This document shows, one piece after another, positions 1 through 64,000 of a DNA stretch of 64,000 nucleotides (positions within the stretch are counted from its first letter, which is position 1; each line of letters opens with the position of its first letter). Source of the stretch: Candidatus Saccharimonadota bacterium (GTDB lineage: Bacteria > Patescibacteriota > Saccharimonadia > Saccharimonadales > Saccharimonadaceae); NCBI GenBank assembly GCA_028286365.1, contig JAQBRR010000002.1, forward strand, positions 230,165 to 294,164, read 5' to 3'. Below the pieces are notes generated by a model. That model made no database searches. It was not told the DNA's origin and saw only the letters and a program-made list of their open reading frames with translations. The position numbers and the translations under genes were made by a program.

Positions 1-585
1 TATCGCTGCAATACCGAGTGCAATAAGTGCGTAAATACTGAGGGGTGTATAGAGACTTAGAGCTGCAACGACAAAAAATAGTATCTGCCATAACATTTGC
101 AGACGCACTTTCTTGGCAATTAACGTGCCGAATAGTAGCAAGCAAACAGACCAAAGGACATATAAAATTCCTGGTGTGCCATTTTGTGCGATGAACAAAA
201 ATTGCCCCGTCGTAACGGCAATGATAGAGGCTAGTACTGCAATGTTTGGCTTGAACCATCTCTGGAGTAATAGAATCAAACCTACAGCGGATATAAGAGC
301 TAATATTAATGACGGTAGTTTAATACTAAATTCTGTAACTCCAAACAGATTAATACTCGCTAGTTGTAAAAGGTGAAATGGCAAATTCGTGATCGCGAGG
401 CTAGCTATACTTGTTAGGTCAATACCAGAAGTTTTTACGACCATACTCATCTCCTGGGCAGAAATACCGCCAGGCGTGTATAGACCTGCGAAAATAAGAA
501 GGCCAATTAAAAGTAGAGCAATCAGGCCATACCCTAAGAAGTAGCGCAAGCGATAGATATAAAACGACGTAATATCAATACCCAT
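1..585 (-). CDS. Multi-pass membrane protein, glycosyltransferase-like (3' part beyond window)
   Basis: An open frame of 195 codons runs from ATG at 585 off the left edge, so only the N-terminal part is present. It begins MGIDITSFYIYRLRYFLGYG and contains hydrophobic segments near residues 16-35, 92-106, 115-135, 138-155 and 165-190. The first helix is followed by an extracytoplasmic stretch and an IKLPSLI segment before the second helix, an arrangement like GT39/ArnT-type (dolichyl-phosphate-mannose) glycosyltransferases; the catalytic acidic loop cannot be confirmed. TATAAT at 597-602 lies 11 nt before the start with no Shine-Dalgarno, so the mRNA may be nearly leaderless. Membrane protein is well supported; the enzyme class is inference. 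Confidence 0.6.
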   Translation of the reverse strand, partial: MGIDITSFYIYRLRYFLGYGLIALLLIGLLIFAGLYTPGGISAQEMSMVVKTSGIDLTSIASLAITNLPFHLLQLASINLFGVTEFSIKLPSLILALISAVGLILLLQRWFKPNIAVLASIIAVTTGQFLFIAQNGTPGILYVLWSVCLLLFGTLIAKKVRLQMLWQILFFVVAALSLYTPLSIYALIALGIAAI

Positions 586-611
586 ATATTGTATCGATTA
601 TAGCACGATGA

Positions 612-1958
612 CTACTCGTGTTTACGGTCGAGTGACATGAAGCGGAGACGTTCTGGGTGGAAGTACAACTCAATTTTACCGGTTGGACCGTTACGATGCT
701 TGGCAATGATAAGGTCAGTCAAGTTCTCACGCTCTGTTTCGGGGTTATAGTATGCTTCGCGGTAAATAAACATAACGATGTCGGCGTCCTGCTCGATTGA
801 TCCAGATTCACGAAGGTCGGCAAGCTGTGGGATTTGAGGGCTGCGTGATTCAACAGATCGAGATAATTGCGAAAGTGCAATGACTGGTACATTGAGCTCT
901 CTAGCGATAAGCTTGAGGCCTCGGCTGATTTCACTTACTTCTTGAACACGGTTGCCGCCATCTCGTCCGCTTCCCTGCATCAACTGTAAGTAGTCAATGA
1001 TAATAAGTCCTAAGGGCTGTTCGTGCATTGCGCGACGTGCTTTTGTGCGGATTTCAAGCACGCTCATACCTGGTGTATCGTCAATAAAGATTGGTGCTTC
1101 GGCCATTTCGCCCATGGCTTCAGATAATTTTGAGAAATCGTCGTCTGATAGATTACCAGTACGAATATTCCAAGCATCAACTCCAGATGCGTCGGCAAGC
1201 ATACGATCAACCAGTTGTTCCTTGCTCATCTCGAGGCTAAAGAATAAAACTGGTTGCTTAGCGATGGTTGCGACGTTATACGCCAGATTCGTAACAAGTG
1301 TTGTCTTACCCATTGCTGGACGAGCGGCTAGGATAATAAGGTCACTGCGTTGCAAACCGGCTGTCATATTATCAAGGTCACGATAACCTGTTCGTACGCC
1401 ACGTAGCGTTCCTTTATTGCGGTGAAGTTCTTCCATGCGGTCGAAACTCTCCGTTAGAATACTTTCAATACTTACCAGGTCTTGTTTGAGTGATTGGTCG
1501 CTTACGCTAAATAACTCGGCCTCTGCTTTCTCTAGTAGCTCTTGTGTCGTTGTATCTTCGTTGTAGCCTAGTTCTGAGATCTCCCCGCTGGCTTTAATGA
1601 GGCGACGCCTGACAGCCTTTTGGGCAACCAATTCGGCGTACGCTTCGGCATGAGCTGCAGTCGGAACATAATTGGTTAACTCTGTAATATAGGCAGATCC
1701 ACCAATGAGCTCGATCTCGTTTTTACGTTTTAGCTCCTCTGTGAGCGTAAGTAGATCGACAGGTTTATGCTTTTCGTAGAGGCGCATCATACCCGCAAAG
1801 ATAATCGCGTGACGTTTTTCGTAAAAGTCCTTTGTTGTAACGTGTTCGGATATATCAGCCAGGGTTTCCTCGTCAATCAAAACAGCACCGAGTAGACTTT
1901 TCTCGGCATCTAAATTTTGTGGCGGTACTTTTCCCGCGGGAACTTCTTTAGCGCTCAT
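612..1958 (-). CDS. dnaB: Replicative DNA helicase DnaB
   Basis: Hexameric 5'-3' helicase that unwinds DNA at the replication fork. The 448-residue product has the usual length. An N-terminal DnaB domain starts with PPQNLDAEKSLLGAVLID, and a RecA-like C-terminal domain carries Walker A (ARPAMGKTTL, about residue 212), Walker B (LIIIDYLQLM) and the family block LSQLSRSVESR. The start overlaps the 3' end of dnaX by 11 bp, so the two are probably co-transcribed and translationally coupled. The ATG is preceded by GAGGAGAAG inside dnaX. Pairing dnaB with dnaX gives a replisome operon. Confidence 0.97.
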   Translation of the reverse strand: MSAKEVPAGKVPPQNLDAEKSLLGAVLIDEETLADISEHVTTKDFYEKRHAIIFAGMMRLYEKHKPVDLLTLTEELKRKNEIELIGGSAYITELTNYVPTAAHAEAYAELVAQKAVRRRLIKASGEISELGYNEDTTTQELLEKAEAELFSVSDQSLKQDLVSIESILTESFDRMEELHRNKGTLRGVRTGYRDLDNMTAGLQRSDLIILAARPAMGKTTLVTNLAYNVATIAKQPVLFFSLEMSKEQLVDRMLADASGVDAWNIRTGNLSDDDFSKLSEAMGEMAEAPIFIDDTPGMSVLEIRTKARRAMHEQPLGLIIIDYLQLMQGSGRDGGNRVQEVSEISRGLKLIARELNVPVIALSQLSRSVESRSPQIPQLADLRESGSIEQDADIVMFIYREAYYNPETERENLTDLIIAKHRNGPTGKIELYFHPERLRFMSLDRKHE

Positions 1959-3420
1959 CCTCTACAATTACCTCTTCTCCTCCGCCCATAATAGCAGCAA
2001 CCGACGCGGCTTGGCTATCTTTGGGAGGGGGCGCTGTGGGTATTGTGTGGATAGTTAGTCCATAAATCCCTACTTCTTCAAGGGCTTTATAGAGTAAGCT
2101 AGAGTACTTAATATCATCAAGCTTTTTCTTGTAAAATTTATTAGCCGTATAGAGTGTTAACTTCTCGTTATTCAGTTCAAAGTGACATTTTGATAGGACG
2201 CTATAGACAGCAACATAGTTTTTGCGAGTATGTTCGATAAGTATGTTCCAATCAAAAGATTTAACGTCCACGGGTCCTGCCGACGAGTTTGTCCCTTCTT
2301 TTGATTTTTCTTCGAAAACATCATAAGCGGGTACTGCCCCACTCGTCATCACCCGCTTTTCGCTGGTTGTCTCTTTAGGCTTCACTTGAGTAGCTTTCTT
2401 TTCTAACTCTGCGATTGTCGTTGTTACCTCTAAAACAGGTGTCGCTAATGCAGCAGATTTGACCACGGTCTTAGGTGATGCTGCGCTGCCGAGGACACTG
2501 AGTAATTTTAGATTAGGTTGTGCACTTTTAGCGACGTCTAACAGTGTATCAAGTAGGGACAGTAGCTGGGGCTTCTCGACAACTAATTCGCGGACACGAA
2601 CAGTTAATTGCTGTGATAAAACAACACCGTTAATACCTTGATCGAAGGCTGTATCGAGTAGCGACACAAGACGCGCAATGTCATGCTCTTCGACGCTCGT
2701 CAACAGCTCATCGATGATCTTTTTAGGAGCGAGGCCAATTGACGCTTCGATCAGTTCAGTTGTAATGCCTTTTTTGCTATCAGAGACACTTGCAAGTTGA
2801 TCGAGTAGGCTAATGCTGTCGCGAAAACTGCCATCACCACGTTCGGCAATAAGCTGTAAGGCCGCATCATCGACTTTGATATTTTCTGAATCAGCGATGA
2901 AGCGTAGGTGCTTGACTGCATCGGGAGCTCCGATTGCTCTAAAAGAAAAGCGTTGAGTTCGACTAATAATAGTCGCTGGTAGCTTATCAACATCAGTCGT
3001 CGCAAGGATAAAGACAACGTGTTCAGGTGGCTCCTCGAGCGTTTTAAGAAGTGCATTAAAGGCAGCCTTAGATAGCATATGAACTTCGTCGATGATGTAA
3101 ATTTTCTTGGGTAAAGAAACAGGTGCAATTTGCACTTTCTCGCGTAAATCACGAACGTCCTCCACTCCGTTATTGCTGGCGGCATCGATTTCTATAATGT
3201 CGAGGTTGGTTGCGTCCTCATCATAAGGAAGTTTATTAATCTCGTGCGCCAAAATACGAGCGATTGATGTTTTACCAACCCCACGCGGTCCGGTCAGTAA
3301 ATAGGCGTGTGCAATACGCCCCTGTTTAATTGCCTCAGCCAAGATATTGGTGACATGCGTTTGTCCCACCACTTCATCTAGCGTCTTGCTACGATATTTA
3401 CGATACAAAGCTCGTGCCAT
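1948..3420 (-). CDS. dnaX: DNA polymerase III gamma/tau subunit DnaX
   Basis: Clamp-loader ATPase of 490 residues. It has Walker A GPRGVGKTSIAR (about 44-55), a DEVH Walker B in IIDEVHMLSKAAFNALLKTL, sensor 1 ATTDVDKLP and the SRT arginine-finger region. The four-cysteine zinc module that normally sits between Walker A and the DAASNNGVEDVR block is missing: LAHEINKLPYDEDATNLDIIEID takes its place (shown here only as a bridge, from about residue 56). The single cysteine I see is near the C-terminus. A variable C-terminal tau-like tail follows residue 330. Start ATG 3420 follows a 150-bp stretch in which I recognise no RNA gene. Confidence 0.95.
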   Translation of the reverse strand: MARALYRKYRSKTLDEVVGQTHVTNILAEAIKQGRIAHAYLLTGPRGVGKTSIARILAHEINKLPYDEDATNLDIIEIDAASNNGVEDVRDLREKVQIAPVSLPKKIYIIDEVHMLSKAAFNALLKTLEEPPEHVVFILATTDVDKLPATIISRTQRFSFRAIGAPDAVKHLRFIADSENIKVDDAALQLIAERGDGSFRDSISLLDQLASVSDSKKGITTELIEASIGLAPKKIIDELLTSVEEHDIARLVSLLDTAFDQGINGVVLSQQLTVRVRELVVEKPQLLSLLDTLLDVAKSAQPNLKLLSVLGSAASPKTVVKSAALATPVLEVTTTIAELEKKATQVKPKETTSEKRVMTSGAVPAYDVFEEKSKEGTNSSAGPVDVKSFDWNILIEHTRKNYVAVYSVLSKCHFELNNEKLTLYTANKFYKKKLDDIKYSSLLYKALEEVGIYGLTIHTIPTAPPPKDSQAASVAAIMGGGEEVIVEDER

Positions 3421-3570
3421 GTTTATGTTACCCTATACTCCCCGACTCTCTCATGTCTTAGGGGCAATTATACGCTTCTAGGAAGTCTATAATGCCGTCT
3501 TTTTTACACTTTTTGTTTTCACCTCTGTGATAGGATCACTATAGCGCTTTCGCTTAGTTTGTACAAGGCC

Positions 3571-4311
3571 TTATTCAGGCTGACGCATTCGATAAGGGAG
3601 AGAGGCGATGCCGAGTTTATTCTCAAGCTTACGTGCCTCTTCTTCATTTGTTGCACGCTCTGACATAGCTTGGGTAGTTAGTACTGGGGGATGATGAAGT
3701 GCTTGGTCGACGTGGATAAGCTGATGAAAAAGCATTAGGCCGACCGACCTTGGTGAAAGTTCTGTTCTTGGAAGATATATTGCAGGTCTACCTCTGATGA
3801 TGCGTGGTAATGACCCAATCGTAACGTTAACATCGGTCGTTGCCGTTAATTGTCTACCCTCATCGTCAGATTCAATTGTAGATAGTGAAAGTGGCTCAGT
3901 GTTTTTTATCTCAACATCGAGAAGTTGTACGGCTTGTGGTAAGACTGATGCCACTTCGGCTGTGGTTCCCCTATTCTTTGTGAATTCATCTAAAACGTCA
4001 CGTTGATCAGCATGAAGGGTCATCATATCCCTATTTGGAACGACAAATTCACCACGATTAAGCAGGAATAATGGGATAGAAGTGTCATTTTTATGCTCAC
4101 TAGGTGTCATGAGTCTCGTGACGGATTGGTTATTTATTCTGCCAGGTCGAGCATTAGGCACATAGAGGTCAGCAAGTATGTCCATGAATCTACCTGGTTG
4201 AGCGCCGAGGGCCTTTATAACGCGCATGCCACCTAGAAGTGAAGCTACGGATTCCATAGCTTCATCGATCTCATGCGTACGTGATTTCTCGGCTTTTGAA
4301 ATATTCAACAT
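3571..4311 (-). CDS. Uncharacterised protein with a degenerate zincin-like HQLIH motif
   Basis: A 246-residue protein I do not recognise. The N-terminal third is helical and rich in Met/Leu/Gly (ASLLGGMRVIKALGA). The C-terminal third contains LMLFHQLIHVDQALHHPP, which resembles the HExxH helix of zinc peptidases but with Gln in place of the catalytic Glu, followed by a charged helix EEEARKLENKL that could carry a third ligand. No signal peptide or membrane segment is evident. It is monocistronic. TACAAT at 4321-4326 ends 9 nt before the ATG, and no Shine-Dalgarno is seen, which suggests a leaderless message. Function unknown. Confidence 0.6.
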   Translation of the reverse strand: MLNISKAEKSRTHEIDEAMESVASLLGGMRVIKALGAQPGRFMDILADLYVPNARPGRINNQSVTRLMTPSEHKNDTSIPLFLLNRGEFVVPNRDMMTLHADQRDVLDEFTKNRGTTAEVASVLPQAVQLLDVEIKNTEPLSLSTIESDDEGRQLTATTDVNVTIGSLPRIIRGRPAIYLPRTELSPRSVGLMLFHQLIHVDQALHHPPVLTTQAMSERATNEEEARKLENKLGIASLPYRMRQPE

Positions 4312-4320
4312 TATCGAGAT

Positions 4321-4349
4321 ATTGTACCATAATTATGGTAAAAATACAA
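4321..4349 (-). promoter_or_regulatory. Promoter TTGTAT-N17-TACAAT, leaderless type
   Basis: On the minus strand, a -35 TTGTAT (4344-4349) and a -10 TACAAT (4321-4326) are separated by exactly 17 nt. The -10 ends 9 nt before the ATG at 4311, so transcription should start at or next to the start codon. Confidence 0.6.
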
Positions 4350-4352
4350 TAG

Positions 4353-4871
4353 CTAAAGTGCTGCTTCGACGGCTGCCCACTCGGCATCAAGATTGTCGGC
4401 AGGAACGATGATTGTGACTTGGCTGCCTTCTGCAATACGAAAGTATGTGACGCTTGCAAGGAGGATTCGGTATTCGTGCCCACTAGCCTCTACGTAATAT
4501 GCTCCGTCGTGTTGGGCCAGTGTTCCAATAATTTGCTTGCGCTCTGTTGGACCAATTTGCTTATAGATGAAGCTTCCGTCATCAGCAATGGTTAGCTTTA
4601 GGATATCGCCTTCGACAAGCTTTGATTTACTTGCATAGTTAGCAGGTACTGGGTATTCTTTACCGTCTGGTCCGGCCATTTTTTGGCCATCAAAAACACC
4701 TTCAACGACTTTGCCGCCTGCTTCATCAGGATGAGATGATCGTGGGGTTAGTACTGTACCGTCGTCACCAACAATACTGATCAGTAACTCTTTAGCAGCA
4801 GCTAGGTTCGTTTCGGCTTCTTGTATTAGGGAATGTAAACGTTTGACTTGTTTTTCTGGTAATTCAGACAT
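4353..4871 (-). CDS. Uncharacterised soluble protein, coiled-coil N-terminus and beta-rich C-terminus
   Basis: About 172 residues from the ATG at 4871 (MSELPEK). A longer version from TTG 4883 is possible, but the frame adds only four residues. Residues 1-35 form a predicted helix (KQVKRLHSLIQEAETNLAAAKELL). A beta-rich segment follows with GVFDGQKMAGPDGKEYPVP and a VEGDILKL turn typical of small OB or SH3-like barrels. A GTLAQHDGAYYVEA repeat ends the protein. No catalytic motif is apparent. It lies between the 3571-4311 gene and the rplJL operon; the relation to either is unknown. Confidence 0.6.
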   Translation of the reverse strand: MSELPEKQVKRLHSLIQEAETNLAAAKELLISIVGDDGTVLTPRSSHPDEAGGKVVEGVFDGQKMAGPDGKEYPVPANYASKSKLVEGDILKLTIADDGSFIYKQIGPTERKQIIGTLAQHDGAYYVEASGHEYRILLASVTYFRIAEGSQVTIIVPADNLDAEWAAVEAAL

Positions 4872-4976
4872 GGTAACTCGCAATTTCCTTTTGTCTATTT
4901 TTTGGTGGTATTACCCTTATATATACCAACCAAGCATTATTTTGTCAATATTTACCCCTATAAGACTACCTTCGTT

Positions 4977-5005
4977 CCTTTGCAGAGGACGGACCTTTGC
5001 TCAGC
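4977..5005. repeat. Dispersed palindromic element, copy 1
   Basis: The core GCAGAGG-ACGGA-CCTTTGC can fold as a 7-bp hairpin (one G-U). A second copy lies in inverted orientation at 51447-51474, with about 24 of 28 positions matching. Both copies are intergenic, next to ribosomal protein genes (rplL here, rpmG there). Confidence 0.5.
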
Positions 5006-5089
5006 TAATACTCAAAATACCAAAATGTAATGAACGTTTTTCCACATGATTTTATGGGGTCAAATTAAAACTGTTGTATATTTTGCATA

Positions 5090-5117
5090 CAAAATACCAC
5101 CCTGAATGAGGGTGGTA
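5090..5117 (-). terminator. Intrinsic terminator of the rplJ-rplL operon
   Basis: On the minus strand, ACCACCCT-CATTC-AGGGTGGT forms a perfect 8-bp stem followed by ATTTTGT. It lies about 38 nt past the rplL stop codon. Confidence 0.85.
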
Positions 5118-5154
5118 AATGTGGATTGATTCAGACCAGGTCGAATGATTGGTA

Positions 5155-5535
5155 TTAGCTAAGTTCGACTGTTGCACCTGCTTCTTCAAGCAGTTTCTTG
5201 GCAGCGTCAGCTTCGTCTTTACCGATTTTTTCTTTAACAGGTGCAGGTGCATTGTCAACGATTGCTTTAGCTTCACCAAGTCCAAGACCAGTGATTTCTT
5301 TAACAGCCTTGATAACAGCAACTTTCTGAACACCAGCATCTTTAAGTGTTACGGTGAATTCAGATTTAGCATCCTCAGCAGGGGCAGCTTCGCCAGCGCT
5401 CGCAGGACCGGCAACAGCGACAGCTGCAGCAGCTGGCTCGATGCCGTATTCGTCCTTAAGGACGTTCTTTAGTTCGTTAACTTCTAGGACAGTAAGCTTT
5501 GTTAGCTCTTCTGCGATTTTCTTAATGTCAGCCAT
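5155..5535 (-). CDS. rplL: 50S ribosomal protein L7/L12
   Basis: Stalk protein that recruits translation factors, 126 residues. The N-terminal dimerisation domain (residues 1-33) is followed by an Ala/Pro/Gly-rich hinge ([20 protein letters not shown]) and the conserved C-terminal domain with [20 protein letters not shown] and [11 protein letters not shown]-type ending. It lies 32 bp downstream of rplJ, in the order usual for bacteria, and ends in a clear intrinsic terminator. The ATG is preceded by AAGGAGG on the minus strand. Confidence 0.97.
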
Positions 5536-5567
5536 AATAGCCTCCTTGTATTGTATTTACTTAATGA

Positions 5568-6092
5568 TTAATTGGTTGCTTTAGCAGCTACACCATCGAG
5601 TAGATTGTGTAAGTTGCCAGACAGAGCGTTTGTGATGTCGTGTACTGGTGAAAGTAACTGAGCGACAACCTCGGCAATGAGTTGGTTCTTGCTAGGTAGA
5701 CTTGCAAGTGATTTAACCTCGTCAGCGCTAAGTAGGCTACCGTCGCCAGAAAATGCACCAGCGAATTCAAGTTGAGGATGCGTTTTTGCAAACGTATTCA
5801 ATACTTGTGCTGGGGCAACCTCATCTGTGTTGCTGATAGCGTAGAGTAACTGTCCTGTTAGAGCTGATGTGTCAACACCTTTGTATGTCTCGATTGATTC
5901 GAGAGCAACGCGGACAAGTCGGTTCTTAACAATAGTGATAGTTACGCCAGCTTCACGGGCAGCACGGCGAAGTTCCTGAACGTCAGCGACGTTGAGGCCT
6001 TGGTAATATGCAAAAACAGCCATTTTAGATGCTGTGAGTGCCTCACTTAGCTCTGCAACCAAAGTGTTCTTTTTATCGCGGGTAATTGCCAT
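5568..6092 (-). CDS. rplJ: 50S ribosomal protein L10
   Basis: L10 anchors L7/L12 dimers to the ribosome. The 174-residue protein has the typical N-terminal RNA-binding domain (FAYYQGLNVADVQELRRAAR, VTIVKNRL) and a C-terminal helix for L12 (HDITNALSGNLHNLLDGVAAK). It is the first gene of the rplJ-rplL operon. The 200-nt 5' leader contains an L10-binding structure and an intrinsic terminator, so autogenous control by attenuation is expected. A Shine-Dalgarno, AAAGGA, precedes the ATG. Confidence 0.97.
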   Translation of the reverse strand: MAITRDKKNTLVAELSEALTASKMAVFAYYQGLNVADVQELRRAAREAGVTITIVKNRLVRVALESIETYKGVDTSALTGQLLYAISNTDEVAPAQVLNTFAKTHPQLEFAGAFSGDGSLLSADEVKSLASLPSKNQLIAEVVAQLLSPVHDITNALSGNLHNLLDGVAAKATN

Positions 6093-6160
6093 AAAAATCC
6101 TTTCTTTGATTTAATGTTCATTCGACCTAGTTGTGAATGTTCCGACAAAGGCAGTTTAAG

Positions 6161-6201
6161 GAGAAAAGAAAAAGTCTTTGGACCTCGCACTGCCAAAGAC
6201 T
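6161..6201 (-). terminator. Attenuator hairpin in the rplJ leader
   Basis: On the minus strand, AGTCTTTGG (6201-6193) and CCAAAGACT (6181-6173) form a perfect 9-bp stem with an 11-nt loop, followed by TTTTCTTTTCTC. It lies between the rplJ promoter and rplJ. The upstream leader segment ACCAAAGACAGT can pair with the left arm, which gives an alternative, read-through structure. Confidence 0.75.
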
Positions 6202-6228
6202 AATATCGAAAAATGTATGTTTTACATG

Positions 6229-6287
6229 ATCCTCGGTAGCTGATTGAGTGTTTGACTAAGTCATTCACGGCTACTGTCTTTGGTAAT
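6229..6287 (-). promoter_or_regulatory. L10 (rplJ) leader, L10-binding mRNA structure
   Basis: The minus-strand leader reads ACCAAAGACAGTAGCC, a variable stem-loop, then AGCTACCGAGGATC. This matches the conserved L10 leader layout known from other bacteria (CAGTAGG ... CCTACCGAGGTC type), in which L10(L12)4 binds a kink-turn-like internal loop. Here it is coupled to the terminator at 6161-6201. Confidence 0.75.
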
Positions 6288-6297
6288 GTCTACTTGC

Positions 6298-6326
6298 AGT
6301 ATATCAACCGCGTTAAATGTTGTCAA
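6298..6326 (-). promoter_or_regulatory. Promoter of rplJ-rplL, TTGACA-N17-TATACT
   Basis: A consensus -35 TTGACA (6326-6321) and -10 TATACT (6303-6298) are separated by 17 nt on the minus strand. The predicted start site is near 6291, just before the L10 leader. Confidence 0.8.
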
Positions 6327-6497
6327 TAACGCTCCACGCTACTGCTGGTGTGTATGAATAGGTACAGAGCATCAGACCTAGCGCCTTTAGTAAAATGTTT
6401 CGTAATAATATATAATTGATATTTGTCGTAACAAGCAAACTCGCTTTTTACGATGCATTTCGCGAAAACCGAAATCCGGTACGCGAGAGAGGAAGAA

Positions 6498-6800
6498 ATG
6501 AAGTCAGGGCTCTTGAATGATTCAGCTGTTCGGTCGCAGACCAAGATCGGTGACGCGCGCGAGTGGAAGGAGATTGACCACCTGGTCAAACAAATTCGCT
6601 TCAAGCTCGCCGATCGCAAGTCGATCACGACTGTCAAGGCATACAAGTCCGCCGTCAACAAACTGGCGCAAACCTCGCACTACACGGTTCTGGAACTTCG
6701 TGACGCTGTCAGACGACAGCTGAAGGGCCAGTACCTTCCGCGCGAGCTTACTCGTGACGTGACGCCTGCTCTGCAGGACGCCTTGTCCGACGACGCGTAG
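6498..6800 (+). CDS. Orphan GC-rich small protein, possibly acquired
   Basis: A 100-residue hydrophilic helical protein. I chose ATG 6498 because GAGAGAGGAAG stands just upstream; TTG/ATG codons further 5' (from 6453) lack a site. The sequence has KEIDHLVKQIRFKLAD, SAVNKLAQTSHYTVLELRDAVR and an acidic tail DALSDDA. I recognise no family. By eye, lines 6541-6600 and 6721-6780 have 33 and 38 G+C of 60, much higher than neighbours, with many codons ending in C or G (CTG, CGC, GTC, AAG). It lies between two essential operons and is followed by its own GC-rich terminator, so recent transfer is plausible. Confidence 0.5.
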   Translation: MKSGLLNDSAVRSQTKIGDAREWKEIDHLVKQIRFKLADRKSITTVKAYKSAVNKLAQTSHYTVLELRDAVRRQLKGQYLPRELTRDVTPALQDALSDDA

Positions 6801-6880
6801 CAGATTCCTGGGTGGCGGTGACCGACGACGAAGATGTCGAACGTTGCTGCCACTCAGGGCTGGCATTTCACCTCACAAAC

Positions 6881-6935
6881 GAGCCCCAGCGCCCTGCTGT
6901 TTTACAGATGTGGGCCGGGGCTCATTTCACTTTTT
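6881..6935 (+). terminator. GC-rich terminator after the orphan gene
   Basis: GAGCCCC (6881-6887) pairs with GGGGCTC (6917-6923), followed by ATTTCACTTTTT. The T-run touches the stop codon of tmk on the other strand. The loop contains further complementary bases. Confidence 0.7.
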
Positions 6936-7608
6936 AGAGTTTTAGTAGGTCACGAATTTCTTGTTGAATATCGTCGATTGATCGCATTTCACCGCTGTCG
7001 TTGGTACAGTGAACGGCGGTGAACTCATCTGGGTATAGACGACACAATTCCTCGTAGTTTGCTTTTGCTTTTTCTAAATGATTCGGGTCTGCCTCGTGTA
7101 TGTCGCGTTTCTTGTCTGTGTACGAGCGGGCATCTTTTTTATCAACGTTCGCCTGAGCTAGATCAGTCGGAAGAATAAGAACGATATTAATATCAGGCCT
7201 TGGTATGCTAAGTGTTTCGTATTCAGTTTGCATCATTCGATCGTAGTAAGAATGACGTTCCGTTTCATCATTAAATTTAGTACCTTGGTGTGCAAGATTA
7301 GAGGCGACGTATCGATCTGCAATAACAACGCTGTTGTCTTTGGCGAGTTGGTTCGTAATCGTATCTTTTGCTGCGAAGCGATCAAGTGCATATGTTAGGC
7401 TTGCGAGATCGGCAGGCACCTCATCAACAGTACCGTAGGCACCATCAAGGTATTTGCCTGCATAATAGGCTGAAGGTTGACCGTATTGAGGGAAACTGAC
7501 CTTCAGGACATCTTTATGTAGTTCGTTTTGTACGAATTCGCTCAGCAATGTTGACTGTGTGGCTTTACCTGATCCATCACCACCTTCGATTGCAATGAAT
7601 ACGCCCAT
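6934..7608 (-). CDS. tmk: Thymidylate kinase
   Basis: Phosphorylates dTMP to dTDP, 224 residues. The P-loop reads GGDGSGKATQS (8-18), with Ala where most relatives have Thr or Ser after the lysine; this form occurs in a subset of dTMP kinases. The DR(Y) motif is ADRYVASNLAHQG (about 97-109), and a LID-like region DKKDARSYTDKKRD follows. It lies 5 bp downstream of dcd, so the two are one operon. With folA and thyA next door this makes a local dTTP pathway. Confidence 0.92.
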   Translation of the reverse strand: MGVFIAIEGGDGSGKATQSTLLSEFVQNELHKDVLKVSFPQYGQPSAYYAGKYLDGAYGTVDEVPADLASLTYALDRFAAKDTITNQLAKDNSVVIADRYVASNLAHQGTKFNDETERHSYYDRMMQTEYETLSIPRPDINIVLILPTDLAQANVDKKDARSYTDKKRDIHEADPNHLEKAKANYEELCRLYPDEFTAVHCTNDSGEMRSIDDIQQEIRDLLKL

Positions 7609-7613
7609 TTATG

Positions 7614-8333
7614 CTACTTCATGCCTTTTGGTAAGAGATCAATGATTGGCGCAGGCTTACGGCTATCTTTATAGGCGCGTGGTAGCATTTGATCAGGTGT
7701 CCAGGTACGGATAAGCTCGTCAAGATCAGAGGTGTGTTGGTATTTGCCACTAATCCCATCACGGCCATCACTATAATCACCTTCAACGGGACCAGTCTTG
7801 TGGAAAATCAACTGTCCAATACGCTCACCAACAGGCAGAACTACTGATTCGTGTTGGTTGAGGTTGTAGATTTCGAGTGTAATACGATTAATGTATCCTG
7901 GGTCGATCCAGCCAGCGTCAAAACAAACGGCCACACCATTTCGTCCCCAACTACTCCGTGATTTTACTTCACTTGCCCCACCATGTGCTCGGATACCAAT
8001 AAATTCATGGGTATGTGCGAGAATTCGTTCGCCAGGCTGTAAAACAATGATTGGATGATCTTCTGGAATGTTTTCGAATAGTTCATAGCCATTTTTTTGG
8101 CACCACTCTTTATGTGGAATAGCCTCAAGAGGACCCTTGAAGTAGCGGTCGACGTCAGTCTTAACGAAGGGGTTATAGACACGTGATTGCTCTTCATATT
8201 CTTGTTTGTAAAAATAATGGCCGAGTGTGAAGTCGAGACTCGCCTCTGATACGTATTTGTCATTGAATGGGACGCAGACGATAGTTCCGTCCTTAATTGC
8301 AGCCTTAATCTCGGTATTACTATAGACACTCAC
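7614..8333 (-). CDS. dcd: dCTP deaminase family protein
   Basis: Member of the dCTP deaminase/dUTPase superfamily, 239 residues. The core motifs are SEVKSRSSWGRNGV, DAGWIDPGY and RITLEIYN, where the Glu of TLE corresponds to the catalytic Glu of dCTP deaminases. The C-terminus (SDGRDGISGKYQHTSD) matches the Gly-rich lid over the active site. It is longer than bacterial Dcd (about 190). It probably supplies dUTP or dUMP for ThyA; whether it is mono- or bifunctional cannot be read from the sequence. First gene of the dcd-tmk operon, divergent from folA. Confidence 0.85.
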   Translation of the reverse strand: MSVYSNTEIKAAIKDGTIVCVPFNDKYVSEASLDFTLGHYFYKQEYEEQSRVYNPFVKTDVDRYFKGPLEAIPHKEWCQKNGYELFENIPEDHPIIVLQPGERILAHTHEFIGIRAHGGASEVKSRSSWGRNGVAVCFDAGWIDPGYINRITLEIYNLNQHESVVLPVGERIGQLIFHKTGPVEGDYSDGRDGISGKYQHTSDLDELIRTWTPDQMLPRAYKDSRKPAPIIDLLPKGMK

Positions 8334-8412
8334 GTATGCACTCTCCCCTAGTTTCTTCCCTTGTATTACATCGATTGTATCACGGCGAAGGACTCTGTTA
8401 CCATAAGAGTAT

Positions 8413-8895
8413 ATGAAAAGTATTATTGTAGCCTATGACAAAAATCGCGGTATTGGTGCAGCTAATGATCTCTTATGGACACGTGACCTACCGGCTGATT
8501 TACGTCATTTCAAGGAGTTAACAACCGGCCATAGTATCATTATGGGCCGTAGGACTTATGAGTCACTTGGTCGACCTCTACCCAACCGTAAAAATATTGT
8601 CATTAGTCACTCGACAGAACAAATCCCAGATGTAATTGTCGTCGGTAGTCTTGACGAAGCATATGCGATTGCCAATGATGCCGAAATCTTCATTATTGGG
8701 GGAGGTCAAATCTATCAACTTGCTATTGACGGGGTTGATCGATTACTTGTGACGGAAGTCGACGGGTCATTTGAAGCTGATGTATTCTTCCCAGCTGTTA
8801 ATCCAGCGATTTGGATTGAAGTGAAGAGAGACCATCATCCAAAGGATGAGCTGAATAAATACGATTATGATTTTGTGACGTATGAACGCCGTTAA
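8413..8895 (+). CDS. folA: Dihydrofolate reductase
   Basis: Reduces dihydrofolate to tetrahydrofolate with NADPH, 160 residues as usual. Motifs: [18 protein letters not shown] (7-23), the substrate-binding Asp in [30 protein letters not shown] (45-63) and the NADPH loop [12 protein letters not shown]. The gene is divergent from dcd and convergent with thyA, overlapping the thyA stop by 4 bp. It regenerates the folate that ThyA oxidises. Confidence 0.96.
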
Positions 8896-9812
8896 ACAGC
8901 AATAGGGGCTTTAATCGGTGGATACGGGTCATAATCGACAAGTTCGATGTCGTCGAACGTAAAGTCGTCGATGCTTTTAACGTCCGGATTTAGTTTTAGT
9001 GTCGGAAGTTTACGCGGAGTCCTTGATAGCTGTTCGTCAACTTGCTCGAGGTGATTAAGATAGATATGTGTGTCTGCTAGCGTATGCACAAATTCACCCG
9101 GTTCTAGACCGGTGACCTGCGCCACCATTGATAGTAGTAGTGAATATGAGGCAATATTGAAAGGTACTCCCAGGAATGTGTCAGCGCTGCGCTGGTATAG
9201 CATTAAGTCTAGTTTGCCGTTACGGACATAAAACTGGAACATATTGTGACATGGCGGTAGGCCACCAATGCGAACAATTTCATCGATCTCGGCTACGTTC
9301 CAAGCACTAACAATATTACGGCGCGAGTCTGGGTTATTCTTGATCATATTAATCGCTTTTTCGATTTGATCAATATCACCACCATTTCCATCTGGCCAGT
9401 GACGCCACTGCACACCATATACAGGGCCTAAATCTCCCCATTTCATGGCAAAATCATGATCAGACGCGACTTTACTAATGAATTCCTTAATGCCAGTCTG
9501 CCACTTTTCACTAGACGCATCCGGGACTGGCTGCTTATTCGCAAGTAGGTAGGCTTTGTATGGCCATTCATCCCAAATATGAACGTCATTTTTAGCGAGA
9601 TACTCAATGTTGCCGCTACCCTGCAGGAACCATAATAGTTCGTGAACAACACTTCTCATAAAGAGCTTTTTTGTCGTTACAGCAGGAAAGCCCTCAGCTA
9701 AATCATAACGGAGCTGTCGTCCGAATACACTAATAGTACCAGTTCCAGTACGGTCACTTTTCTGTATTCCGTTCTTTTTTATATCCCGCAGTAGGTCAAG
9801 ATATTGGCGCAT
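8892..9812 (-). CDS. thyA: Thymidylate synthase
   Basis: Makes dTMP from dUMP with methylene-tetrahydrofolate. I place the start at ATG 9812 (MRQYLDLL) because AGAGGGG stands 5 nt upstream; the frame is open further 5' but without family similarity. The product is about 306 residues. Catalytic Cys lies in [12 protein letters not shown]; other ThyA blocks are [19 protein letters not shown] and the [12 protein letters not shown] block near the N-terminus. It is convergent with folA, so both genes of the dTMP cycle sit tail to tail. Confidence 0.96.
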
Positions 9813-9953
9813 GTATTCCCCTCTTTTATCTGCTATTAGTATGCCACATTGTATATATTTTTCATAATTCTTATGCATACGGGTGTACAATAAAAGCAAG
9901 CAGCGTTATAAAACACCAAAACACCGCGAATTACATTGTATAGGGGCATGGTT

Positions 9954-10601
9954 ATGGCACCAGAAACACTTACATTACTTGATAAAACAGCAGATAATTT
10001 CTTAGACACTGACGGTATTCCAACAGAACAAGCAGAATCAGTTGCCGAAATAGAGATGCTTGGCCGTGATGTTGCAATGATATCAGTGGTTGCTCCTGAA
10101 AATACCTCAGCTATAAGCACCCAGGTAGAACGTATGGCACAAGATATTCTTGATGCCTTAGACACTGGCTCAATTGTTCTTCCTGAACTTGAAGGACATG
10201 ATCAACAAGATACTGCCGCGATCATCGCTACCTATGTAACTGAGCGCGTTATATCTGAGCAAATGGAGCTCTCAAGTGACAGTATCGACACTGTTGTTTT
10301 GGCACAACGCGATGCATTACAGCATGAAATTGATGAAATGATGATGCTTTTTCCAGAATCAGCAGTCCTATTTCGTACTATTGTTGAGCAAAGAGCACTC
10401 ATCGATGATTATGCCGAGCAAAATGCTGCACTAGTAAAAGCAAATAGTGACAAGCAGCGTCAAATTCAAGAGTTGAATCGGATAGATATCAAGATTGGCG
10501 TTATTATGCAGAAGTTGGAAATGTCGTTTAAGTCTGCTACTCGACTCGCACGTGGTATTGGAAAGTCTGCGATTATAAAACACGAAGTTACAGTAGAATA
10601 A
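9954..10601 (+). CDS. Uncharacterised acidic coiled-coil protein
   Basis: About 215 residues from ATG 9954 (MAPETLTL), placed 8 nt after AGGGGC; TTG 9936 and ATG 9948 are also in frame. The protein is acidic and helical. The last third (RALIDDYAEQNAALVKANSD and KQRQIQELN) reads as a coiled coil, and it ends with a basic segment (KSATRLARGIGKSAIIKHE). No membrane segment or known domain is visible. It is monocistronic with its own terminator. A structural or adaptor role is conceivable, but nothing in the context indicates it. Confidence 0.6.
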   Translation: MAPETLTLLDKTADNFLDTDGIPTEQAESVAEIEMLGRDVAMISVVAPENTSAISTQVERMAQDILDALDTGSIVLPELEGHDQQDTAAIIATYVTERVISEQMELSSDSIDTVVLAQRDALQHEIDEMMMLFPESAVLFRTIVEQRALIDDYAEQNAALVKANSDKQRQIQELNRIDIKIGVIMQKLEMSFKSATRLARGIGKSAIIKHEVTVE

Positions 10602-10631
10602 AATATCCCGCACTTTTGCGGGATATTTTTT
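10601..10631. terminator. Bidirectional terminator between the 9954 gene and rplA
   Basis: AAATATCCCGC (10601-10611) and GCGGGATATTT (10618-10628) form an 11-bp stem flanked by A-rich and T-rich ends. It sits between two convergent genes. Confidence 0.85.
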
Positions 10632-10645
10632 ATAAGTCTTACGTC

Positions 10646-11656
10646 TTAATTGGTAACGTTTTCAACCTTGATGCCAGGACCTTGAGTGGTACTGATGCTG
10701 GTTGATTTAACGTAGGCAGACTTGAGGCTTGATGGCTTTTGGCTCTGTAGGCTGTCAAAGAATGCTTTTGCGTTCTCAGCGAGTTTTGCTGCACCGAAGC
10801 TTACCTTACCGATTGAAAGGTGCACGATAGCTTGTTTGTCGACGCGGTACTCAACTTTACCTGCTTTGGCCTCTAAGGTTGCCTTCGCAACGTCAATTGC
10901 AACTGAACCACTCTTAGGGTTTGGCATAAGTCCACGTGGGCCAAGCAGACGGGCATATTTACCAAGGCGTGGCATGTAGGCGGGAGTCGCGATCAGCACG
11001 TCAAAGTCAATGTTCTCTTTATCAAGTTGCGCGAGGAATGTTTCGTCACCGATGATATCTGCGCCAGCTTTTTTAGCTGCAGCGTGATCAGTCTCAGGTG
11101 CAAAAACAGCAACACGAATTGTTTTACCTGTTCCGTTAGGAAGAGATACAGTTGCACGAATGTTTTGGTCAGCCTGACGTGGGTCAACACCTAACTTGAC
11201 GTGTACTTCAACACTTGCGTCGAACTTACTTGGGCTCGTCTTCGTAGCTAGTTCAAGTGCGTCGGCAAGTGAGTAAACAGTATCTTTCTCGACAAGTTTA
11301 GCAACCTTCTGGTATGCTTTACCGCGACGTTCAATAACAGGGCGAGTGACAGGTCGTGGACCTTTAGCTAATTTAACAGCTTCTTCAGACTGAGGAGTTG
11401 TGTCACCGGCTTCTTTACGCTCTTCTTTAGCGATTTTAGCTTCGGTTTCAGCGATAGCTTTTTCACTTCGCTTGCCGCTTTTAGCTGTCTTTACTTCTGC
11501 CTCTTCTTGCGCAGTTTCGTCCTCTACAGGGGCAGTTTCAACAACTGGGGCTGGTGTGCCTGCAATAGCGGCTTCGATCTCAGCAATAGTGTTTTTATCA
11601 GTCACTTCTAGGTTCAAAGCTTTTGCTTCGACTAGTAATTCGGCTTTCTTGGCCAT
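10646..11656 (-). CDS. rplA: 50S ribosomal protein L1 with a long N-terminal extension
   Basis: Residues about 105-336 are a complete L1 ([46 protein letters not shown]). The first 100 residues are an addition: a short helix-turn-helix-like segment ([20 protein letters not shown], similar to SAP/HeH modules), then a low-complexity Ala/Glu/Lys linker. L1 binds 23S rRNA at the E-site stalk and represses its own mRNA in other bacteria. It stands alone here, with its own promoter, and not beside rplK. Confidence 0.93.
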
Positions 11657-11722
11657 AGGTATAAACCCTTTCTGTGGTAGTAACGGCTTTTTAGGCCTCC
11701 CAACATTGATTGTTATGTCTAT

Positions 11723-11751
11723 ATTTTAGCATTTATAGAGTGAATTTGCAA
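11723..11751 (-). promoter_or_regulatory. Promoter of rplA, TTGCAA-N17-TAAAAT
   Basis: On the minus strand TTGCAA (11751-11746) and TAAAAT (11728-11723) are 17 nt apart. About 60 nt of leader follow, containing GGCCTAAAAAGCC and an AGAAAGGG ribosome site before the ATG. Confidence 0.6.
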
Positions 11752-11798
11752 TTATAATGGTTGCAATCACCTATCATAACCATTATGATGAAGACTAT

Positions 11799-13463
11799 AT
11801 GGATGAAATAAAACAAAAACTGACAGAAAATGGCTTTAGTGGTGATATCGAAGATTCCGCAGATTTAATTGAAAAGTATTCTCATGATGCTTCAATGTTT
11901 GAAATAAAACCAAAATTAATAATTGCTCCAAAAACCGCCAAAGATGTCCAGACTGCAGTAAAACTTATAGCTGACAATAAAAAGTCTGATAAAGACCTAT
12001 CTCTGACTGCACGTAGCGCTGGCACAGATATGAGCGGTGCAGCCATCAATGATTCAATAATCGTTGATTTTAATCGTTATTTAACTGAAATTATCTCTGT
12101 TAATAGTAAGCGTGCTGTTGTTCAGCCAGGTGCATTTTACAGGGATTTTGACGTAGAAACGGCGAAACACGGTGCGCTTCTACCCTCTTTTCCAGCTAGT
12201 CGAGACCTATGTACTGTCGGTGGAATGATCAACAACAATGCTGGCGGCGAGAAGTCACTTGAGTTCGGTAAGACTGAGCTATTCGTCCCTGAGTTACAAT
12301 TCGTTTTTGCTGACGGTATTGAGCGAACTGTTAAACCACTCAATCGAGAGGAACTGAACACCAAGATGGCACAGGATGATTTTGAAGGCAAAGTTTACAA
12401 AGGCTTGTTTGATCTTATTGAGGCACACTATGATGAGATCAAAGCCGCGAAACCTCACGTCAGTAAGAACTCAACCGGCTACAAATTATGGGATGTATGG
12501 GACCGCAAGACAGGTGTTTTTGATCTCACCCAGGCCATTATTGGGGCGCAGGGTACACTCGGTTTTGTTACTGAGGGCACATTTAGGCTCGTACCACGTA
12601 CCAAACATTCAGGTCTTTTAGTGCTATTCCTGCATGATATAGATGATCTAGGTGAACTAATTCCAACAGTATTGAAGCACAAGCCTGCGACATTTGAGGG
12701 ATTTGATGATGCGACCTTTTGGCTTAGCATTAAATTCATGCCAAGTTTTCTGAAGATGCTTGGGCCAGTTAAATTTATTCACCTTCTGCTAACACTAATT
12801 CCTGACGGGCTAATGCTTCTAAAGGGTATTCCTAAACTCATCCTGATGATCGAATTCACTGGTGAGACCGAAGATGAAGTGCGTGAGAAAATTAAAGCGC
12901 TTCATAAAGATTTGGGACCACTGCGTGCTCGCTATGAGATTAATGGTTTCGAAGAAGATCCAACCGAGGGTGCGAGCGAAAAGTTTTGGATTATGCGCCG
13001 TTATAGCTTCCAATTACTTCGTAGCAAGGTTAAGGATAAGCATACTGCACCATTTATTGATGATTTGATCGTTAATCCTGAGTATCTTTCAGAGTTCTTG
13101 CCTAAAATACGTAAAATAATTAAAAAATATAAGTTGTTCGCGACAATTGCAGGGCACATGGGTGATGGCAACTTCCATATTATTCCCCTTATGAAGCTAG
13201 AGGATCCAAACGATCGTAAGAAATTACTACCAGCTATGCGTGAAGTTAACGAACTGGTCCTCCACTACAAGGGTAGCCTGAGTGGTGAGCACAATGATGG
13301 ACTCGTTCGGGGACCATGGCTCGAAGAAATGTACGGTAAGAAGATTGTCGATTTATTTCGAGAAACAAAGGATATTTTTGATCCTCAGCACATCTTTAAC
13401 CCTCATAAGAAAGCAAATGCGGATTGGAATTATAGCTTTTCGCATATCCGCGAACACTTCTAG
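11799..13463 (+). CDS. FAD-linked oxidase, D-lactate/glycolate dehydrogenase-like
   Basis: FAD-dependent 2-hydroxyacid dehydrogenase of the GlcD/Dld type. The PCMH FAD-binding domain (residues about 30-220) has SARSAGTDMSGAA, VQPGAFYRDFD, SFPASRDLCTVGGMINNNAGG and GAQGTLGFVTE. The C-terminal cap has GHMGDGNFHIIP, SGEHNDGLVRG and a C-terminal FDPQHIFNPHKK. I prefer ATG 11799: the upstream in-frame ATG 11757 overlaps a TATAAT box (11753-11758) and so would not be transcribed from it. No membrane anchor is visible. The electron acceptor is unknown. The gene is inserted between rplA and rplK on the opposite strand. Confidence 0.88.
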   Translation: MDEIKQKLTENGFSGDIEDSADLIEKYSHDASMFEIKPKLIIAPKTAKDVQTAVKLIADNKKSDKDLSLTARSAGTDMSGAAINDSIIVDFNRYLTEIISVNSKRAVVQPGAFYRDFDVETAKHGALLPSFPASRDLCTVGGMINNNAGGEKSLEFGKTELFVPELQFVFADGIERTVKPLNREELNTKMAQDDFEGKVYKGLFDLIEAHYDEIKAAKPHVSKNSTGYKLWDVWDRKTGVFDLTQAIIGAQGTLGFVTEGTFRLVPRTKHSGLLVLFLHDIDDLGELIPTVLKHKPATFEGFDDATFWLSIKFMPSFLKMLGPVKFIHLLLTLIPDGLMLLKGIPKLILMIEFTGETEDEVREKIKALHKDLGPLRARYEINGFEEDPTEGASEKFWIMRRYSFQLLRSKVKDKHTAPFIDDLIVNPEYLSEFLPKIRKIIKKYKLFATIAGHMGDGNFHIIPLMKLEDPNDRKKLLPAMREVNELVLHYKGSLSGEHNDGLVRGPWLEEMYGKKIVDLFRETKDIFDPQHIFNPHKKANADWNYSFSHIREHF

Positions 13464-13469
13464 GATATA

Positions 13470-13500
13470 AAAAACCGTAGTTTTTAACTACGGTTTTTTA
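13470..13500. terminator. Bidirectional terminator between FAD oxidase and rplK
   Basis: AAAAACCGTAG (13470-13480) and CTACGGTTTTT (13488-13498) form an 11-bp stem with a 7-nt loop, with A-run and T-run on both sides. It serves both convergent genes. Confidence 0.88.
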
Positions 13501-13516
13501 TTAGATAAACATTTGA

Positions 13517-13942
13517 TTATTCGGTAACTTCGACACCCATTGAACGAGCAGTACCTGCAATAACCTTAACGCGGCCATCCATATCGATAGCGTTAAGCTG
13601 ATCTTTCTTTAACTCAGCAATTTCCTCGAGCTGTGCACGAGTGATTGAACCAACCTTTTCAGAGTGTGGCTTGCTGCTGCCCTTTTTGATACCAGTTTTC
13701 TCACGAATAAGATCGTCAACTGGTTGACCGAGTGATTTCCACGCAAACGTACGGTCTTCAAAGACCTGAAGGTGAACAATAACATCCTTGCCCTGTAGTT
13801 CTTTGGTCGCATCGTTAAATGGATTAATGAAATCCATCATGTTAAGACCCCATTGACCAAGAGTTGATCCTACTGGAGGACCTGCAGTCGCGCGACCAGC
13901 AGGAATACGTAATTTAAGATTTCCGATAATTTTCTTTGCCAT
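13517..13942 (-). CDS. rplK: 50S ribosomal protein L11
   Basis: Component of the GTPase-associated centre, 141 residues as usual. The N-terminal domain has LRIPAGRATAGPPVGSTLGQ, and the C-terminal RNA-binding domain has GSKPHSEKVGSITRAQLEEIAELK and MVEVTE-type ending (SMGVEVTE). It follows secE, nusG and a 92-residue gene; rplA, its usual neighbour, is separated from it by the FAD oxidase. Confidence 0.97.
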   Translation of the reverse strand: MAKKIIGNLKLRIPAGRATAGPPVGSTLGQWGLNMMDFINPFNDATKELQGKDVIVHLQVFEDRTFAWKSLGQPVDDLIREKTGIKKGSSKPHSEKVGSITRAQLEEIAELKKDQLNAIDMDGRVKVIAGTARSMGVEVTE

Positions 13943-14014
13943 ATAGTTAATTTCTTTCTTGTACTAAATATTATTGAAGCTATATTTAGTGCGTAACTGA
14001 ATTATATTAGCAGA

Positions 14015-14293
14015 TTACGGCTTATTTTTCAATGCCTCTCCTTCTTCAGGAGCACCGTCGGTCATTTCTAGGTACATGTTATGTATTTGACCTAAAGCTA
14101 CTTCTGTATCTTGCAGCTCAGGAGATTCATGATCAAGGCTATCAAATCGCTCTTTAAGAATGGTAATAATTCTTGCTAGGGCTTCGACATCAAGCAACGT
14201 TTTACGACCATATGCGATCTCTATTAATTTCTCAGCTGATGCATCTTGCAGTCGAAATGCTGCACTAGGAGCCTGTTCATTCTCAGGCGACAT
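14015..14293 (-). CDS. Uncharacterised 92-residue protein between nusG and rplK
   Basis: Small acidic helical protein (DASAEKLIEIAYGRKTLL, ALARIITILKERFDSLD, QDTEVALGQIHNMYLEM) with disordered ends rich in Pro and Glu. It starts 8 bp after the nusG stop and is followed by rplK about 70 bp downstream, so it is in the secE-nusG-rplK transcript. I do not recognise the family. Position in a transcription-translation operon is the only hint to a role. Confidence 0.6.
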   Translation of the reverse strand: MSPENEQAPSAAFRLQDASAEKLIEIAYGRKTLLDVEALARIITILKERFDSLDHESPELQDTEVALGQIHNMYLEMTDGAPEEGEALKNKP

Positions 14294-14301
14294 ATTGTTC
14301 T

Positions 14302-14847
14302 TTAAACTTTACGAACCTGCAAAGCGTCGAGTTCTACTGGAGTATCACGGCCGAACATACTGACCATAACCTTGATTTTACCTTTTTGAGTATCGATTTC
14401 AGAGATTGCACCATCGAATCCCTTGAATGGACCATCAGTAATACTGACGACTTCACCGGTTTCAAAGTCAATGTGATGCTTAGGATCTTCAACGCCCATG
14501 CGCTTCTTGATCTTGCTAATCTCGCTGTCAGACACTGGGGTAGGCTCAGTACCTGTACCGACAAAGCCAGTAACACCAGGCGTATTACGTACGATGTACC
14601 ATGTTTCATCTGTTAACTTCATTTCAACGAGTGCATAACCTTGGAAGATCTTTGTTTCGACTACTTTACGTTTGCCGTTCTTGATCTGGATTTGCTTCTC
14701 TTTTGGAACCATAACATCAAAAATCTTGTCGGCCATATCGACGGCGTTAATACGCTGACGAATGCTATCGGCTACTTTTTCTTCATAGCCACTATAAGTA
14801 TGGATGGCGTACCATTGGCGGGTTGAATCGTATCGGTTTTGTGACAT
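14302..14847 (-). CDS. nusG: Transcription termination/antitermination protein NusG
   Basis: Binds RNA polymerase and couples it to ribosomes or Rho, 181 residues. The NGN domain contains WYAIHTYSGYEEKVADSIRQR and YALVEMKLTDETWYIVRNTPGVTGFVG. The C-terminal KOW domain has VVSITDGPFKGFDGAISEID. It lies 9 bp downstream of secE, the usual bacterial arrangement. Confidence 0.97.
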   Translation of the reverse strand: MSQNRYDSTRQWYAIHTYSGYEEKVADSIRQRINAVDMADKIFDVMVPKEKQIQIKNGKRKVVETKIFQGYALVEMKLTDETWYIVRNTPGVTGFVGTGTEPTPVSDSEISKIKKRMGVEDPKHHIDFETGEVVSITDGPFKGFDGAISEIDTQKGKIKVMVSMFGRDTPVELDALQVRKV

Positions 14848-14856
14848 TTTGTTCCT

Positions 14857-15141
14857 TTACTTTAAAATCTGTTCGAAAATAAACTTAAATAATACATCGA
14901 GTAGGAGAATCAGGACAACAAAGAATCCTGTGAAAAGTAGTACTGCACCAGTTAAGCTCCAAGTAGCCTTACGGTTTGGCCAACGTACTTGGCGTAGTTC
15001 GTACCATGCACCTTTAAAGTACTCACCGAATGAGACAAATGGGACTAAAAACTTGGGAGTCGGACGTTTTGGTACGACCAGCTTTGCTTTCTTCTTTGTT
15101 ACGGTTTTTGTAACGACTGTCTTTTTTGGTGTGGTTGCCAC
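14857..15141 (-). CDS. secE: Preprotein translocase subunit SecE
   Basis: Small Sec translocon subunit, 94 residues. A Lys/Thr/Val-rich N-terminal extension (KKTVVTKTVTKKKAK) precedes the amphipathic helix (GEYFKGAWYELRQVRWPNRKATW, with the conserved ELRQVRWP) and a single transmembrane helix (LTGAVLLFTGFFVVLILLLD). First gene of the secE-nusG cluster; divergent from the glycosyltransferase at 15239. Confidence 0.95.
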   Translation of the reverse strand: MATTPKKTVVTKTVTKKKAKLVVPKRPTPKFLVPFVSFGEYFKGAWYELRQVRWPNRKATWSLTGAVLLFTGFFVVLILLLDVLFKFIFEQILK

Positions 15142-15238
15142 GATTTACTCCAATTTAAAAGTCTGCTTAGCGCAGACTGTCAACAACGATTGTAACGCTT
15201 TATATCAAGACCGTCAACCGTGGTATTATATGTACAAT

Positions 15239-16387
15239 ATGGTTGAGCTTATTCTATCTGTTCTCTACGGCCTACTGACAATCTTTAGTGTGCTTTTCGT
15301 ATGGAAGCTTATGTATGCATTCAAGCATTTTAAAATGAAAAATCTTCTGAGTGAGCCGAGTATGCTTAAAGACATGCCTAGCGTCAGTGTATGTATTCCA
15401 GCCAGGAACGAGACGGAGGCAATGACGCAGTGTCTCGAGCGAGTTATTGCGAGTACCTATCCCAAGCTTGAAATTATCGTTCTTGACGATAGCTCGGCGG
15501 ATAACACGTCGTATCTCATTAAGTCTTTTGCACACGCGGGCGTACGTTTTGTTGAGGGCTCTGCTCTTCCTGAGGGATGGGTAGGTAAAAATCACGCACT
15601 GCAAGGCCTACTACATGAGGCGAGTGGCACGCTTATACTATATATGGACGTTGATACTCAGATAAAGCCTGATACGATCGAGCAGCTTGTGTCATATATG
15701 CGTCAAGAAAAAGCTTCGATGATTTCAGTCCTACCACTACGTGATGATGGCTGGAGGTCGAGTGTGCTATTCGGCACGATGCGCTACTTTTGGGAATTAA
15801 TTCTTAACCGCAAGAAGAAACCAGCCGTTGCGAGCAGTGCTTGGATGATTAAACGACGGCAACTTATTGATGAGTTTGATGGTTTTAATACTATTAAAAG
15901 TACTATTCAGCCTGAGTCTGCGCTCGCGGCGCTTCTTGCGAGAAGGAAAGAATATAGCTTTTTGATCAGTACTCCTCTCCTTGGAGTTAGCTTTGAAAAG
16001 AAGTGGCTATCACAGGTTGATACCAGTATTCGCTTACTTTATCCAATTGTTGGTGGGCGAATCGCCAGAGGTATTATTGGAGCTATAGTTTTGATTCTAC
16101 TAAATCTACCGACTTTTTTTATTATTGATGGTTTTGTCGATGGCTGGTCGATTATCCAGATTGCCGCAGCATGGCAACTCTGTGTATTTATTGCAATCTA
16201 CGCTCTTTATCTTGATACGGTTTGGAATCGTGGGTGGTGGATCGGTGCGCTCCTATGGCCCTATGTAATCGCTCAGGAGTTCGTCCTGCTTGTATTTAGT
16301 ATTGTTGGTTATTTGCGTCATAGCATAACCTGGAAAGGCCGCTCTGTTACAGCTCTAGCTACTTCTTTACGGGCAAAGAGAAGCTAA
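15239..16387 (+). CDS. Membrane glycosyltransferase family 2
   Basis: GT-A fold enzyme of about 382 residues. It has an N-terminal membrane anchor (ELILSVLYGLLTIFSVLFVW), then VSVCIPARNETEAM, IIVLDDSSADNTS and the DxD-like YMDVDTQ, and two or three C-terminal membrane helices (after residue 260). The layout resembles carotenoid/hopanoid-type GT2 enzymes (CrtQ, HpnB-like). I chose ATG 15239: TATTAT at 15224-15229 ends 9 nt before it. The frame is open far upstream to 14804, but that part is antisense to secE. It overlaps the histidine kinase 3' end by 29 bp, tail to tail. Confidence 0.82.
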   Translation: MVELILSVLYGLLTIFSVLFVWKLMYAFKHFKMKNLLSEPSMLKDMPSVSVCIPARNETEAMTQCLERVIASTYPKLEIIVLDDSSADNTSYLIKSFAHAGVRFVEGSALPEGWVGKNHALQGLLHEASGTLILYMDVDTQIKPDTIEQLVSYMRQEKASMISVLPLRDDGWRSSVLFGTMRYFWELILNRKKKPAVASSAWMIKRRQLIDEFDGFNTIKSTIQPESALAALLARRKEYSFLISTPLLGVSFEKKWLSQVDTSIRLLYPIVGGRIARGIIGAIVLILLNLPTFFIIDGFVDGWSIIQIAAAWQLCVFIAIYALYLDTVWNRGWWIGALLWPYVIAQEFVLLVFSIVGYLRHSITWKGRSVTALATSLRAKRS

Positions 16388-17984
16388 ACGTTGACCCGTG
16401 ATTGAGGCGACTGACGAGTTCAATCTTGGTTCCAACTTTATGCGCAAGCTTAGCTGCAACGTACAGACCAAGGCCTGTCCCGTTTGTCTCGCGTGTTCGA
16501 TAATCTTCGCTACGATAGAACTTTTGATATATCTTGGCTTGATCTGACTTACTAATACCAATGCCGCTGTCCTTAACCGAGAATTTTATATCACCAAGCT
16601 TCTGTTTGACGCTCATTGTTACCGTACCTGTTTTAGTGTATTTAATGGCATTCGTAATGAAGTTTTGTAACATTTCTTCAAGATATAGTCGACTCGTACT
16701 GACGTGTCCGAGTGTCGCTCCTAGATCGAGGTTAAAATGTAGTCCTTTTGCCGACGCTTCTTTGTCGTACTCTTCGTGTAGTTTATGGATCATTTCACGA
16801 ACGTCTATATCCTCAGGCGCATCAGCGACGCCTCGTTCGGCACGAGACAAAGTACTGAGATCATTGACCATCTTTGCTAAGTAGATAATTTGGTCGTGTG
16901 CCATATCTATAGCGTCGGTAAGCATTTGTTTGGTGTGATCGGGGTGGGCCATCATGACCTGGACGTTTGATATAGTCCCCTCGACAATTGTAATAGGAGT
17001 TCTTAGTTCGTGGCTAACGACGCTGATAAACTCGTCACGCTCTTCTTCGAGACTTTTTGACTTCGTGATATCACGCATAATAACAATGTAGCCAGCATGG
17101 GTCTCGGCCCTTTTGGTACGACTGTAACTACTTCTAATTGGTGAATATGTTACAGCGAGACGAATCTTTTCACCGTCTTTGTATGTATAATTGAGGTCAT
17201 CACGGTTAACTGCCGCTTTTGTTGTTTTTAATAGATCAAACAGACTAACCGGCGTACCGTCCTTATCGATTAATTGTAGAAGATCATCAATATGTCGTCC
17301 ATCGAGGTCGTCATTAGTATCGAGTAGTATCAAACTTGATGCATTATAGACCGTCACAATACCCTCTTTATCTGTACTAAGGATCGCATCAGCGAGGTTG
17401 TTAACAATAGTTAGTACTCTGTCACGTTGCATGGCCTCTTGTCGCTTACTGAGTAGTAGTTCAGCATGATCAACTTCTTGGGACTTTGAGATACTAAGCG
17501 TTACGAGCCCACTTAAGATAATCGCAACAATAGTAACCAGGTCGTACTCTATTATTGTTGGATTACTTCGCCAAAAATATATGTCGACTCCCGCTACAAC
17601 CAAAAAAGTTAAAATACTGAGGTTAACGCCACTTCGTGAAAAGTAAACATTCGTCGCGAGAAGTAATAGTATCCAGAATGCCACAAACGGTGTTGCTACA
17701 CCCGCAACGAATAATAAGTAGCCGGCTGCTAACAGATGGTACGCGATGAGTCGCATAGCCGAGTCGCGCCTCGACCTGCTATGATCAACGAATTGTACAA
17801 TACCGATAAATAACCACCAAAACGATATTGAATAAAATGGCAGATCACCAAAATAATGAAGATTGTCAGCGCCACCTGCCCGAACATAGAAACCATAACT
17901 AATAAGGATAATAGGAACAAGCAATCCTGCCCAGCGGATTGCTTTCGCGGCTTGCGGTGTGTAACTAGGTCCACCCTTATACAT
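16359..17984 (-). CDS. Membrane sensor histidine kinase with PAS domain
   Basis: About 541 residues. The N-terminal half has six or so membrane helices (to about residue 180), then a PAS domain (VNNLADAILSTDKEGIVTVYN), the H-box SVVSHELRTPITIVEG (phosphorylated His), the N-box NFITNAIKYTKTG, G1 VKDSGIGIS and G2 NGTGLGLYVAAKL. Its stimulus is unknown. No response regulator gene is adjacent, so it is an orphan kinase. Start ATG 17984: TATAAT at 17995-18000 lies 10 nt upstream. TTG 18008 is also in frame. Confidence 0.9.
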   Translation of the reverse strand: MYKGGPSYTPQAAKAIRWAGLLVPIILISYGFYVRAGGADNLHYFGDLPFYSISFWWLFIGIVQFVDHSRSRRDSAMRLIAYHLLAAGYLLFVAGVATPFVAFWILLLLATNVYFSRSGVNLSILTFLVVAGVDIYFWRSNPTIIEYDLVTIVAIILSGLVTLSISKSQEVDHAELLLSKRQEAMQRDRVLTIVNNLADAILSTDKEGIVTVYNASSLILLDTNDDLDGRHIDDLLQLIDKDGTPVSLFDLLKTTKAAVNRDDLNYTYKDGEKIRLAVTYSPIRSSYSRTKRAETHAGYIVIMRDITKSKSLEEERDEFISVVSHELRTPITIVEGTISNVQVMMAHPDHTKQMLTDAIDMAHDQIIYLAKMVNDLSTLSRAERGVADAPEDIDVREMIHKLHEEYDKEASAKGLHFNLDLGATLGHVSTSRLYLEEMLQNFITNAIKYTKTGTVTMSVKQKLGDIKFSVKDSGIGISKSDQAKIYQKFYRSEDYRTRETNGTGLGLYVAAKLAHKVGTKIELVSRLNHGSTFSFSLPVKK

Positions 17985-18016
17985 CTTATGCTTGATTATA
18001 CATGGCAAGGCACTAT

Positions 18017-18709
18017 TTATATAGAAGGATTCTCGGTTTTTAGTGCCCGACGATGAACTTTATACTCTGGGTCTGCTGTTTCAACTAGTTTCCAAAATTC
18101 TTGACTATGGTTTAGGTGTTTTGTATGCGATAACTCATGAATTATCACATAATCGATTAGTTCAAAAGGCAGTTTCATTAGTGCAATATTAAGGCTGATC
18201 GTACCCGTACTACTACAACTTCCCCATCGTCCGCTAGCGTGAGAAAACCTTACCTTCGTGTAAGAGAGGCCGAGCTTATTTGCTACGTAGGATAGTCTTT
18301 TGGGTAAATAACTCTTTGCCTCTAACCGTAGGGCACTAATAATGCTATCACGAACCGCTCTTATGACATCAGTATCGTTCATTGTTTTACTAGGCGGCAG
18401 TGCAATCGTAATATGTTGACCATGCCTCGTTACTTTGAATGACCCCGTGACAATGGATTTGATATTGAGACTATGGCTCTTACCGACTCTCATACCATCC
18501 GTGTATGTAACACTGGGTTGTGTTTGCTCGAGAAGCGAGTGCAGTTCGGAGCGTGATGACTTTAGAAAACGTTTTAGTAAAAAAACAGGTGCGTATAGTG
18601 GGATTGATGCACGTAGTGTGCCATCAGGCGCTATGCGAATTCGAATCTGCGTTGCACGCGCACTTCTTCTGATGGTAACTTTGCCAAATTCTTCATCTTG
18701 AATGATCAC
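18017..18709 (-). CDS. YgjP-like zinc metallopeptidase (M48/WLM-type)
   Basis: DUF45/YgjP family, 230 residues. The N-terminal beta domain (TQIRIRIAPDGTLRASIP, FLLKRFLKSS) is typical, followed by KVRFSHASGRWGSCSSTGTI and the zinc site YVIIHELSHTKHLNHS with HExxH-like HELSH. The later FWKLVETADPEYKVHRR helps close the site. Cytoplasmic; in other bacteria relatives sit near restriction or repair genes but the substrate is unknown. GTG start. Followed 16 bp upstream by the kinase gene, so possibly one operon. Confidence 0.88.
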   Translation of the reverse strand: MIIQDEEFGKVTIRRSARATQIRIRIAPDGTLRASIPLYAPVFLLKRFLKSSRSELHSLLEQTQPSVTYTDGMRVGKSHSLNIKSIVTGSFKVTRHGQHITIALPPSKTMNDTDVIRAVRDSIISALRLEAKSYLPKRLSYVANKLGLSYTKVRFSHASGRWGSCSSTGTISLNIALMKLPFELIDYVIIHELSHTKHLNHSQEFWKLVETADPEYKVHRRALKTENPSI

Positions 18710-18724
18710 GTAAGAGACCTTTCT

Positions 18725-19300
18725 TTATCGAACGGTTATATGACGCCCTTCGATGATTTTGCGCTCTGGAACTGTCTCAACACGACCTACAGCAAGATGC
18801 TTTAATACAATCCTAAGTTGGCTTGCGTAAGTATGTTTACCACTGATAACGATTGGCTTTTCGAGCGTGCTTGGAGGTGTAAAGCGATGTAAAATCGTAT
18901 CAAATTGCTCATCTGTTAAGTGTAGCCTTTCGCGCTGTGATTTGGTTGCGCGCTGTTTAGCTGCTAGTGACTCCGTCTGAACCCATACAAGTAATGGCTC
19001 GTAGCCCTTATCTCTCGCGATTTTAGTCAATACCTGACGTGCTGTTCGCGTGTCGGTCATTCCCTCGTATACTATCGTTTGTCTGGATTTAAGGAGTTCT
19101 TTAAGAAGGAAGTTGCTAATACGTACAACAATTGCTGGATCAACTGAATTATCATTTGCCAGTTCAGTTGAGATTTTCTCATGACTGACAAATGGTGCGT
19201 TGAATGTTGTAGCGAAATGCTCAGCAAAGAAGCTTTTACCCGATCCGGGAATTCCCACCATGATAATCAGGTGTGGTGTAGCAAGGCTCAGAGGTTTCAT
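18725..19300 (-). CDS. P-loop kinase-like ATPase (AAA_33/zeta-toxin-like)
   Basis: 191 residues. Walker A is MVGIPGSGKSFFAEHFA (about 14-30), followed by VSHEKISTELAND, and a kinase-style strand QTIVYEGMTDTRTARQVL. RATKSQRERLHLTDEQFD is a lid with conserved Arg residues, as in predicted nucleotide or polynucleotide kinases. The substrate is unknown. TATAAT at 19309-19314 ends 8 nt before the ATG, so the mRNA is probably leaderless. It precedes the YgjP-like gene by 15 bp. Confidence 0.75.
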   Translation of the reverse strand: MKPLSLATPHLIIMVGIPGSGKSFFAEHFATTFNAPFVSHEKISTELANDNSVDPAIVVRISNFLLKELLKSRQTIVYEGMTDTRTARQVLTKIARDKGYEPLLVWVQTESLAAKQRATKSQRERLHLTDEQFDTILHRFTPPSTLEKPIVISGKHTYASQLRIVLKHLAVGRVETVPERKIIEGRHITVR

Positions 19301-19351
19301 ATAGGCTTATTATACCAAATATGTTCAAATACGCACCAACCTAAGGTGTGT

Positions 19352-20479
19352 TTAGCTGACGAGTTCGTTCAGACGACCCAGATTAACAGCTAATCTGACC
19401 TCTTTTGCTAGGCGATGTCCGACGCTCATATTCTCACCGTATAGATAACCGGTGTAAGGGGTAAACATTGTTCCTGGGCTGCCTGGGATACGCATACTGA
19501 CGTCGAAAACAACGAACTCTTCCTTAGGTGGACCAGCGGTGACTGCGCCCTGAAGCGCGAATGGACCGATAATGCCAGGCGCATAGTTTCGCTTGGTTGA
19601 TTCAACAAACCTCTCACCTACTGCAAATGATTGTTCTAGCAGAGACTCTTTAATAGTGACGCTCTGGTGACCATTCTCGATGAATTTTGGTTCAACATGC
19701 TTAAGCACTTCAATCTGTTGAGGTGCGGTCAAACGTAACAATCCGTCTAAGTTTGTTTGACGACGTGTATCGGTACCCAAAAGCTCTAACTCACCCGTAA
19801 GTGGTGAGTAGAAGTAGTTAATGTTGAGCTGAGGGCCTAAAATGAATGTTTCGATGACGGCTGCTTTTAGTGATTCGTCGGTAATGATACCGGCTTTTAC
19901 CATCTGCTCGCCCTGTTTGAGGTAGTCTTCGTAGTTATGTGCAAGGAAAAATGCCCTTTCGTAGCCTCTAGCGGCTTCGCTTGGCTTCACAATAACGAGC
20001 TCAGCGATATCTTTAGGGTCGCTGTACTGCTTTGGCGTTGGGATATTTGCATCTTGAAGCAGGAAGTATTGATTCTTGACTTCGTCACGCTCTTCCTTGC
20101 GTACAAGTTCACGCGTTCCAAGGATTGGTACCATAAAGTCGTTTTCAATCTCGTCGAAGTTGCAGTACACCCAGAAATAACGACTATGAACAAATATAAC
20201 GTTGAGTTTACGGAGTTGCTCTTGGATCTCGGGTTTTACGATATCACTAAATTTATCAACAACAATGACGTGATCGACACATCCCTTGTCGCCTCGTGTC
20301 TTGTAATACTGACTATAGGTCTTTTCGCGACCCTTTTGTACCACGACAACGGTTTCAAAGCCTTCTTTTTTAGCTCCACGACAGACGTCTAGGGCACTAT
20401 GGCCACCAAGGCTCCCGATGCGAATATTCTTAGGGTCGTAACCTTCGAGGACTTTTGCTATGTCTGATTGCGATATCAT
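19352..20479 (-). CDS. PurP-like ATP-grasp ligase, paralogue 1
   Basis: 375 residues, similar in layout to archaeal PurP (formate-dependent FAICAR synthetase). The N-terminal domain has IRIGSLGGHSALDVCRGAKKEGF; the ATP-grasp core has VIVKPSEAARGYERAFFL and ETFILGPQLNINYFYSPLTGELELLG; and the C-terminal block has GIIGPFALQGAVT and FVVFDVSMRIPGSPGT with the metal-binding acidic residues. It overlaps paralogue 2 by 4 bp. No other purine-synthesis gene is in the window. Whether it makes FAICAR or ligates another carboxylate is open. Confidence 0.82.
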   Translation of the reverse strand: MISQSDIAKVLEGYDPKNIRIGSLGGHSALDVCRGAKKEGFETVVVVQKGREKTYSQYYKTRGDKGCVDHVIVVDKFSDIVKPEIQEQLRKLNVIFVHSRYFWVYCNFDEIENDFMVPILGTRELVRKEERDEVKNQYFLLQDANIPTPKQYSDPKDIAELVIVKPSEAARGYERAFFLAHNYEDYLKQGEQMVKAGIITDESLKAAVIETFILGPQLNINYFYSPLTGELELLGTDTRRQTNLDGLLRLTAPQQIEVLKHVEPKFIENGHQSVTIKESLLEQSFAVGERFVESTKRNYAPGIIGPFALQGAVTAGPPKEEFVVFDVSMRIPGSPGTMFTPYTGYLYGENMSVGHRLAKEVRLAVNLGRLNELVS

Positions 20480-21486
20480 TGGAATACCTTCTCTAATTCA
20501 TCACTAGCAATAGCGTGTTTGATCTCGCGAGCAATACGACGACCTGTGCTCATAGGCACATCATAACGGAGGTCTGTGTATGGTGAACCATTAATGTACG
20601 GATTAGTACCTGCGACGATCCTGGCTGAAATCTCAAATACATACATCTTAAGATCAGGAGTAATAATCGTTTCGAGGCAGAATGGGCCAAAGAGACCGAT
20701 ACCATCGATCTCTTTTGATGCGGCAATGACACGTTCACCCATTGCATAGATCATAGGTAGTAGCGACTCCCGTACAACAAGTCCCATATTGCCAACAATT
20801 GTGTAGGAGGTCTCGATACTCAGCTCGATCTGTTCCTTAGCAGCAACGCGACCAACAGAGTCAACATTGCTCTCGTAGCGCTTATCAAATCCCATAATTT
20901 CGAGTTCACCCGTAAGAGATGAGTGGAAGAAGTGTACATACACAGGTGTTCCGACGACATATTCCTGTAATATATATTCTTTGCCAGCGTGCTCGGCAAT
21001 TTTACGTTCGAAGTCTTCCTTGGAATGCGTCAAGAAGTAACCTTTGCCACCAGCAGCACCAAAGAACTTAACAATAACAGGGCCTTCAATATCATCAGGT
21101 GATTTAAAGATTTTTGGCTGTAAGAGATCCGCTTTGCCTAACCATTTACGTTGTTGAATACGATCGGCTTCCCATGTCAGGATGTTACGGTTACCAAAGT
21201 AATTTGTCTTTAGTGCCTTAAGATCGTCTAGGTCACATGCGGCAACAAATGAGCCATGTGGAATCAGAATCGCGTTGCGCTCACTCAATTGCTCGTCGAG
21301 ATCTTTCAGCTCACTAAAATCATCGACAACGATAATTTCATCAGCAACATTAAATGACTTGTATAGACGCTCACTTCCTCGCTTAACAATTGCGAGTGTC
21401 GCGAAACCTTCGTCTTTTGCTCCTTTTAGGATCTGGAGTGATGAGTGGCTAGCTAAGGTAGCTATAGTATAATCAGACTTTTTCAG
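20476..21486 (-). CDS. PurP-like ATP-grasp ligase, paralogue 2
   Basis: About 336 residues and homologous to the downstream gene: YTIATLASHSSLQILKGAKDEG aligns with the first domain of its neighbour, then VIVKFFGAAGGKGYFL, EYVVGTPVYVHFFHSSLTG, GIGLFGPFCLETIITPD and FEISARIVAGTNPY. The ATP-grasp Gly-rich loop is closer to typical PurP than in paralogue 1. Start is unusual: AAGGAG is followed 6 nt later by an in-frame CTG (21486); the only earlier candidate, TTG 21516, lies just 2 nt from a TATACT box at 21519-21524 and would not be transcribed. Two tandem copies suggest a two-subunit or two-substrate enzyme. Confidence 0.8.
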   Translation of the reverse strand: MKKSDYTIATLASHSSLQILKGAKDEGFATLAIVKRGSERLYKSFNVADEIIVVDDFSELKDLDEQLSERNAILIPHGSFVAACDLDDLKALKTNYFGNRNILTWEADRIQQRKWLGKADLLQPKIFKSPDDIEGPVIVKFFGAAGGKGYFLTHSKEDFERKIAEHAGKEYILQEYVVGTPVYVHFFHSSLTGELEIMGFDKRYESNVDSVGRVAAKEQIELSIETSYTIVGNMGLVVRESLLPMIYAMGERVIAASKEIDGIGLFGPFCLETIITPDLKMYVFEISARIVAGTNPYINGSPYTDLRYDVPMSTGRRIAREIKHAIASDELEKVFQ

Positions 21487-21540
21487 ACCAATCTCCTTTC
21501 TTGTTGTATATATCAATAAGTATACTGTAATCGTTCACGT

Positions 21541-21571
21541 TTGACACCCCCTCTGCCACACCTGGTATAAT
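21541..21571 (+). promoter_or_regulatory. Promoter of the aldo/keto reductase
   Basis: TTGACA (21541-21546) and an extended -10, TGGTATAAT (21563-21571), are separated by 19 nt. AAAGGAGGT follows, 8 nt before the ATG at 21594. Confidence 0.7.
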
Positions 21572-21593
21572 AGGTATACAAAGGAGGTACTAT

Positions 21594-22463
21594 ATGTCTA
21601 CAAAAGTTACCGACATAATCTTAAATAACAAACTATTAATTCCACAGCTGGGTCTTGGTGTGTGGCAGGCAAACGATGGATCAGAAGTTGAATCTGCCGT
21701 CACTTCAGCAATCAATGCAGGATATCGCCTGATTGATACTGCAGCAATCTATGGCAATGAGACTGGCGTTGGTCGTGCCATTAAAAATAGTAACGTTGCG
21801 AGAGAAGAGCTATTCATTACAACAAAAGTATGGAACGGTGATCAAGGCTATGATAAGACGCTTGCCGCATTCGACCATAGTATGAAGCTTCTTGGCCTAG
21901 AGTATCTCGATATGTATCTAATCCACTGGCCACTTCCTGCAAAAGCACTTTATAACGAAACGTGGAAAGCAATGGAAGAACTATACAATCAAGGGCGGGT
22001 TAAAGCGATCGGCGTTTGTAACTTTCAAATTCCACACCTACAGGATCTGATGGCTCATGCTACTATCCAACCTGCCGTTAATCAAATCGAGCTACATCCG
22101 TACTTTCCACAGACTGAACTACGAAAGTTTGCTAAGGAAAATAACATTGCAATCGAATCATGGAGCCCAATTGGCGGTAAGGGCGGAACTGGGGGCAATA
22201 GTAGTCACGATGTGCCACTTCTCGAGCAGCCAATACTCACGACAATCGGACTAAAGTATAACAAAACACCTGCGCAAGTTGTTATAAGATGGCATATTCA
22301 AAACGGGTTGATTGTTATACCCAAGTCAGTGCACGAGGATCGTATCAAGCAAAACTTTGACGTCTTTGATTTTGAGCTTACTGACGATGACATGAAGGCC
22401 ATTAATGGGCTTGAAACAGGCAAACGAGGCGGTGCTAATCCAGACACATTTAACTTCAACTGA
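21594..22463 (+). CDS. Aldo/keto reductase
   Basis: NADPH-dependent carbonyl reductase, 289 residues. Motifs: LGLGVWQ, the catalytic Asp/Tyr in GYRLIDTAAIYGNETGVG, Lys in ELFITTKVW, and His in YLIHWPLP; NADPH binding is by VIPKSVHEDRIKQNFDVFDF. The nearest described type is the 2,5-diketo-D-gluconate reductase/YtbE branch. Substrate unknown. Strong Shine-Dalgarno and promoter; monocistronic. It ends in TGA, which shows TGA is a stop here and not the Gly codon of Gracilibacteria. Confidence 0.94.
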   Translation: MSTKVTDIILNNKLLIPQLGLGVWQANDGSEVESAVTSAINAGYRLIDTAAIYGNETGVGRAIKNSNVAREELFITTKVWNGDQGYDKTLAAFDHSMKLLGLEYLDMYLIHWPLPAKALYNETWKAMEELYNQGRVKAIGVCNFQIPHLQDLMAHATIQPAVNQIELHPYFPQTELRKFAKENNIAIESWSPIGGKGGTGGNSSHDVPLLEQPILTTIGLKYNKTPAQVVIRWHIQNGLIVIPKSVHEDRIKQNFDVFDFELTDDDMKAINGLETGKRGGANPDTFNFN

Positions 22464-22493
22464 AGTACTGGTGTCGTTCAGTTTGCGTCTAAA

Positions 22494-23312
22494 CTATTTT
22501 CTCGATTCTAGCTTTTTGATGCTGTGTGTGGTGTGTTTGTAATGGAGTATCACCATGTAGGTACCTATCGCTGTGAGGATATGCCAGATAGCGTGGCCTT
22601 GTAAAAGCGAGCTCGGTACACAGAACGTATTCGAGTCATCTAATATCCAGAAGATATACGCGGCCGTCAGTAACCCTACTCCTATATAGAAGTATCGTAC
22701 TTGCTTACTAAACCACCCAAACCCTGTAGTTCTCGGCTGTTGTTCTAACAGTAGCCCCGGTATGAGTAGTAGACCAAAAACGAGCCGACGTGAATCTGGT
22801 ACGTAATACTGCAATAGTCCAAATATAATGTTAAGAATAATAAATAGTATTATCGCCTTGGATAATTTTATCTGGTTACGTCGAATTAGTGCTCCAATAA
22901 AGAAAAGGATGGCAAATACGTACATCGAGAAGACGTCTAGGAACTGGCCTAAAAAGGATAGCGTGCCGTGATAAAAGAAGCTAGCTAGCCCTGCATATAC
23001 GATTGCTATGCCAAACGCGAGTGCTAACCCTCGTTCTTTTGTCTTCTTGTTAAACTCTGATCTCGTAAGCAATATCCATATACCGACAGCTACAAATGCT
23101 AATGATGAGATTGTATTTACGGGTTGTACGAGACCACTCAGACTTGGTGCTTCACAAAAACAATGATCAGCGAGGCACGTCGCAGGATCAGTTGATCCAA
23201 ACGTAGACTGATACGATAGCACGGCTAGAATCGATAATCCTCCAGCCAAAATCGTCAGCACAAGTGTAGTTATAATACGCAGTATGCGTGGTCGCTGATT
23301 TCCATAAGCCAT
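22494..23312 (-). CDS. CREST-family membrane hydrolase (alkaline ceramidase-like)
   Basis: 272 residues, seven predicted membrane helices. The CREST superfamily signature is complete: Ser and His in GLASFFYHGTLSFLGQFLD, the following Asp of that block, and GHAIWHILTAIGTYM with the two metal-binding His, plus WILDDSNTFCVPSS before it. Family members use zinc to hydrolyse amide or related bonds in lipids (ceramidases, PAQR receptors). Ceramide itself is not expected here, so an environmental or host lipid is possible. TATACT at 23320-23325 ends 7 nt before the ATG. Confidence 0.85.
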   Translation of the reverse strand: MAYGNQRPRILRIITTLVLTILAGGLSILAVLSYQSTFGSTDPATCLADHCFCEAPSLSGLVQPVNTISSLAFVAVGIWILLTRSEFNKKTKERGLALAFGIAIVYAGLASFFYHGTLSFLGQFLDVFSMYVFAILFFIGALIRRNQIKLSKAIILFIILNIIFGLLQYYVPDSRRLVFGLLLIPGLLLEQQPRTTGFGWFSKQVRYFYIGVGLLTAAYIFWILDDSNTFCVPSSLLQGHAIWHILTAIGTYMVILHYKHTTHSIKKLESRK

Positions 23313-23350
23313 ATCATTTAGTATAGCAATTCACTGAATTTTAGACGAGT

Positions 23351-24145
23351 TTATTTTGTGTATAGTTCTACGAGTTTGCTGTGAATCAGCGGATCTTTTG
23401 CACCGATTGCGCCCACGGACTCTATATTCCATGGATTACCGTCAAGGTCTGTAATGATTCCACCTACCTGTTGCAGTAAAAAAACAGACGCACATATGTC
23501 CCACGGATGGTTATATGTGTTAACAAATCCATCAATTTTGCCAATTGCCGTGTATGCGAAACCAAGTGAGGTATTCAACGATTGTGGCATATAGGTTGTG
23601 CCCGTTATTATATTGCGCAGGAATGCTACGTACTTAGTTAGTTCTTTATCACTAAGGTTATTGGCTGCACCCATATCAACATCGATCACAACGCCCAAGC
23701 CTTCAGGTTTCGTCAGGGGTTGCAATTTGCCGTCATTTATATAGACGATGTTATCTCCTACGGACCAAAAGTAATCGTTCTGACTGTGATCAACGACACA
23801 TGAGGCGATAAGGATGCCATTATCAGCCAGTGCGATATTAGAACAAAAACTCGTTAGGCCACGTCCGATATTACCTGTTCCACAGATAGGATCAATAATC
23901 CAAATACGACTATCTGGTATCACCGTGTCGTTGTGACCCTCCTCGGCTAGAATTTGATCGTTAGGAAACCGCGCCTGTATCTCATTTACAATGAGGTTCT
24001 CTACCGCAATATCAACTTCAGTTGCATAATCTTCAGGTGTTTTTTGCACACTAATTGATGCTTTACCGTGGAAGCTTTGTACTAATTCGCGTATTTTTGG
24101 TGCTATTTCATTGAAGAAAACAGCTTCGTCGGTCAAGTTGCTCAT
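23351..24145 (-). CDS. Inositol monophosphatase family protein with altered metal site
   Basis: 264 residues. The family blocks are DYATEVDIAVENLIVNEI, ILAEEGHND (metal-binding Glu), WIIDPICGTGNIGRG, and HPWDICASVFLLQQVGG (metal-binding Asp). The second block normally reads DP(L/I)DGTxN; here the second Asp, a metal ligand, is Cys (TGT codon at about 23891, read on the minus strand). Activity is therefore uncertain. It overlaps the downstream end of the 24142-25737 gene by 4 bp and is translated with it. Confidence 0.85.
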   Translation of the reverse strand: MSNLTDEAVFFNEIAPKIRELVQSFHGKASISVQKTPEDYATEVDIAVENLIVNEIQARFPNDQILAEEGHNDTVIPDSRIWIIDPICGTGNIGRGLTSFCSNIALADNGILIASCVVDHSQNDYFWSVGDNIVYINDGKLQPLTKPEGLGVVIDVDMGAANNLSDKELTKYVAFLRNIITGTTYMPQSLNTSLGFAYTAIGKIDGFVNTYNHPWDICASVFLLQQVGGIITDLDGNPWNIESVGAIGAKDPLIHSKLVELYTK

Positions 24146-25737
24146 AGTAGTTCATCTTTTTTATTGTTCAGGAACGTAGACCACTGTCGCATCATACGGA
24201 GTACCGTCTTTAGCGGTAGCTCAATAACAATATCAAGTAACTGTGCGATGATATTCATCCTTGCAAAACGATATGATATCTTGCGACCTACAAAGATAAA
24301 CGGTGCATACAAAAAGTCACGTATAAGGGCAATGAAACCCTGATTACGGCTAACTATTTCTAGTTCTTTAATCTGTAACGTTAGACGGTAGCCAAGGAAG
24401 CTTGCCGTTGAAAGGAAGCCAAAGAATATAAATGCTTGTACGATATTGAAATGAAGGTCAAACAATAACTCTTTTGCGAGTAGATAGAATACGCCTACAA
24501 ACATAATTGCGTAGACCACATTAAAGAAGTAAGAACGACCGCTCACCTGGAAGTACTTTAACTGTGGCTTTTCATTACCTACCTGATATAGCATCGTCTC
24601 AATGTAGTCAACGATAGCCTTTTTGTTGGCATTTGAAGGCATTTTAAAAGTTAAGGCAGTAAATGCAATAAAAACGGGCGGGAAGATAAGGTTTATAACG
24701 AGCGGAAAAACGACAATTGCACCTGTAACTGCAAGGTCATATGGTATTTCAACGATGAGACCAATTAATGCTTTAGTAATGAGCAGAAAAATAATACTCT
24801 TGATAACACCTGCTCGGACTGTTTTTTGTACTTGTCCGTATTCCTCAGTAATTTGTGCTTCAACTTGACCTAAAATATGTGATCGATTATCGATCCTTAG
24901 TCCATTTATCTGTGTATTTTTACTAAAAAACGTAGCTCGGAGTATTCGAAGCGGCGCACCATTACGGCTAATCGTACGTGATAGCTTGGCCGTTGTCTTT
25001 AGGCTGCTAAGGTAATCAAACTTTTTATTAAACTCTACAAGGTGCTCAACGTTATCATTAGAGATACCGTAAAGTCCAAATAGACCACTGCGCACGTTCG
25101 CATCATTAGATTTCAACAATGCCTTATGGATTGCAATGTAGAGAACGGTTGAATAATCAGCCTCATCGACCTTCTCACCTTCAACTAAGAAGTCTGAAAC
25201 TTTGATTAGTTGGCTAAAATGTGAGTATGCAAAAGCGGCAAATGACAGCAATCGAACAGGATTATTAAACGCTTGCTCGGTCTTAACGGTTAGAATATCG
25301 AGCATCCACTTTTGTGCTATTTCGGGCCTTACGCTTTTGTAGTGTTTGATGAGATACCAATATGTCCTGTAGTGCTCATTAATGTAGGTATCAATCGCTG
25401 CTAATTTTGATAGTGGCGTCGAGTCATTCTTCAAATACTCAGCCTGCGTTAACTCGATCACAAGTTCTTGGGCAAGCCCCTGAGGATCCTTATTAAATCC
25501 AAATGACAAACTCCGCTTGTAAAAGCGGCGAATTGCACTTTGGAATATTAAGTGGTTTTCAATGTTTTCAGAGACATTCCGCAGCTGTTCATAGACGAAC
25601 AACAAGCCATTGCCCATGTCTTGCACATGAAGCGTCTGCTCAGAGCTGACAATTTTGTCAGCTTGGTCGTGTAGCGCAATATTATCAGTCGCGTCCTTAA
25701 GAAGTATACCGAGGCTGGTAGGAGTATTTGTTTCCAT
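24142..25737 (-). CDS. Uncharacterised membrane protein with large helical N-terminal domain
   Basis: 531 residues. Residues 1-300 are soluble and helical without a recognised motif. A pair of membrane helices follows (SIIFLLITKALIGLIVEIPYDL and TGAIVVFPLVINLIFPPVF), then a linker with DYIETMLYQV and two more helices (NVVYAIMFVGVFYLLAKELL, AFIFFGFLSTASFLGYRL), and an amphipathic end. TATAAT at 25745-25750 lies 7 nt before the ATG. First gene of an operon with the IMPase-like protein (4-bp overlap). No function can be assigned. Confidence 0.65.
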   Translation of the reverse strand: METNTPTSLGILLKDATDNIALHDQADKIVSSEQTLHVQDMGNGLLFVYEQLRNVSENIENHLIFQSAIRRFYKRSLSFGFNKDPQGLAQELVIELTQAEYLKNDSTPLSKLAAIDTYINEHYRTYWYLIKHYKSVRPEIAQKWMLDILTVKTEQAFNNPVRLLSFAAFAYSHFSQLIKVSDFLVEGEKVDEADYSTVLYIAIHKALLKSNDANVRSGLFGLYGISNDNVEHLVEFNKKFDYLSSLKTTAKLSRTISRNGAPLRILRATFFSKNTQINGLRIDNRSHILGQVEAQITEEYGQVQKTVRAGVIKSIIFLLITKALIGLIVEIPYDLAVTGAIVVFPLVINLIFPPVFIAFTALTFKMPSNANKKAIVDYIETMLYQVGNEKPQLKYFQVSGRSYFFNVVYAIMFVGVFYLLAKELLFDLHFNIVQAFIFFGFLSTASFLGYRLTLQIKELEIVSRNQGFIALIRDFLYAPFIFVGRKISYRFARMNIIAQLLDIVIELPLKTVLRMMRQWSTFLNNKKDELL

Positions 25738-25779
25738 CTAAATCATTATAGCATTTGGTTATCGGAGCGGTTATGTTTC

Positions 25780-26493
25780 TTATAAATGTGATACGCCAAA
25801 GAGCGTACCGATCGTATAAGTAATCAACATTGCAGCTGCTCCACCGATGACTACACGCAAAATGGATTTAGGAAGGTTCGTTCCAGCGAGCTTCGCACTT
25901 AAGTATCCTGTGATAACCAATGCAACAATGACCGACACGAACGTGACAGGTATTGTTACTGATCCAAGGGGTAGCATCACAACACCAAGAGGAATGATTG
26001 ATCCGATAAAAAATGAGATAGATGAAGCATATGCTGCATGCCAGGCATTTGTTAGATTATTAGGGTCAATGTTTAGCTCTATGTCAACGTGAGCTGCAAA
26101 AGCATCTTTGGCTGTGAGCTCATTCGCCACGATGCGTGCAGTGCTAGGTTTGAGGCCTTTTGCCTCGTAGAGAGAAACCAATTCTTCTAACTCCTCTTTA
26201 GGCTGACTCCTTAGTTCTTCGCGCTCTTTATGTAGGAGTGTTTTCTCGATATCACGCTGTGTACTAACTGATACATACTCACCCGCCGCCATGGAGAGTG
26301 CACCAGCAAGAATACCAGCAACTCCAGCTGCTAGAATGATCAGTTTTGAATTTGTCGCACCTGCAACACCAACAACAAGCCCAGCGATTGAAACAATACC
26401 GTCATTTGATCCCAGTACGGCAGCCCTAAGCCAATTCGAGCGTGAATTGGCCTTGCTATCGCTGTGTGGCTCATCGTGTGTTTTTGTATCCAT
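25780..26493 (-). CDS. VIT1/CCC1-family iron/manganese transporter
   Basis: 237 residues with five membrane helices. The signature WLRAAVLGSNDGIVSIAGLVVGVAGA is clear, as is AGALSMAAGEYVSVSTQRDIEK, whose Met, Glu and Gln line the metal path. The cytoplasmic metal-binding loop has EREELRSQPKEELEELVSLYE. These proteins move Fe2+ or Mn2+ out of the cytoplasm. TATACT at 26501-26506 ends 7 nt before the ATG. Monocistronic. Confidence 0.92.
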   Translation of the reverse strand: MDTKTHDEPHSDSKANSRSNWLRAAVLGSNDGIVSIAGLVVGVAGATNSKLIILAAGVAGILAGALSMAAGEYVSVSTQRDIEKTLLHKEREELRSQPKEELEELVSLYEAKGLKPSTARIVANELTAKDAFAAHVDIELNIDPNNLTNAWHAAYASSISFFIGSIIPLGVVMLPLGSVTIPVTFVSVIVALVITGYLSAKLAGTNLPKSILRVVIGGAAAMLITYTIGTLFGVSHL

Positions 26494-26559
26494 TAAGGTC
26501 AGTATAACAAATATCTGACTGCTTATGTATGGAAATATGGGATGTAACCACGCGGTACT

Positions 26560-27084
26560 TTATAAATCGTAATGATTTACAATCATCTGTGCCGCGTCGG
26601 CTGGTTTAATATCCGTTGTATCTATTTTAAAAATATTTTCAAACTCAAATGTTAGGAAAAGTCCGGCCTCGAGATCATCTTTAAGAAGTTTTTGATCGGT
26701 GAGTTTGTGGTGAGCCTTACGTGATTCATTGCCAACGCGTGCGAGAAGCGTCTCGTCAGTTGCAGTTATTTCTACGAATAGGACTTCACTATCATTGTTT
26801 CTTATGGTTTCAATGACATTATTTACAAAGACAATGTCAGTTGGACTATCCGCAACGAATGTAAAAACGATATTGGTATCATGTTGTGCGGCGTACGTGA
26901 ATATATCTAAACGTAATGTATGAACTAATTCATAATTCTCTTTAAGTGCATCTGGGTACATCTCATGTACGATATTTCTTGTCTGATGATTATGCATGAG
27001 GCTATAGCCAGTAAGTGATACTAACTCCCTAGCGATTGTCAGCTTGCCAGATGCAGGTGGGCCATAAATGAATAGGCATTTCAT
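26560..27084 (-). CDS. P-loop kinase-like protein
   Basis: 174 residues. Walker A FIYGPPASGKLTIAREL (5-21), then HNHQTRNIVHEMYPDAL, a DxD-like strand NIVFTFVADSPTD, and an Arg lid (ARVGNESRKAHHKLTD). It resembles small kinases of the shikimate kinase/chloramphenicol phosphotransferase fold; the substrate is unknown. The start overlaps the end of the 27081 gene by 4 bp, so the two are co-translated. Confidence 0.72.
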   Translation of the reverse strand: MKCLFIYGPPASGKLTIARELVSLTGYSLMHNHQTRNIVHEMYPDALKENYELVHTLRLDIFTYAAQHDTNIVFTFVADSPTDIVFVNNVIETIRNNDSEVLFVEITATDETLLARVGNESRKAHHKLTDQKLLKDDLEAGLFLTFEFENIFKIDTTDIKPADAAQMIVNHYDL

Positions 27085-27530
27085 ATGATATTTTCCTTAG
27101 ATAGTACCCGTAGAATTGTACGAGATGTTCCAAGAATACGCCCCAGGAGTGTACTCGTAATAAGGACAAGTCCGATAGACCCAAACATCTCGCCAGCTGC
27201 AAAAAGATGTGCAATGTGGTTTCTATTTAACTCAAATAATATAAATAGTACCAAGATGATCGCACCATATATATCAATACGCCCAATGACCTTGGCCTCA
27301 TCCTTGTTCCATGAAATTTTATACATGCGGGATGAGATTGTCCCAGCAGTTAACCCGATCACGAGTGCAATAATGACCTGTGAAAATAATGCGTGAGATA
27401 TAAGTAGATCGTAAATCGTTACAATGAGCAGGACCCCGCAGACAGCAACGAGAATACGCAGATTAACGAGAAGTCGTTTACTAGCATGTGTACGTATATG
27501 TCCAGATCGCTTCCTATTTGAAGACTTCAT
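27081..27530 (-). CDS. Small membrane protein
   Basis: About 149 residues from ATG 27530 (MKSSNRKRS). I chose this start because TATACT at 27537-27542 ends 6 nt upstream. A basic N-terminus is followed by four membrane helices (LRILVAVCGVLLIVTIYDLL, FSQVIIALVIGLTAG, IYGAIILVLFILFELN, MFGSIGLVLITSTLLGRILG). No family recognised. Operon with the P-loop kinase. Confidence 0.65.
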   Translation of the reverse strand: MKSSNRKRSGHIRTHASKRLLVNLRILVAVCGVLLIVTIYDLLISHALFSQVIIALVIGLTAGTISSRMYKISWNKDEAKVIGRIDIYGAIILVLFILFELNRNHIAHLFAAGEMFGSIGLVLITSTLLGRILGTSRTILRVLSKENII

Positions 27531-27662
27531 GACTGTAGTATAACATTTAGCAAACCCAAAAATTAAGTATTTGCGTGCGACAACACCTCTGTTAAGTAGC
27601 TTAATCTTCATTTTTACGCTAAAATAGACATAAAGCAATTGAATTTCAATTGAAAGGAGGAT

Positions 27663-29336
27663 GTGTCTTTGTCTAAAACAACAGAGAGCCTACAAGTCTC
27701 CGCGAATAGGATAGAGAAACAATTAACGTCGCCAACAGTCGTATTGATTCTGCTAGTCGCAACAGTCGGAGCCTTTATCTACCTTGACTACTTGCTTCAA
27801 CCTGCGTATCGTGGCGACGTACTGCCTTATACACTTGCACTTATTGCAGAAATCTTCATTATCTTCCAGGGTCTGTTATCATTTTGGACAATTTTAAGTG
27901 GGCGTTTCAATCCACGAAACTATGAATATCATAGTGCGCAAGCAAAGCTGTATGATGCCCCTGTTGGTAAGACTGCTATTAAAATTCTTGAAAAGAAAAG
28001 CGCAGTAGTTGCACGTGGTGTTGAAATGTACGTTGATCACCTACCTATTTCAGTAGATATCTTTATTCCTGTCTATGGTGAGCCTGTGAAAGAAATCCGT
28101 CATACTGCAGTAGCTGCTCGTGATGCTTACGGAAAACACATGACGTATATCCTGGATGATGGTAAGTCGGACGAAGTAGAGGCAATGGCTCGTAAGATTG
28201 GGGTTGAGTATATTCGTCGACCTGTTAATAACAATGCTAAGGCGGGTAATATTAACTACGCACTAGGACGGACTAACGGAACATTTTTTCTGATACTTGA
28301 CGCGGACTTTGTAGCCGAACCGACAATCTTATACGAGACAATCCCCTTCTTTGAAAATAGTAATCTTGCATTCGTCCAAACCCCACAGTTTTATGATAAT
28401 CAGGATACTTTTGTGTCATCGGCGGCAAACTTTATGCAGAATGTGTTTTATTCGCTTATACAATCTGGTAAAAATCGCTTTAATGCGGCCTTCTGCGTTG
28501 GGACGAATGTTGTGTTTAGACGAAAGGCAATCGAGTCTATTGGCGGTATGTATAGTTTATCTAAGTCTGAGGATATTTGGACATCTCTAACCCTTCATGA
28601 GCATGGCTACGATTCAACCTATATTCCGACCGTTTTAGCCGTTGGCAAGACGCCCGAGACGATGAGTGCCTACTCAAAACAACAACTTCGATGGGCAACT
28701 GGTAGTTTTGAGATATTTTTACGGCACAATCCTTTACTCCAAAAAAAACTAACCATTGATCAACGGTTGCAATATTTTGCGACAACTTCATATTATTTCG
28801 TTGGATTCTCTGTTTTATTACTTCTTTTATTACCACCGCTTCAGATATTTTTTAATCTTTCACCGATTGCAACGACGATTCCAATTTGGCAATGGGGCCT
28901 GATGTATAGTGGTTTTTACGTATCACAACTTGTATTAGCCTTTTATACTATGGGCGGTTTTAAGTTAAAAACGTTGATGCTAGCTAATGTATCGTTTCCT
29001 ATTTACATCAAGGCGTTCTTTAACGCCCTTAGTAAAAAGGATCAAGCCTGGAAGGCGACGAATACAGTATCGTATGATTCACCGTTCAACTATGTCCGTA
29101 TTCAAGTGTATGTCTTCGTATTTCTCCTACTGACAAGCGCCGTAGGGCTTGGTAAGGCTATATACACTAATCAATTTTCTATTTCTCTTGCCTGGAATGC
29201 GCTCAATACGATCATATTCGGCTACTTTGTGTGTATGGCATATGCAGAAGCATTAGCTATCAAAAGACAGCGTAGACAGGCTAAGAAGGCGTTAAAACAA
29301 AATCGAATTCAAGTCAGAGAAGGAGCTATAGGATGA
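27663..29336 (+). CDS. Processive GT2 glycosyltransferase (cellulose/curdlan synthase-like)
   Basis: 557 residues. Two N-terminal membrane helices (30-47, 55-78) precede a GT-A domain with ILDDGKSDE (163-171), LDADF (212-216), TPQFYDNQD (240-248), SED (302-304) and the processivity motif QQLRWATG (340-347); four or more C-terminal helices form the export channel. No PilZ domain is seen, as in curdlan synthase and unlike cellulose synthase. GTG 27663 or TTG 27669 both follow GGAGG (27655-27659); TTG has better spacing. It overlaps the next gene by ATGA. The GH81 gene downstream suggests a beta-1,3-glucan product, but this is inference. Confidence 0.9.
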   Translation: MSLSKTTESLQVSANRIEKQLTSPTVVLILLVATVGAFIYLDYLLQPAYRGDVLPYTLALIAEIFIIFQGLLSFWTILSGRFNPRNYEYHSAQAKLYDAPVGKTAIKILEKKSAVVARGVEMYVDHLPISVDIFIPVYGEPVKEIRHTAVAARDAYGKHMTYILDDGKSDEVEAMARKIGVEYIRRPVNNNAKAGNINYALGRTNGTFFLILDADFVAEPTILYETIPFFENSNLAFVQTPQFYDNQDTFVSSAANFMQNVFYSLIQSGKNRFNAAFCVGTNVVFRRKAIESIGGMYSLSKSEDIWTSLTLHEHGYDSTYIPTVLAVGKTPETMSAYSKQQLRWATGSFEIFLRHNPLLQKKLTIDQRLQYFATTSYYFVGFSVLLLLLLPPLQIFFNLSPIATTIPIWQWGLMYSGFYVSQLVLAFYTMGGFKLKTLMLANVSFPIYIKAFFNALSKKDQAWKATNTVSYDSPFNYVRIQVYVFVFLLLTSAVGLGKAIYTNQFSISLAWNALNTIIFGYFVCMAYAEALAIKRQRRQAKKALKQNRIQVREGAIG

Positions 29337-30061
29337 AGTTTACTGGAAGAGTTAGATTTGTATTTGGGATAATAGTTGTAATCATAATCGTGGGGCTACT
29401 CACACTTTACCTCGATGGAATTATGTCGCAGTCTCCATCATTTAAGGCACAGCTGGCTGCTAATGCGGTAGCGATCGGAACAGACTATCCTGGGCTTGTT
29501 GTGAAACAAAATGTCGAGGAGGGAGATAAAGTCACTAAGAACCAAATATTATTTGAAATACAAAGCACACAACTGAACCAAGATCTGACCAACGGGGTCA
29601 TATCAACCTCTTCATTGTCGTTTAGTGTAGATCCAACCACGAATTATATTCAACTCAAATCTAAGGAAGATGGTGTTATTCAAAAGATCAACTACAGGGC
29701 GGGGTCATATGTACCAGGCGGTAGTATTGTCGCAACAGTGAATACGCTAAGCTCACTGTACGTTTCTGCGAGCTTTCACCTATCACCTCCTGACTATGCC
29801 AGAATTAATAAGAATAGTGAGTTATCGCTCGTATTTCCCGACAACAGTGAAAAGCAAGCAACAATATATTCGATTACTCTTGTCCCAGATGGCGATAATG
29901 TCGATACCGTGGTTAAGGCCCGTCTGAAAAGCCCAGATGTTGGTGATTTTGAGTTTTCAACGGGCACGCCTGTTCATGCAACGCTCCAACTTACGCAGGC
30001 AAAATGGTATCAATGGGTCATTAATGACATTCAGCAACTGTTCAAACCGCTAGGTAGATAG
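29333..30061 (+). CDS. HlyD-like membrane-anchored periplasm-side protein
   Basis: 242 residues. One N-terminal membrane helix (VFGIIVVIIIVGLLTLYLD), then a split biotinyl-lipoyl/barrel-sandwich domain: VKQNVEEGDKVTKNQILFEI in the first half and KEDGVIQKINYRAGSYVPGG in the second, followed by a beta-barrel (FHLSPPDYARI). This is the fold of HlyD/Alg44-type proteins that pair with GT2 synthases such as alginate and mannuronan systems. Overlap with the synthase and 1-nt spacing to GH81 point to one complex on the outside of the membrane. Confidence 0.85.
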   Translation: MKFTGRVRFVFGIIVVIIIVGLLTLYLDGIMSQSPSFKAQLAANAVAIGTDYPGLVVKQNVEEGDKVTKNQILFEIQSTQLNQDLTNGVISTSSLSFSVDPTTNYIQLKSKEDGVIQKINYRAGSYVPGGSIVATVNTLSSLYVSASFHLSPPDYARINKNSELSLVFPDNSEKQATIYSITLVPDGDNVDTVVKARLKSPDVGDFEFSTGTPVHATLQLTQAKWYQWVINDIQQLFKPLGR

Positions 30062-30062
30062 A

Positions 30063-32072
30063 GTGAAAAGGTTCAGGATTACTAAAATAGTATTGATTAG
30101 TATAGTACCTTTAGCAGCTCTTATTACTGTACTTATAGTATCCGCTGTCTACAAACCTGCCGTTAATTCTATATTATCGGAGCCCCTCGTTGATCAAAAG
30201 ACGCTCCATACGCTCGCTCAAAAGAATGGCTCAAGTGCTGTAACTACACATATTGCTGCTGGTATTATTCCGCCGACGAACTCATGGATTAGTGGTATGG
30301 TACTTCAATCGACGCCTCTACCGGTATATCCGATGCCAAGTAGCTTTTTAGCTAAAGATTCAGGTTTTGAAGTTGGTCAGCCAACCATACAGTCCACTGC
30401 AACTGTTATTACCGGCGAACATGTACCAGGTATCATCGCAAGTATAAATAATAGCAGTACATTTAAACTCATTCGTTATGATAAAGTTTCTGCTTCGCTC
30501 ACCTATTACGATGCAACTAACCATGCAATCGGCCTACTTACACTTGCGGAAGGCTCACCATTCGTTTTTTTTCATAGTTCGAGCAGTACAACAATAAATC
30601 TTTCGAACTTAGGTGTAGTGAGCAAAGACAGCACGGAGTCCTACCTACGATACACGCTTAACGGCCATGATTATGCTGTTGTTGCTGGAAAAGGTGCAAC
30701 CATTAAGCAAACGGGTTCAAATGCATCAATTAGCATTGATAAAGATAGTCTCGTGACGCTGTATAGCGTTCCGAACGGTCGATCTGATCAATTACGTAGT
30801 CTTGCAGGTAACGAATTAACCTCAGTCAATATATCAAGTGCACAGCAACAGGGTTCATCGCTGACTACCCTCACATATAACACATCTAATAATAAGCCGA
30901 CCGTGTTTGTTCCTATGGCGTATAGTAAGCAAACTAATAAAACATCCGTATTAGGTACCTACGATAGCATTTATGGGCCGATGAACGGAACCATAGGTAA
31001 TAGTTTTACGTCTACAGTACCATTAGCCTCAGCGTCAAACTCCCTTGATTTGTCACATATAAGCGCAAGTCACAAACAAGAACTAATCACGAACTTAAAA
31101 AAAGACGTCAGTACTACGTCTATTGATAAAACAGATAGTTATTATGCAGGTAAACAGCTATCTCGAGCTGCGACGTTACTTGATATATCAGAGCAGCTTG
31201 GTCAAACCGACTCCACAAATCAGCTTAAATCAATCCTAATAAAGGCATTTTCTACTCGTTTGAACGCTAATTATTTTTACTATGACACGACCTTAAAAGG
31301 TATCGTCGCACAAAATAAATCGTTTGGTTCAGAAGATTTCAACGACCATCACTTTCATTACGGATACTTTATTTATGCGGCAAGTATTTTAGGTAAATAC
31401 GATAGTAATTTTGTAAGCAACTATAAGAATCAGATTAACTTGTTAGTAGCTGATATTGCTTCGTATCAACAGACCAACGACGTCCCTGTAAGTCGTTATT
31501 ATGACCCATACGTCGCTCATTCTTGGGCCGCCGGACTAGCACCATTTGCTGATGGCAATAACCAAGAATCGAGTTCAGAAGCTATCAATGCCTGGAATGG
31601 CATAGCCAAGTGGGCACAACTTACTAACAATGCTGAGCTGCAAAGTTCGGCAACATGGATGCTTTCAGGTGAAAGTGCAACGGCTAGTGCGGCCTGGCGT
31701 ACTACTGATACGGATGCTTCCTACCTAAAGAGCTACACAAGTCCACTTTCGTCTCTTAATTTTGGGGGTAAACGTACCTACTCAACATTCTTCAGTGATG
31801 AACCAAATGCTAAATTAGGCATTCAGCTGTTACCAATGAGCCCTATGATGACGAGCTTTAAAACAGATAAAGCAGCTATTGCACGTAATGTTAGTTCATC
31901 AATCAAAAATGATAATTATAATGTAGCGCTCGGTGATTATATCCTGATGTACCTTGCATTATCAGATCCACAAAAGGCGTCTTCAGAGCTAACCAAACAA
32001 CAGGATGCCTTTATCGATGACGGTAATTCACGGACATATCTGAATGCGTGGGTGTATTCTTTAACAGACTAA
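30063..32072 (+). CDS. GH81 endo-beta-1,3-glucanase, membrane-anchored
   Basis: 669 residues. N-terminal anchor or uncleaved signal (IVLISIVPLAALITVLIVSA), then PPTNSWISGMVLQSTPLPVYP, the usual beginning of GH81. Catalytic region: FGSEDFNDHHFHYGYFIYAA (Asp and His of the DHHFHYGY block, about 427-437) and ADGNNQESSSEAINAW (catalytic Glu, about 485-500), with SHSWAAGLAPF-type block before it. GH81 enzymes cut beta-1,3-glucans by inversion. GTG start directly after the HlyD-like gene. A trimming role, like BcsZ for cellulose, is inferred; lysis of fungal or host glucan is an alternative. Confidence 0.9.
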   Translation: MKRFRITKIVLISIVPLAALITVLIVSAVYKPAVNSILSEPLVDQKTLHTLAQKNGSSAVTTHIAAGIIPPTNSWISGMVLQSTPLPVYPMPSSFLAKDSGFEVGQPTIQSTATVITGEHVPGIIASINNSSTFKLIRYDKVSASLTYYDATNHAIGLLTLAEGSPFVFFHSSSSTTINLSNLGVVSKDSTESYLRYTLNGHDYAVVAGKGATIKQTGSNASISIDKDSLVTLYSVPNGRSDQLRSLAGNELTSVNISSAQQQGSSLTTLTYNTSNNKPTVFVPMAYSKQTNKTSVLGTYDSIYGPMNGTIGNSFTSTVPLASASNSLDLSHISASHKQELITNLKKDVSTTSIDKTDSYYAGKQLSRAATLLDISEQLGQTDSTNQLKSILIKAFSTRLNANYFYYDTTLKGIVAQNKSFGSEDFNDHHFHYGYFIYAASILGKYDSNFVSNYKNQINLLVADIASYQQTNDVPVSRYYDPYVAHSWAAGLAPFADGNNQESSSEAINAWNGIAKWAQLTNNAELQSSATWMLSGESATASAAWRTTDTDASYLKSYTSPLSSLNFGGKRTYSTFFSDEPNAKLGIQLLPMSPMMTSFKTDKAAIARNVSSSIKNDNYNVALGDYILMYLALSDPQKASSELTKQQDAFIDDGNSRTYLNAWVYSLTD

Positions 32073-32518
32073 TTATGTGCATTTGAAGTAGCCTCTGGTT
32101 GTACGGTGAACGTACCCTGCACTTCGTCATGCTCGTGGTCGTGGAATCTAAAATTACCTGTTTGGACTAACGTCACCGTGAGGCTCTGTCCTTTTGTGAG
32201 TAGCTCCTCCTTGATGCCGTCATACGCGACGTGTCCTTCATGCGGTCCGAAGGCTACTTCTCGCTGAATGTCATCAAGATTCGTGATAGTTAACGTCTGA
32301 CAACGTAAGCCGACAGTATTGCTGGGTGATACTGTATCATTCTGGATCACAACCTTATGATTGGGCTGTCCTGGCATACAGCCATCGTGTTCATTAGCGT
32401 ACTGCTGGTTAAAATATAAAGTTGATCCCCACACGGTTGCACCAATAACGATAGCTGTGATAGCAATCAGTGCAATGATAATGATCACAAGGCCAGGTTT
32501 GTGTTGCTGCTTTACCAT
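32069..32518 (-). CDS. Membrane-anchored cupredoxin-like protein, His-rich
   Basis: 149 residues. N-terminal membrane anchor (VIIIIALIAITAIVIGATVW), then a beta-sandwich with VVIQNDTVSPSNTVGLRC, ITNLDDIQREVAFGPHEGH and the cupredoxin-like ending TGNFRFHDHEHDEVQGTF. In classical blue copper proteins the last loop reads H/C-x-x-H-x-x-M; here the Cys and Met positions are His and Glu/Val, so a type-1 centre is doubtful, but other copper binding is possible. The 3' end overlaps the GH81 gene by 4 bp. It precedes a DUF3817-like gene in the same direction. Confidence 0.65.
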   Translation of the reverse strand: MVKQQHKPGLVIIIIALIAITAIVIGATVWGSTLYFNQQYANEHDGCMPGQPNHKVVIQNDTVSPSNTVGLRCQTLTITNLDDIQREVAFGPHEGHVAYDGIKEELLTKGQSLTVTLVQTGNFRFHDHEHDEVQGTFTVQPEATSNAHN

Positions 32519-32523
32519 AGTTA

Positions 32524-32886
32524 TTAGAACCTTCCTGTCTTTCGGCGATGCGATACCCAGAGTTCAAATACGAGAGCTCCGTAGGGAATGACGCTTATCA
32601 GTTCAGCGAATATAAACCGCCACACACTCCACTTGAGTGCGCGATGACCAAAGATAACAATAAAGAGATAGAAAAGATATAGGATACCATGGATACTGCC
32701 AGCGATTGCTATATAGGCGCTATCATGTGGCCACTTTAGCTCAACAGCCGCGATACCAACGATGAGACAAGTCCATCCAAATGTCTCTGCAAATGCGGCC
32801 GCTCTAAATAACCACCACGCCTCACGATCCGTAAATATACCGTCCAGTGCTTCGTAGGCTTTTCTTGCAATATATTTGGCTTTCAT
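32524..32886 (-). CDS. DUF3817-like integral membrane protein
   Basis: 120 residues with three membrane helices; WWLFRAAAFAETFGWTCLIVG and AGSIHGILYLFYLFIVI match the DUF3817 layout (RxxxxxExxSxLxL, HGxLFxxY). Function is not established for the family. TATGAT at 32893-32898 ends 6 nt before the ATG. It lies 5 bp upstream of the cupredoxin-like gene and is likely co-transcribed. Confidence 0.75.
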   Translation of the reverse strand: MKAKYIARKAYEALDGIFTDREAWWLFRAAAFAETFGWTCLIVGIAAVELKWPHDSAYIAIAGSIHGILYLFYLFIVIFGHRALKWSVWRFIFAELISVIPYGALVFELWVSHRRKTGRF

Positions 32887-32967
32887 TCACCTATCATAGC
32901 AACAACTATGCTAGCAATACCAATGCTTATTAGCTCTCTTTTCAAACTGTAAGGACTAAATCACTCG

Positions 32968-34203
32968 CTAGACGTAAGAAACTAAGACTTTTACCTGAGC
33001 GTTCGTGACAGACGTTGTATCGGTATCAGCTATAAGGTTAGTAATCGATAGTGAAAGACCAGTGCCGAATGTCATCCCCAATGCACCAAAGTTGACGCCG
33101 ACAATACCTGAAGCTGGAATAGGAACGGTCAAGTATGGAACACTTGTGCCGACAGTTGGTGCAACGGCGAGGTTGAATATTTTAAGAAAAGCTGCCGCTG
33201 CTCCCGCGTTTGATGCGTTTATTGAATAAATTTTTGTAAAGCCGTTCTTCACGAGGTTGGCATTTGTCGATGCGGCTGAACTTAAATTGAACACTGAAGG
33301 TGAGTTAAACCCTACCGTTACAGTGTTGTTAATTGGAGACAGGGCGACAACAAGAGACGTATCTGTTGCTACGGCGACAGCTGAGGCTGCCTTTACGGTT
33401 GCCTTACGCCAGTAATACGTACCGTCGCCAATACTTTGTGATTGATGGGCAAAATCGGCTATGCCCGCTTGTGTGCCAGTAAGGGTTGGCGTACCTGTGA
33501 CTGATGCACTATTGAGACTAGCGACATGGAATGGTAGTGTCTGAATAGTAGGTACAAGTTGTGAAACGGCAAGCGGTGCGGCAAAAGTATCTCTATAGAA
33601 TAAAATTGTTCCCGTATTGATTGTAATAACATACAAGTGAGAACCTCCATCTGTGACAGCTGCAACGGTCTGCGTAAATATCCTTGTACCAGTCGCATAG
33701 ACTGACGCCCTCATAACGCCTGAAGTATCAACCTCAAAACCGATACCGTCTTGAATCGGTGCTGCAGCAGTACCAACTCCAGACGGTGCAGTTCCATATC
33801 CCCAAAAGCGGTAGTTACCTAAGGCAATTGTTGTGGCTTCTAGTTGAATGAATATACCGAGGCTGGTATTAGCATTGGCTGAAAATGTCGGCTGAGATGA
33901 AAGTGCAGACGTAGCGCTTGCTGTTGTACTAGGGTTTACAAGTACGCTTCCGTTTTGTGTAGGGGTAACTGTACCGCCTGATGTCCAGCGATTAGTAATA
34001 TCAATAGTTGTGCCATCGAAAGTATCAAGGAATAAAAAGGCAGGATCTATGCTTGCAGCCAGGGCGCCAAATGGTGATACGCCAACTACATTTGTTCCGT
34101 TAACAATCTTAGTTGGTACTGCAACCTGATCACTTGCAATTACGACTGGCGCTGAGTTGGCTGATACAGCACTCCCGTTAGCATTTGGTGGTATGTATGT
34201 CAT
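32968..34203 (-). CDS. Phage-structural-like surface protein
   Basis: 411 residues, almost without Cys, rich in Thr, Ala, Ser and Gly. The first part, SAPVVIASDQVAVPTKIVNGT, resembles the N-terminal region of phage baseplate or fibre-associated proteins. The segment FLDTFDGTTIDITNRWTSGG begins a concanavalin/LamG-like beta-sandwich, and the C-terminal part is also beta-rich (VSYV end). No signal peptide is visible. It lies 13 bp downstream of a second protein of this style. No capsid, terminase or integrase gene is near, so it may be a domesticated tail fibre or a contractile-injection or surface component. Confidence 0.55.
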   Translation of the reverse strand: MTYIPPNANGSAVSANSAPVVIASDQVAVPTKIVNGTNVVGVSPFGALAASIDPAFLFLDTFDGTTIDITNRWTSGGTVTPTQNGSVLVNPSTTASATSALSSQPTFSANANTSLGIFIQLEATTIALGNYRFWGYGTAPSGVGTAAAPIQDGIGFEVDTSGVMRASVYATGTRIFTQTVAAVTDGGSHLYVITINTGTILFYRDTFAAPLAVSQLVPTIQTLPFHVASLNSASVTGTPTLTGTQAGIADFAHQSQSIGDGTYYWRKATVKAASAVAVATDTSLVVALSPINNTVTVGFNSPSVFNLSSAASTNANLVKNGFTKIYSINASNAGAAAAFLKIFNLAVAPTVGTSVPYLTVPIPASGIVGVNFGALGMTFGTGLSLSITNLIADTDTTSVTNAQVKVLVSYV

Positions 34204-34216
34204 GGTTATTCCTTAC

Positions 34217-34810
34217 TCATTTAATTGTCCAGTTAGAATTAGTACTTACAAAATCCAGACTCATATTTGTGAGCGGAATCGTCACGCTATTACTCCCGTT
34301 GATTGTTTGTGAACTCGTGGTTGCTACTGTTACTGTATTTGTACCTGTATTCGTGACTGTATAGATATTAGTGTTTGCGACGGCTGTTGGTAAGGTCACG
34401 GTTGTTGTTCCTGATACCAAGTAGACGTAATCAGTGTTTGTGGCTGACCCTGCAGTCGTATTTGTTACTATTGTACTAATGAGTCGCGATATTGCGCCCG
34501 TCGCTCCTAAGCTATCGTCATACGTTGAGATAACTCGGCGTGCAGTGCCTGTTGTTTGTGTAAAATAGAGTTTGTCGGTTGTGAACTCTATCGCACCTGC
34601 TTCGGGTGTCGTAAGTATTGGCCCAGATGTTAGCTTTATCGGTGAAGTTCCTGCGGTTGCAGACCCCGCACGTACCGTAATCGTAGAGTGACCACCGTTT
34701 AAAGGATTATCTATACCTGTATTGTAGTGTTCTTTTGCTAGAAACTGGTTGAGAATACTCCCCCATGCTCCGTCATCACCATTTAATGTAGGTAATCGCT
34801 GTTCTGTCAC
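34217..34810 (-). CDS. Phage-tail-fibre-like protein
   Basis: 197 residues, GTG start (the upstream codon TAA closes the frame). The N-terminus, LPTLNGDDGAWGSILNQFLAKEHY, and the middle, GAIEFTTDKLYFTQTTGTAR, are typical of phage virion-associated fibre proteins. The C-terminus is repetitive and Thr-rich (TNIYTVTNTGTNTVTVATTS, SQTINGSNSVTIPL), a beta-prism-like tail. Followed by the 32968 gene in one operon. No Shine-Dalgarno is seen. Confidence 0.55.
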   Translation of the reverse strand: MTEQRLPTLNGDDGAWGSILNQFLAKEHYNTGIDNPLNGGHSTITVRAGSATAGTSPIKLTSGPILTTPEAGAIEFTTDKLYFTQTTGTARRVISTYDDSLGATGAISRLISTIVTNTTAGSATNTDYVYLVSGTTTVTLPTAVANTNIYTVTNTGTNTVTVATTSSQTINGSNSVTIPLTNMSLDFVSTNSNWTIK

Positions 34811-34869
34811 AGCTTAACACCATAGTCATTCTGTCCATAATCGCTACGCTGTTTAGGGAGTACGACAAT

Positions 34870-34912
34870 AAGGGCTTTGCTAGCCTTGGGATTAGCTTTA
34901 GCCCTTGTTTTA
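34870..34912 (+). other. Stem-loop in the 34.8-35.3 kb gene-free stretch
   Basis: AAGGGCT-TT-GCTA pairs with TAGC-TTT-AGCCCTT (34870-34882, 34893-34906), followed on the plus strand by GTTTTAAGTTGTTT. It is terminator-like for the plus strand, where no gene ends. In the minus direction it would be the 5' leader of the 34810 gene. The rest of 34811-35296 shows only a weak plus-strand frame (34915-35238) without ribosome site or family resemblance. Confidence 0.4.
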
Positions 34913-35296
34913 AGTTGTTTATTTTCCACTCGTTTATAAGACGCCCCATATGCTATCATCTGTTAAGGTTAAGTGTTATGACGCTGAATGGCAACGAATT
35001 CAACAAGTTCGCCACAATCCCAGACACACACTTTATGTGCGCAATAACACATCAGATATATATAAATAATATGTATTCGATAATACTACCTGCTATTGCT
35101 TTATATTTTATGAGATTTAAACAAACTCACACCATGACACAGCAAACTACTCCTATTTTATTAACTGAAGCTTCTAAATGGCCGCTAGCTTCGGCTGTGA
35201 CATTAGACACACATTACAAGATAAATAAAAAGAAATAAACGTAGCAATTTTGGCTACAGTATGTCAAACGGCGGACGTCACATTTGACGCATTATC

Positions 35297-35764
35297 TTAA
35301 TCAAGATTCTCATTGGTATGGCTACCATGGTGATCATGGAGTGCGTGTCCTCTGCCATTTGCAAGTAAATAGTAATTTACGGGCCACGCGGCTAGAAATG
35401 CTACACTCATTGCGATAATACGAGAAAGCCAATATACAGGGTGAGACAGATCTTTATCGAAAGCACCAGGTATAAGTAGCATGCAGATATTGTCAACGAT
35501 GGTCATCGTTAATATCGAAACAGTATCGGCGGCAAATATTAGTTTAAGCGCAGACCAAAACTTCATGCCTGTGCGAATGATTGGAATCACGGAAAATATA
35601 TAACCTGAAATAAACGACAGCGTAGCAGCAAGAAGTACTGTGTTTCCACTTCCTATGCCAGTGTGAGTCCCGATTGTAACTCCGACCAGCTCACCAATTG
35701 CACATCCTATGAGACAATGCAGTGTTGCGCTTGCAGCCATTCGTAATGTTGCACTTGATTTCAT
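35297..35764 (-). CDS. DUF4396-like membrane protein
   Basis: 155 residues, four membrane helices. The signature is LHCLIGCAIGELVGVTIG near the N-terminus; HCxxGCxxGE is characteristic of DUF4396. The C-terminus is His-rich (GHALHDHHGSHTNEN), which together with the Cys pair suggests metal binding. Function of the family is not established. TATACT at 35771-35776 ends 6 nt before the ATG. Confidence 0.75.
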   Translation of the reverse strand: MKSSATLRMAASATLHCLIGCAIGELVGVTIGTHTGIGSGNTVLLAATLSFISGYIFSVIPIIRTGMKFWSALKLIFAADTVSILTMTIVDNICMLLIPGAFDKDLSHPVYWLSRIIAMSVAFLAAWPVNYYLLANGRGHALHDHHGSHTNENLD

Positions 35765-35839
35765 GTACCTAGTATAACAAAATCTCTTTGAAGACTTTTA
35801 AATAGACCTACAGGCGATATCTTGCAGGACATTTTGGCT

Positions 35840-36202
35840 CTAACGTACTGTGATACCCTCGTCATAAGTTTTTTGAGCCAGCCATACAGCTTCAATATGG
35901 TCATCCGCCCATTGTGCCATCACTTCCGTCACTAATAGTAGCTTAGTACCGAGATCGGTAAGTTTGTACTCAACTTTCGGCGGAACGACGGGATATACCG
36001 TGCGCTCGATAATTCCATTACGTTCTAACTTTCTAAGCGTATCGGTGAGAACTTTCTGGCTAATCAGGGGAATTGCTCTAGAAATCTCACTGTAGCGAAG
36101 GGTATCTTTCTGAAGAGCATGCATTGCCATAATAGTCCATTTGCTTGCTATAAGACTGAGTACAGTAGGTGCTGAGCATTCATTGTTTTCTATACCTACC
36201 AT
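35840..36202 (-). CDS. HxlR-family transcriptional regulator
   Basis: Winged helix-turn-helix protein of about 120 residues. ATG 36202 (MVGIENN) is preferred over 36220 because TATACT at 36209-36214 lies 6 nt upstream. The family core is LIASKWTIMAMHALQKDTLRY, SEISRAIPLISQKVLTDTLR, LERNGIIERTVYP and VEYKLTDLGTKL. One Cys near the N-terminus (NNECSAP) is at the position used for redox or aldehyde sensing in several HxlR proteins. Divergent from an FMN reductase, so it probably controls that gene in response to quinone or electrophile stress. Confidence 0.9.
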   Translation of the reverse strand: MVGIENNECSAPTVLSLIASKWTIMAMHALQKDTLRYSEISRAIPLISQKVLTDTLRKLERNGIIERTVYPVVPPKVEYKLTDLGTKLLLVTEVMAQWADDHIEAVWLAQKTYDEGITVR

Positions 36203-36274
36203 ATGGTTAGTATACCACATTAAAGTCGGTACTAGCTATATATCCTGTTATTCGAGATACTATACAAAGTATAG
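36186..36274. promoter_or_regulatory. Divergent regulatory region with dyads (HxlR operator candidates)
   Basis: CTATAC-AAA-GTATAG (36260-36274) is a perfect 15-bp dyad 19 bp before the FMN reductase start. A second dyad, centred on CCATATGG (36199-36206) with flanking CTATACCTA and TAGTATAC arms, covers the start of the regulator gene. The shared half-site GTATA fits sites of HxlR-type regulators. Confidence 0.5.
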
Positions 36275-36293
36275 AGAATAAGGAGTAGTTACG

Positions 36294-36863
36294 ATGAAAG
36301 TTCAAATTATCATAGGAAGTACCCGTCCCGGGCGCATTGGATCACAGGTCGCCAAGTGGGTAATGAAAAATTTGCCCGAACAAGATGAAACAGCATATGA
36401 ATTAGTCGATCTTGGAGATTACAAACTGCCAATATTTGATGAGCCTATACATCCATCAATGGGTCAGTACAAGCACGATCACACTTTAGAATGGAGCAAG
36501 AAGATAAAAGAAGCTGATGCGTATGTATTCGTTACGCCAGAGTACAATGCTGGATATCCAGCTTCACTAAAAAATGCTATCGACTATTTATTTCACGAGT
36601 GGAAAGCAAAGCCAGTGATGATAGTTAGTTATGGAGTGAATGGCGGACAGGGTGCGTCTGCCCAGCTACGCCAAGTCGCAGAACGTTTAAAAATGCAGCC
36701 GACTAATACTAGCCCTATGCTTACTATTACTCGAGAAATGTCAGGTGAAGATGGCCAACTCAAAGATACAGCTGAATCACTTAAGTCTTACGAGGCAATC
36801 CTCGAAGAAGCTGGCGATGAATTACTGACTATCGGTAATGCTGTTGAAGTTTTAGCGGCGTAA
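36294..36863 (+). CDS. NAD(P)H-dependent FMN reductase/quinone reductase
   Basis: Flavodoxin-fold reductase, 189 residues. Phosphate loop GSTRPGRIGSQVAKWV (8-23), and the FMN block VFVTPEYNAGYPASLKNAIDY, then VSYGVNGGQGASAQLR. This family reduces FMN or quinones and acts in electrophile detoxification. Shine-Dalgarno AAGGAG 8 nt before the ATG. Divergent from the HxlR gene and behind the 36260-36274 dyad. Confidence 0.93.
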   Translation: MKVQIIIGSTRPGRIGSQVAKWVMKNLPEQDETAYELVDLGDYKLPIFDEPIHPSMGQYKHDHTLEWSKKIKEADAYVFVTPEYNAGYPASLKNAIDYLFHEWKAKPVMIVSYGVNGGQGASAQLRQVAERLKMQPTNTSPMLTITREMSGEDGQLKDTAESLKSYEAILEEAGDELLTIGNAVEVLAA

Positions 36864-36880
36864 AAATACAGATCAGATTA

Positions 36881-37120
36881 TTACAGGGTTTGATCTGCTT
36901 CGGTACGAGCGATTGGACTAGGTGACGCAGTAGAAAGATCACCCTCAGGTCTTTGATAAAGCGCATAAGGAATATTTTTCGGCATGTTGTGCACTGTTTC
37001 TTGTAGTGTTGAAGTAATAGCGATGGCTCCAGACTCTCTCACGAGAATCATTAGTCTAGCTACAGGTGAAAGATCCGTCTGTCCTACATAATACTCGCCT
37101 TCTTGGCTTGTAATACTCAT
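36881..37120 (-). CDS. Uncharacterised 79-residue protein
   Basis: Small protein, no recognised domain. It has a central helix (PVARLMILVRESGAIAITST) and a disordered tail. TATGAT at 37127-37132 ends 6 nt before the ATG, which supports a real, leaderless gene. The stop lies 18 bp from the convergent FMN reductase. Confidence 0.45.
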   Translation of the reverse strand: MSITSQEGEYYVGQTDLSPVARLMILVRESGAIAITSTLQETVHNMPKNIPYALYQRPEGDLSTASPSPIARTEADQTL

Positions 37121-37229
37121 ACAAGCATCATAGCACTATTAATAGAAATGTTAAGAAATATCTATTTATTGAGACTATGCACCCTGATGTAACTTCATAA
37201 AGACTTCGCGTGGCTGCCCTTTTTATTGA

Positions 37230-37613
37230 CTACAGCTTGGCAGATGGGCTGATCTCTTGAAGGGCCCAAGAGTTACCGTCTGGATCACTAAAATACGCAT
37301 ACTTCACTCCGCCCATATCTTCAACAGAGCTAATAGCAAGTCCACGATGTATAAGTGACGCACGCGCACCTTCAATGTCTGCTACAACAAGGTGAAGATT
37401 TCTTACCGACCCGGGCTTAACATCTTCTCCCCCCATCCCCGTACCTATAACGATTGAACAGGCAGAGCCAGGAGGAGTAAGTTGGATGATACGCATACCA
37501 TTCCCTGGCTGAACATCATGATCCAGATTGAAGCCGACAGTATCAATGTAAAATGCTTTACTTGTTTCAATATCAGATATTGGTAGCGGGATTAATTCTA
37601 GTTTCATGTCCAT
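37230..37613 (-). CDS. VOC-family (glyoxalase-like) protein
   Basis: 127 residues, paired beta-alpha-beta-beta-beta modules: IPLPISDIETSKAFYIDTVGF, then CSIVIGTGMGG, NLHLVVADIEGARASLIHRG and the terminal FSDPDGNSWALQEI. Metal-binding positions (His/Glu) are only partly kept. Proteins of this type include glyoxalases, dioxygenases and antibiotic-binding proteins, so the role is open. GAGGGG precedes the ATG by 6 nt. Confidence 0.85.
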   Translation of the reverse strand: MDMKLELIPLPISDIETSKAFYIDTVGFNLDHDVQPGNGMRIIQLTPPGSACSIVIGTGMGGEDVKPGSVRNLHLVVADIEGARASLIHRGLAISSVEDMGGVKYAYFSDPDGNSWALQEISPSAKL

Positions 37614-37709
37614 AAGATTCCCCTCATTAGGTATTACTCAGCAAGTATAGCAAACAAAAAAGTGAACGCGGTATAATGGATGTAGAAACGTAACTAGCAG
37701 GAGGAATCT

Positions 37710-38132
37710 ATGCAATCTAAACTCAATCCGTATATCAGCTTCCAGGGTAATACTCGCGAAGCAATGGAATTTTATAAGAGTGTCTTTGGCGGAGAATTAA
37801 CATTATCAACCTTCGGTGAAGCAGGTATGACTGACCATGGAGTAAAACCTGACGAGATCATGCACGCAATGCTCATCGCTGATAACGGTATTACGCTTAT
37901 GGCTGCTGATTCAGCAACTGGAATGCGAGAGTATGTGGCGGGAACAAATATGAGCGTGTCGCTGAGTGGTGACAATGAGAAAGAACTGACTGGCTATTAT
38001 AATAACCTCGCTGCAGGTGGCAAAATCGAACAGCCACTCACCAAAGCACCATGGGGAGACGCGTTTGGTATGTGTATTGATAAGTTCGGCGTTTTTTGGA
38101 TGGTCAATATTGCTGGCGCTAAGGCGGAGTAA
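37710..38132 (+). CDS. PhnB-type VOC-family protein
   Basis: 140 residues with the PhnB layout: LNPYISFQGNTREAMEFYKSVFGGEL, HAMLIADNGITLMAADS, and APWGDAFGMCIDKFGVFWMVN. Related proteins are annotated as glyoxalase/bleomycin-resistance-like, usually without proven activity. AGGAGG stands 6 nt before the ATG, and TATAAT lies at 37672-37677. Monocistronic. Confidence 0.88.
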   Translation: MQSKLNPYISFQGNTREAMEFYKSVFGGELTLSTFGEAGMTDHGVKPDEIMHAMLIADNGITLMAADSATGMREYVAGTNMSVSLSGDNEKELTGYYNNLAAGGKIEQPLTKAPWGDAFGMCIDKFGVFWMVNIAGAKAE

Positions 38133-38179
38133 GCGACTTTATTCATTAACGAATTCGTGTCTGTGCGTCAATAAATAGA

Positions 38180-38548
38180 TCACATAACATAAAAGCCAGA
38201 TGCCAATAAATTAATATATCCAATCGCAAATACTATAAATAAGGTTGGGTCATCCGGGTGAAGGACATGGAGTAATATCCCCTTTCCGCTAAATGCCTGC
38301 GTTATTTGTGTCGAGAGATAAAATAGAAACTCAATGACGAGAAAAACAATAATAAGTAAATAGCCCTTAGCTTTTCTATGCCAAAGCAATATAAAGCCAA
38401 ATAAAAACCATGCTAGTACAGCTAGTAGCAATAAACTTCCTGAAATACTTGGTGGTGTATGGTATTGATGCAAATAATATGGAATTTGTGCTATAAAATC
38501 AGCAAGAACAACGACAAGCAAGATAAGCAAGTATCCTTTATTTTTCAT
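38180..38548 (-). CDS. Small four-helix membrane protein
   Basis: 122 residues, hydrophobic almost throughout, with four membrane helices (LLILLVVVLADFIAQIPYYL, ISGSLLLLAVLAWFLFGFIL, YLLIIVFLVIEFLFYLSTQI and the C-terminal TLFIVFAIGYINLLASGFYV). No family recognised. TATGAT at 38555-38560 ends 6 nt before the ATG. Confidence 0.6.
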   Translation of the reverse strand: MKNKGYLLILLVVVLADFIAQIPYYLHQYHTPPSISGSLLLLAVLAWFLFGFILLWHRKAKGYLLIIVFLVIEFLFYLSTQITQAFSGKGILLHVLHPDDPTLFIVFAIGYINLLASGFYVM

Positions 38549-38589
38549 ATACTAATCATAACAAAAGACCATAATTTTATGATCAATTC

Positions 38590-38940
38590 TCAAGTCTAAG
38601 CATCGAAGCGATCTAGAACCTATTCTTTGTCGTCAATATAAGTTCGATAAAAATCACTCTCTTTACCCTAGTTATTTACTTGTCCAAACGCAATTTTAGC
38701 TAAAATCGTTGCTTTTTTTAGTCTTCCAACTGTTCTTTCACCAAACCGAGCATCAGGCACTAAACTACATCCAACAAGCATGTACTATCGGTAAATAGCT
38801 GAAAAGCCTAAAAGATCATCATTTTCTGTGTACTAATATATTAATGCTGCCCCTTGAGCTATTTTCCCTTCAACAATGTTTTGTGTAAGCGTATTTATAA
38901 AAACATAATATCATTGCTTATGCTTGTCAGCATCTAGTGA
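38590..38940 (-). pseudogene. Possible degraded coding region with six in-frame stops
   Basis: Reading the minus strand in one frame gives protein-like text interrupted by one TGA and several TAG codons and no frameshift: for example DADKHKQ, then YYVFINTLTQNIVEGKIAQG, LLGFSAIYR, YMLVGCSLVPDARFGERTVG and RLKKATILAKIAFG. It might be a decayed N-acetyltransferase-like gene. The number of stops is about what a random frame of this length would give, so this could be chance. Otherwise 38549-38960 holds no gene I can support. Confidence 0.25.
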
Positions 38941-38958
38941 ACGAACTTCGAACTTTTG
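38922..38958 (+). repeat. Dispersed 36-bp repeat, copy A
   Basis: GCTTGTCAGCATCTAGTGAA and the following CGAACTTCGAACTTTT align with copies B (41189) and C (44980). The consensus is about GCTTGGCAGCCCCTAGTGGA followed by CGAGCTTCGAACTTTT. It sits at the 3' side of the YdeI-like gene. Its complement looks like the 3' end of a tRNA (GTTCGAAG ... GCTGCCA) but no tRNA can be folded. Confidence 0.5.
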
Positions 38959-38960
38959 TT

Positions 38961-39314
38961 CTATGCGATAATCAAATCGATATTTCCAAGTGCTTCTAGT
39001 CCACCTGGAGTCATTAAGCCCTCTTTAACGAGTTTTTGTACGTGTTCAAGATTTCGACTTGAAACTGTACCTTTTGACTTTCTTGGCGTGAACCGTTGTA
39101 AGTATGAAATTTCGTCTCCAGGTAAGCGCTTATTTTCGCTCCACCCAAAACAGAGTCCCTCATCTAACACTTCTTCAAATGTCACACCCGCTTCAGAGTG
39201 GTGCTTTTTTACTATACGAACGTATATACCCTTAGAAGATGAATGGTTTGTGATTAGCCAGTTTCTCAACATAGCACGAGTCTCAAAGCTTAATATAGGC
39301 AATTCAATATTCAT
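38961..39314 (-). CDS. YdeI/OmpD-associated-like protein, short form
   Basis: 117 residues. The YdeI blocks are EEVLDEGLCFGWSE, ISYLQRFTPRKSKGTVSS and LVKEGLMTPGGLEALG. Full-length relatives are about 190 residues and carry a further C-terminal helical domain, which is absent: the protein ends soon after the MTPGG block (GNIDLIIA). TATAGT at 39321-39326 ends 6 nt before the ATG. Function is poorly known; some relatives are linked to envelope stress or bacteriocin protection. Confidence 0.75.
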   Translation of the reverse strand: MNIELPILSFETRAMLRNWLITNHSSSKGIYVRIVKKHHSEAGVTFEEVLDEGLCFGWSENKRLPGDEISYLQRFTPRKSKGTVSSRNLEHVQKLVKEGLMTPGGLEALGNIDLIIA

Positions 39315-39420
39315 ATATTTACTATAACAAAAAACCTCCGTTCAGAGACTTCTTTATAATGCTTATACTGATGATGAGTATGTATACAAAGTTAGAACCA
39401 GAATAACGGATTTTAAGAAT

Positions 39421-39452
39421 TAAATAAGAGACACTTTTGTGCCTCTTATTTA
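39421..39452. other. Strong stem-loop in a 420-bp gene-free stretch
   Basis: TAAATAAGAGACAC and GTGCCTCTTATTTA form a nearly perfect 13-14-bp stem with a TTTT loop. No T-run follows on either strand, so it is not a classical terminator. A weaker pair (GTAGCC/GGCTAC) lies at about 39474-39525. The rest of 39315-39734 holds a minus-strand frame (39322-39630) that reads as low-complexity noise, and TATAAT at 39690-39695 before the next gene. Confidence 0.4.
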
Positions 39453-39734
39453 GGAAGATTTGCACCAACAGATGTAGCCTACGAACTAAATAACTGAGCT
39501 GTAACTGAACTATTGAACTTGATTGGCTACATATAATGATCTTGTGCTGTATCACTTGATCTTCCGTAGATAAAATATAGCAAGTCACATAATTGATGTC
39601 AATAGTTTTAAGCGTAAAAAATCCGAGCAATACATCATGTTCGAATGTATAGCTAAACTAAAGAGGTAATATTCAAACCTAATACCCTGTATAATTTAAG
39701 GATAGCTAAGGAATTAGTTATAGAGAGGCGTGGT

Positions 39735-40469
39735 ATGGAAAGAGTTTCTGTTAAGGTTGGTCCCTATATCGTTCATTTGCGAACATTAATTTCGGGCAAT
39801 AAAACCCAGATACTTCTTGTTCATGGTCTTGGCGTATCAGGTGATTACTATATAAAGTATGCTGAAAAACTCGCACCTTATTACGATGTCTATATTATTG
39901 ACCTACCTGGCTACGGAAAGACGCCTAAGCCACCGAAACCACTAACAATACTAGAGTTATCGGACGTGGTTTTAAAGTACATATCTAATAGCGAGATAAA
40001 AGAATGTATTATTGTCGGCCAATCTATGGGGTGTCAAATTGTCGCCCATGTGATCGTCGGTTCGCCTCATCTGTTTTCTCGGGCAATCCTACTCGCGCCA
40101 ACAACGAATAAAAAAGAGCGCGGATTATTTATCCAAGGTTTTCGTCTTTGGCAAGATACATTTCATGAAAAACTGAGTGTGACTTTTATAGTATTTACAA
40201 ACTATATACGTATGGGATTACGACGTTTTTTAGTTACATCTCGTTATATGATTGAAGACCACATCGAAGATGTACTTAAGCTAGTAAAAATACCTGTTCT
40301 GATTGTTTACGGGTCAAAGGACAAAATTGCACCAAGAGAATGGGGAGAATTTTTGGCTAGCATAACTTACAAAGGCGCGGCAATCGAGATGCGACCAGCT
40401 CCTCACTTACTGCATTATCAGAAACCGGATGAATTAGTTAAGATTACCCGGAGGTTTACTGACATATGA
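39735..40469 (+). CDS. Alpha/beta hydrolase 1
   Basis: 244 residues. Oxyanion block LLVHGLGVSGDYY (27-39), DLPGYGKTPKPPK, nucleophile elbow IVGQSMGCQIVAH (Ser about 95), Asp in VYGSKDKIAPREW and His in APHLLHYQK: a complete catalytic triad. Closest in style to monoacylglycerol lipase or MhpC-like carboxyl-ester hydrolases; substrate unknown. It overlaps the next hydrolase by ATGA, so the two are made together. TATAAT at 39690-39695 is a candidate -10. Confidence 0.88.
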   Translation: MERVSVKVGPYIVHLRTLISGNKTQILLVHGLGVSGDYYIKYAEKLAPYYDVYIIDLPGYGKTPKPPKPLTILELSDVVLKYISNSEIKECIIVGQSMGCQIVAHVIVGSPHLFSRAILLAPTTNKKERGLFIQGFRLWQDTFHEKLSVTFIVFTNYIRMGLRRFLVTSRYMIEDHIEDVLKLVKIPVLIVYGSKDKIAPREWGEFLASITYKGAAIEMRPAPHLLHYQKPDELVKITRRFTDI

Positions 40470-41143
40470 GGCAATTAATAAAAGATCTTTTTTATTGGAT
40501 CCTGGACTACGTATACGTCGTGAAAGAGGAAGTTGCTAGTGTTTTAAGCAGAAACACACCTGAACAATACAAAACACCTGGTTCCAAGCCAATTATTCTT
40601 ATCCCTGGTGTATATGAAAGTTGGCGATTTGTACGTCCTATCGCCAATTTACTCCATTTGCATGGGTATGATGTACATGTTGTTGACCGGCTTGGCTATA
40701 ATCGGGGAACAGTCGAAGAAATGGCCGAAATGGTAAAAGACTACATTACTAAACATCATTTACAGAAAGTAATGATTGTTTCACATAGTAAAGGTGGGTT
40801 AATTGGCAAGTACTTGCTTACTGCTATTAAACAACGCGGCATAGTCGATGGACTAATCGCTCTTAATGCTCCATTTTCGGGTTCATGGTATGCATATGTG
40901 CTGCCCTTCCGCTCGCTACGAATCTTTATTCCTAACTCAAAAATTCTCACCTTACTTGCAATTGATCAAATTAGTAATAGCCGTATCGTATCAATATATG
41001 GTAAGTTTGATCCTCACATACCTGGAGGAAGCAGGCTTGAGGGTGCAAAGAATATTCAGCTAAATACATATGGTCATTTTCGAATCATTAACGATCCAGT
41101 AGTACATAGAGCGATACTGAAAAGTATTGCTCTACTGTCGTAA
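40466..41143 (+). CDS. Alpha/beta hydrolase 2 (lipase-like)
   Basis: 225 residues. The N-terminus is hydrophobic and may associate with the membrane (FYWILDYVYVVKEEVASVL). Then IILIPGVYESWRFVRPIANL, nucleophile elbow IVSHSKGGLIGKYLL, Asp in YGKFDPHIPGG and His in TYGHFRII. This resembles triacylglycerol-lipase/PGAP1-like esterases. The pair of overlapping hydrolase genes suggests successive steps on one ester or lipid; that is inference. Confidence 0.85.
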   Translation: MRQLIKDLFYWILDYVYVVKEEVASVLSRNTPEQYKTPGSKPIILIPGVYESWRFVRPIANLLHLHGYDVHVVDRLGYNRGTVEEMAEMVKDYITKHHLQKVMIVSHSKGGLIGKYLLTAIKQRGIVDGLIALNAPFSGSWYAYVLPFRSLRIFIPNSKILTLLAIDQISNSRIVSIYGKFDPHIPGGSRLEGAKNIQLNTYGHFRIINDPVVHRAILKSIALLS

Positions 41144-41188
41144 TTAAAAATTCTCACTAATAAATCGTTACCGCCTAATCATTTCTAG

Positions 41189-41224
41189 CTTGGCAGCCCC
41201 TAGTGGACGAGCTTAGAACTTTTA
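41189..41224 (+). repeat. Dispersed 36-bp repeat, copy B
   Basis: GCTTGGCAGCCCCTAGTGGA then CGAGCTTAGAACTTTT; best match to the consensus of copies A and C. It lies 45 bp after the second hydrolase. Its first 20 bases also resemble the tRNA-Trp 3' end (CTTGGCAGGGGCACGTGG). Confidence 0.5.
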
Positions 41225-41338
41225 GATCGAATTCCTAATCCCTGTATGGTTCTGGGTTCTAATTGCCTCTTTCTATGTACCTTTGTTCAACTTCATTACA
41301 ATATCTAGACAGAAATATGATATGAGTAAAGGGAGTGC

Positions 41339-41372
41339 ATGTCGGGGCCATAATAAAGCACGACCCCGACAT
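41339..41372 (-). terminator. Hairpin after the 41374 gene
   Basis: ATGTCGGGG (41339-41347) and CCCCGACAT (41364-41372) make a 9-bp stem, starting 2 bp past the stop codon. There is no good T-run, so termination would be weak or Rho-like; the hairpin could also protect the 3' end. Confidence 0.45.
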
Positions 41373-41373
41373 A

Positions 41374-41733
41374 CTAACGATAATCTCCATACATCAGCCA
41401 TCCATTTTGAGTCAGGCTGTTGTAGTGCGCGTAAAACTCCGAGCTTGTCGCGCCCGAAAATATAACAGGTATCCAACGGATTCCCCTGTCACTTAGGATG
41501 CTATCCTTCCCACCTATGCGCCACAGATTGCCTTCGTCGTCTTCGCAAGAAACACTCCTGATCTCGGCAAGTATGTCAAAATCGTGAGGGGCTTTTCCCG
41601 CAAAGTTTGGCTGAGTGACATGAAGAGGAAAAAATGATCTTGAGCTTTCTTTTTTTCCAATTAGGAGAAGTTGCAGAATCAGCTCCTCCTTCGAACCTCC
41701 GCTGTCGATGAGAACTCGTTCGTTTATTTTCAT
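41374..41733 (-). CDS. Uncharacterised small protein
   Basis: About 119 residues from ATG 41733 (MKINERV), 6 nt after GGGAG. Beta-rich with no membrane segment: RVLIDSGGSKEELILQLLLI, SFFPLHVTQPNFAGKAPHDF, EDDEGNLWRIGGKDS and WIPVIFSGATSS. No family recognised. A CCACTAC-ATTC-GTAGTGG hairpin (41753-41770) lies in its 5' leader. It stands alone between the hydrolase pair and the Crp-like regulator. Confidence 0.55.
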   Translation of the reverse strand: MKINERVLIDSGGSKEELILQLLLIGKKESSRSFFPLHVTQPNFAGKAPHDFDILAEIRSVSCEDDEGNLWRIGGKDSILSDRGIRWIPVIFSGATSSEFYAHYNSLTQNGWLMYGDYR

Positions 41734-41875
41734 AGGTGCTCCCTTTACTATGCCACTACATTCGTAGTGGGCTTTCGTCTTTTTGCCTTCTCGCAATTAG
41801 CAAGAAGTAACAGAATAGACGTTATGACTATAAGTATGATCTTTAGAGACATGTAATGGATCTGTCACGTTTCTA

Positions 41876-41893
41876 GTGTGATAATGCTCACAC
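41876..41893. promoter_or_regulatory. Crp-type operator upstream of the Crp/Fnr gene
   Basis: GTGTGA-TAATGC-TCACAC is a perfect 6-6-6 inverted repeat and matches the E. coli CRP consensus TGTGA-N6-TCACA exactly. Its centre is about 80 bp before the regulator start. Confidence 0.75.
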
Positions 41894-41940
41894 AAGACGT
41901 AGTTTTTATTGTATTTATGGACAACTAAGCACACAATAAT

Positions 41941-41952
41941 AGTGTTAACACT
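41941..41952. promoter_or_regulatory. AGTGTTAACACT palindrome
   Basis: Perfect 12-bp palindrome 12 bp before the start codon of the Crp/Fnr gene, overlapping the likely transcription start. It is a candidate second, repressing operator. Confidence 0.4.
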
Positions 41953-41964
41953 TAGGATGAGAAT

Positions 41965-42624
41965 ATGAGCTTGAAAACATCGACACTAAATAGACTGGAT
42001 GATCTTTTTTCTCAAAGTTCAATTAGGCACTATAAAAAAGGTCACATTCTCATTTTTAGTGATGACACAACAGAATATTTCTATAATCTAGTTAGTGGTA
42101 GGATCAAGGTATATGATGTCAATTATCGTGGTGACGAGGTCATTATAAATAAATTTGGTCCACCCACATACTTTCCCATGTCACTAGTCATCAACGCTAG
42201 TAAAAAAACGGATTACATTTATGAAGCAGACGAAGATATTGAGATAAAAGCAATAAAAAAAGGTGAAGTCCTTATCTTTTTGCATAGTCACCCTCAGGTC
42301 GTTATGGACCTTTTTTCTAATTTGTATCATGTGTTGGATGAAGTTATTTCACGCTATGTTCTGGCTGCGACAAAGAATGCCAAGGCGAGACTTATATTCT
42401 CAATCATTAGCGAATGTAAAAAATTTGCCATAACAGATGATAATGGTATATATCTTCTTAAGATCAGTGAAAGTGAATTAGCTGCAATCTCAAGCCTATC
42501 TCGGGAAACGGTAAGTCGAGAAATGACGGTGTTAAAAAGAGAACAACTCCTTTCCTCGGGAAGACGTAGTATACAAGTCGGCTCAATGCGAAACCTTGAG
42601 GAGTATCTTCGTACCCACATCTAG
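41965..42624 (+). CDS. Crp/Fnr-family transcriptional regulator
   Basis: 219 residues. N-terminal cyclic-nucleotide-binding-like beta-roll (HYKKGHILIFSDD, VSGRIKVYDVNYRGDE), a long dimerisation helix (MDLFSNLYHVLDEVISRYVL) and a C-terminal HTH (LKISESELAAISSLSRETVS). The recognition helix SRETVSRE keeps the R-E-x-x-x-R residues with which E. coli CRP reads TGTGA, in agreement with the TGTGA sites at 41876 and 42633. No Cys cluster as in Fnr. The effector is unknown. AGGATGAGA precedes the ATG. Autoregulation and control of the downstream surface proteins are expected. Confidence 0.9.
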   Translation: MSLKTSTLNRLDDLFSQSSIRHYKKGHILIFSDDTTEYFYNLVSGRIKVYDVNYRGDEVIINKFGPPTYFPMSLVINASKKTDYIYEADEDIEIKAIKKGEVLIFLHSHPQVVMDLFSNLYHVLDEVISRYVLAATKNAKARLIFSIISECKKFAITDDNGIYLLKISESELAAISSLSRETVSREMTVLKREQLLSSGRRSIQVGSMRNLEEYLRTHI

Positions 42625-42632
42625 TGTAGATT

Positions 42633-42650
42633 ATGTGGCTATCATCACAT
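42633..42650. promoter_or_regulatory. Crp-type operator upstream of the first repeat protein
   Basis: ATGTGG-CTATCA-TCACAT has the same 6-6-6 geometry as the site at 41876 with one departure from TGTGA-N6-TCACA. It lies 143 bp before the start at 42793; TATATT (42679-42684) and TATAGT (42694-42699) are candidate -10 boxes. Confidence 0.6.
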
Positions 42651-42792
42651 ATGTAGTGTGACGCATGACGATGACTTCTATATTTTACACTTCTATAGTT
42701 ATGAGCGGCGACACAATGAACGTGAGGTAATGCAATAATTACTAAGCGTTTCTGAAATGTCGCCACAAGTAATAATACTAAGGAGGTGTAGT

Positions 42793-43386
42793 ATGACATT
42801 AATTATAAAAAAAATTATTTCAGGAGCATTAGTAATTGCTATTGTAGGGGGTGGATCTCTAGGGGCCTCGGCATTCGTAGGCGCGACTCCGAATTATGGG
42901 CATAGGCATGACAGTACTAGTTCAAAAACAACAACAACTACTATCGAGAAAGTAAAAGTCGCTAATAACAACGACATTCAGGCCAACACTACAAATCATC
43001 AGTATGCTACAACAGGTAAAGCTCAAGTAAATAATAATACGACTGGTGGTAGTGCTACGACTGGTGGAGCATCAAACAGTTCTTCTCTCGCTTTAACTGC
43101 GAACGTAGACAATAGTAATAGCGGTGCAGCGCTTGTCGCAGCAGCATCAGTAACGGCTCCGGACACGTCTAATTCTATGTCAAGTGATCATAGTGTAGTG
43201 ACAAACAAGACTATTAGCGATGTATCAGTTACTAACAACAATAACGTCAATGTTATTACAAGTAGTAACCAGACCGCTAAGAGCGGTGATGCGACCGTCT
43301 CTCATAATACAACTGGTGGTAGTGCAACTAGTGGTGACGCTACGAATACGAGTACTACAACACTGTCTGTCAGTGTAAGTAACTAA
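42793..43386 (+). CDS. Secreted repeat protein 1 (SGxA/GNAT-S-G repeats)
   Basis: 197 residues from ATG 42793, 5 nt after AAGGAGGTG. Signal peptide: KKIISGALVIAIVGGGSLGASA. Two copies of a motif of about 50 residues follow: VANNNDIQANTTNHQYATTG with VNNNTTGGSATTGGASN, and VTNNNNVNVITSSNQTAKSG with VSHNTTGGSATSGDATN. The pattern (Asn ladder, then A-x-S-G-D-A-x-V-x-x-N-x-x-G-G-S-A-T-S-G) suggests a beta-solenoid. No membrane anchor at the C-terminus, so it may be released or bound to protein 2 (43444), which shares the motif. Confidence 0.75.
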   Translation: MTLIIKKIISGALVIAIVGGGSLGASAFVGATPNYGHRHDSTSSKTTTTTIEKVKVANNNDIQANTTNHQYATTGKAQVNNNTTGGSATTGGASNSSSLALTANVDNSNSGAALVAAASVTAPDTSNSMSSDHSVVTNKTISDVSVTNNNNVNVITSSNQTAKSGDATVSHNTTGGSATSGDATNTSTTTLSVSVSN

Positions 43387-43402
43387 TTAGGGTACGACAT
43401 CA

Positions 43403-43426
43403 GGGAGTAGCCATTTGGCTACTCCC
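43403..43426 (+). other. Stem-loop between the two repeat-protein genes
   Basis: GGGAGTAGCCA and TGGCTACTCCC form an 11-bp stem with a 2-nt loop and no T-run. It may set unequal expression of the two genes by processing or 3' protection. Confidence 0.55.
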
Positions 43427-43443
43427 AAGGAAGGCGGTACTGT

Positions 43444-44937
43444 ATGAAAGTTAATAAATGCCTTAGAACCATAAGTTTTTCGCTCTTGTTATTTTTCATA
43501 TCCTTCGGCTCTCCACTTAGCGCCTATGCGAATGACGGCACATTAACAGTCCCCTCTGCTTCAGACACTGGAACGACTCTTCAATCATCAACCACTTCGG
43601 ATACGGGTACTGCTACAGTGGATGCAAATACAGATGCTGATAGTGCAACAAGCGGGGACGCCGTAGCGACTGCAACGGATGTAACTATTTCTGACTCAAC
43701 AACTGGACTAGGGAACCCTGCCGTACAAGGATCGTTTACGCAAAACATTGCAGGCACTGTGATTGGTGACGTGATACTAACGCCAACTCCTATAGATCCG
43801 ATTCAAGGAGGAGCTGTAAGTACCTCGACTCCAGCTACAGGTAGTAGTAACTCATCACAGACAGTGACTGTAGGCGCGGTCAGTGGTAATGCTACTGTCA
43901 CGAATAATTCAAGCGCCGGTAACGCGACAACAGGTAATGCAATTGCTCAGGTTAATAGTGTAACAATTGCAAACTCATGGCTAGTATCGCCAACTACTTT
44001 CATAGGAACAGTAAATATATTTGGAAACCTTACTGGTGATATATTTATGACACCAAATTTTATGCCACAACTTGTGGCATCCTCATCATCGCCAAGTCAG
44101 TCAAACCTGACAGCCTCATCATCGGTTTCAGTAAATAATAATGTCACACTATCCGCGACTAGTGGTAATGCAGATGTCGTCAGCAACGGAACAGCTGGGA
44201 ATGCCACAACTGGAAATGCGGCAACCGGACTTACTATTTACGAAGTCACGGGGCAGCAACTCAATGCCGCTAATAGTCTGTTTGTAATTGTAAATGTATT
44301 GGGAGAGTGGCAAGGAACAATTGTCGCATCCAATCAAGGTGCAATGACTGCTTTTTTGGCTGATGGTGTTACGACTAATAGTACCCTATCATCTGCTTCC
44401 AATACTCCACCAGGTACTGTAATAGTTAATAAACTTACGGCAACTGCCCAATCTGGTAACGCAACAGTAAGCACAAATGATCTTGCTGGAAATGCAACCT
44501 CAGGCAATGCATTTGCATCAATTAATATTCTTAATCTTGCAAATGATACGCTAAATATATCTGGATGGATGGGTATATTGTTTATTAACGTGTACGGAGA
44601 TTGGATAGGAAATTTTGGTTTTCATACACCCGCTACCCCTGTTTCAACTACGAGTCCAGATAGTTTCCAGACTGTTCAATCAGCGGTTGATCCACCTTCA
44701 TTGAATGCTCCTGAGCACTTACTACAAAGAACTTCTTACATAACAGTAGATGCACCAATCCAACCTGGTATTGTGCCGTTACACACGTCTCCAGTGGTCA
44801 TAAGTGCTGCCCCTCTTAGAACTTCGACGCAAAGCCCAGCACATAGCAGCGATATTACTTTCGGTCTTGCGTTAGGGGTGATAACTTTATTGACAGGAAT
44901 AGTTACAACCCTATACATTCTCATAAAACGTGCATAG
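43444..44937 (+). CDS. Surface-anchored repeat protein 2 (SGNA repeats)
   Basis: 497 residues. Signal peptide (ISFSLLLFFISFGSPLSAYA), then three to four repeats of about 90 residues. Each has a SGNA-x-V-x-x-N-x-x-AGNATTGNA strip (TVTNNSSAGNATTGNA, VVSNGTAGNATTGNAATG, VSTNDLAGNATSGNAFA) and, about 35 residues later, a hydrophobic strip ending V-N-(I/V)-x-G-x-x-x-G (TVNIFGNLTGDIF, VNVLGEWQGTIV, INVYGDWIGNFGF). A Pro/Ser/Thr-rich stalk and a C-terminal membrane helix (GLALGVITLLTGIVTTLYIL, then IKRA) anchor it. Likely a cell-surface stalk or adhesin; function unproven. Confidence 0.78.
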   Translation: MKVNKCLRTISFSLLLFFISFGSPLSAYANDGTLTVPSASDTGTTLQSSTTSDTGTATVDANTDADSATSGDAVATATDVTISDSTTGLGNPAVQGSFTQNIAGTVIGDVILTPTPIDPIQGGAVSTSTPATGSSNSSQTVTVGAVSGNATVTNNSSAGNATTGNAIAQVNSVTIANSWLVSPTTFIGTVNIFGNLTGDIFMTPNFMPQLVASSSSPSQSNLTASSSVSVNNNVTLSATSGNADVVSNGTAGNATTGNAATGLTIYEVTGQQLNAANSLFVIVNVLGEWQGTIVASNQGAMTAFLADGVTTNSTLSSASNTPPGTVIVNKLTATAQSGNATVSTNDLAGNATSGNAFASINILNLANDTLNISGWMGILFINVYGDWIGNFGFHTPATPVSTTSPDSFQTVQSAVDPPSLNAPEHLLQRTSYITVDAPIQPGIVPLHTSPVVISAAPLRTSTQSPAHSSDITFGLALGVITLLTGIVTTLYILIKRA

Positions 44938-44979
44938 ACCGAATGATATTAGTAAGAATCATGAACTCATTTTAGAGTA

Positions 44980-45016
44980 GTTTGGTAGCCCGTCGCGGAC
45001 GAGATTCGAACTTATT
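44980..45016 (+). repeat. Dispersed 36-bp repeat, copy C
   Basis: GTTTGGTAGCCCGTCGCGGA then CGAGATTCGAACTTAT. It touches the stop codon of the 45012 gene. Matches copies A and B at about three quarters of positions. It looks like the complement of a tRNA T-arm and acceptor but lacks a complementary T-stem. Confidence 0.5.
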
Positions 45017-45686
45017 CCGTAGTTTCGACTGTAGATTCTTGGTTTACGATATTGTACATAAGTAGAGCGCTACCCAGTAATGCAAGGCCGGTCTCTCCTG
45101 CATAAGGCGCTTCGAGAGGCGCTTTGTCTATGTAGTGTCCTCCATAATACTGTCGATACGTTGGCGGGGGTGTAAAATTCTGTGCCAGCGCCACTGCTGT
45201 ATCCTGTGGCACAACTTTATTCTCCTCACTCCACTTCGGATTAAAATCAAATGTTTCAAGAGCTTCAAGCAGTATTCGACCAGTAAAATACTCGCCAGTT
45301 GGATCGTTTTTTTTACTAATAACCCATCCTTTTCCAAAGTCTGCGTATATTCTGTTATACTCTGGTACATAATAAGATCTGCTATCTTTGAAGTTAGGAC
45401 CACCCACGTGGTGAGACTTTCCTCCTCGGAAAGTCATAGTTGGTTTATATACGGCTATAGGCTCAATATTATGTGCACGCATTATTTCAATAAACGCCTG
45501 TGCACGCTCATCTGATTGTATTTTATCCGCAGCTTTCTTTTGGTCGATGATTCGCTGTCTATTTTCAGTATCAGATTGACGAGCAACCTGCGTTAATTCT
45601 TGTGCACGTTGCGTCGCTTGCTCTGCAAGTATTTTTTTTCTTGTAGAGTTAGCTGCTGCAAATAGCTCACCTGTTGGTTCTGTCAT
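45012..45686 (-). CDS. Uncharacterised 224-residue protein
   Basis: The N-terminal 80 residues are a charged helix, probably coiled coil (TRKKILAEQATQRAQELTQV, RQRIIDQKKAADKIQSDERA). A globular middle follows (TMTFRGGKSHHVGGPNFKDS, YADFGKGWVISKKNDPTGEY), Pro/Tyr-rich linker (PPPTYRQYYGGHYID) and a hydrophobic C-terminus (GLALLGSALLMYNIV) that may be a membrane tail. No family recognised. TATTAT (45696-45701) with TTTACA 17 nt before it forms a promoter ending 9 nt from the ATG. Confidence 0.6.
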   Translation of the reverse strand: MTEPTGELFAAANSTRKKILAEQATQRAQELTQVARQSDTENRQRIIDQKKAADKIQSDERAQAFIEIMRAHNIEPIAVYKPTMTFRGGKSHHVGGPNFKDSRSYYVPEYNRIYADFGKGWVISKKNDPTGEYFTGRILLEALETFDFNPKWSEENKVVPQDTAVALAQNFTPPPTYRQYYGGHYIDKAPLEAPYAGETGLALLGSALLMYNIVNQESTVETTE

Positions 45687-45695
45687 AATGCAAAG

Positions 45696-45724
45696 ATAAT
45701 ATCATAAAGTAGTGTTTTTGTAAA
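45696..45724 (-). promoter_or_regulatory. Promoter TTTACA-N17-TATTAT, leaderless type
   Basis: Minus strand -35 TTTACA (45724-45719) and -10 TATTAT (45701-45696), 17 nt apart; 9 nt from the -10 to ATG 45686. Confidence 0.6.
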
Positions 45725-45733
45725 TCACTTATG

Positions 45734-45754
45734 CTTGGCAGGGGCACGTGGAAT
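45734..45754. repeat. Duplicated tRNA-Trp 3' end (att-like)
   Basis: The 21 bases CTTGGCAGGGGCACGTGGAA-T repeat exactly at 45914-45934, the 3' end of the tRNA-Trp gene. Duplications of a tRNA 3' end are the usual trace of site-specific integration. Only 159 bp lie between the copies, so the element has been lost or is elsewhere. Confidence 0.6.
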
Positions 45755-45779
45755 ATCTAAAGATAGCAACATCGTCACA

Positions 45780-45803
45780 CGAAAATATGTAAACACATTT
45801 TCG
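45780..45803. repeat. Inverted repeat between the two tRNA-Trp end copies
   Basis: CGAAAATATGT and ACACATTTTCG form an 11-bp dyad with one mismatch and a 2-nt centre. It may be a recombinase arm site or a terminator-like structure. Confidence 0.4.
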
Positions 45804-45882
45804 TTGCTCCTTGTGTCCGCACTGCGATCTATTACCATCTAAAGCTGTCGATATCGCGATTCAATGCGACAAATCTCTGCAA

Positions 45883-45907
45883 GAAAAAAGACCGACAATT
45901 GTCAGTC
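45883..45907 (-). terminator. Terminator of tRNA-Trp
   Basis: On the minus strand GACTGAC-AATT-GTCGGTC (one G-U) followed by TTTTTT, starting 9 nt past the CCA end of the tRNA. Confidence 0.8.
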
Positions 45908-45915
45908 ATTTTTCT

Positions 45916-45990
45916 TGGCAGGGGCACGTGGAATCGAACCACGATCCTAGGTTTTGGAGACCTATGTACTAGCCGTTGTACTATGCCCCT
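45916..45990 (-). tRNA. tRNA-Trp (anticodon CCA)
   Basis: Acceptor AGGGGCA pairs with TGCCCCT; discriminator G and an encoded CCA end (45916-45918). The anticodon arm AGGTCTCCAAAACCT gives loop CTCCAAA and anticodon CCA. T-arm CGTGG-TTCGATT-CCACG is intact. It is served by the TrpRS encoded at 56531-57634. Confidence 0.95.
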
Positions 45991-46138
45991 ACGCGCCCTT
46001 AAGTGTATCAGATAGCAAAGATACCTAAAAGTACTTAGTTTGGTATATGTACAACATAAAAATTAATTATTACACAACAAGTACAAGCAGCTCAGCAAAC
46101 TGACAGCTATTTTGTGCATAACTTCATCTGTTTAATCG

Positions 46139-46167
46139 TTGTAAAAGCATAAGCGCACGTCTATAAT
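46139..46167 (+). promoter_or_regulatory. Promoter of the alpha-glucan operon, TTGTAA-N17-TATAAT
   Basis: TTGTAA (46139-46144), 17-nt spacer, TATAAT (46162-46167). A leader of about 65 nt follows with the small hairpin AGCC-TAAA-GGCT-TTTC (46209-46223), then AGAGGT before ATG 46238. Confidence 0.75.
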
Positions 46168-46237
46168 AAACGCATACATTATGTGTAAAAAATAAAGGAG
46201 TGGCCGGCTAGCCTAAAGGCTTTTCGTTAACAGAGGT

Positions 46238-47461
46238 ATGAACATACTAATGCTCGGGTGGGAGCTTCCTCCTCACAACAGCGGTGGACTCGGGGTAGCC
46301 TGTTATCACATGTCCAAAGCCCTCGCCATGCAGGGCGCCTCTATCGACTTTGTTGTCCCCTATCAGGCAGACCACACCGACATCGACTTTATGACCGTAC
46401 ATAGTGCCACTCCTCTCACTCCTCTAGAGCGATACGGACTGGGCACCTACGACAGCAGCAAGCTTATCTCAACCTCTCTTACTGAGGCGGATATTAATGA
46501 TCTATCAGATATGCGTGGAGTCCAAAAGCGATATGTACAATTTGTTGAGGGATTAGTTACTCAGTCATCCTTCGACGCGATACACGCACACGATTGGCTT
46601 ACTATGGAGGCTGGTATGCGAGCGAAGCAACTGACAGGTGCACCCCTAATTGTTCACGTTCATGCGACCGAATTTGATAGGTCTGGAGCGGAGGCTGGCA
46701 ATCCACTGGTACACGAGATCGAGTACCAGGGACTCATGATGGCTGATCGTATTATTGCCGTTAGTAACATTACAAAAAGTCTAATTATGCAAAAGTACGG
46801 AATTCCAGAGGAAAAAATTGAAGTAATCTACAATGCCATAGATGTTCTAGGTTATAACGACGGCTACAACTATGATGAACGAACATATAAATACCTCGAG
46901 GCGCTCAAACGTGAAGGCTACACAATCGTATCGACCGTAACGCGTTTTACTATTCAAAAAGGTCTTACTCACTTTGTCCGTGCAGCAGCTAGAGCAAGTG
47001 AAAAGTATCACAAATTCGCGTTCTTGATGGCAGGTGATGGTGAACAGCGCGACGAGCTAATTGCGCTTGCCGCTGATCTTGGGATTGCGGATAAGTTATT
47101 CTTTACAGGGTTCGTCAGAGGAAAACAATGGCGTGACGCCTATAGTGTATCCGATATCTTCGTTATGAGCTCTGTCAGTGAGCCTTTTGGATTGACTGCC
47201 TTAGAGGCAGCCCATCACGATAATGCACTTATTATCACCAAACAAGCTGGTGTCGGTGAAGTACTTCAAAGTATATTTCGTTATGATTTCTGGGACGTTG
47301 ACCGTTTAGCTGATGAACTTGTCGGCATCGCAACATCTGATTCACTAAGGAATGCGTTAAAGGATAACGTAAAACGCGAATACGATCGAATCTCATGGCA
47401 AGACGTTGCCAGGGATTGCATGCGTATTTATAGCGCACTGAGAAGTGGAGTGCCAGCATGA
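46238..47461 (+). CDS. GT4 glycosyltransferase, glycogen-synthase-like
   Basis: GT-B enzyme of 407 residues. The N-terminal loop GWELPPHNSGGLGVACYHM (Gly-rich, as in ADP-glucose glucan synthases) and AIHAHDWLTMEAG match starch/glycogen synthases; the C-terminal half has VTRFTIQKGLTHFVRAA, AGDGEQRDEL, and the E-x7-E donor motif SEPFGLTALEA. With GH57 and GH15 enzymes downstream it is probably the polymerising enzyme of an alpha-1,4-glucan. Donor (ADP- or UDP-glucose) unknown. Overlaps the GH57 start by 4 bp. Confidence 0.88.
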   Translation: MNILMLGWELPPHNSGGLGVACYHMSKALAMQGASIDFVVPYQADHTDIDFMTVHSATPLTPLERYGLGTYDSSKLISTSLTEADINDLSDMRGVQKRYVQFVEGLVTQSSFDAIHAHDWLTMEAGMRAKQLTGAPLIVHVHATEFDRSGAEAGNPLVHEIEYQGLMMADRIIAVSNITKSLIMQKYGIPEEKIEVIYNAIDVLGYNDGYNYDERTYKYLEALKREGYTIVSTVTRFTIQKGLTHFVRAAARASEKYHKFAFLMAGDGEQRDELIALAADLGIADKLFFTGFVRGKQWRDAYSVSDIFVMSSVSEPFGLTALEAAHHDNALIITKQAGVGEVLQSIFRYDFWDVDRLADELVGIATSDSLRNALKDNVKREYDRISWQDVARDCMRIYSALRSGVPA

Positions 47462-48699
47462 CATCTGATAGCAAGAGACGTGGTATAGTCCTCTACTTGC
47501 ATGTTCATCAACCTCTTCGCATCCGTCAATATAGTATATTCGATACCGCTACCCAACACGACTACTACAGTGAGCACTCGTACGATAACGATCGCAACAA
47601 CGAAAAAGTCATGCGAAAAGTTGCTGATAAGTCATATCGACCGATGATTGCCCTTCTCGAAAAGCTTCTTCACCAGCATGCAGACTTTCACCTGTCCCTG
47701 AGTATCACTGGTACATTCATCGAACAGGCCCAACAATGGGTACCTGACGTAATTGAAGGTTTCAAACGTCTGGTTGATACAGGTAAAGTTGAGATCGTCG
47801 CTGAAACGTACTATCACTCACTCGCCTTCTTCTACAGTCGAAGTGAATTTGAAAGCCAAGTACGTGCACACCAATCAAAGATCAAGGAAGTGTTTGGCGT
47901 CGATACACAAGTATTCCGTAACACGGAACTTGCCTACAATGACGAACTTGCCGCCTGGGCAGATAAAGCAGGCTTTAAAGGAATTTTAGCCGAGGGATGG
48001 GACCCAATTCTCGAGTGGCGGAGCCCTAACCATGTCTATCAACCTAAGGGAACAGAAAATATTGCATTACTTCTCAAAAACTACCACCTTAGTGATGATC
48101 TGGCATTTCGTTTTAGCGACAAGGACTGGAGTCAGTGGCCGCTTAACGCTGATACCTACAGCGAATGGGCTAATGCCTCTATCGCTGACCAGCCTCTCGT
48201 AAACCTATTCATGGACTTCGAAACATTCGGCGAGCACCAATGGGCCGATACCGGAATCTTTGACTTCTTTGATAGTTTTGTCGGTAAGTGGCTATCTAAT
48301 CCAGACAACACATTCTATACAGTGTCAGGGGCAATTGATACTTTTGAACCAGTCGGTGAGATCAGCATGCCTAATACCGTCACTTGGGCTGATACCGAGC
48401 GTGATCTGACAGCATGGCTAGGAAATAGTATGCAACAGGAGGCCCTACGACACGTCTACTCGTTAGAGGATGACGTTCTACGTACGGGAGATTTAGAACT
48501 GATATCTGATTGGCGCAAGCTCCAAACCTCTGATCATGTCTACTATATGTGTACCAAGTGGTTTAGCGATGGTGACGTACACGCTTATTTTAGTCCGTAT
48601 GAGTCGCCATATGATGCCTTTTTATACTTTATAAATGTCGTTCGAGACATTCGATGGCGGCTACATGAACACCACAGAACGGGTGGTCTCAATGGCTAG
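47458..48699 (+). CDS. GH57 glycoside hydrolase (alpha-amylase/4-alpha-glucanotransferase type)
   Basis: 413 residues, the catalytic (beta/alpha)7 barrel without long extensions. GH57 motifs: LYLHVHQPLR (motif 1), FRNTELAYNDELA (motif 3, Glu nucleophile), and LFMDFETFGEHQW (motif 4, catalytic Asp). Retaining enzymes of this family cut or rearrange alpha-glucans. Starts within the end of the GT4 gene and overlaps the GH15 start, so all are translated together. Cytoplasmic: no signal peptide. Confidence 0.92.
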   Translation: MTSDSKRRGIVLYLHVHQPLRIRQYSIFDTATQHDYYSEHSYDNDRNNEKVMRKVADKSYRPMIALLEKLLHQHADFHLSLSITGTFIEQAQQWVPDVIEGFKRLVDTGKVEIVAETYYHSLAFFYSRSEFESQVRAHQSKIKEVFGVDTQVFRNTELAYNDELAAWADKAGFKGILAEGWDPILEWRSPNHVYQPKGTENIALLLKNYHLSDDLAFRFSDKDWSQWPLNADTYSEWANASIADQPLVNLFMDFETFGEHQWADTGIFDFFDSFVGKWLSNPDNTFYTVSGAIDTFEPVGEISMPNTVTWADTERDLTAWLGNSMQQEALRHVYSLEDDVLRTGDLELISDWRKLQTSDHVYYMCTKWFSDGDVHAYFSPYESPYDAFLYFINVVRDIRWRLHEHHRTGGLNG

Positions 48700-50635
48700 G
48701 CCTATAGTCCTCAGCAACGGCGAACTTCACGTTGGGCTCAATAAATATGGACTAGTGCACGACTTTTACTTTCCGTACGTCGGACTCGAGAATCATTCAG
48801 CCGGACAGGAAATGCGTCACCGCGTCGGTATTTGGGTTGAGGGCGAAATAAGTTGGCTCGATAGTGACAACTCGTGGTCATTTGAGTTCTCATACCCACA
48901 TAGTGCATTAATCGGTCATACCGTCGCAACAAACAGTCGGCTGGGAATTATATTAGAGTTTGACGACTGCGTTGACGCTCAGATTAGTGCCTTTCTACGT
49001 AATATACACGTTATCAATATGCGAGATACTGAACGTGACGTGCGACTCTTTATGCATCAAGCTTTTGCGATTGGTGATTCACGCAGCAATACTGATACAG
49101 GTCAGTACCTCCCAGACAGTGACGCAATCCTACACTACCGTGGACGACGAGCTTTTATTATATCTGGTCTCTACAATGACCAGCCATTTGATCAACATAC
49201 GATTGGACTATTTGGCATTGAGGGCCACGAGGGGACGTATCGAGACGCTGATGATGGCGAGCTCAGCAATGGCGCGGTAGAGCATGGCCGTGTTGACTCG
49301 ACTTTACGCTTTCGTATGCAAATACCACCACACAGTTCTACGCGTGTTCAGTATTGGATTGCTGCTGGTCGTTCAACCAGGCTTGCCTTGTTCGTTCATA
49401 AGCAAATTCGCGAGTCAGGTGTAATCTCCCGAATTGGTGAAACAGCCAATTGGTGGCACAACTGGTTAAAGCCCGCTCAGGCAACGGCGAATCAAATTCC
49501 TGAAATATACCGTAAGACATTCATAGAAAGTGTGATGATCATAAAGTCACAGATTGATATGCGTGGTGCTGTCATCGCAAGTACAGATACGACAATGCTT
49601 AATTATTCACGCGATGCTTATGCATACTGTTGGCCACGAGACGGATCGTTTGTGCTATGGCCATTAATCCGCATGGGGTACAAGGATGAAGCGTATCGAT
49701 TCTTTGAATTTTGTAAACGCGGACTTCATCCAGATGGCTATTTAATGCATAAATATCGGGCTGATGGTGCACTTGGTAGCAGCTGGCACCCCTATGTACA
49801 TGACGGAGTTGTTGCACCACCGATTCAGGAAGACGAGACAGCACTAGTCCTCTTTGTATTCGCACAATACTACAAGATGCATCCCGACAATAATCTGCTA
49901 AAAGATTTTTATGAAGAGATGATAACACCTATGGCGGACTTCCTTGCTAGTTATATTGAAGAGGCCACTGGTTTGCCTAAGCCAAGTTATGATCTGTGGG
50001 AACAAGTGTTTCTCACTACCACCTTTACGACATCTGTCGTGTACGCAGCGTTACTCGCAGCATCAGAGATCGCAGAGAAAGCAAATGACCCCGATAATGC
50101 AGTAAAGTGGCGATCAAGCGCCGAAGACATTGCCTCGGCAGCACACAAACATCTCTATAATACCGACCGCAAGCATTTTTATAAGGGGTTGATTGTCAAG
50201 GATGGCGAAATTATCAAAGACGGTACTATTGATACATCGAGTACGTTTGGTGTCTTTATGTTCGGACTATTTGATGTATCGAGCACTGAACTAACTTCAT
50301 CAGTCGAAACTATTAAAGAGCTATTCGGAGTTAATCAGGGCGCAATCGGTCTACCTCGTTATGAAAATGATGATTATCGCCGCTCGAATCCCTCAATTAC
50401 TGGCAATAGTTGGTTCATTACCTCAATGTGGCTAGCTCAATACGAGACAGATATCGGTAATCAGTCGAGAGCATTCGAGATTCTTGAATGGGTCAGGTCG
50501 CATGCAATGAGTACCGGCATGATGTCAGAGCAGATTGATCCCGTTACAGATCAAAATATCGCACCTGCGCCTCTTACGTGGACACAAGCCGAATATGTGT
50601 CGACACTACTTGATACAATAACCGAGGAAGATTAG
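48692..50635 (+). CDS. GH15 glucoamylase/trehalase-like glycoside hydrolase
   Basis: About 647 residues. I choose ATG 48692 (MARPIVLSNGEL), inside the end of the GH57 gene, behind GGGTGG; ATG 48665 is an alternative. An N-terminal beta-sandwich (to about 280) precedes the (alpha/alpha)6 barrel with YAYCWPRDGSFVLWPL, LPKPSYDLWEQ (catalytic acid Glu) and APLTWTQAEYVSTL (catalytic base Glu). It inverts and releases beta-glucose from non-reducing ends; relatives also cut trehalose or isomaltose. No signal peptide: an intracellular role in alpha-glucan breakdown. Confidence 0.92.
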   Translation: MARPIVLSNGELHVGLNKYGLVHDFYFPYVGLENHSAGQEMRHRVGIWVEGEISWLDSDNSWSFEFSYPHSALIGHTVATNSRLGIILEFDDCVDAQISAFLRNIHVINMRDTERDVRLFMHQAFAIGDSRSNTDTGQYLPDSDAILHYRGRRAFIISGLYNDQPFDQHTIGLFGIEGHEGTYRDADDGELSNGAVEHGRVDSTLRFRMQIPPHSSTRVQYWIAAGRSTRLALFVHKQIRESGVISRIGETANWWHNWLKPAQATANQIPEIYRKTFIESVMIIKSQIDMRGAVIASTDTTMLNYSRDAYAYCWPRDGSFVLWPLIRMGYKDEAYRFFEFCKRGLHPDGYLMHKYRADGALGSSWHPYVHDGVVAPPIQEDETALVLFVFAQYYKMHPDNNLLKDFYEEMITPMADFLASYIEEATGLPKPSYDLWEQVFLTTTFTTSVVYAALLAASEIAEKANDPDNAVKWRSSAEDIASAAHKHLYNTDRKHFYKGLIVKDGEIIKDGTIDTSSTFGVFMFGLFDVSSTELTSSVETIKELFGVNQGAIGLPRYENDDYRRSNPSITGNSWFITSMWLAQYETDIGNQSRAFEILEWVRSHAMSTGMMSEQIDPVTDQNIAPAPLTWTQAEYVSTLLDTITEED

Positions 50636-50636
50636 T

Positions 50637-51362
50637 ATGTCTCCAAGATTTCATAATATCGTAAGAGTCGCAAAAGGTGCCATTCTTCGTAATAGTATTG
50701 TTAGCCGCCATCGTCGACAAGCTATTATTAAATTCACCAATAAGTTCGGCTTTGTTTATTTCGGACACGTTGATCAGCATGACGACGAACATCATATTAT
50801 ACGTGGTCTAACGGTTAGCTCGTCGCACCAGGATGAACACTACAGTGTCGGCTCATTTGAAGGCTATGATGTCAGCCTCGTTGATCGATACGATATTCTC
50901 AGTACACCTAAACAGTCCTTAAAGACTCATCGTTGGCTGATCTTCGAGATAGACCTACATAATGGTAAGGATGTCCCCCATATCTTCTTAGGTGGTCATA
51001 ACCATCAAAATTCATCGTATGCAAAGTTATTTACCTCTGTTCCATCTCTTCAGTCTGTACCGCTCGGCACATTTGGTGCTCATAGTAATGAATTCACAAG
51101 CAGGTACAGTCTATTCGCGACAGCAACACAATTTATCGAAGTTGAGCGACTATTTACAGCCGACGTGACACGGACAATTGCAGCGCATTTCTGGCCACTT
51201 GCAGTTGAAGTTTTTGAGGGTTCGCTATATGTGTATGCTGATAACCAAGTGTTGTCCGTTAGTCTCCTTGAGACAATGCTCAAGAATGGCCTCTGGTTGG
51301 CACAAAAACTTGATGAACACACCTACCCTACTGATTCCGCTGAATCGAACATTGAAGAATAA
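50637..51362 (+). CDS. Uncharacterised protein of the alpha-glucan operon
   Basis: 241 residues, starting 1 nt after the GH15 stop. N-terminal basic helix (VRVAKGAILRNSIVSRHRRQ), then mainly beta: FVYFGHVDQHDDEHHIIRGL, FEGYDVSLVDRYDIL, WLIFEIDLHNGKDVPHIFLG and FTSRYSLFATATQFIEVERL. No membrane segment and no catalytic motif I recognise. Tight coupling to three glucan enzymes suggests a glucan-binding or regulatory protein; this is inference. Confidence 0.7.
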   Translation: MSPRFHNIVRVAKGAILRNSIVSRHRRQAIIKFTNKFGFVYFGHVDQHDDEHHIIRGLTVSSSHQDEHYSVGSFEGYDVSLVDRYDILSTPKQSLKTHRWLIFEIDLHNGKDVPHIFLGGHNHQNSSYAKLFTSVPSLQSVPLGTFGAHSNEFTSRYSLFATATQFIEVERLFTADVTRTIAAHFWPLAVEVFEGSLYVYADNQVLSVSLLETMLKNGLWLAQKLDEHTYPTDSAESNIEE

Positions 51363-51446
51363 CTATATAGAATAGAGTTGAGTCTTTGAGGCCCGCTTAA
51401 TTGATAGTCAATTTGTTTGCCATAACTCTTGTAACCTTAAAATAAA

Positions 51447-51474
51447 CTGAGCAGAGGTCCGTCCTTTGCAGAGA
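51447..51474. repeat. Dispersed palindromic element, copy 2
   Basis: CTGAGCAGAGGTCCGTCCTT followed by TGCAGAGA; core GCAGAGG-TCCGT-CCTTTGC folds as a 7-bp hairpin. It is an inverted near-copy of 4977-5005. It lies in the 204-bp stretch before rpmG, which otherwise shows nothing clear. Confidence 0.5.
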
Positions 51475-51566
51475 ATAATTACGAGATAAATGCAAGTAAC
51501 CAAAAGTTTATAAGGCTACGATGTAGATGAAATAGTTGCGTGATAGAAAAAACGACGAAAGAAAGA

Positions 51567-51773
51567 TTAACCCTTGCGAGGTTTGATTTCGTTGCGGCCA
51601 AGACTCTTTTTAGTCTCGACATATAGGGCATGTGTACGAGCAATAGGATCGTACTTCTTAAGAGAAAGCTTTTCAGTAGTATTTTGAACGTTTTTAGTAG
51701 TGTAGTATGTACGGTGGCCAGAAGCCTCGCTCACAAGTCCAACTAATTTTCGTTTTGTATTCTTCTTTGGCAT
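51567..51773 (-). CDS. rpmG: 50S ribosomal protein L33
   Basis: 68 residues. The L33 core KLVGLVSEASGHRTYYTTKN, then KLSLKKYDPIARTHALYVET, is clear. The zinc-binding Cys pairs of C+ L33 are absent (Cys-free form). The C-terminus is extended by KKSLGRNEIKPRKG. TATACT (51783-51788) with TTGAAT 17 nt before it ends 9 nt before the ATG: a leaderless ribosomal-protein gene. Confidence 0.9.
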   Translation of the reverse strand: MPKKNTKRKLVGLVSEASGHRTYYTTKNVQNTTEKLSLKKYDPIARTHALYVETKKSLGRNEIKPRKG

Positions 51774-51782
51774 AACTGATAA

Positions 51783-51811
51783 AGTATACCAAACAACCTC
51801 TGATGATTCAA
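51783..51811 (-). promoter_or_regulatory. Promoter of rpmG, TTGAAT-N17-TATACT
   Basis: Minus strand -35 TTGAAT (51811-51806) and -10 TATACT (51788-51783) with 17-nt spacing; 9 nt to the start codon. Confidence 0.65.
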
Positions 51812-51827
51812 CCCCTAAGACGGCTGT

Positions 51828-52322
51828 TTAACGGAAGTTGTTAAACGCAACAGGAAAATCGAAGTCAGCACGTCTGATTAGTTGCATAGCAGCCTGTAGA
51901 TCATCCTTACTCGCCGCTGTTGCGCGAACAGCTTCTCCTTGAATCTGGGTCTTAATCTTCGGTAAGTCATCACGCAGCATTTTAGTAATCTTTTTAGCCT
52001 TATCCTGATCGAGTCCTGCTATAAATGGAATTTCCTGGGTTGCCTTAAGATTACTCGTTACAATAGTTTTAGATAGATCTAGTACTTTACTGCTTAGTTC
52101 TCTCGCTGACAATTTCTTACGTATAATGTCGACAATGCTTTCAATCTGCCAATCATTTGCACCAATGACCTTAAATCCAGTCTTATTATCCAACCAGTCA
52201 ATCTCTGCAGGCGTATTTTTAAAGTCGTAGCGACCGACTATTTCCTTCTGAACCTGCGCAAAGACATTGTTCATCTCGGCTTTGTCATATTCAGACACAA
52301 TATCAAAACTAAATGTTGCCAT
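51828..52322 (-). CDS. YajQ-family nucleotide-binding protein
   Basis: 164 residues from ATG 52322 (MATFSFDIVSEYDKAE). TATACT at 52329-52334 ends 6 nt upstream. Family blocks: VQKEIVGRYDFKNTPAEIDW, IRKKLSARELSSKVLDLS and KIKTQIQGEAVRATAASKDD, then DLQAAMQLIR and the terminal DFPVAFNNFR. YajQ proteins bind nucleic acids and c-di-GMP in some bacteria; the role here is unknown. Confidence 0.92.
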   Translation of the reverse strand: MATFSFDIVSEYDKAEMNNVFAQVQKEIVGRYDFKNTPAEIDWLDNKTGFKVIGANDWQIESIVDIIRKKLSARELSSKVLDLSKTIVTSNLKATQEIPFIAGLDQDKAKKITKMLRDDLPKIKTQIQGEAVRATAASKDDLQAAMQLIRRADFDFPVAFNNFR

Positions 52323-52395
52323 ATACCTAGTATACCAGCAGATTGATATCAACACCTTAGATATGTTAAAATCTACCAGAGTGTGAGTTAGGTAT

Positions 52396-52471
52396 GCCGC
52401 GATAGCTCAGTTGGTAGAGCGCATCCATGGTAAGGATGAGGTCCTGGGTTCGAATCCCAGTCGTGGCTCCA
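52396..52471 (+). tRNA. tRNA-Thr (anticodon GGT)
   Basis: Acceptor GCCGCGA/TCGTGGC, D-arm GCTCAGTTGGTAGAGC, anticodon stem CATCC/GGATG with loop ATGGTAA (anticodon GGT), T-arm CTGGG-TTCGAAT-CCCAG, encoded CCA. First of three clustered tRNA genes. Confidence 0.95.
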
Positions 52472-52530
52472 TGAATATACTTGAAAACAGAGGTGTTTTC
52501 GGATAAAATACATAAGTATCTAAATAGTAT

Positions 52531-52607
52531 GCCGTCTTAGCTCAGTTGGTTAGAGCAGCTGTTTTGTAAACAGCAGGTCCACGGTTCGAATCCGTGAGAC
52601 GGCTCCA
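52531..52607 (+). tRNA. tRNA-Thr (anticodon TGT)
   Basis: Acceptor GCCGTCT/AGACGGC, D-arm GCTCAGTTGGTTAGAGC, anticodon stem GCTGT/ACAGC with loop TTTGTAA (anticodon TGT), T-arm CACGG-TTCGAAT-CCGTG, encoded CCA. Confidence 0.95.
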
Positions 52608-52628
52608 TGATATTATGAGATACAGCTT

Positions 52629-52713
52629 GCTGGAATCGTGTAGTGGCAATCACGGAAGACTGTAAATCTTCTGCCGTAAGGCTTCGTAGGTTCGAGTCCT
52701 ACTTCCAGCACCA
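52629..52713 (+). tRNA. tRNA-Tyr (anticodon GTA)
   Basis: Acceptor GCTGGAA/TTCCAGC, anticodon stem GAAGA/TCTTC with loop CTGTAAA (anticodon GTA), a long variable arm (TGCCGTAAGGCTTC region), T-arm GTAGG-TTCGAGT-CCTAC, encoded CCA. The class II form is normal for bacterial tRNA-Tyr. Confidence 0.95.
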
Positions 52714-52717
52714 AATA

Positions 52718-52750
52718 AATACGCTTGTCGATTGACAGGCGTATTTTCTT
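52718..52750 (+). terminator. Terminator of the tRNA cluster
   Basis: AATACGCTTGTC (52718-52729) and GACAGGCGTATT (52734-52745), 12-bp stem with one G-U, then TTCTTATTT. It also covers the 3' end of the convergent 52749 gene. Confidence 0.85.
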
Positions 52751-53003
52751 ATTTGAATTTTAGTATACCTACTTCACGAAGTATTAAGGCAGCTTGATCA
52801 AGGCTAATTTTTTCATTTCTAATAGCATCACGTATACCAGGGTAAATATTGTCAACATATTCTCTAGATCGAACTGTTATATCCTGTCCACCGACGGCAT
52901 CTCTTGTAGCATTAAGACTGGCTGCAACGTCCTCATTATCAATATCGAGGGCATGGGTAAGAGTTCTCGATTGAGGCTTCAACTTAATTTCATTTAATTC
53001 CAT
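52749..53003 (-). CDS. Uncharacterised 84-residue protein
   Basis: Small, mostly helical protein: LTHALDIDNEDVAASLNATR, SREYVDNIYPGIRDAIRNEK and ISLDQAALILREVGILK. No known domain. It is convergent with the tRNA cluster, sharing the terminator. Nothing about function can be read from the context. Confidence 0.5.
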   Translation of the reverse strand: MELNEIKLKPQSRTLTHALDIDNEDVAASLNATRDAVGGQDITVRSREYVDNIYPGIRDAIRNEKISLDQAALILREVGILKFK

Positions 53004-53132
53004 TCCAAATACTTTAGCATATTATTGAACGACGCGCAAAACGTTGCCGAACTAATTCTTGAACCATGGGACTAAAGCGTGAAATTGAGTAAGCCATTGA
53101 CATAAGCACTTAATAGTGATAACATAATATTT

Positions 53133-53426
53133 ATGTCAAACTTTCAAGATCATGAACCAAGCCTTATGCGCGAGCCTCTTTTACCATCAGATTTAACACT
53201 AGGTGAGCGCAAAGCTATTGGGCATGCAGCGGATTTAGCTTTCGGTTTTGGTGACGAACCTCATACTGATCATAACTTAACTAGCGTCGACGCACCCATT
53301 CGGCAGCAAATAAGCGTCCCAACTATTGGTGAGCTAAACCCTAACGTACTACGTGTGCGTACTCCAAGGATGTCACTAGAACAATTTAGAGCCGAGCAAG
53401 CAAACAAACACCAATCAGGCTTGTAG
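53133..53426 (+). CDS. Uncharacterised small protein, paralogue a
   Basis: 97 residues, hydrophilic, partly disordered. It contains LTLGERKAIGHAADLAFGFG, which resembles TKREREIGNVADHMFG of the next protein, so the two may share a small motif ER(K/E)xIGxxADxxFG. The rest shows no similarity. CATAAT at 53123-53128 precedes the ATG closely. Confidence 0.5.
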   Translation: MSNFQDHEPSLMREPLLPSDLTLGERKAIGHAADLAFGFGDEPHTDHNLTSVDAPIRQQISVPTIGELNPNVLRVRTPRMSLEQFRAEQANKHQSGL

Positions 53427-53473
53427 TAAAGTTTAATTTGAAATTTACTTATAAAAGTCATATGCTATTGGGT

Positions 53474-53845
53474 ATGACTAATCTAGATATCGATTCACCG
53501 GCAGAAATATTAAATGATCAACCTCAGCACCACATTATAGAAGAAACCGAAGCAAGAATACTTGGTCTTGCAGTGGGTATCGCAGATCACAACGCCTCTA
53601 CGGAAGATGAAGCGGTAGTAATTGTACCTCGAACCAATGTAGCTGATGCATTCGAGGAGCACCTTAGGGGATTACCTTACACTAAACGGGAAAGAGAAAT
53701 AGGCAATGTTGCAGATCATATGTTTGGTCGCAATGGAGTCAGCCGTGATGTTGCTATGGAATCAGTTTTAAGAAATTATGATGAACGAGTTACATCACAA
53801 CTCGACGAGGCTGTTTCACTCGACGTGCCGTTATCTGTGGAATAA
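53474..53845 (+). CDS. Uncharacterised small protein, paralogue b
   Basis: About 123 residues from ATG 53474 (MTNLDIDSPAEIL); ATG 53438 is also in frame. Acidic; has ETEARILGLAVGIADHNA and LPYTKREREIGNVADHMFG, the latter shared with the preceding gene. Its last 56 bp overlap the 3' end of the convergent TPR gene. Function unknown. Confidence 0.5.
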   Translation: MTNLDIDSPAEILNDQPQHHIIEETEARILGLAVGIADHNASTEDEAVVIVPRTNVADAFEEHLRGLPYTKREREIGNVADHMFGRNGVSRDVAMESVLRNYDERVTSQLDEAVSLDVPLSVE

Positions 53846-54443
53846 TCATCTTCGCTGACTTCTCACGAAGGCCTTGTGACAGTTCAACTTGACCAATTCG
53901 TTCGTAAGCATCAGCCAGAATATTGAGCGTCTGTGGAATAGGATCAAGTTCAACTGCTTTTTCTAGTGCATCAATCATCTTGCGATCATTGCCGAGTTTT
54001 TCTTGTACTTTCGCATAGGCAATTTGTCGTGAAGCTAATTCGCTATCCATAGACAATGCTTGTTCGAAGGCCAGCGCTGCTTTGTCGTAATTCTCTGTTT
54101 CATAGTAAATGAGACCAACATTATGAAGGCTACTTGCACTTGGTTCCAAGGACTGTGCAATCTCAAAACATTCGATCGCGTCCTTAAATGCCTGCTGTTT
54201 GGCATAGAGAATACCTAAGCGGTTATATGCACTCGCGTTACGCTCATCGACACGCAAAATCGTCAGAAGAGCTTTCTCGGCGCGTAAATATTTACGATCC
54301 TGCAATGACTCCTGGGCAATAGTCCATAATTGATCCAATTTCTCAGATAATTTAGTCGGCAGATCAGTGACGACCTCTGCTATTGTTTGACGCTGCACAA
54401 TAGCCCAGGCGCCCAGCAATGCAATAATAATAAGACCTAACAT
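53790..54443 (-). CDS. Membrane-anchored TPR protein
   Basis: 217 residues. One N-terminal membrane helix (MLGLIIIALLGAWAIVQ), then about four tetratricopeptide repeats between residues 50 and 190: ASAYNRLGILYAKQQAFKDA, SSLHNVGLIYYETENYDKAA, RQIAYAKVQEKLGNDRKMID and QTLNILADAYERIGQVELSQ. It is likely a scaffold on the membrane; partners unknown. TATAAT at 54451-54456 ends 7 nt before the ATG. Confidence 0.85.
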   Translation of the reverse strand: MLGLIIIALLGAWAIVQRQTIAEVVTDLPTKLSEKLDQLWTIAQESLQDRKYLRAEKALLTILRVDERNASAYNRLGILYAKQQAFKDAIECFEIAQSLEPSASSLHNVGLIYYETENYDKAALAFEQALSMDSELASRQIAYAKVQEKLGNDRKMIDALEKAVELDPIPQTLNILADAYERIGQVELSQGLREKSAKMIIPQITARRVKQPRRVVM

Positions 54444-54533
54444 TAGTATTATTATAACACGACAAAGCGAGACTATCTAATAAGCTCGCTTATTTTATAC
54501 CGAGAAAGGAAGTGTTATATCCTGCATAGCAGG

Positions 54534-55364
54534 TCATACCACAAGCCGCGCTAAACAGAGGCGGATGTTGCCATTTGCTTGGATTTGTTGATAGGCATAC
54601 AGGAGGCTATCGATCTGTGCAATAAGTTCAGCTTGAGGCTTTTCACTAATACTACGTTTTAGGATGTTAGCGGCATTTGTCAGGAGTAGTAGTGCCGATT
54701 CCCTGTCGTCTTTGTATCTTGAGGCAACGACTAATTTCTTATACGTTGAAGCCTGTAATAGGTCACGTGCATCTCTTACAATCGTAGCCCTAGACTGAAA
54801 ATACGCGTCATCTGTTGTTAATCTATTAATTTCGGCTGGTAAGCCATCGGCCATAAAGAGTAATTGTGTGCGTTTTTTGTCATCTTTCACGCCTAGATCA
54901 TCAAGGAACGACTCTGTCTGCAGATGTGTAAGTGGCTGAAGGTCAAAAGCTCTCGTACGAGAGGCTACGGTCGGTAATAGCTTCGAAGGAGTATGAGTAG
55001 CCAATATGAAGTAAATGCCCTTCCCAGGCTCTTCTAGGAGCTTGAGGAAAGCATTTTGCGCAGGATGGCCCATTCGTTCGGCATAATCAATCACAATAAC
55101 GAGTTTGCCACTTTGAACAGAGCGAGTTTGATCATATAAACGGCGAATGCTATCAATACTAATAACACCTTTGTCGATATCTACTTTTTCGTCTTTCTCG
55201 GGTAGGACTGTCAGATGTACATCCCCCACTATGCTGGCAATATACTCAGCTGTCGTACTGAGACCAACACCTATCGGGCCAGTTAGTAAAATAGCCTGTG
55301 GCAAATCATTTATTAGTTGTGAGAGTGCCAAGTCGCTTGTTGGATGAAGAACAGGCTTATTCAT
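54534..55364 (-). CDS. holB: DNA polymerase III delta' subunit-like protein
   Basis: 276 residues. AAA+ fold close to clamp-loader delta': QAILLTGPIGVGLSTTAEYI (Walker-like loop with Leu instead of Lys, so no ATP hydrolysis expected), VIDYAERMGHPAQNAFLKLL, EEPGKGIYFILATHTPSKLL and ASRTRAFDL. Delta' subunits are usually inactive as ATPases, in agreement. It starts 1 nt downstream of rluA and works with DnaX (1948-3420). Confidence 0.85.
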   Translation of the reverse strand: MNKPVLHPTSDLALSQLINDLPQAILLTGPIGVGLSTTAEYIASIVGDVHLTVLPEKDEKVDIDKGVISIDSIRRLYDQTRSVQSGKLVIVIDYAERMGHPAQNAFLKLLEEPGKGIYFILATHTPSKLLPTVASRTRAFDLQPLTHLQTESFLDDLGVKDDKKRTQLLFMADGLPAEINRLTTDDAYFQSRATIVRDARDLLQASTYKKLVVASRYKDDRESALLLLTNAANILKRSISEKPQAELIAQIDSLLYAYQQIQANGNIRLCLARLVV

Positions 55365-55365
55365 G

Positions 55366-56529
55366 CTACAAAACTCCGGGGAACATGTCTGTGAATTCAG
55401 TAGGAATCGGTGCAGTGAACACTTGTCTGTTACTCGTCGGAATTGTAATTTCTAGGCTTGCTGCATGCAGATATAGCCTATCAGCGGGTTTACCATATAC
55501 TTTATCACCCATTATTGGTGTTGCGATATATTTCATATGGACGCGAAGTTGATGTGTTCGACCGGTGCGAGGTTCTAGTTTAACGAGGGCATGGCCGTCT
55601 TTTTCAGCCAAGACTTCGTACTTTGTCAGGGCCGCCTTACCCTTTACGTCAACTCGAAACGTACTCGGTGCTGATGGATTACGACCAATCGGCAGATCAA
55701 TTTGTGCTTTTGGTGACTTAGGAATGCCATCGACAACAGCAATGTACGTCTTCTTGGTCTTACGATCTGCGAATTGTTTTTGTAATAGCAGGGCCGTCTC
55801 GGTGTTACGAGCACCAATCATAACACCGCTAGTATCGCGATCAAGCCGATGAATGATGCCGGGTCGATTCGTATTCTCGTTATACGTGCTGTAGCGACCA
55901 AAGAAATCTGCAACAGTAAATTCATCATTTAATGCACCCTTGCTATGCGACAAAACGCCGACGGGTTTATTGATGACAATAACGTTATCATCGAGGTAGA
56001 TTATCGGTAGTTCACTTTCGCTAAAGTCAGTTGCATCAGGTACGGCAACGGCAATATTATCAGTCACAATAATTTCTTGCTTTGATGAAACAGCGGGCTC
56101 GCTGTTAACCGTAACATGACCGGCCTTGATATGCTTTTGCCATGTACTACGTGAGATGCCAGGGAAACGTTCGACTAGCTCTAGATCAAGACGAGTTTTT
56201 GGCGATTTAACCTCGAAGAGATAGATTTCCTTGCCATGGAATGGAATACCGTAGGTCGTCGTGTGATCTGTTGGGTTAACAACAACTTGCCCAATGATGT
56301 CCTGCTTATCTGTTCGTACTTGCTCGGTGATATATTCAACATCATCATCAGCCTCTTCGTCGAGAAGAATGTAATATTGTTGTTTAGCAAAACGGAAGCC
56401 AACAAGTGTATTCTTGGGGTTAGGATTACTGAATTTGACCATTGAGACATGTCGAGGGACGTTTTCATCACCAGCTAGCTCGAACTTGCGCAAGATTGCG
56501 ATAATATCACCGCTTGAAATCTTAACCAT
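55366..56529 (-). CDS. RluA-family pseudouridine synthase with extra N-terminal domain
   Basis: About 387 residues from ATG 56529, 1 nt after the trpS stop. Residues about 100-160 are an S4 domain (RLDLELVERFPGISRSTWQK, GHVTVNSE), and the catalytic domain follows with GIIHRLDRDTSGVMIGAR (catalytic Asp), and LEPRTGRTHQLRVHM. The first 100 residues (NPKNTLVGFRFAKQQYYILL, DDDVEYITEQVRTDKQD) are not part of the usual RluA protein and I do not recognise them. Modifies U in rRNA or tRNA; the exact site is unknown. Confidence 0.9.
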   Translation of the reverse strand: MVKISSGDIIAILRKFELAGDENVPRHVSMVKFSNPNPKNTLVGFRFAKQQYYILLDEEADDDVEYITEQVRTDKQDIIGQVVVNPTDHTTTYGIPFHGKEIYLFEVKSPKTRLDLELVERFPGISRSTWQKHIKAGHVTVNSEPAVSSKQEIIVTDNIAVAVPDATDFSESELPIIYLDDNVIVINKPVGVLSHSKGALNDEFTVADFFGRYSTYNENTNRPGIIHRLDRDTSGVMIGARNTETALLLQKQFADRKTKKTYIAVVDGIPKSPKAQIDLPIGRNPSAPSTFRVDVKGKAALTKYEVLAEKDGHALVKLEPRTGRTHQLRVHMKYIATPIMGDKVYGKPADRLYLHAASLEITIPTSNRQVFTAPIPTEFTDMFPGVL

Positions 56530-56530
56530 G

Positions 56531-57634
56531 TTAGACCTTCTGTCGCAGACCGACGGCTTGTTGCGCACGTAAGAGTGTTGCATTAGCGACTGGAATCAAA
56601 TCGTGTTCTGACTGTTCGAGTTTGGCAATTACTGCATTATCATCAACTGTTGAAAGTTTTTGCTGAAAGTCAGTTAAGAACTTCTCGACTTCAGCCGCAA
56701 CTACAGCCTTAAAGTCACCGTAGCTTGATTGACCTTCAAACTCTGCACTAACCTCTTCCAAGGTCCGTCCTTGCAGTAGTGAGAGGATTTGAAGTAAATT
56801 ACTAATGCCAGGTTGATTCTGTGGATCAAAATGAACACTGGCTAGATCATCTGTTGTGGCGCCTATGACTTTCTTGGCAGCAGCTGATGGTTGGTCGCCC
56901 AGGAAGATCACACCGCGACCAGAATCATCTGATTTGCTCATCTTCTTGGTTGGATCAATGAGGTCCTTAATACGAAGCCCTTGGTCTTTACCGAAGAACT
57001 TGTGTTGAACTGCGACAGACTCAGGAACATTGAAAGTATCGCCAAGTTTATTATTAAAACGCTCTGAAATATCACGAGCAAACTCGAGATGTTGAGTCTG
57101 ATCTTCGCCGACAGGAATGTATTGAGCTTCGTACAACAAAATATCTGCAGCCATGAGCACTGGATAGTTAAATAGACCCATACTTACAGTCTGGTTAACT
57201 TTTTTCTGCTTCACATCATTTACATCGTCTGGCAGCTCAAAATCTTGAGCGCCTAGTGAATCATACACATTTTGAGATTTATCTTTAAACTGTGTCATAC
57301 GACTCATTTCACCAAAACCTGTAAAACAATCCAGAATCCACGTCAGCTCACTATGCGCACTAATATAACTCTGGCGATACAGATAAATATCAGGATTATC
57401 GAGGGGCAGTCCCGCCGCTACAAATAGTCGTGCATTGTGCAGAATTTGGTCATACAGCAAGCTATGGTCAATTGGTGTCGTAAAGCTATGAAGATCAGGA
57501 ATGAACAGGTTCACTTGGTATTCATCAGAACGTGTCTTGGCCATGTCGATGATTGGCAAAATTGCACCAAAATAGTTACCAATCGTCAGATCATTATTGG
57601 CTCGAATGCCGGTTAAAATAACTGGTTTACTCAT
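56531..57634 (-). CDS. trpS: Tryptophanyl-tRNA synthetase
   Basis: Charges tRNA-Trp, 367 residues from ATG 57634 (MSKPVILTG); ATG 57643 is 3 codons earlier. HIGH-region DLTIGNYFGAILP (Thr in place of the first His, as in many bacterial TrpRS), YPVLMAADILLYEAQYIPVG and DQTQHLEFARDI, and KKMSKSDDSGRG (KMSKS). It is the third gene after the leader ORF at 59312-59392 and so may be controlled by Trp-tRNA supply. Confidence 0.96.
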   Translation of the reverse strand: MSKPVILTGIRANNDLTIGNYFGAILPIIDMAKTRSDEYQVNLFIPDLHSFTTPIDHSLLYDQILHNARLFVAAGLPLDNPDIYLYRQSYISAHSELTWILDCFTGFGEMSRMTQFKDKSQNVYDSLGAQDFELPDDVNDVKQKKVNQTVSMGLFNYPVLMAADILLYEAQYIPVGEDQTQHLEFARDISERFNNKLGDTFNVPESVAVQHKFFGKDQGLRIKDLIDPTKKMSKSDDSGRGVIFLGDQPSAAAKKVIGATTDDLASVHFDPQNQPGISNLLQILSLLQGRTLEEVSAEFEGQSSYGDFKAVVAAEVEKFLTDFQQKLSTVDDNAVIAKLEQSEHDLIPVANATLLRAQQAVGLRQKV

Positions 57635-57673
57635 TACGTTCATTATAGCCTAAATACACCGTAGAACATATTA

Positions 57674-58357
57674 TTAGTTTACCTCTGCCTGCCTTTTAAG
57701 CATCGCTTTTGACAAGCTAGATAACGAATCAATCGTCGGTAATTTGCTAATAATACCAACCAGTGGTAATTCTGTACAACCGAGTAGAATACAGTCGACG
57801 CCTTGAGACTCTAGTCGTTTCGCGATATCAGTCAGCCGCCTACGCATCGATAATGGTACATGGTTACTAATTACCCCATGAATTATGTTACTCAATGCAT
57901 CGATATCATGAGTATTTGGTTGTAAGACAGCTATACCCCGAGCCTTCAGTGCTTTGTGGTATAGTTCACTTTTTATGGTAAAAGGTGAAGCCAACAACCC
58001 GACTTTCTTGTGTCCAGCAGACTCAATATCATCAGCAACTGCGTCTATCATTGATACGAAGCTCTTTCTAGGTATATTCGTAAGGTCATCCAATAACAGA
58101 TGTGCAGTATTACAGGCTAAACCGATAACCGATGCTGTCTTCATTGGGAGATTACTTGTTACGTCCTGAATCATCTTTACGGCCCCTACTGCAGCCTCCG
58201 GCGTTGCAATGAAGTCCGGTGTCGGTATAGATGCATGAATGATCATCGGAAATTCGTCTGGTGCCTTACCTTTGCCGACGCCTACGACTATGAGTGAGTG
58301 CAAATGGGATGAGGCCTGCGGGCCCATCCCGCCAATTATTATCATATGATTTTTCAT
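57674..58357 (-). CDS. Aspartate/glutamate racemase family protein
   Basis: 227 residues. Two catalytic Cys are in place: VIGLACNTAHLLLDDL and CILLGCTELPLVG; the N-terminus has MIIIGGMGPQASSHLH. It makes D-Asp or D-Glu, or acts on a related substrate; D-Glu would serve peptidoglycan. It starts 10 bp after the 58368 gene and lies 39 bp before trpS, all in one direction. Shine-Dalgarno AAGGA is present. Confidence 0.9.
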   Translation of the reverse strand: MKNHMIIIGGMGPQASSHLHSLIVVGVGKGKAPDEFPMIIHASIPTPDFIATPEAAVGAVKMIQDVTSNLPMKTASVIGLACNTAHLLLDDLTNIPRKSFVSMIDAVADDIESAGHKKVGLLASPFTIKSELYHKALKARGIAVLQPNTHDIDALSNIIHGVISNHVPLSMRRRLTDIAKRLESQGVDCILLGCTELPLVGIISKLPTIDSLSSLSKAMLKRQAEVN

Positions 58358-58367
58358 TATTGTTTCC

Positions 58368-59234
58368 TTATCTTCCGAATGTGTATTCGGGGTTAACGGT
58401 TAAAAAGTGATCCATGTCACGTAATGCGGTCGGATTTGTTTCAATTGCCTCCCATCCCATAGTGAGATGAACTCTATCACCGTCGACTGCGAGGTAGTAA
58501 GGAGGCGTTACGTGCTTGGTAAATAGTTGAGCAGTTCGTACTTCTGGTGGCAGCAAAGCCTGCATCGCCATACGCGCACGATAAAATTGTCGTTCCTGTT
58601 GACAGCCAATACTAATAAGTGTGTCTGCCCTCACTTGATCTGGAGCCCCTGACTTCACTGCTGCAAGCTCTAGGCTATCCGTATCCTGAAATGCATAATG
58701 TGCTGCGACATAGCGGAATGTATCCCCACCGTGCTTACTGCCCTTAGCCTGCAATTTTGCGGCAAGTTCAGGATCAGTATCGAGTGCAGCAATAACTGTA
58801 TCGACATACTGATCGGTATCATGTGGTGTATCGACTGCATGGAGTACACGTCCTTCGAGTTCTGGAAACTTCCTTAAGTGTCTATCAATTTTATGGCCTA
58901 AGTTATACGCTTCTCTGCCGCTTTCTGCCAGATTTACCCCATTTACCTTATTACCTAAATGATTAGCGTGAACGATTTGTATTTGCGCGGTAGGGATATG
59001 TCTTGCGACACGAAACACACTATCAGCATAGGACAGGCCTCTCTCTGGGATATGTGTACTCGCCCCTAAAATTAATCTAAGTACAGCAGCTCCTATTTCT
59101 GGATGATCGACTACATCAACTAAGTTGTGAGCATCTAGCTGACCGACAGACTCAATATATGCATCTGGATCACGTATTAATTGTTTTTTTATTTGATTCA
59201 ACCTGGTATTGCGTTCTTGTTCTATAGGATGCAT
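58368..59234 (-). CDS. Uncharacterised protein behind the leader-peptide attenuator
   Basis: 288 residues, soluble. Helical N-terminus (RNTRLNQIKKQLIRDPDAYI), then FRVARHIPTAQIQIVHANHL, DTDQYVDTVIAALDTDPELA, KGSKHGGDTFRYVAAHYAFQ and QQERQFYRARMAMQALLPPE. I do not recognise the family. Several conserved-looking His and Tyr suggest an enzyme. It is the first structural gene after the terminator at 59261, with AAGGAG before the ATG, followed by the racemase and trpS; a role linked to amino acids is possible but unproven. Confidence 0.65.
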   Translation of the reverse strand: MHPIEQERNTRLNQIKKQLIRDPDAYIESVGQLDAHNLVDVVDHPEIGAAVLRLILGASTHIPERGLSYADSVFRVARHIPTAQIQIVHANHLGNKVNGVNLAESGREAYNLGHKIDRHLRKFPELEGRVLHAVDTPHDTDQYVDTVIAALDTDPELAAKLQAKGSKHGGDTFRYVAAHYAFQDTDSLELAAVKSGAPDQVRADTLISIGCQQERQFYRARMAMQALLPPEVRTAQLFTKHVTPPYYLAVDGDRVHLTMGWEAIETNPTALRDMDHFLTVNPEYTFGR

Positions 59235-59260
59235 AACTTTCTCCTTTATTTATGAATATT

Positions 59261-59283
59261 AAAAAACCGTCTGGTGACGGTTT
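59261..59283 (-). terminator. Attenuator terminator before the 58368-trpS operon
   Basis: On the minus strand AAACCGTC-ACCA-GACGGTTT-TTT: 8-bp stem and T-run, 27 nt before ATG 59234. The left arm AAACCGTCAC (59283-59274) is also perfectly complementary over 10 bp to GTGACGGTTT (59340-59331) inside the leader ORF. The two helices exclude each other. Confidence 0.8.
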
Positions 59284-59311
59284 AGTCGATATTCTTAAAT
59301 TCTAGGATGTG

Positions 59312-59392
59312 TTACTTCAAAACACGGAACAAACCGTCACGCTGGGTGTCGGTAAACCAATAGCTACTTACTGATATGGTTCGTTTGTTCAT
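59312..59392 (-). CDS. Leader peptide ORF, 26 codons, one Trp
   Basis: ATG 59392, TAA 59314-59312. It starts MNKRTISVSSYW and ends LFRVLK. The single TGG is codon 12 (59359-59357). The antiterminator strand GTGACGGTTT (59340-59331) covers codons 18-21, so a ribosome waiting at codon 12 would leave it free to pair and block the terminator at 59261, whereas normal reading would disturb it. GTTTGTTC (59334-59327) can also pair with GAACAAAC (59390-59383) at the start. The promoter places the mRNA start almost at this ATG. trpS is in the operon. This assignment is inference from sequence logic. Confidence 0.6.
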   Translation of the reverse strand: MNKRTISVSSYWFTDTQRDGLFRVLK

Positions 59393-59401
59393 TACAACTT
59401 G

Positions 59402-59430
59402 ACTATAACCTATTATGTTTTGTTTGTGAA
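59402..59430 (-). promoter_or_regulatory. Promoter of the attenuated operon, TTCACA-N17-TATAGT
   Basis: Minus strand TTCACA (59430-59425) and TATAGT (59407-59402) with 17-nt spacing; the -10 ends 9 nt before the leader ATG at 59392. Confidence 0.65.
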
Positions 59431-59433
59431 CAG

Positions 59434-59892
59434 TTAAATTTCGAGCGACATGCCTAGGTCATCTGAAACGTCAGCTACCCCTGCGTGCGTAAAGCCCTGA
59501 CCAATCCAAAATCCACTAGCAGATCTAGTTGACATAAGTCCGAGTCTTTCCTTGCCATCTAGTCTCGCAACGGCCATATTCTGCACAAGAAACGACCCTA
59601 CGTGCTTTCTACGGCTCTCTGGATGTACGGCAAGGCCTTCGATCCATCCATATGGAGCGTCTTCGCTAGGAATGTAGAGTGAGATACCTTGAAGTTGACC
59701 GTCTTCATCGACAGCTCCGTACGTTTCTCTATCAACAAAGTCGCCGAGTAGCTGATTTTGGTGAAGTGGATTGTCTACCTTAAAGTAGTGAGATTCGTCG
59801 ATCTCAGTATAAATTGATAGAGCTCGCTTGGCTTCAGGCGATAAACCATCAGGATCAACCTCGACAGGCATCTCTATGCTTACAAATTTCAT
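59434..59892 (-). CDS. GNAT-family acetyltransferase
   Basis: 152 residues. GNAT core: QGISLYIPSEDAPYGWIEGL (beta 4), AVHPESRRKHVGSFLVQNMA (acetyl-CoA pyrophosphate loop, R-x-x-x-V-G), and FWIGQGFTHAGVADVSDD. Substrate unknown. It has a perfect promoter, TTGACA-N17-TATAAT, ending 9 nt before the ATG, with no Shine-Dalgarno. The stop is 4 bp from the promoter of the next operon. Confidence 0.88.
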   Translation of the reverse strand: MKFVSIEMPVEVDPDGLSPEAKRALSIYTEIDESHYFKVDNPLHQNQLLGDFVDRETYGAVDEDGQLQGISLYIPSEDAPYGWIEGLAVHPESRRKHVGSFLVQNMAVARLDGKERLGLMSTRSASGFWIGQGFTHAGVADVSDDLGMSLEI

Positions 59893-59901
59893 ATTAATGC
59901 T

Positions 59902-59930
59902 ATTATACTACTTATGTATATAATTGTCAA
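59902..59930 (-). promoter_or_regulatory. Consensus promoter TTGACA-N17-TATAAT, leaderless type
   Basis: Minus strand TTGACA (59930-59925), 17-nt spacer, TATAAT (59907-59902). The -10 ends 9 nt from ATG 59892. Best example in the window of a full promoter directly before a start codon. Confidence 0.8.
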
Positions 59931-59940
59931 TATGACCTAT

Positions 59941-59962
59941 CAAAAACACCCCGATTGGGGTG
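59941..59962 (-). terminator. Terminator of the ribosomal-protein operon
   Basis: Minus strand CACCCC-AATC-GGGGTG followed by TTTTTG, about 22 nt past the rpsI stop. Confidence 0.88.
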
Positions 59963-59984
59963 CAGGTGATAGCGAATGTGTATA

Positions 59985-60383
59985 TTAACGCTTAGAGAAT
60001 TGTTCGCGCTTACGTGCAGAACGAAGACCGTACTTCTTACGTTCTTTCTCACGAGAGTCACGTTTTAGGAACTCTGCTTTTTTAAGCGTAGAACGAAGGT
60101 CTGTGAATCCAACGGTGAGTGCCTTAGCGATCGCAAGCTTGATTGCATCAACTTGGCCAGCAATACCGCCACCCTTAACAAGGATAGTAATATCGAAGTC
60201 CTTTTGCTTGTTTACAAGAGCGAGTGGATCAAGGATTTCACCAGCGTGAGTCTTGTTGTCACTAAAGTATTCAATCGCAGGCTTGTCATTGATTGTAACT
60301 TTGCCCTTACCAGCGAATAGACGAGCTGAAGCAGTTGCGCTCTTGCGTCGGCCTAGGCCGTATAGGTATTTAGAATCAGCCAT
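59985..60383 (-). CDS. rpsI: 30S ribosomal protein S9
   Basis: 132 residues: GLGRRKSATASARLFAGKGK, then VNKQKDFDITILVKGGGIAG, QVDAIKLAIAKAL and the basic tail KYGLRSARKREQFSKR that reaches the decoding site. The ATG shares a base with the rplM stop (TAATG), so the pair is coupled. Last gene of the operon. Confidence 0.97.
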   Translation of the reverse strand: MADSKYLYGLGRRKSATASARLFAGKGKVTINDKPAIEYFSDNKTHAGEILDPLALVNKQKDFDITILVKGGGIAGQVDAIKLAIAKALTVGFTDLRSTLKKAEFLKRDSREKERKKYGLRSARKREQFSKR

Positions 60384-60829
60384 TAGAAGGTTACCTCTAC
60401 TTTCTCAGGGGTTTGTGGGTTATGAGTGTGTTCAGCTCCAGGAAAGACTCGGAGACGTCCTAAACGGTCGCTAGAAAGCTTGTTCTTAGGAATCATACCC
60501 TTGACTGCCTCAATAATGATACGCTCTGGGTACTTCGTACGAAGCTCTGAGAGACTTTCATCACGCAAGCTACCAGGGAAGCCTGAGTGGTGGTAGTATC
60601 GCTTGTCGTTTTCTTTTTCACCAGTCACAACGACTTGTGCAGCGTTGATAACAACAACGTAGTCACCGCCATCGATATGTGATGTGAATGTTGGCTTGTA
60701 TTTACCAATGAGATACTTAGAGATTGTCGTTGCAACGCGACCAAGTGGCGCAGTTGAAGCATCAATCAAGATCCATCGACGAGTAACGTCTGATGGCTTC
60801 TGTGAATATGTTTTCTTGTGATTATTCAT
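60383..60829 (-). CDS. rplM: 50S ribosomal protein L13
   Basis: 148 residues: RRWILIDASTAPLGRVATTI, YLIGKYKPTFTSHIDGGDYV, VVINAAQVVVTGEKENDKRY, YHHSGFPGSLR and MIPKNKLSSDRLGRLRVFPG. Standard partner of rpsI. Its start overlaps the rplQ stop by one base. Confidence 0.97.
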   Translation of the reverse strand: MNNHKKTYSQKPSDVTRRWILIDASTAPLGRVATTISKYLIGKYKPTFTSHIDGGDYVVVINAAQVVVTGEKENDKRYYHHSGFPGSLRDESLSELRTKYPERIIIEAVKGMIPKNKLSSDRLGRLRVFPGAEHTHNPQTPEKVEVTF

Positions 60830-61293
60830 TACGCTGTCGCCTTAACTTTCTTTACTGTTGTAGTGGCTTTTTTTACAGCCTTTGGTGCCGGCTTAACGGC
60901 TTCAACAACTGGCGCTGCCACTGGTGTAGACGTTAGTTCATCAACAAAAGCGATTGTAGCCATCTGTGTACCGTCACCAACACGCATTTTAGTACGTTCA
61001 ACACGAACGTGACCGCTGTTGCGTCCTGAGATTTGTGGAACGATCTCGTCAACCAATTTCATAGCTGCTGCCTGAGTAGACAAAGCTGCAATTACTTGGC
61101 GACGACCCTGCAATGTTCCCTTTTTAGCCTTAGTGATAACTTTTTCGATGTAACGAACAAGTTCCTTAGCCTTAGGGTAAGTTGTTTCAATTTTACCGTG
61201 CTCGACGAGGCTAGTAGCCAGGCCTTTGAGCAACGCTCGACGCTGATCGCGTTCGCGACCGAATTTGCGTCCTACATAACTGTGTCGGTGCAT
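60829..61293 (-). CDS. rplQ: 50S ribosomal protein L17 with basic C-terminal tail
   Basis: 154 residues. Core: GRKFGRERDQRRALLKGLAT, LVEHGKIETTYPKAKELVRY and VDEIVPQISGRNSGHVRVER. About 35 residues are added at the C-terminus: a Val/Ala/Pro/Lys-rich tail (VVEAVKPAPKAVKKATTTVK). Two bp separate it from rpoA. Confidence 0.96.
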   Translation of the reverse strand: MHRHSYVGRKFGRERDQRRALLKGLATSLVEHGKIETTYPKAKELVRYIEKVITKAKKGTLQGRRQVIAALSTQAAAMKLVDEIVPQISGRNSGHVRVERTKMRVGDGTQMATIAFVDELTSTPVAAPVVEAVKPAPKAVKKATTTVKKVKATA

Positions 61294-61295
61294 AT

Positions 61296-62219
61296 CTAAA
61301 GTTCCAGTTCTGCTAATTTATCTTTAACTTCGTCCAAAGCCTTTGATCCAAAGCCCTTGAGCTCACGAAGGTCTTGCTCTGAAAGAGTAACCAAGTCGTG
61401 GACTGTTCGGATTTCGTTGTTGATCAAAGCATTTGCGGTACGTGCAGTCAGGTTAAGCTCTTCGATTGGAGTGTTCAGCTCACTTGTCTCATCGTCAAGG
61501 TCTTGGCCAAGGGCAGGAGCAGCTTCAACAGTAGTTGAGCCCGCAAGTGCAGTGTATTGGTTAACAAGGATCGCAGCAGCTTCTTCAAAGGCTGCACGAG
61601 GAGTGATTGAACCATCCGTCTCGATTGTTACTGCTAGTTTATCAAGATTAGTCTCTTGACCAACACGAGTGTTGTCAACTTTGAAACGAACACGAAGTAC
61701 TGGGCTAAAGACTGCGTCGAGGGCAATCATGTCACTGTGAACACGGCTAGTACTTGATTCTTCGATAGTGCGGTAACCACGACCTGCTTCGACAACGAGG
61801 TCGATAAGGACTGATTTCTTTGGGTCATCGACAGTTGCAATAACTTGCTCTGGGTTAACGATTTCAACGTCTGCAGTTGTCTTGATATCACCAGCTGTAA
61901 TAACCCCAGCGCCTTTTTTCTCAAGACGAAGCTCGATTGGCTCGTCAGTATGAACATTAATACGAACGTTTTTAAGGTTCAACATGATGTCAACGACATC
62001 TTCTTTGATTCCCTTAACGGTAGTAAATTCGTGACTTGCACCTTCAATACGGAAGGCTACAACGGCACCACCACGAATGCTTGAAAGCAGTACGCGGCGA
62101 AGGCTGTTACCAAGTGTGTTACCGTATCCTGAGTGTAGTGGTTCGATTACGAATGTAGCGTTTGTAGGGCTTGTCTCGTCAATACTAGCGAGTGCGGGGT
62201 TGTGAATTACTTTTGTCAT
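61296..62219 (-). CDS. rpoA: DNA-directed RNA polymerase subunit alpha
   Basis: 307 residues with both domains. The N-terminal dimerisation domain has NATFVIEPLHSGYGNTLGNS and LRRVLLSSIRGGAVVAFRIE. The C-terminal domain has PIEELNLTARTANALINNEI and LRELKGFGSKALDEVKDKLA, which contacts UP elements and activators such as Crp. Promoter recognition by the Crp/Fnr regulator at 41965 could go through this domain. Confidence 0.97.
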   Translation of the reverse strand: MTKVIHNPALASIDETSPTNATFVIEPLHSGYGNTLGNSLRRVLLSSIRGGAVVAFRIEGASHEFTTVKGIKEDVVDIMLNLKNVRINVHTDEPIELRLEKKGAGVITAGDIKTTADVEIVNPEQVIATVDDPKKSVLIDLVVEAGRGYRTIEESSTSRVHSDMIALDAVFSPVLRVRFKVDNTRVGQETNLDKLAVTIETDGSITPRAAFEEAAAILVNQYTALAGSTTVEAAPALGQDLDDETSELNTPIEELNLTARTANALINNEIRTVHDLVTLSEQDLRELKGFGSKALDEVKDKLAELEL

Positions 62220-62239
62220 TATGGTAGCTCCTTTTATTA

Positions 62240-62857
62240 TTAACGAGAGTAATACTCTACAATTAGCTGTTCGTTGATATCTGGTTCTGCCTCTGTACGT
62301 AGTGGCAATCCGGTGACTGAAATTGTCAATTTCTTCTGATCGCTCTTCAACCAGCTTAGTGGTAATTGGAACGTGTTTTTAACGACATCATCGATTTGGC
62401 TAAAGTAACCTGACTTAGCACTCTTTGGACGAATAACAATTTCGTCACCTGGCTTAAGACGGATTGATGGAATATCAACACGGCGGCCGTTAAGTAGGAA
62501 GTGTCCGTGACCAACGAGTTGGCGTGCACCACGACGTGATACAGCAAAACCAGCACGGTAGACTGCGTTATCAAGACGAAGCTCGAGTAACTGTAGCAAG
62601 TTTTCTCCAGCTAGTCCGTCACGACGAGTTGCTTCTACCATCAAACGCGCAAATTGCTTCTCAAGGAGACCGTATGTACGGCGAACCTTTTGCTTCTCAC
62701 GTAGTTGAGTTAGGTATAGGCTTGTCTTGCCTGGGCGGCCATTGGCGTGCATTCCTGGAATACCAGCTTTTTTAGCCATGATCTTGTGCGCTTTAGGGTG
62801 CAGTGCATAGCCCTCTCGGCGACTTTGTTTAACAATTGGTGAAGTATCTCGTGCCAT
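62240..62857 (-). CDS. rpsD: 30S ribosomal protein S4
   Basis: 205 residues from ATG 62857 (MARDTSPIVKQSRREG), the canonical start, although the frame is open to 62905 inside rpsK. S4 RNA-binding domain: RLDNAVYRAGFAVSRRGARQ and LVGHGHFLLNGRRVDIPS. The N-terminal zinc Cys cluster found in many S4 proteins is missing (SRREGYALH). It nucleates 30S assembly. Confidence 0.97.
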   Translation of the reverse strand: MARDTSPIVKQSRREGYALHPKAHKIMAKKAGIPGMHANGRPGKTSLYLTQLREKQKVRRTYGLLEKQFARLMVEATRRDGLAGENLLQLLELRLDNAVYRAGFAVSRRGARQLVGHGHFLLNGRRVDIPSIRLKPGDEIVIRPKSAKSGYFSQIDDVVKNTFQLPLSWLKSDQKKLTISVTGLPLRTEAEPDINEQLIVEYYSR

Positions 62858-62858
62858 A

Positions 62859-63269
62859 TTAAGCCCTTCGTGCCTTTCGTGGTCGGACGCCACCGTGCGG
62901 AACACTCGTTACGTCGCGAATGCTATCAACGCTAATTTCAAAACTGCCCATAGCGCGAATTGCAGCATCACGTCCTAGGCCTACACCCTTAACGAATACA
63001 TCAACTGCATTCATGCCGTGAAGGCTCTTGGCGCTTTCAGCGGCTTTCTCGGCAGCAACTTGGGCAGCGTATGCTGTACCCTTCTTGCTACCACGAAATC
63101 CTGTCGCACCAGCGCTTGATGAAGTTAGGACGTTACCTTTTTTATCGGTAAACGTAACGATAGTGTTATTAAATGTTGCCTGAATATGAAGCTGTCCAGA
63201 CGGAACAGATCGACGTTGCTTCTTACGAGTCGATGTGGATTTGCTTGCTGTTGTTTTATCTTCTGCCAT
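62859..63269 (-). CDS. rpsK: 30S ribosomal protein S11
   Basis: 136 residues: GQLHIQATFNNTIVTFTDKK, SSAGATGFRGSKKGTAYAAQ, VDVFVKGVGLGRDAAIRAMG and DVTSVPHGGVRPRKARR. The extended N-terminus (KTTASKSTSTRKKQRRS) is basic. One base lies between its stop and the rpsD start. Confidence 0.97.
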   Translation of the reverse strand: MAEDKTTASKSTSTRKKQRRSVPSGQLHIQATFNNTIVTFTDKKGNVLTSSSAGATGFRGSKKGTAYAAQVAAEKAAESAKSLHGMNAVDVFVKGVGLGRDAAIRAMGSFEISVDSIRDVTSVPHGGVRPRKARRA

Positions 63270-63282
63270 AATCTATTCCTTC

Positions 63283-63669
63283 CTACGTCTTAGACGCTGC
63301 CTTCTTTTGAGTTCCGCCCACTGCAACACCCTTACCCTTACGAGTCCTGGCGTTAGTACGAGTTCGTTGACCGTGTACAGGAAGTCCAGCCTTGTGGCGT
63401 AGACCGCGATATGCACCAACGTCTTTAAGTCGCTTGATGTTGTTCGTAACGACACGCTGAAGGTCACCTTCAACAGTATAGTTAGCATCAATAGTCTCAC
63501 GAAGACGCTGTTCTTCGCTCTCTGTAAGGTCTTTGACGCGAGTTGTTGGCTCTACACCAGCAGCAGTCAAAATTTCAATAGCATGGTGTGGACCAATACC
63601 ATAAATGTATGTCAAACCAATCTGAACTTGCTTTTCAGCTGGGATAGTAACGCCTGCAATTCGAGCCAT
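63283..63669 (-). CDS. rpsM: 30S ribosomal protein S13
   Basis: 128 residues: [56 protein letters not shown] and [20 protein letters not shown]. Contacts tRNA in the head of the small subunit. Follows rpmJ by 2 bp. Confidence 0.97.
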
Positions 63670-63671
63670 AA

Positions 63672-63788
63672 TTAACCTTGCCTCTGCTTGTTCTTAGGTT
63701 TTTTCTTGTTGATGATACGAAGAACGCCTTTGCGACGGACCAGTTGATCATCTGGACTGATTTTTTTTACACTTGCGCGTACCTTCAT
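63672..63788 (-). CDS. rpmJ: 50S ribosomal protein L36
   Basis: 38 residues: [20 protein letters not shown], then [18 protein letters not shown]. Canonical L36 has a C-x2-C...C-x4-H zinc site (KKICRNCK ... VICSSPKHKQRQG); here those positions are Ser, Asp and Asn, so it is the zinc-free form. Too short to be found by length-filtered gene calls. It lies between infA and rpsM as in most bacteria. Confidence 0.93.
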
Positions 63789-63820
63789 AAGCCTCGATAA
63801 AACTCCCGTGAACTTTACAT

Positions 63821-64000
63821 TTAATCTTTTAAGCGGAAGGTGATTCTGCCCTTACTAAGATCGTAAGGGGTCAACTCAACTTCTACCTTATCACCTGGCA
63901 CAAGACGGATGTAATGCTTGCGCATTTTGCCCGAAATGTGAGCGATGATACTATGGCCATTTTCAAGTTCGACCTTAAACTGCGTATTAGGTAGTGATTC
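63821..64000 (-). CDS. infA: Translation initiation factor IF-1 (5' part beyond window)
   Basis: 59 C-terminal codons are present: [20 protein letters not shown], then [20 protein letters not shown] and [19 protein letters not shown]. This is the OB fold of IF-1, which blocks the A site during initiation. The N-terminus lies to the right of the window. First seen gene of the infA-rpmJ-rpsM-rpsK-rpsD-rpoA-rplQ-rplM-rpsI run. Confidence 0.93.

Follow-up and report, generated by a model that had tools for sequence, protein, structure and literature searches.

A conserved GT2-HlyD-GH81 gene unit of Saccharibacteria as a probable module for a curdlan-type beta-1,3-glucan

Among the described polysaccharide systems, the following are close to the locus reported here: CrdS, encoded by crdASC and responsible for curdlan formation in Agrobacterium (PMC6821405, PMC10819609), the BgsA-BgsB pair of Sinorhizobium and Rhizobium, i.e., a GT2 and an HlyD-type partner from a small operon producing a mixed-linkage beta-glucan (PMC5567048, PMC9495663), and the cellulose systems BcsA-BcsB-BcsZ and Clostridial CcsA-CcsZ, in which the synthase is accompanied by a cognate hydrolase of matching linkage (PMC7710045). 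Trimming or release of the polymer by the synthase-linked hydrolase was proposed for BcsZ, AlgL, and CcsZ, the latter being the precedent for a hydrolase of this kind reporting the polymer (PMC7710045). By analogy, a neighbouring hydrolase gene may serve as an indirect pointer to the linkage formed by a synthase. A further tool was provided by Oehme et al. (PMC6821405), who described the residues separating curdlan (beta-1,3) from cellulose (beta-1,4) synthases. Reduced genomes are also represented among comparable systems, since mycoplasmas form capsular homopolymers by single membrane synthases; according to that work, their products have other linkages, being beta-1,6 and beta-1,2 glucans and a galactan, and the likeness is drawn here at the level of description (PMC11658790).

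The locus is located in a Saccharibacteria genome of 850,738 bases (99.98% complete), of which a stretch of 64,000 nucleotides, in the following termed the window, was analysed. It comprises the following features:

27653..27660, forward strand: ribosome binding site AAAGGAGG of the GT2 gene (sequence, N-termini of relatives)
27663..29336, forward strand: processive GT2 synthase of 557 aa in the listed frame; 555 aa, with TTG 27669 as start, is more probable (Pfam, PDB sequence search, predicted structure and fold search, residue comparison, tree)
29333..30061, forward strand: HlyD/membrane-fusion-like partner, 242 aa (Pfam, predicted structure, fold search, BgsB comparison)
30063..32072, forward strand: GH81 endo-beta-1,3-glucanase, 669 aa (Pfam, PDB, alignment, N-terminus analysis)

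An earlier note, made from the sequence alone, had described these three open reading frames, and all of them were recovered together with the claimed ATGA overlap between the GT2 and HlyD-like genes (29333-29336) and the 1-nt gap in front of the GH81 gene (30062), both read directly from the sequence. The GT2 reading frame 27663-29336 given there is present as well, its start being the one part in need of revision. GTG 27663 lies only 2 nt behind AAAGGAGG, and TTG 27669 is the likelier start because of its 8-nt spacing to this site and because the resulting N-terminus MSKTTESLQ resembles those of relatives (MSKPTENLQ, MPKPTENLQ). The gene following GH81 is encoded on the opposite strand and overlaps the GH81 end by 4 nt; the unit therefore consists of exactly three genes. 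Scans for promoters and terminators gave matches at chance level only. The G+C content of the module (0.41-0.42) is close to that of the window (0.43), so base composition lends no support to the idea that this genome acquired the module very recently.

The first protein was assigned by Pfam to Glyco_trans_2_3 (2.4e-25), with BcsA as its best PDB relative (3.8e-47), and carries the motif set D, D, D, QxxRW (QQLRW) with DDG, DAD, QTPQ, FCVGT, and SED. Its predicted structure (pLDDT 77.5) adopts a BcsA-like fold with membrane helices, matching E. coli BcsA in the fold search with Z 31.9 over 475 residues. In this model the chain stops ~20 residues past the last membrane helix, and PilZ was found neither in the protein nor elsewhere in the genome. 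Motifs, membrane helices, and missing PilZ are hence as the earlier note had described them. The fold is shared with BcsA and CcsA systems, whereas the module differs from these by the absence of PilZ and BcsB and by a GH81 instead of a GH8 or GH5 hydrolase. The full-length NCBIfam CelA model reached 235 bits on the window GT2 versus a cut-off of 699.

Residue comparison placed the catalytic part of the enzyme on the curdlan side. At BcsA positions 276, 298, and 309 the window GT2 has Q, Q, and K, as found in CrdS (Q237, Q259, K270), in contrast to H, N, and L in BcsA; clade members from Cellulomonas and Propionibacteriaceae have R instead of the lysine at 309. FCVG and SED are common to the window GT2 and a Nitrobacter GT2 carrying all seven CrdS-type residues. 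The channel entrance gave another picture. The CrdS residues H374, W422, E439, and H442 are absent and correspond to A, Y, T, and L in the window GT2 (the helix alignment being less certain here), and the positions in question (412, 465, 477, 480) match neither CrdS nor BcsA, so that the channel differs. In a tree of 53 sequences, the GT2s of the module formed one clade of their own (76/99), with BcsA, BgsA, NodC, and a CrdS-like enzyme outside. CrdS was represented in this tree by the Nitrobacter GT2, picked for its CrdS-type residues; the deep branches are weak and the module clade is not joined to it. Clustering with cellulose or N-acetylglucosamine synthases, named in the earlier note as evidence against its reading, was not observed; the enzyme combines a separate clade with CrdS-type catalytic residues.

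These data also bear on whether cellulose, a beta-1,4-glucan, or some other hexose polymer is the product of the GT2, its likeness to CrdS being superficial. The channel residues unlike CrdS fit such a product, as does the fact that cellulose synthases provide the fold and the best sequence matches among solved structures, although the PDB offers no other close bacterial structures. Against this, all BcsA-specific features, i.e., H276, N298, L309, FFCG, and TED, are replaced in the window GT2. Moreover, other Patescibacteria GT2 clades pair with hydrolases of the GH8, GH5, GH16, or GH26 families, whereas the module clade was never seen with the cellulase-type GH8 or GH5 in the loci inspected. 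The hydrolase family changes with the synthase clade and is therefore informative. Taken together, we consider cellulose or a different hexose polymer highly improbable.

The third gene encodes a GH81 enzyme as judged by PF17652 (2.3e-58, 198.5 bits versus a cut-off of 25.6), covering the catalytic (alpha/alpha)6 C-terminal domain, and by its match to PDB 6fop (2.1e-57, over 600 residues). The Pfam model of the N-terminal GH81 domain (PF03639) was not reached, the assignment being based on the catalytic C-terminal domain only. D428, H432, E502, and E506 (in NDHHFHYG and NQESSSEA) do not vary among 16 sequences drawn from both sides of the phylum. From GH81 mutagenesis work and from the four Asp/Glu residues stated to be required (PMC3627985), we take them to be the catalytic residues. 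The family is described as comprising endo-beta-1,3-glucanases only, a minimum of five beta-1,3-linked glucoses being required by a member (PMC3627985). N-terminus analysis of the window protein revealed an uncleaved-type membrane anchor and no lipobox, in agreement with the membrane-anchored GH81 proposed earlier. Tethering is accomplished by an N-terminal membrane helix in Saccharibacteria and by a lipobox (lipoprotein) in most actinobacteria, and it positions the enzyme where the chain leaves the cell.

The HlyD-like identity of the second protein was likewise verified, with HlyD_D23 (5.9e-10) and HlyD_3 both above the Pfam cut-off and a membrane-fusion-type fold. The predicted structure (pLDDT 81.7) consists of an N-terminal membrane helix, two lipoyl halves, and a beta-barrel, and its structural relatives in Foldseek include ZneB and MexA (1.4e-10). 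The coiled-coil hairpin used for docking to an outer-membrane channel is absent from this model, in which ~28 residues with one short helix connect the lipoyl halves versus ~185 residues in Sinorhizobium BgsB, as read from its sequence. A partner lacking the long hairpin would suit cells that have no outer membrane.

This comparison leads to a second possible product, a mixed-linkage (1,3;1,4)-beta-glucan as formed by BgsA-BgsB, which the GH81 would edit. The pairing of a GT2 with an HlyD protein as in bgsBA and the residues Q276 and Q298, common to BgsA and the window GT2, agree with this, and (1,3;1,4)-glucan synthases do exist in Gram-positive bacteria (RiGT2, PMC10374906). However, GH81 enzymes are described as needing runs of beta-1,3-linked glucose (PMC3627985), which are absent from a regularly alternating glucan. 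Furthermore, FCCG, TED, R309, and the c-di-GMP-binding C-terminus of BgsA as well as its long-hairpin partner are all missing in the window, the HlyD gene comes first in bgsBA but downstream of the GT2 here, no GH81 belongs to the BgsA-BgsB system, and BgsA falls outside the module clade. A mixed-linkage product is therefore unlikely. CrdS resembles the module in the three catalytic positions and in the proposed product; the differences lie in the unmatched channel residues and in the module partners, HlyD and GH81.

The distribution of the three genes was analysed in order to evaluate their relation. GH81 is rare, being present in 6 genomes of a phylum sample of 380 and in 17 genomes of a family sample of 394. 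Of the latter 17, 16 show a GH81 either in the module order or on contigs compatible with it, the locus of the remaining genome being cut by a contig end. Taking both samples, nearly all GH81s follow a GT2 and an HlyD gene in this order. The same order in other Saccharibacteria, for which the earlier note had recommended a search, was thus found in ~16 of them, and it extends to WWE3, Parcubacteria, and Levybacteria as well as to every intact actinobacterial locus of the GT2 clade examined. A scan of named genomes based on the GT2 alignment yielded 34 loci, including WWE3, Parcubacteria, Levybacteria, and ten actinobacterial ones (Pseudarthrobacter, Propionibacteriaceae, Cellulomonas). Leaving aside two contigs that break off early and three loci (L101-L103) that belong to a different GT2 clade, each of them has a GH81 within ~4 kb; the single exception to the order among GH81-bearing loci is one Moranbacteria locus with GH81 upstream. 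Protein distances among the three module proteins are correlated over 27 loci (r 0.94, 0.87, and 0.89, with 0 of 2000 permutations as high), partly due to shared ancestry and species history. A tentative GT2-HlyD fusion in Acidipropionibacterium jensenii was dismissed as evidence, since the joining stretch reads like the frame-shifted tail of its sister sequence. Overall, the three genes are a real conserved unit, far beyond chance. A recent unrelated insertion of GH81, the other outcome that the earlier note had regarded as contrary, is at odds with its position beside GT2-HlyD wherever a locus of the clade is intact and with the correlated divergence (r 0.87-0.94).

One Saccharibacteria genome harbours two extra GH81s, which are long Ig-like-domain proteins of another kind. 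They are among the observations that would be expected if the GH81 were a scavenging or attack enzyme directed against foreign beta-1,3-glucan of fungal, algal, or host origin and merely co-transcribed with the synthase of another polymer. Free-standing GH81s without a GT2 neighbour in Streptomyces, Deinococcus, and Halopiger plasmids can be interpreted likewise, as can the listing of a GH81 among degradative enzymes in Cellulomonas papers. In two phyla the module GH81 is strictly linked to a single GT2 clade, and this linkage, the correlated divergence, and the membrane tethering speak against such a role; in addition, a search of five actinobacterial genomes showed it to be the sole GH81 in four, and the operon contains neither uptake nor beta-glucosidase genes. 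We regard a function in scavenging or attack as very unlikely.

The genus Cellulomonas connects the module to a known polymer. Its GT2 was detected in 51 of 80 genomes, and all 20 loci read contain the three genes in order. The type strain C. flavigena 134T carries the module with a GT2 50% identical to the window GT2. This species is among the reported curdlan producers (PMC3544764, PMC3035266), with abundant curdlan reported for C. flavigena and a little for C. fimi (PMC3544764). For C. flavigena, C. fimi, and C. gilvus, two CrdS-like GT2s per genome were named (PMC3544764); congruently, our search with the CrdS-like enzyme returned exactly two matches each in C. flavigena 134T, C. fimi ATCC 484, and C. 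gilvus. The module GT2 shows the CrdS-type motif, and in C. flavigena the other CrdS-like GT2 has FFCG and TED. The putative curdlan synthases Cfla_3154, Celf_3456, and Celgi_1506 (PMC3544764) are 50-52% identical to the window GT2 and very probably represent its orthologue, given the two CrdS-like GT2s per genome and a position of the module GT2 in agreement with the locus-tag number. In that publication the GT2 was not connected with the adjacent HlyD and GH81 genes, and GH81 was listed among the degradative enzymes (PMC3544764). A mutation tying any Cellulomonas gene to curdlan was not found in the literature consulted, and the link from gene to product in this genus is consequently one that we infer. 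The presence of the module in Cellulomonas, including the curdlan-reported C. flavigena, supports the curdlan-like glucan suggested in the earlier note as a putative product, with host attachment or biofilm formation as its possible uses.

Based on these data, we propose with a probability of about 0.72 that GT2, HlyD-like protein, and GH81 constitute a self-contained synthase-dependent module for a curdlan-type beta-1,3-glucan; we infer the linkage of the polymer, the division of labour, and a role as coat or in attachment. The GT2 would use cytoplasmic UDP-glucose and export the growing chain via its own channel in the membrane, in the manner of BcsA. A GalU-like UDP-glucose pyrophosphorylase predicted from the genome (268 bits, below the curated 327) can provide this substrate. 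The short HlyD-like protein may form a sleeve or adaptor on the outer face, where the tethered GH81 would cut the emerging beta-1,3-glucan and thereby set chain length, release the polymer, or clear stalled chains, comparable with BcsZ or CcsZ serving cellulose synthases. The mechanism would do without a c-di-GMP switch. No GGDEF domain was found in the genome by a search that was positive for 8 of 14 controls, and together with the lack of PilZ this excludes c-di-GMP control to the extent that these families can indicate it. The module stands outside strict membership of the CrdS and BgsA families, yet would work like both; new here are the GT2 clade, the hydrolase partner, and the monoderm form of the HlyD partner.

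Saccharibacteria are episymbionts of actinobacteria, including Propionibacteriaceae. The actinobacteria bearing the module (Propionibacteriaceae, Cellulomonas, Pseudarthrobacter) belong to the broad group that supplies the known hosts, and in the tree the GT2s of Saccharibacteria are sister to those of actinobacteria (99/97), making an old transfer in either direction possible. We tentatively raise the rather doubtful possibility that sharing the beta-1,3-glucan module of the host group gives the episymbiont a host-type glucan coat with a tethered GH81 at the contact zone, acting as shared matrix, as mimicry, or as a way through the host's own glucan. Within openly licensed papers, which are weak evidence of absence, no literature linking Saccharibacteria to GH81, or to cellulose synthase together with exopolysaccharide, was found, and a search for Patescibacteria and curdlan returned unrelated papers only.

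The module would provide Saccharibacteria with a defined sugar polymer, none being described in the literature searched. It also probably comprises the genes responsible for curdlan formation in Cellulomonas, a polymer known from reports since 2002 but not assigned to an operon in the literature found, and its GH81 would explain how curdlan could be cut, a point noted as unclear for C. flavigena (PMC3544764). Beyond this locus, the pairing of GT2 clade and hydrolase family in Patescibacteria may offer a way to read the polymer type from genome sequence. For a group whose surface chemistry is almost unknown, a concrete and testable polysaccharide is thereby proposed.

Around the three-gene module of GT2, HlyD and GH81 genes (window 27663-32072, plus strand), the following neighbors were delineated:

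Window 32968-34810, minus strand: two proteins adjoining the module.
Window 46238-51362: cluster of GT4, GH57 and GH15 genes, glycogen-like metabolism.

The latter cluster lies 14 kb away from the module in the window; in the same-family genome G009 (locus L020) and the comparison genome G426 (L026) it directly adjoins the module. For the two minus-strand proteins no family match was obtained; their sequences look like those of repeat proteins of a secreted or tail-fibre-like kind.

Additional GH81 proteins were found in the Saccharibacteria genome G558:

L057:8607-14573: tandem pair of long GH81 proteins.

Both lack a signal peptide and are alike in their C-terminal ends, with Big_3 Ig-like repeats confirmed in one of the two. 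Ahead of the pair lies a short protein whose sequence looks like part of a tail fibre or an adhesin.

Within the Cellulomonas-genus genome G830 (L162), the GT2-HlyD pair is tandemly duplicated and followed by a single GH81. In Acidipropionibacterium jensenii (L092:7983-10580), one open frame holds both GT2 and HlyD; since the joining stretch looks frame-shifted, this may reflect a sequencing or true frameshift rather than a fusion.

The GT2 serving as CrdS proxy is encoded as follows:

L107:2682-5827: GT2 locus, Nitrobacter hamburgensis plasmid 1.

This GT2 carries the full set of CrdS-type residues (Oehme et al., PMC6821405). Ahead of it lie a gene for an HlyD protein and one for a 389-aa protein that weakly matches GH127; the locus possibly represents another synthase with its own hydrolase.

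Related Patescibacteria loci (L029-L033, L096) carry GT2 synthases of other clades, partnered by GH8 plus a PMT_2-like membrane protein, GH5, GH16 plus PMT_2, or GH26. These varied partners suggest that the phylum harbors several different exopolysaccharide modules.

Follow-up and report, generated by a model that had tools for sequence, protein, structure and literature searches.

Organization of the leader and the trpS operon

On the minus strand of the window (the whole 64,000-nucleotide stretch of Saccharibacteria DNA that was analysed), a leader with its own promoter, a short open reading frame (ORF) and an intrinsic terminator lies between a GNAT acetyltransferase gene and the first gene of an operon that includes trpS (Table 1). 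A sequence-only reading of this DNA had described the promoter, a 26-codon ORF with one Trp codon and the terminator, and all three were found at the positions it gave. The gene calls upheld the downstream order that it had listed, from a Pfam-less protein through a racemase, trpS and an RluA-type enzyme to a delta'-like gene, and no strong promoter was present just before trpS, where only a 9/12 match about 110 nt upstream was seen.

Table 1 Features of the leader and of the neighbouring genes in the window
Feature	Position	Strand	Remarks
Promoter	59402..59430	-	-35 TTCACA 59430-59425, 17-nt spacer, -10 TATAGT 59407-59402; 10/12 vs consensus
Leader ORF, 26 codons	59392-59312	-	peptide MNKRTISVSSYWFTDTQRDGLFRVLK, then stop; single TGG
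Control codon Trp UGG (codon 12)	59359-59357	-	only Trp codon of the leader ORF
Leader stop codon	59314-59312	-	
Region 1, outer arm (protector) GAACAAAC	59390-59383	-	pairs with GTTTGTTC 59334-59327; in window MFE fold
Region 1, inner arm (protector) ACCGACAC	59353-59346	-	local hairpin with GTGACGGT 59340-59333
Region 2, antiterminator 5' arm	59340-59319	-	inside the ORF, codons 18-25
Region 3, antiterminator 3' arm	59295-59274	-	final part also serves as terminator left arm
Intrinsic terminator (regions 3:4)	59283-59264	-	AAACCGTC-ACCA-GACGGTTT and T run to 59261
First structural gene, 288 aa, Pfam-less	58368..59234	-	GGAG precedes its ATG
Asp/Glu racemase family protein	57674..58357	-	PF01177, TIGR00035
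trpS, tryptophanyl-tRNA synthetase, presumed main target	56531..57643	-	TIGR00233 above cut-off
RluA-type pseudouridine synthase, operon member	55366..56583	-	PF00849
DNA polymerase III delta'-like (holB), operon member	54534..55364	-	PF13177
GNAT acetyltransferase gene, upstream of leader	59892-59434	-	perfect TTGACA-17-TATAAT promoter 59930-59902

The perfect 10-bp antiterminator of the earlier reading does pair without mismatch (59340-59331 with 59283-59274), but the true helix is longer, covering 22 positions, and is mostly paired in the window copy. Antiterminator and terminator share the left arm of the latter and are mutually exclusive. As in attenuators of the trp type, an intrinsic terminator stands before the first structural gene and a protector (1:2) pairing is present; the minimum free energy (MFE) fold of the window copy combines protector and terminator (-29.7 kcal/mol, vs -20.2 for the antiterminator fold).

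Between the GNAT gene, whose promoter is perfect, and position 59283 no separate terminator was found, so that a second, longer transcript started at the GNAT promoter may enter the leader. The attenuator terminator may also end the GNAT transcript.

The 288-aa protein had no Pfam, NCBIfam or PDB match, and its AlphaFold single-sequence model reached a pLDDT of 46, too low to be informative. Two other leader operons (L139 and L178) were the only places where relatives of it turned up (about 45% identity), each time beside a racemase gene, and the racemase gene itself recurs behind Trp leaders. A scan of the window's own genome with the RNA model returned, at E<=2, nothing beyond the leader and its antisense. 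Elsewhere in the window (6159-6301, minus strand), an L10 leader (RF00557) scored above the Rfam gathering score.

Conservation across the order

A DNA search within the genus returned three related leaders, with a match that spanned the ORF itself, and a 20-base pattern taken from the end of the ORF had copies in 21 of 295 family genomes; when read, all but one chance match showed the same layout (-10, ORF, terminator and usually trpS). A covariance model (R1) made from 19 aligned leaders found the leader in 40 of the 295 family genomes and in 96 of 295 sampled genomes of the order (about one third), in 72 of its 143 sampled genera. Since homologues are spread over 25 genera of the family and over those 72 genera of the order, with strong covariation, the leader is, on comparative sequence grounds, more than chance. 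A total of 104 copies were read. On the same strand and within 2.7 kb downstream, trpS was present in 90 of the 99 copies with enough sequence, and the genes between leader and trpS varied (GNAT, AstE/aspartoacylase-like, M20 peptidase and racemase genes).

Within the genus, only 4 of 28 members carry the leader and nothing resembling it was seen upstream of trpS in the genus-mates checked, so that the leader is dispensable there. That genus-mates manage without it, and that the GNAT gene combines a perfect promoter with the lack of a terminator of its own before 59283, would suit a locus with no switch at all, in which the hairpin merely serves as terminator for the upstream GNAT gene and the promoter for trpS lies elsewhere. 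However, the upstream gene varies among relatives while promoter, ORF, antiterminator and trpS stay, and a plain terminator would not need an alternative helix of 22 pairs; we find the absence of a switch hardly credible.

Records with the strict form of the motif were mostly Saccharibacteria metagenome-assembled genomes (MAGs), with one complete genome (CP025011.1). A contig titled Chloroflexi bacterium (SEAL01000010.1, L285) has the Saccharibacteria leader and is probably a mislabelled MAG. A leader lying inside trpS (G004; L072, contig C20) was discarded as a scaffolding artefact with N runs. Tandem attenuators, two in series and either directly adjoining or with a gene between, were seen at L147, L174, L177, L190, L160, L203, L214, L215, L216, L328, L342 and L343.

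Covariation of the alternative helices

In an alignment of 100 sequences, 84.5% of the antiterminator cells were paired and 19 of the 22 pairs had two-sided changes, the cells with such changes numbering 138 vs 50 in shuffled alignments (0/500 shuffles as high). Sliding the helix by 1-3 columns, a control that like the swapped one below leaves some relatedness among the sequences, lowered pairing to 31-57%. Because this alignment had been fitted to the structure, a fairer test is given by the first alignment, made before any such fitting; there, the antiterminator was 88% paired, with two-sided changes at 6 pairs (0/500 shuffles). The terminator had two-sided changes at 6 of its 11 pairs (19 sequences), and the inner protector, a local hairpin (ACCGACAC/GTGACGGT) that the sequence-only reading had missed, was paired in 76% of cells, its last pair switching between G-C and C-G. 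When the duplex energy of each leader's own arms was compared with that of swapped arms, within the same residual relatedness, the antiterminator (z -11.2), the outer protector (z -5.8) and the inner protector (z -5.1) all favoured their own partners, vs z +0.7 for an unrelated pair of segments; the third helix proposed earlier, GAACAAAC/GTTTGTTC, which is the outer protector, is thus supported. No relevant Rfam match, T-box and Trp_leader (RF00513) included, was obtained at the gathering score or at E<5.

Reading frame, Trp codon and spacing of the leader ORF

Of the 104 leaders, 100 had an in-frame Trp codon, compared with 32% of ORFs after shuffling, and in 83 the codon was single, fewer than most trp leaders have. 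The number of nucleotides from the ATG to this codon was divisible by three in 97 of 99 copies, though the Trp mostly shifts between codons 9 and 14, whereas the distance from Trp to region 2 was spread over the three phases (33/4/30 copies); frame therefore matters up to the Trp codon and not after it. Between the end of the Trp codon and region 2 lay 15-16 nt in 83 of 95 copies, and the stop codon lay mostly 24-30 nt past the start of region 2, whichever the frame. The leader ORF and its Trp codon are kept across the order and the helices covary, and this order-wide conservation and covariation support the original proposal that a Trp leader peptide with mutually exclusive antiterminator and terminator would control the trpS operon.

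As R1 had seen the Trp region, a second model (R3) was built without it, from region 2 to the terminator only, and matched in 109 of 285 genomes. When 21 places found by R3 only were read, 13 stood before trpS and one before a racemase and a gene resembling that of a Pfam-less 350-aa protein (c26); all 14 new attenuators had an in-frame Trp codon, in surroundings otherwise diverged. The other seven of the 21 places were ordinary terminators, with neither leader ORF nor trpS, and were discarded.

The four Trp-less leaders were one in G006 and three matches in G033, two of which may be one leader split between contigs. The G006 leader (L069 7976-8102) has Ser (TCG) where the Trp codon is expected. 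The G033 copies (L109 at 10 and 1223, L121 at 1916) are IVVII-rich and FYIFM-containing, with Ile/Val or Phe/Tyr/Ile codons, and precede c26 and an M20 peptidase.

The -10 ended most often 6-9 nt 5' of the leader ATG (99 relatives), and Shine-Dalgarno-like 4-mers occurred in only 6 of 99 stretches upstream of it; because of this spacing and this scarcity, the leader ORF is probably leaderless, starting at or within a few nucleotides of the 5' end of the mRNA, a point absent from the sequence-only reading.

TnaC is the leader peptide of tryptophanase, in which a Trp near codon 12 is followed by Phe, and the W-F of the window copy resembles it. Together with a (D/G)GLFRV(L/F) ending kept within family f1, with some synonymous changes, this resemblance could suggest an arrest peptide of the TnaC/SecM type, in which the nascent chain and free tryptophan would stall the ribosome near the C-terminus, with ...GGLFRVLK as the arrest sequence. 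Across the order, however, the ORFs use three frames of the same RNA (GGLFRVF, AVCSVRS or WRFVLC), so that the peptide end is not conserved, and a ribosome stalled at the C-terminus would cover region 2 and favour termination. The arrest peptide was rejected because other families read the RNA as AVCSVRS or WRFVLC, and we regard it as extremely improbable. The likeness to TnaC, which the earlier reading had suspected of being fortuitous, is indeed chance, the Trp codon standing at 9-14 in most relatives with three frames after it; the Saccharibacteria leader further differs from TnaC in its intrinsic terminator and in its opposite logic.

The residues around the Trp codon bear on how specific the response would be. 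Of 92 copies, 70 have Tyr or Phe just before it and 71 have Phe just after it, FFYFWFT cores occur in some families, and the G006 operon adds, by sequence reading, prephenate dehydrogenase- and dehydratase-like genes between leader and trpS, all of which could be expected if the Y/F-W-F core also answered shortage of Tyr or Phe, or any slowing of translation, besides shortage of Trp. Yet Trp is the sole residue kept in nearly all copies, diverged ones included (RFMRW, CRWYN, RHWHNN), the near-uniform TAT and TTT codons suggest a constraint on the RNA, and trpS is nearly always the target; a sensor of aromatic or general starvation is accordingly, in our judgement, rather unlikely, and sensing of Trp is the preferred reading.

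Leaders with other control codons

Some copies have changed both control codon and target, a reuse of the same chassis for other amino acids that the sequence-only reading had not foreseen. These retargeted leaders were retrieved by RNA similarity and not by codon content. They lie outside the trpS-linked group and carry runs of their control codons ahead of cognate genes. A Leu-codon leader precedes leuS, a Phe-codon leader precedes prephenate dehydratase (twice), a Tyr-codon leader precedes prephenate dehydrogenase, an HH leader precedes hisS (as the second gene) and a WW leader precedes trpB and trpS. Among the Trp leaders themselves, two with two Trp codons precede TrpB-like enzymes, and one precedes an operon with DAHP synthase, prephenate dehydrogenase, chorismate mutase/prephenate dehydratase, a Trp-repressor family protein and IGP synthase. 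Outside the order, 20 places were read, with about four strict matches between codon and gene, three places with recurrent cargo (racemase, AstE-like) and unknown or unrelated genes downstream of the rest; with about four strict matches in 20, the case for the whole phylum is weaker than that for the order.

Other leader-like places were noted. Before a HAD-like gene in G404 (L293 1501-1641) stands a possible Tyr leader (NTYYAT...YRRYSY), which has a terminator and a consensus-like promoter and matches the model weakly (E 0.18). In other Patescibacteria groups (L242, L245, L232, L234 and L243), leaders rich in Ile or Leu and equipped with matching terminators precede unknown genes.

The strongly conserved RNA and its switch between alternative structures could also belong to a structured riboswitch, a T-box or a protein-binding RNA working independently of translation, with an incidental ORF. 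Such an element would hardly keep the frame from start to Trp while the frame after Trp drifts, nor a stop position that tracks region 2 in every frame, nor control codons that agree with the downstream gene in the retargeted copies; with no Rfam match either, T-box included, even at E<5, we consider a translation-independent element very improbable.

A predicted attenuator responding to charged tRNA-Trp

The in-frame Trp codon, the geometry, the covariation and the cognate targets of the retargeted copies argue for classical ribosome-mediated attenuation in a probably leaderless form, and the leader very probably attenuates transcription of the trpS operon in response to charged tRNA-Trp. From the promoter spacing, we infer a transcription start at the leader ATG or directly beside it, and ribosome loading on a nearly leaderless mRNA. 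With ample Trp-tRNA, the ribosome would reach the stop codon and cover region 2, leaving region 3 free, so that the terminator would form and transcription would end near 59261. With scarce Trp-tRNA, it would stall on the lone Trp codon, breaking the 1:2 protector pairing and exposing region 2, which begins 15-16 nt downstream and would then pair with region 3 and block the terminator; RNA polymerase would read into the 288-aa gene, the racemase gene, trpS, rluA and holB. The sequence comparisons establish the anatomy, the covarying helices, the constraint on frame as far as the Trp codon, the geometry, the link with trpS and the agreement of codon and target in retargeted copies; translation of the leader ORF, for which the frame conservation speaks, ribosome stalling and a read-through that varies with tRNA-Trp charging are predicted.

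Folding of 81 leaders with a ribosome footprint gave 15.5 expected antiterminator pairs with the ribosome at Trp vs 4.2 with the ribosome at the stop codon, and in this model stalling on Trp would mean read-through and completion would mean termination. If the leader is not translated, the protector would be expected to tip the balance towards the terminator; this basal state is tentative because the equilibrium model without a ribosome often still forms the antiterminator (12.3 expected pairs in the 81 leaders).

Relation to known attenuators

The leader shares with E. coli trpL a Trp-codon leader ORF, the 1:2, 2:3 and 3:4 helices, an intrinsic terminator and a similar spacing, the last Trp codon of trpL lying 14 nt from the antiterminator vs 15-16 nt here. 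In contrast with trpL, it has one Trp codon instead of two, no Shine-Dalgarno sequence and probably hardly any 5' UTR, a longer antiterminator that reaches into the ORF, trpS instead of trpEDCBA as its target, and no Rfam sequence match. Leaderless poly-Cys short ORFs of mycobacteria were reportedly described by Canestrari in 2020, as leaderless leader ORFs that sense an amino acid, which the present leader, with its probably leaderless ORF, would resemble. PMC13236596 describes those ORFs as acting by translation attenuation, whereas the Saccharibacteria leader has a conserved intrinsic terminator and antiterminator. A classical attenuator has been predicted ahead of trpS2 in Streptomyces avermitilis (PMC1262725), likewise a ribosome-mediated attenuator preceding a trpS gene. 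The trp-operon leaders of Actinobacteria in the same study differ in their double or triple UGG codons, in their GC-rich terminators and in belonging to another phylum, with no shared sequence shown. A 2010 survey, which added Firmicutes, stated that leader-peptide systems had been known only from Proteobacteria and Actinobacteria (PMC2965389). Consistently with the earlier reading, which knew of no such system in Saccharibacteria, our searches of the open-licence literature for attenuation or leader peptides in Saccharibacteria, Patescibacteria or CPR returned nothing relevant. Ribosome-mediated attenuation is a known kind of regulation; its leaderless, modular and lineage-wide form appears to be new.

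Significance for Saccharibacteria and other Patescibacteria

With their reduced genomes, Saccharibacteria and other Patescibacteria rely on hosts for amino acids, and little is known of how they sense the supply of these. The leader offers a concrete predicted sensor of charged tRNA, old and widespread, in a lineage for which we found none described. Because the control codon names the amino acid, such leaders may be used to place unknown genes in amino-acid regulons, and one chassis with different codons would be a natural record of attenuators evolving new specificity. We consider the chances even that the leaders form a Patescibacteria-wide family of leaderless, modular attenuators, retargeted by swaps of the control codon (Trp, Leu, Phe, Tyr, His and perhaps Ile/Val) and running genes for aminoacyl-tRNA synthetases, aromatic pathways and amino-acid salvage. 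If so, this family would be a main system by which these reduced episymbionts sense individual amino acids, and the 288-aa protein, c26, the AstE-like protein, the racemase and the M20 peptidase would be marked as products of tryptophan-supply genes.
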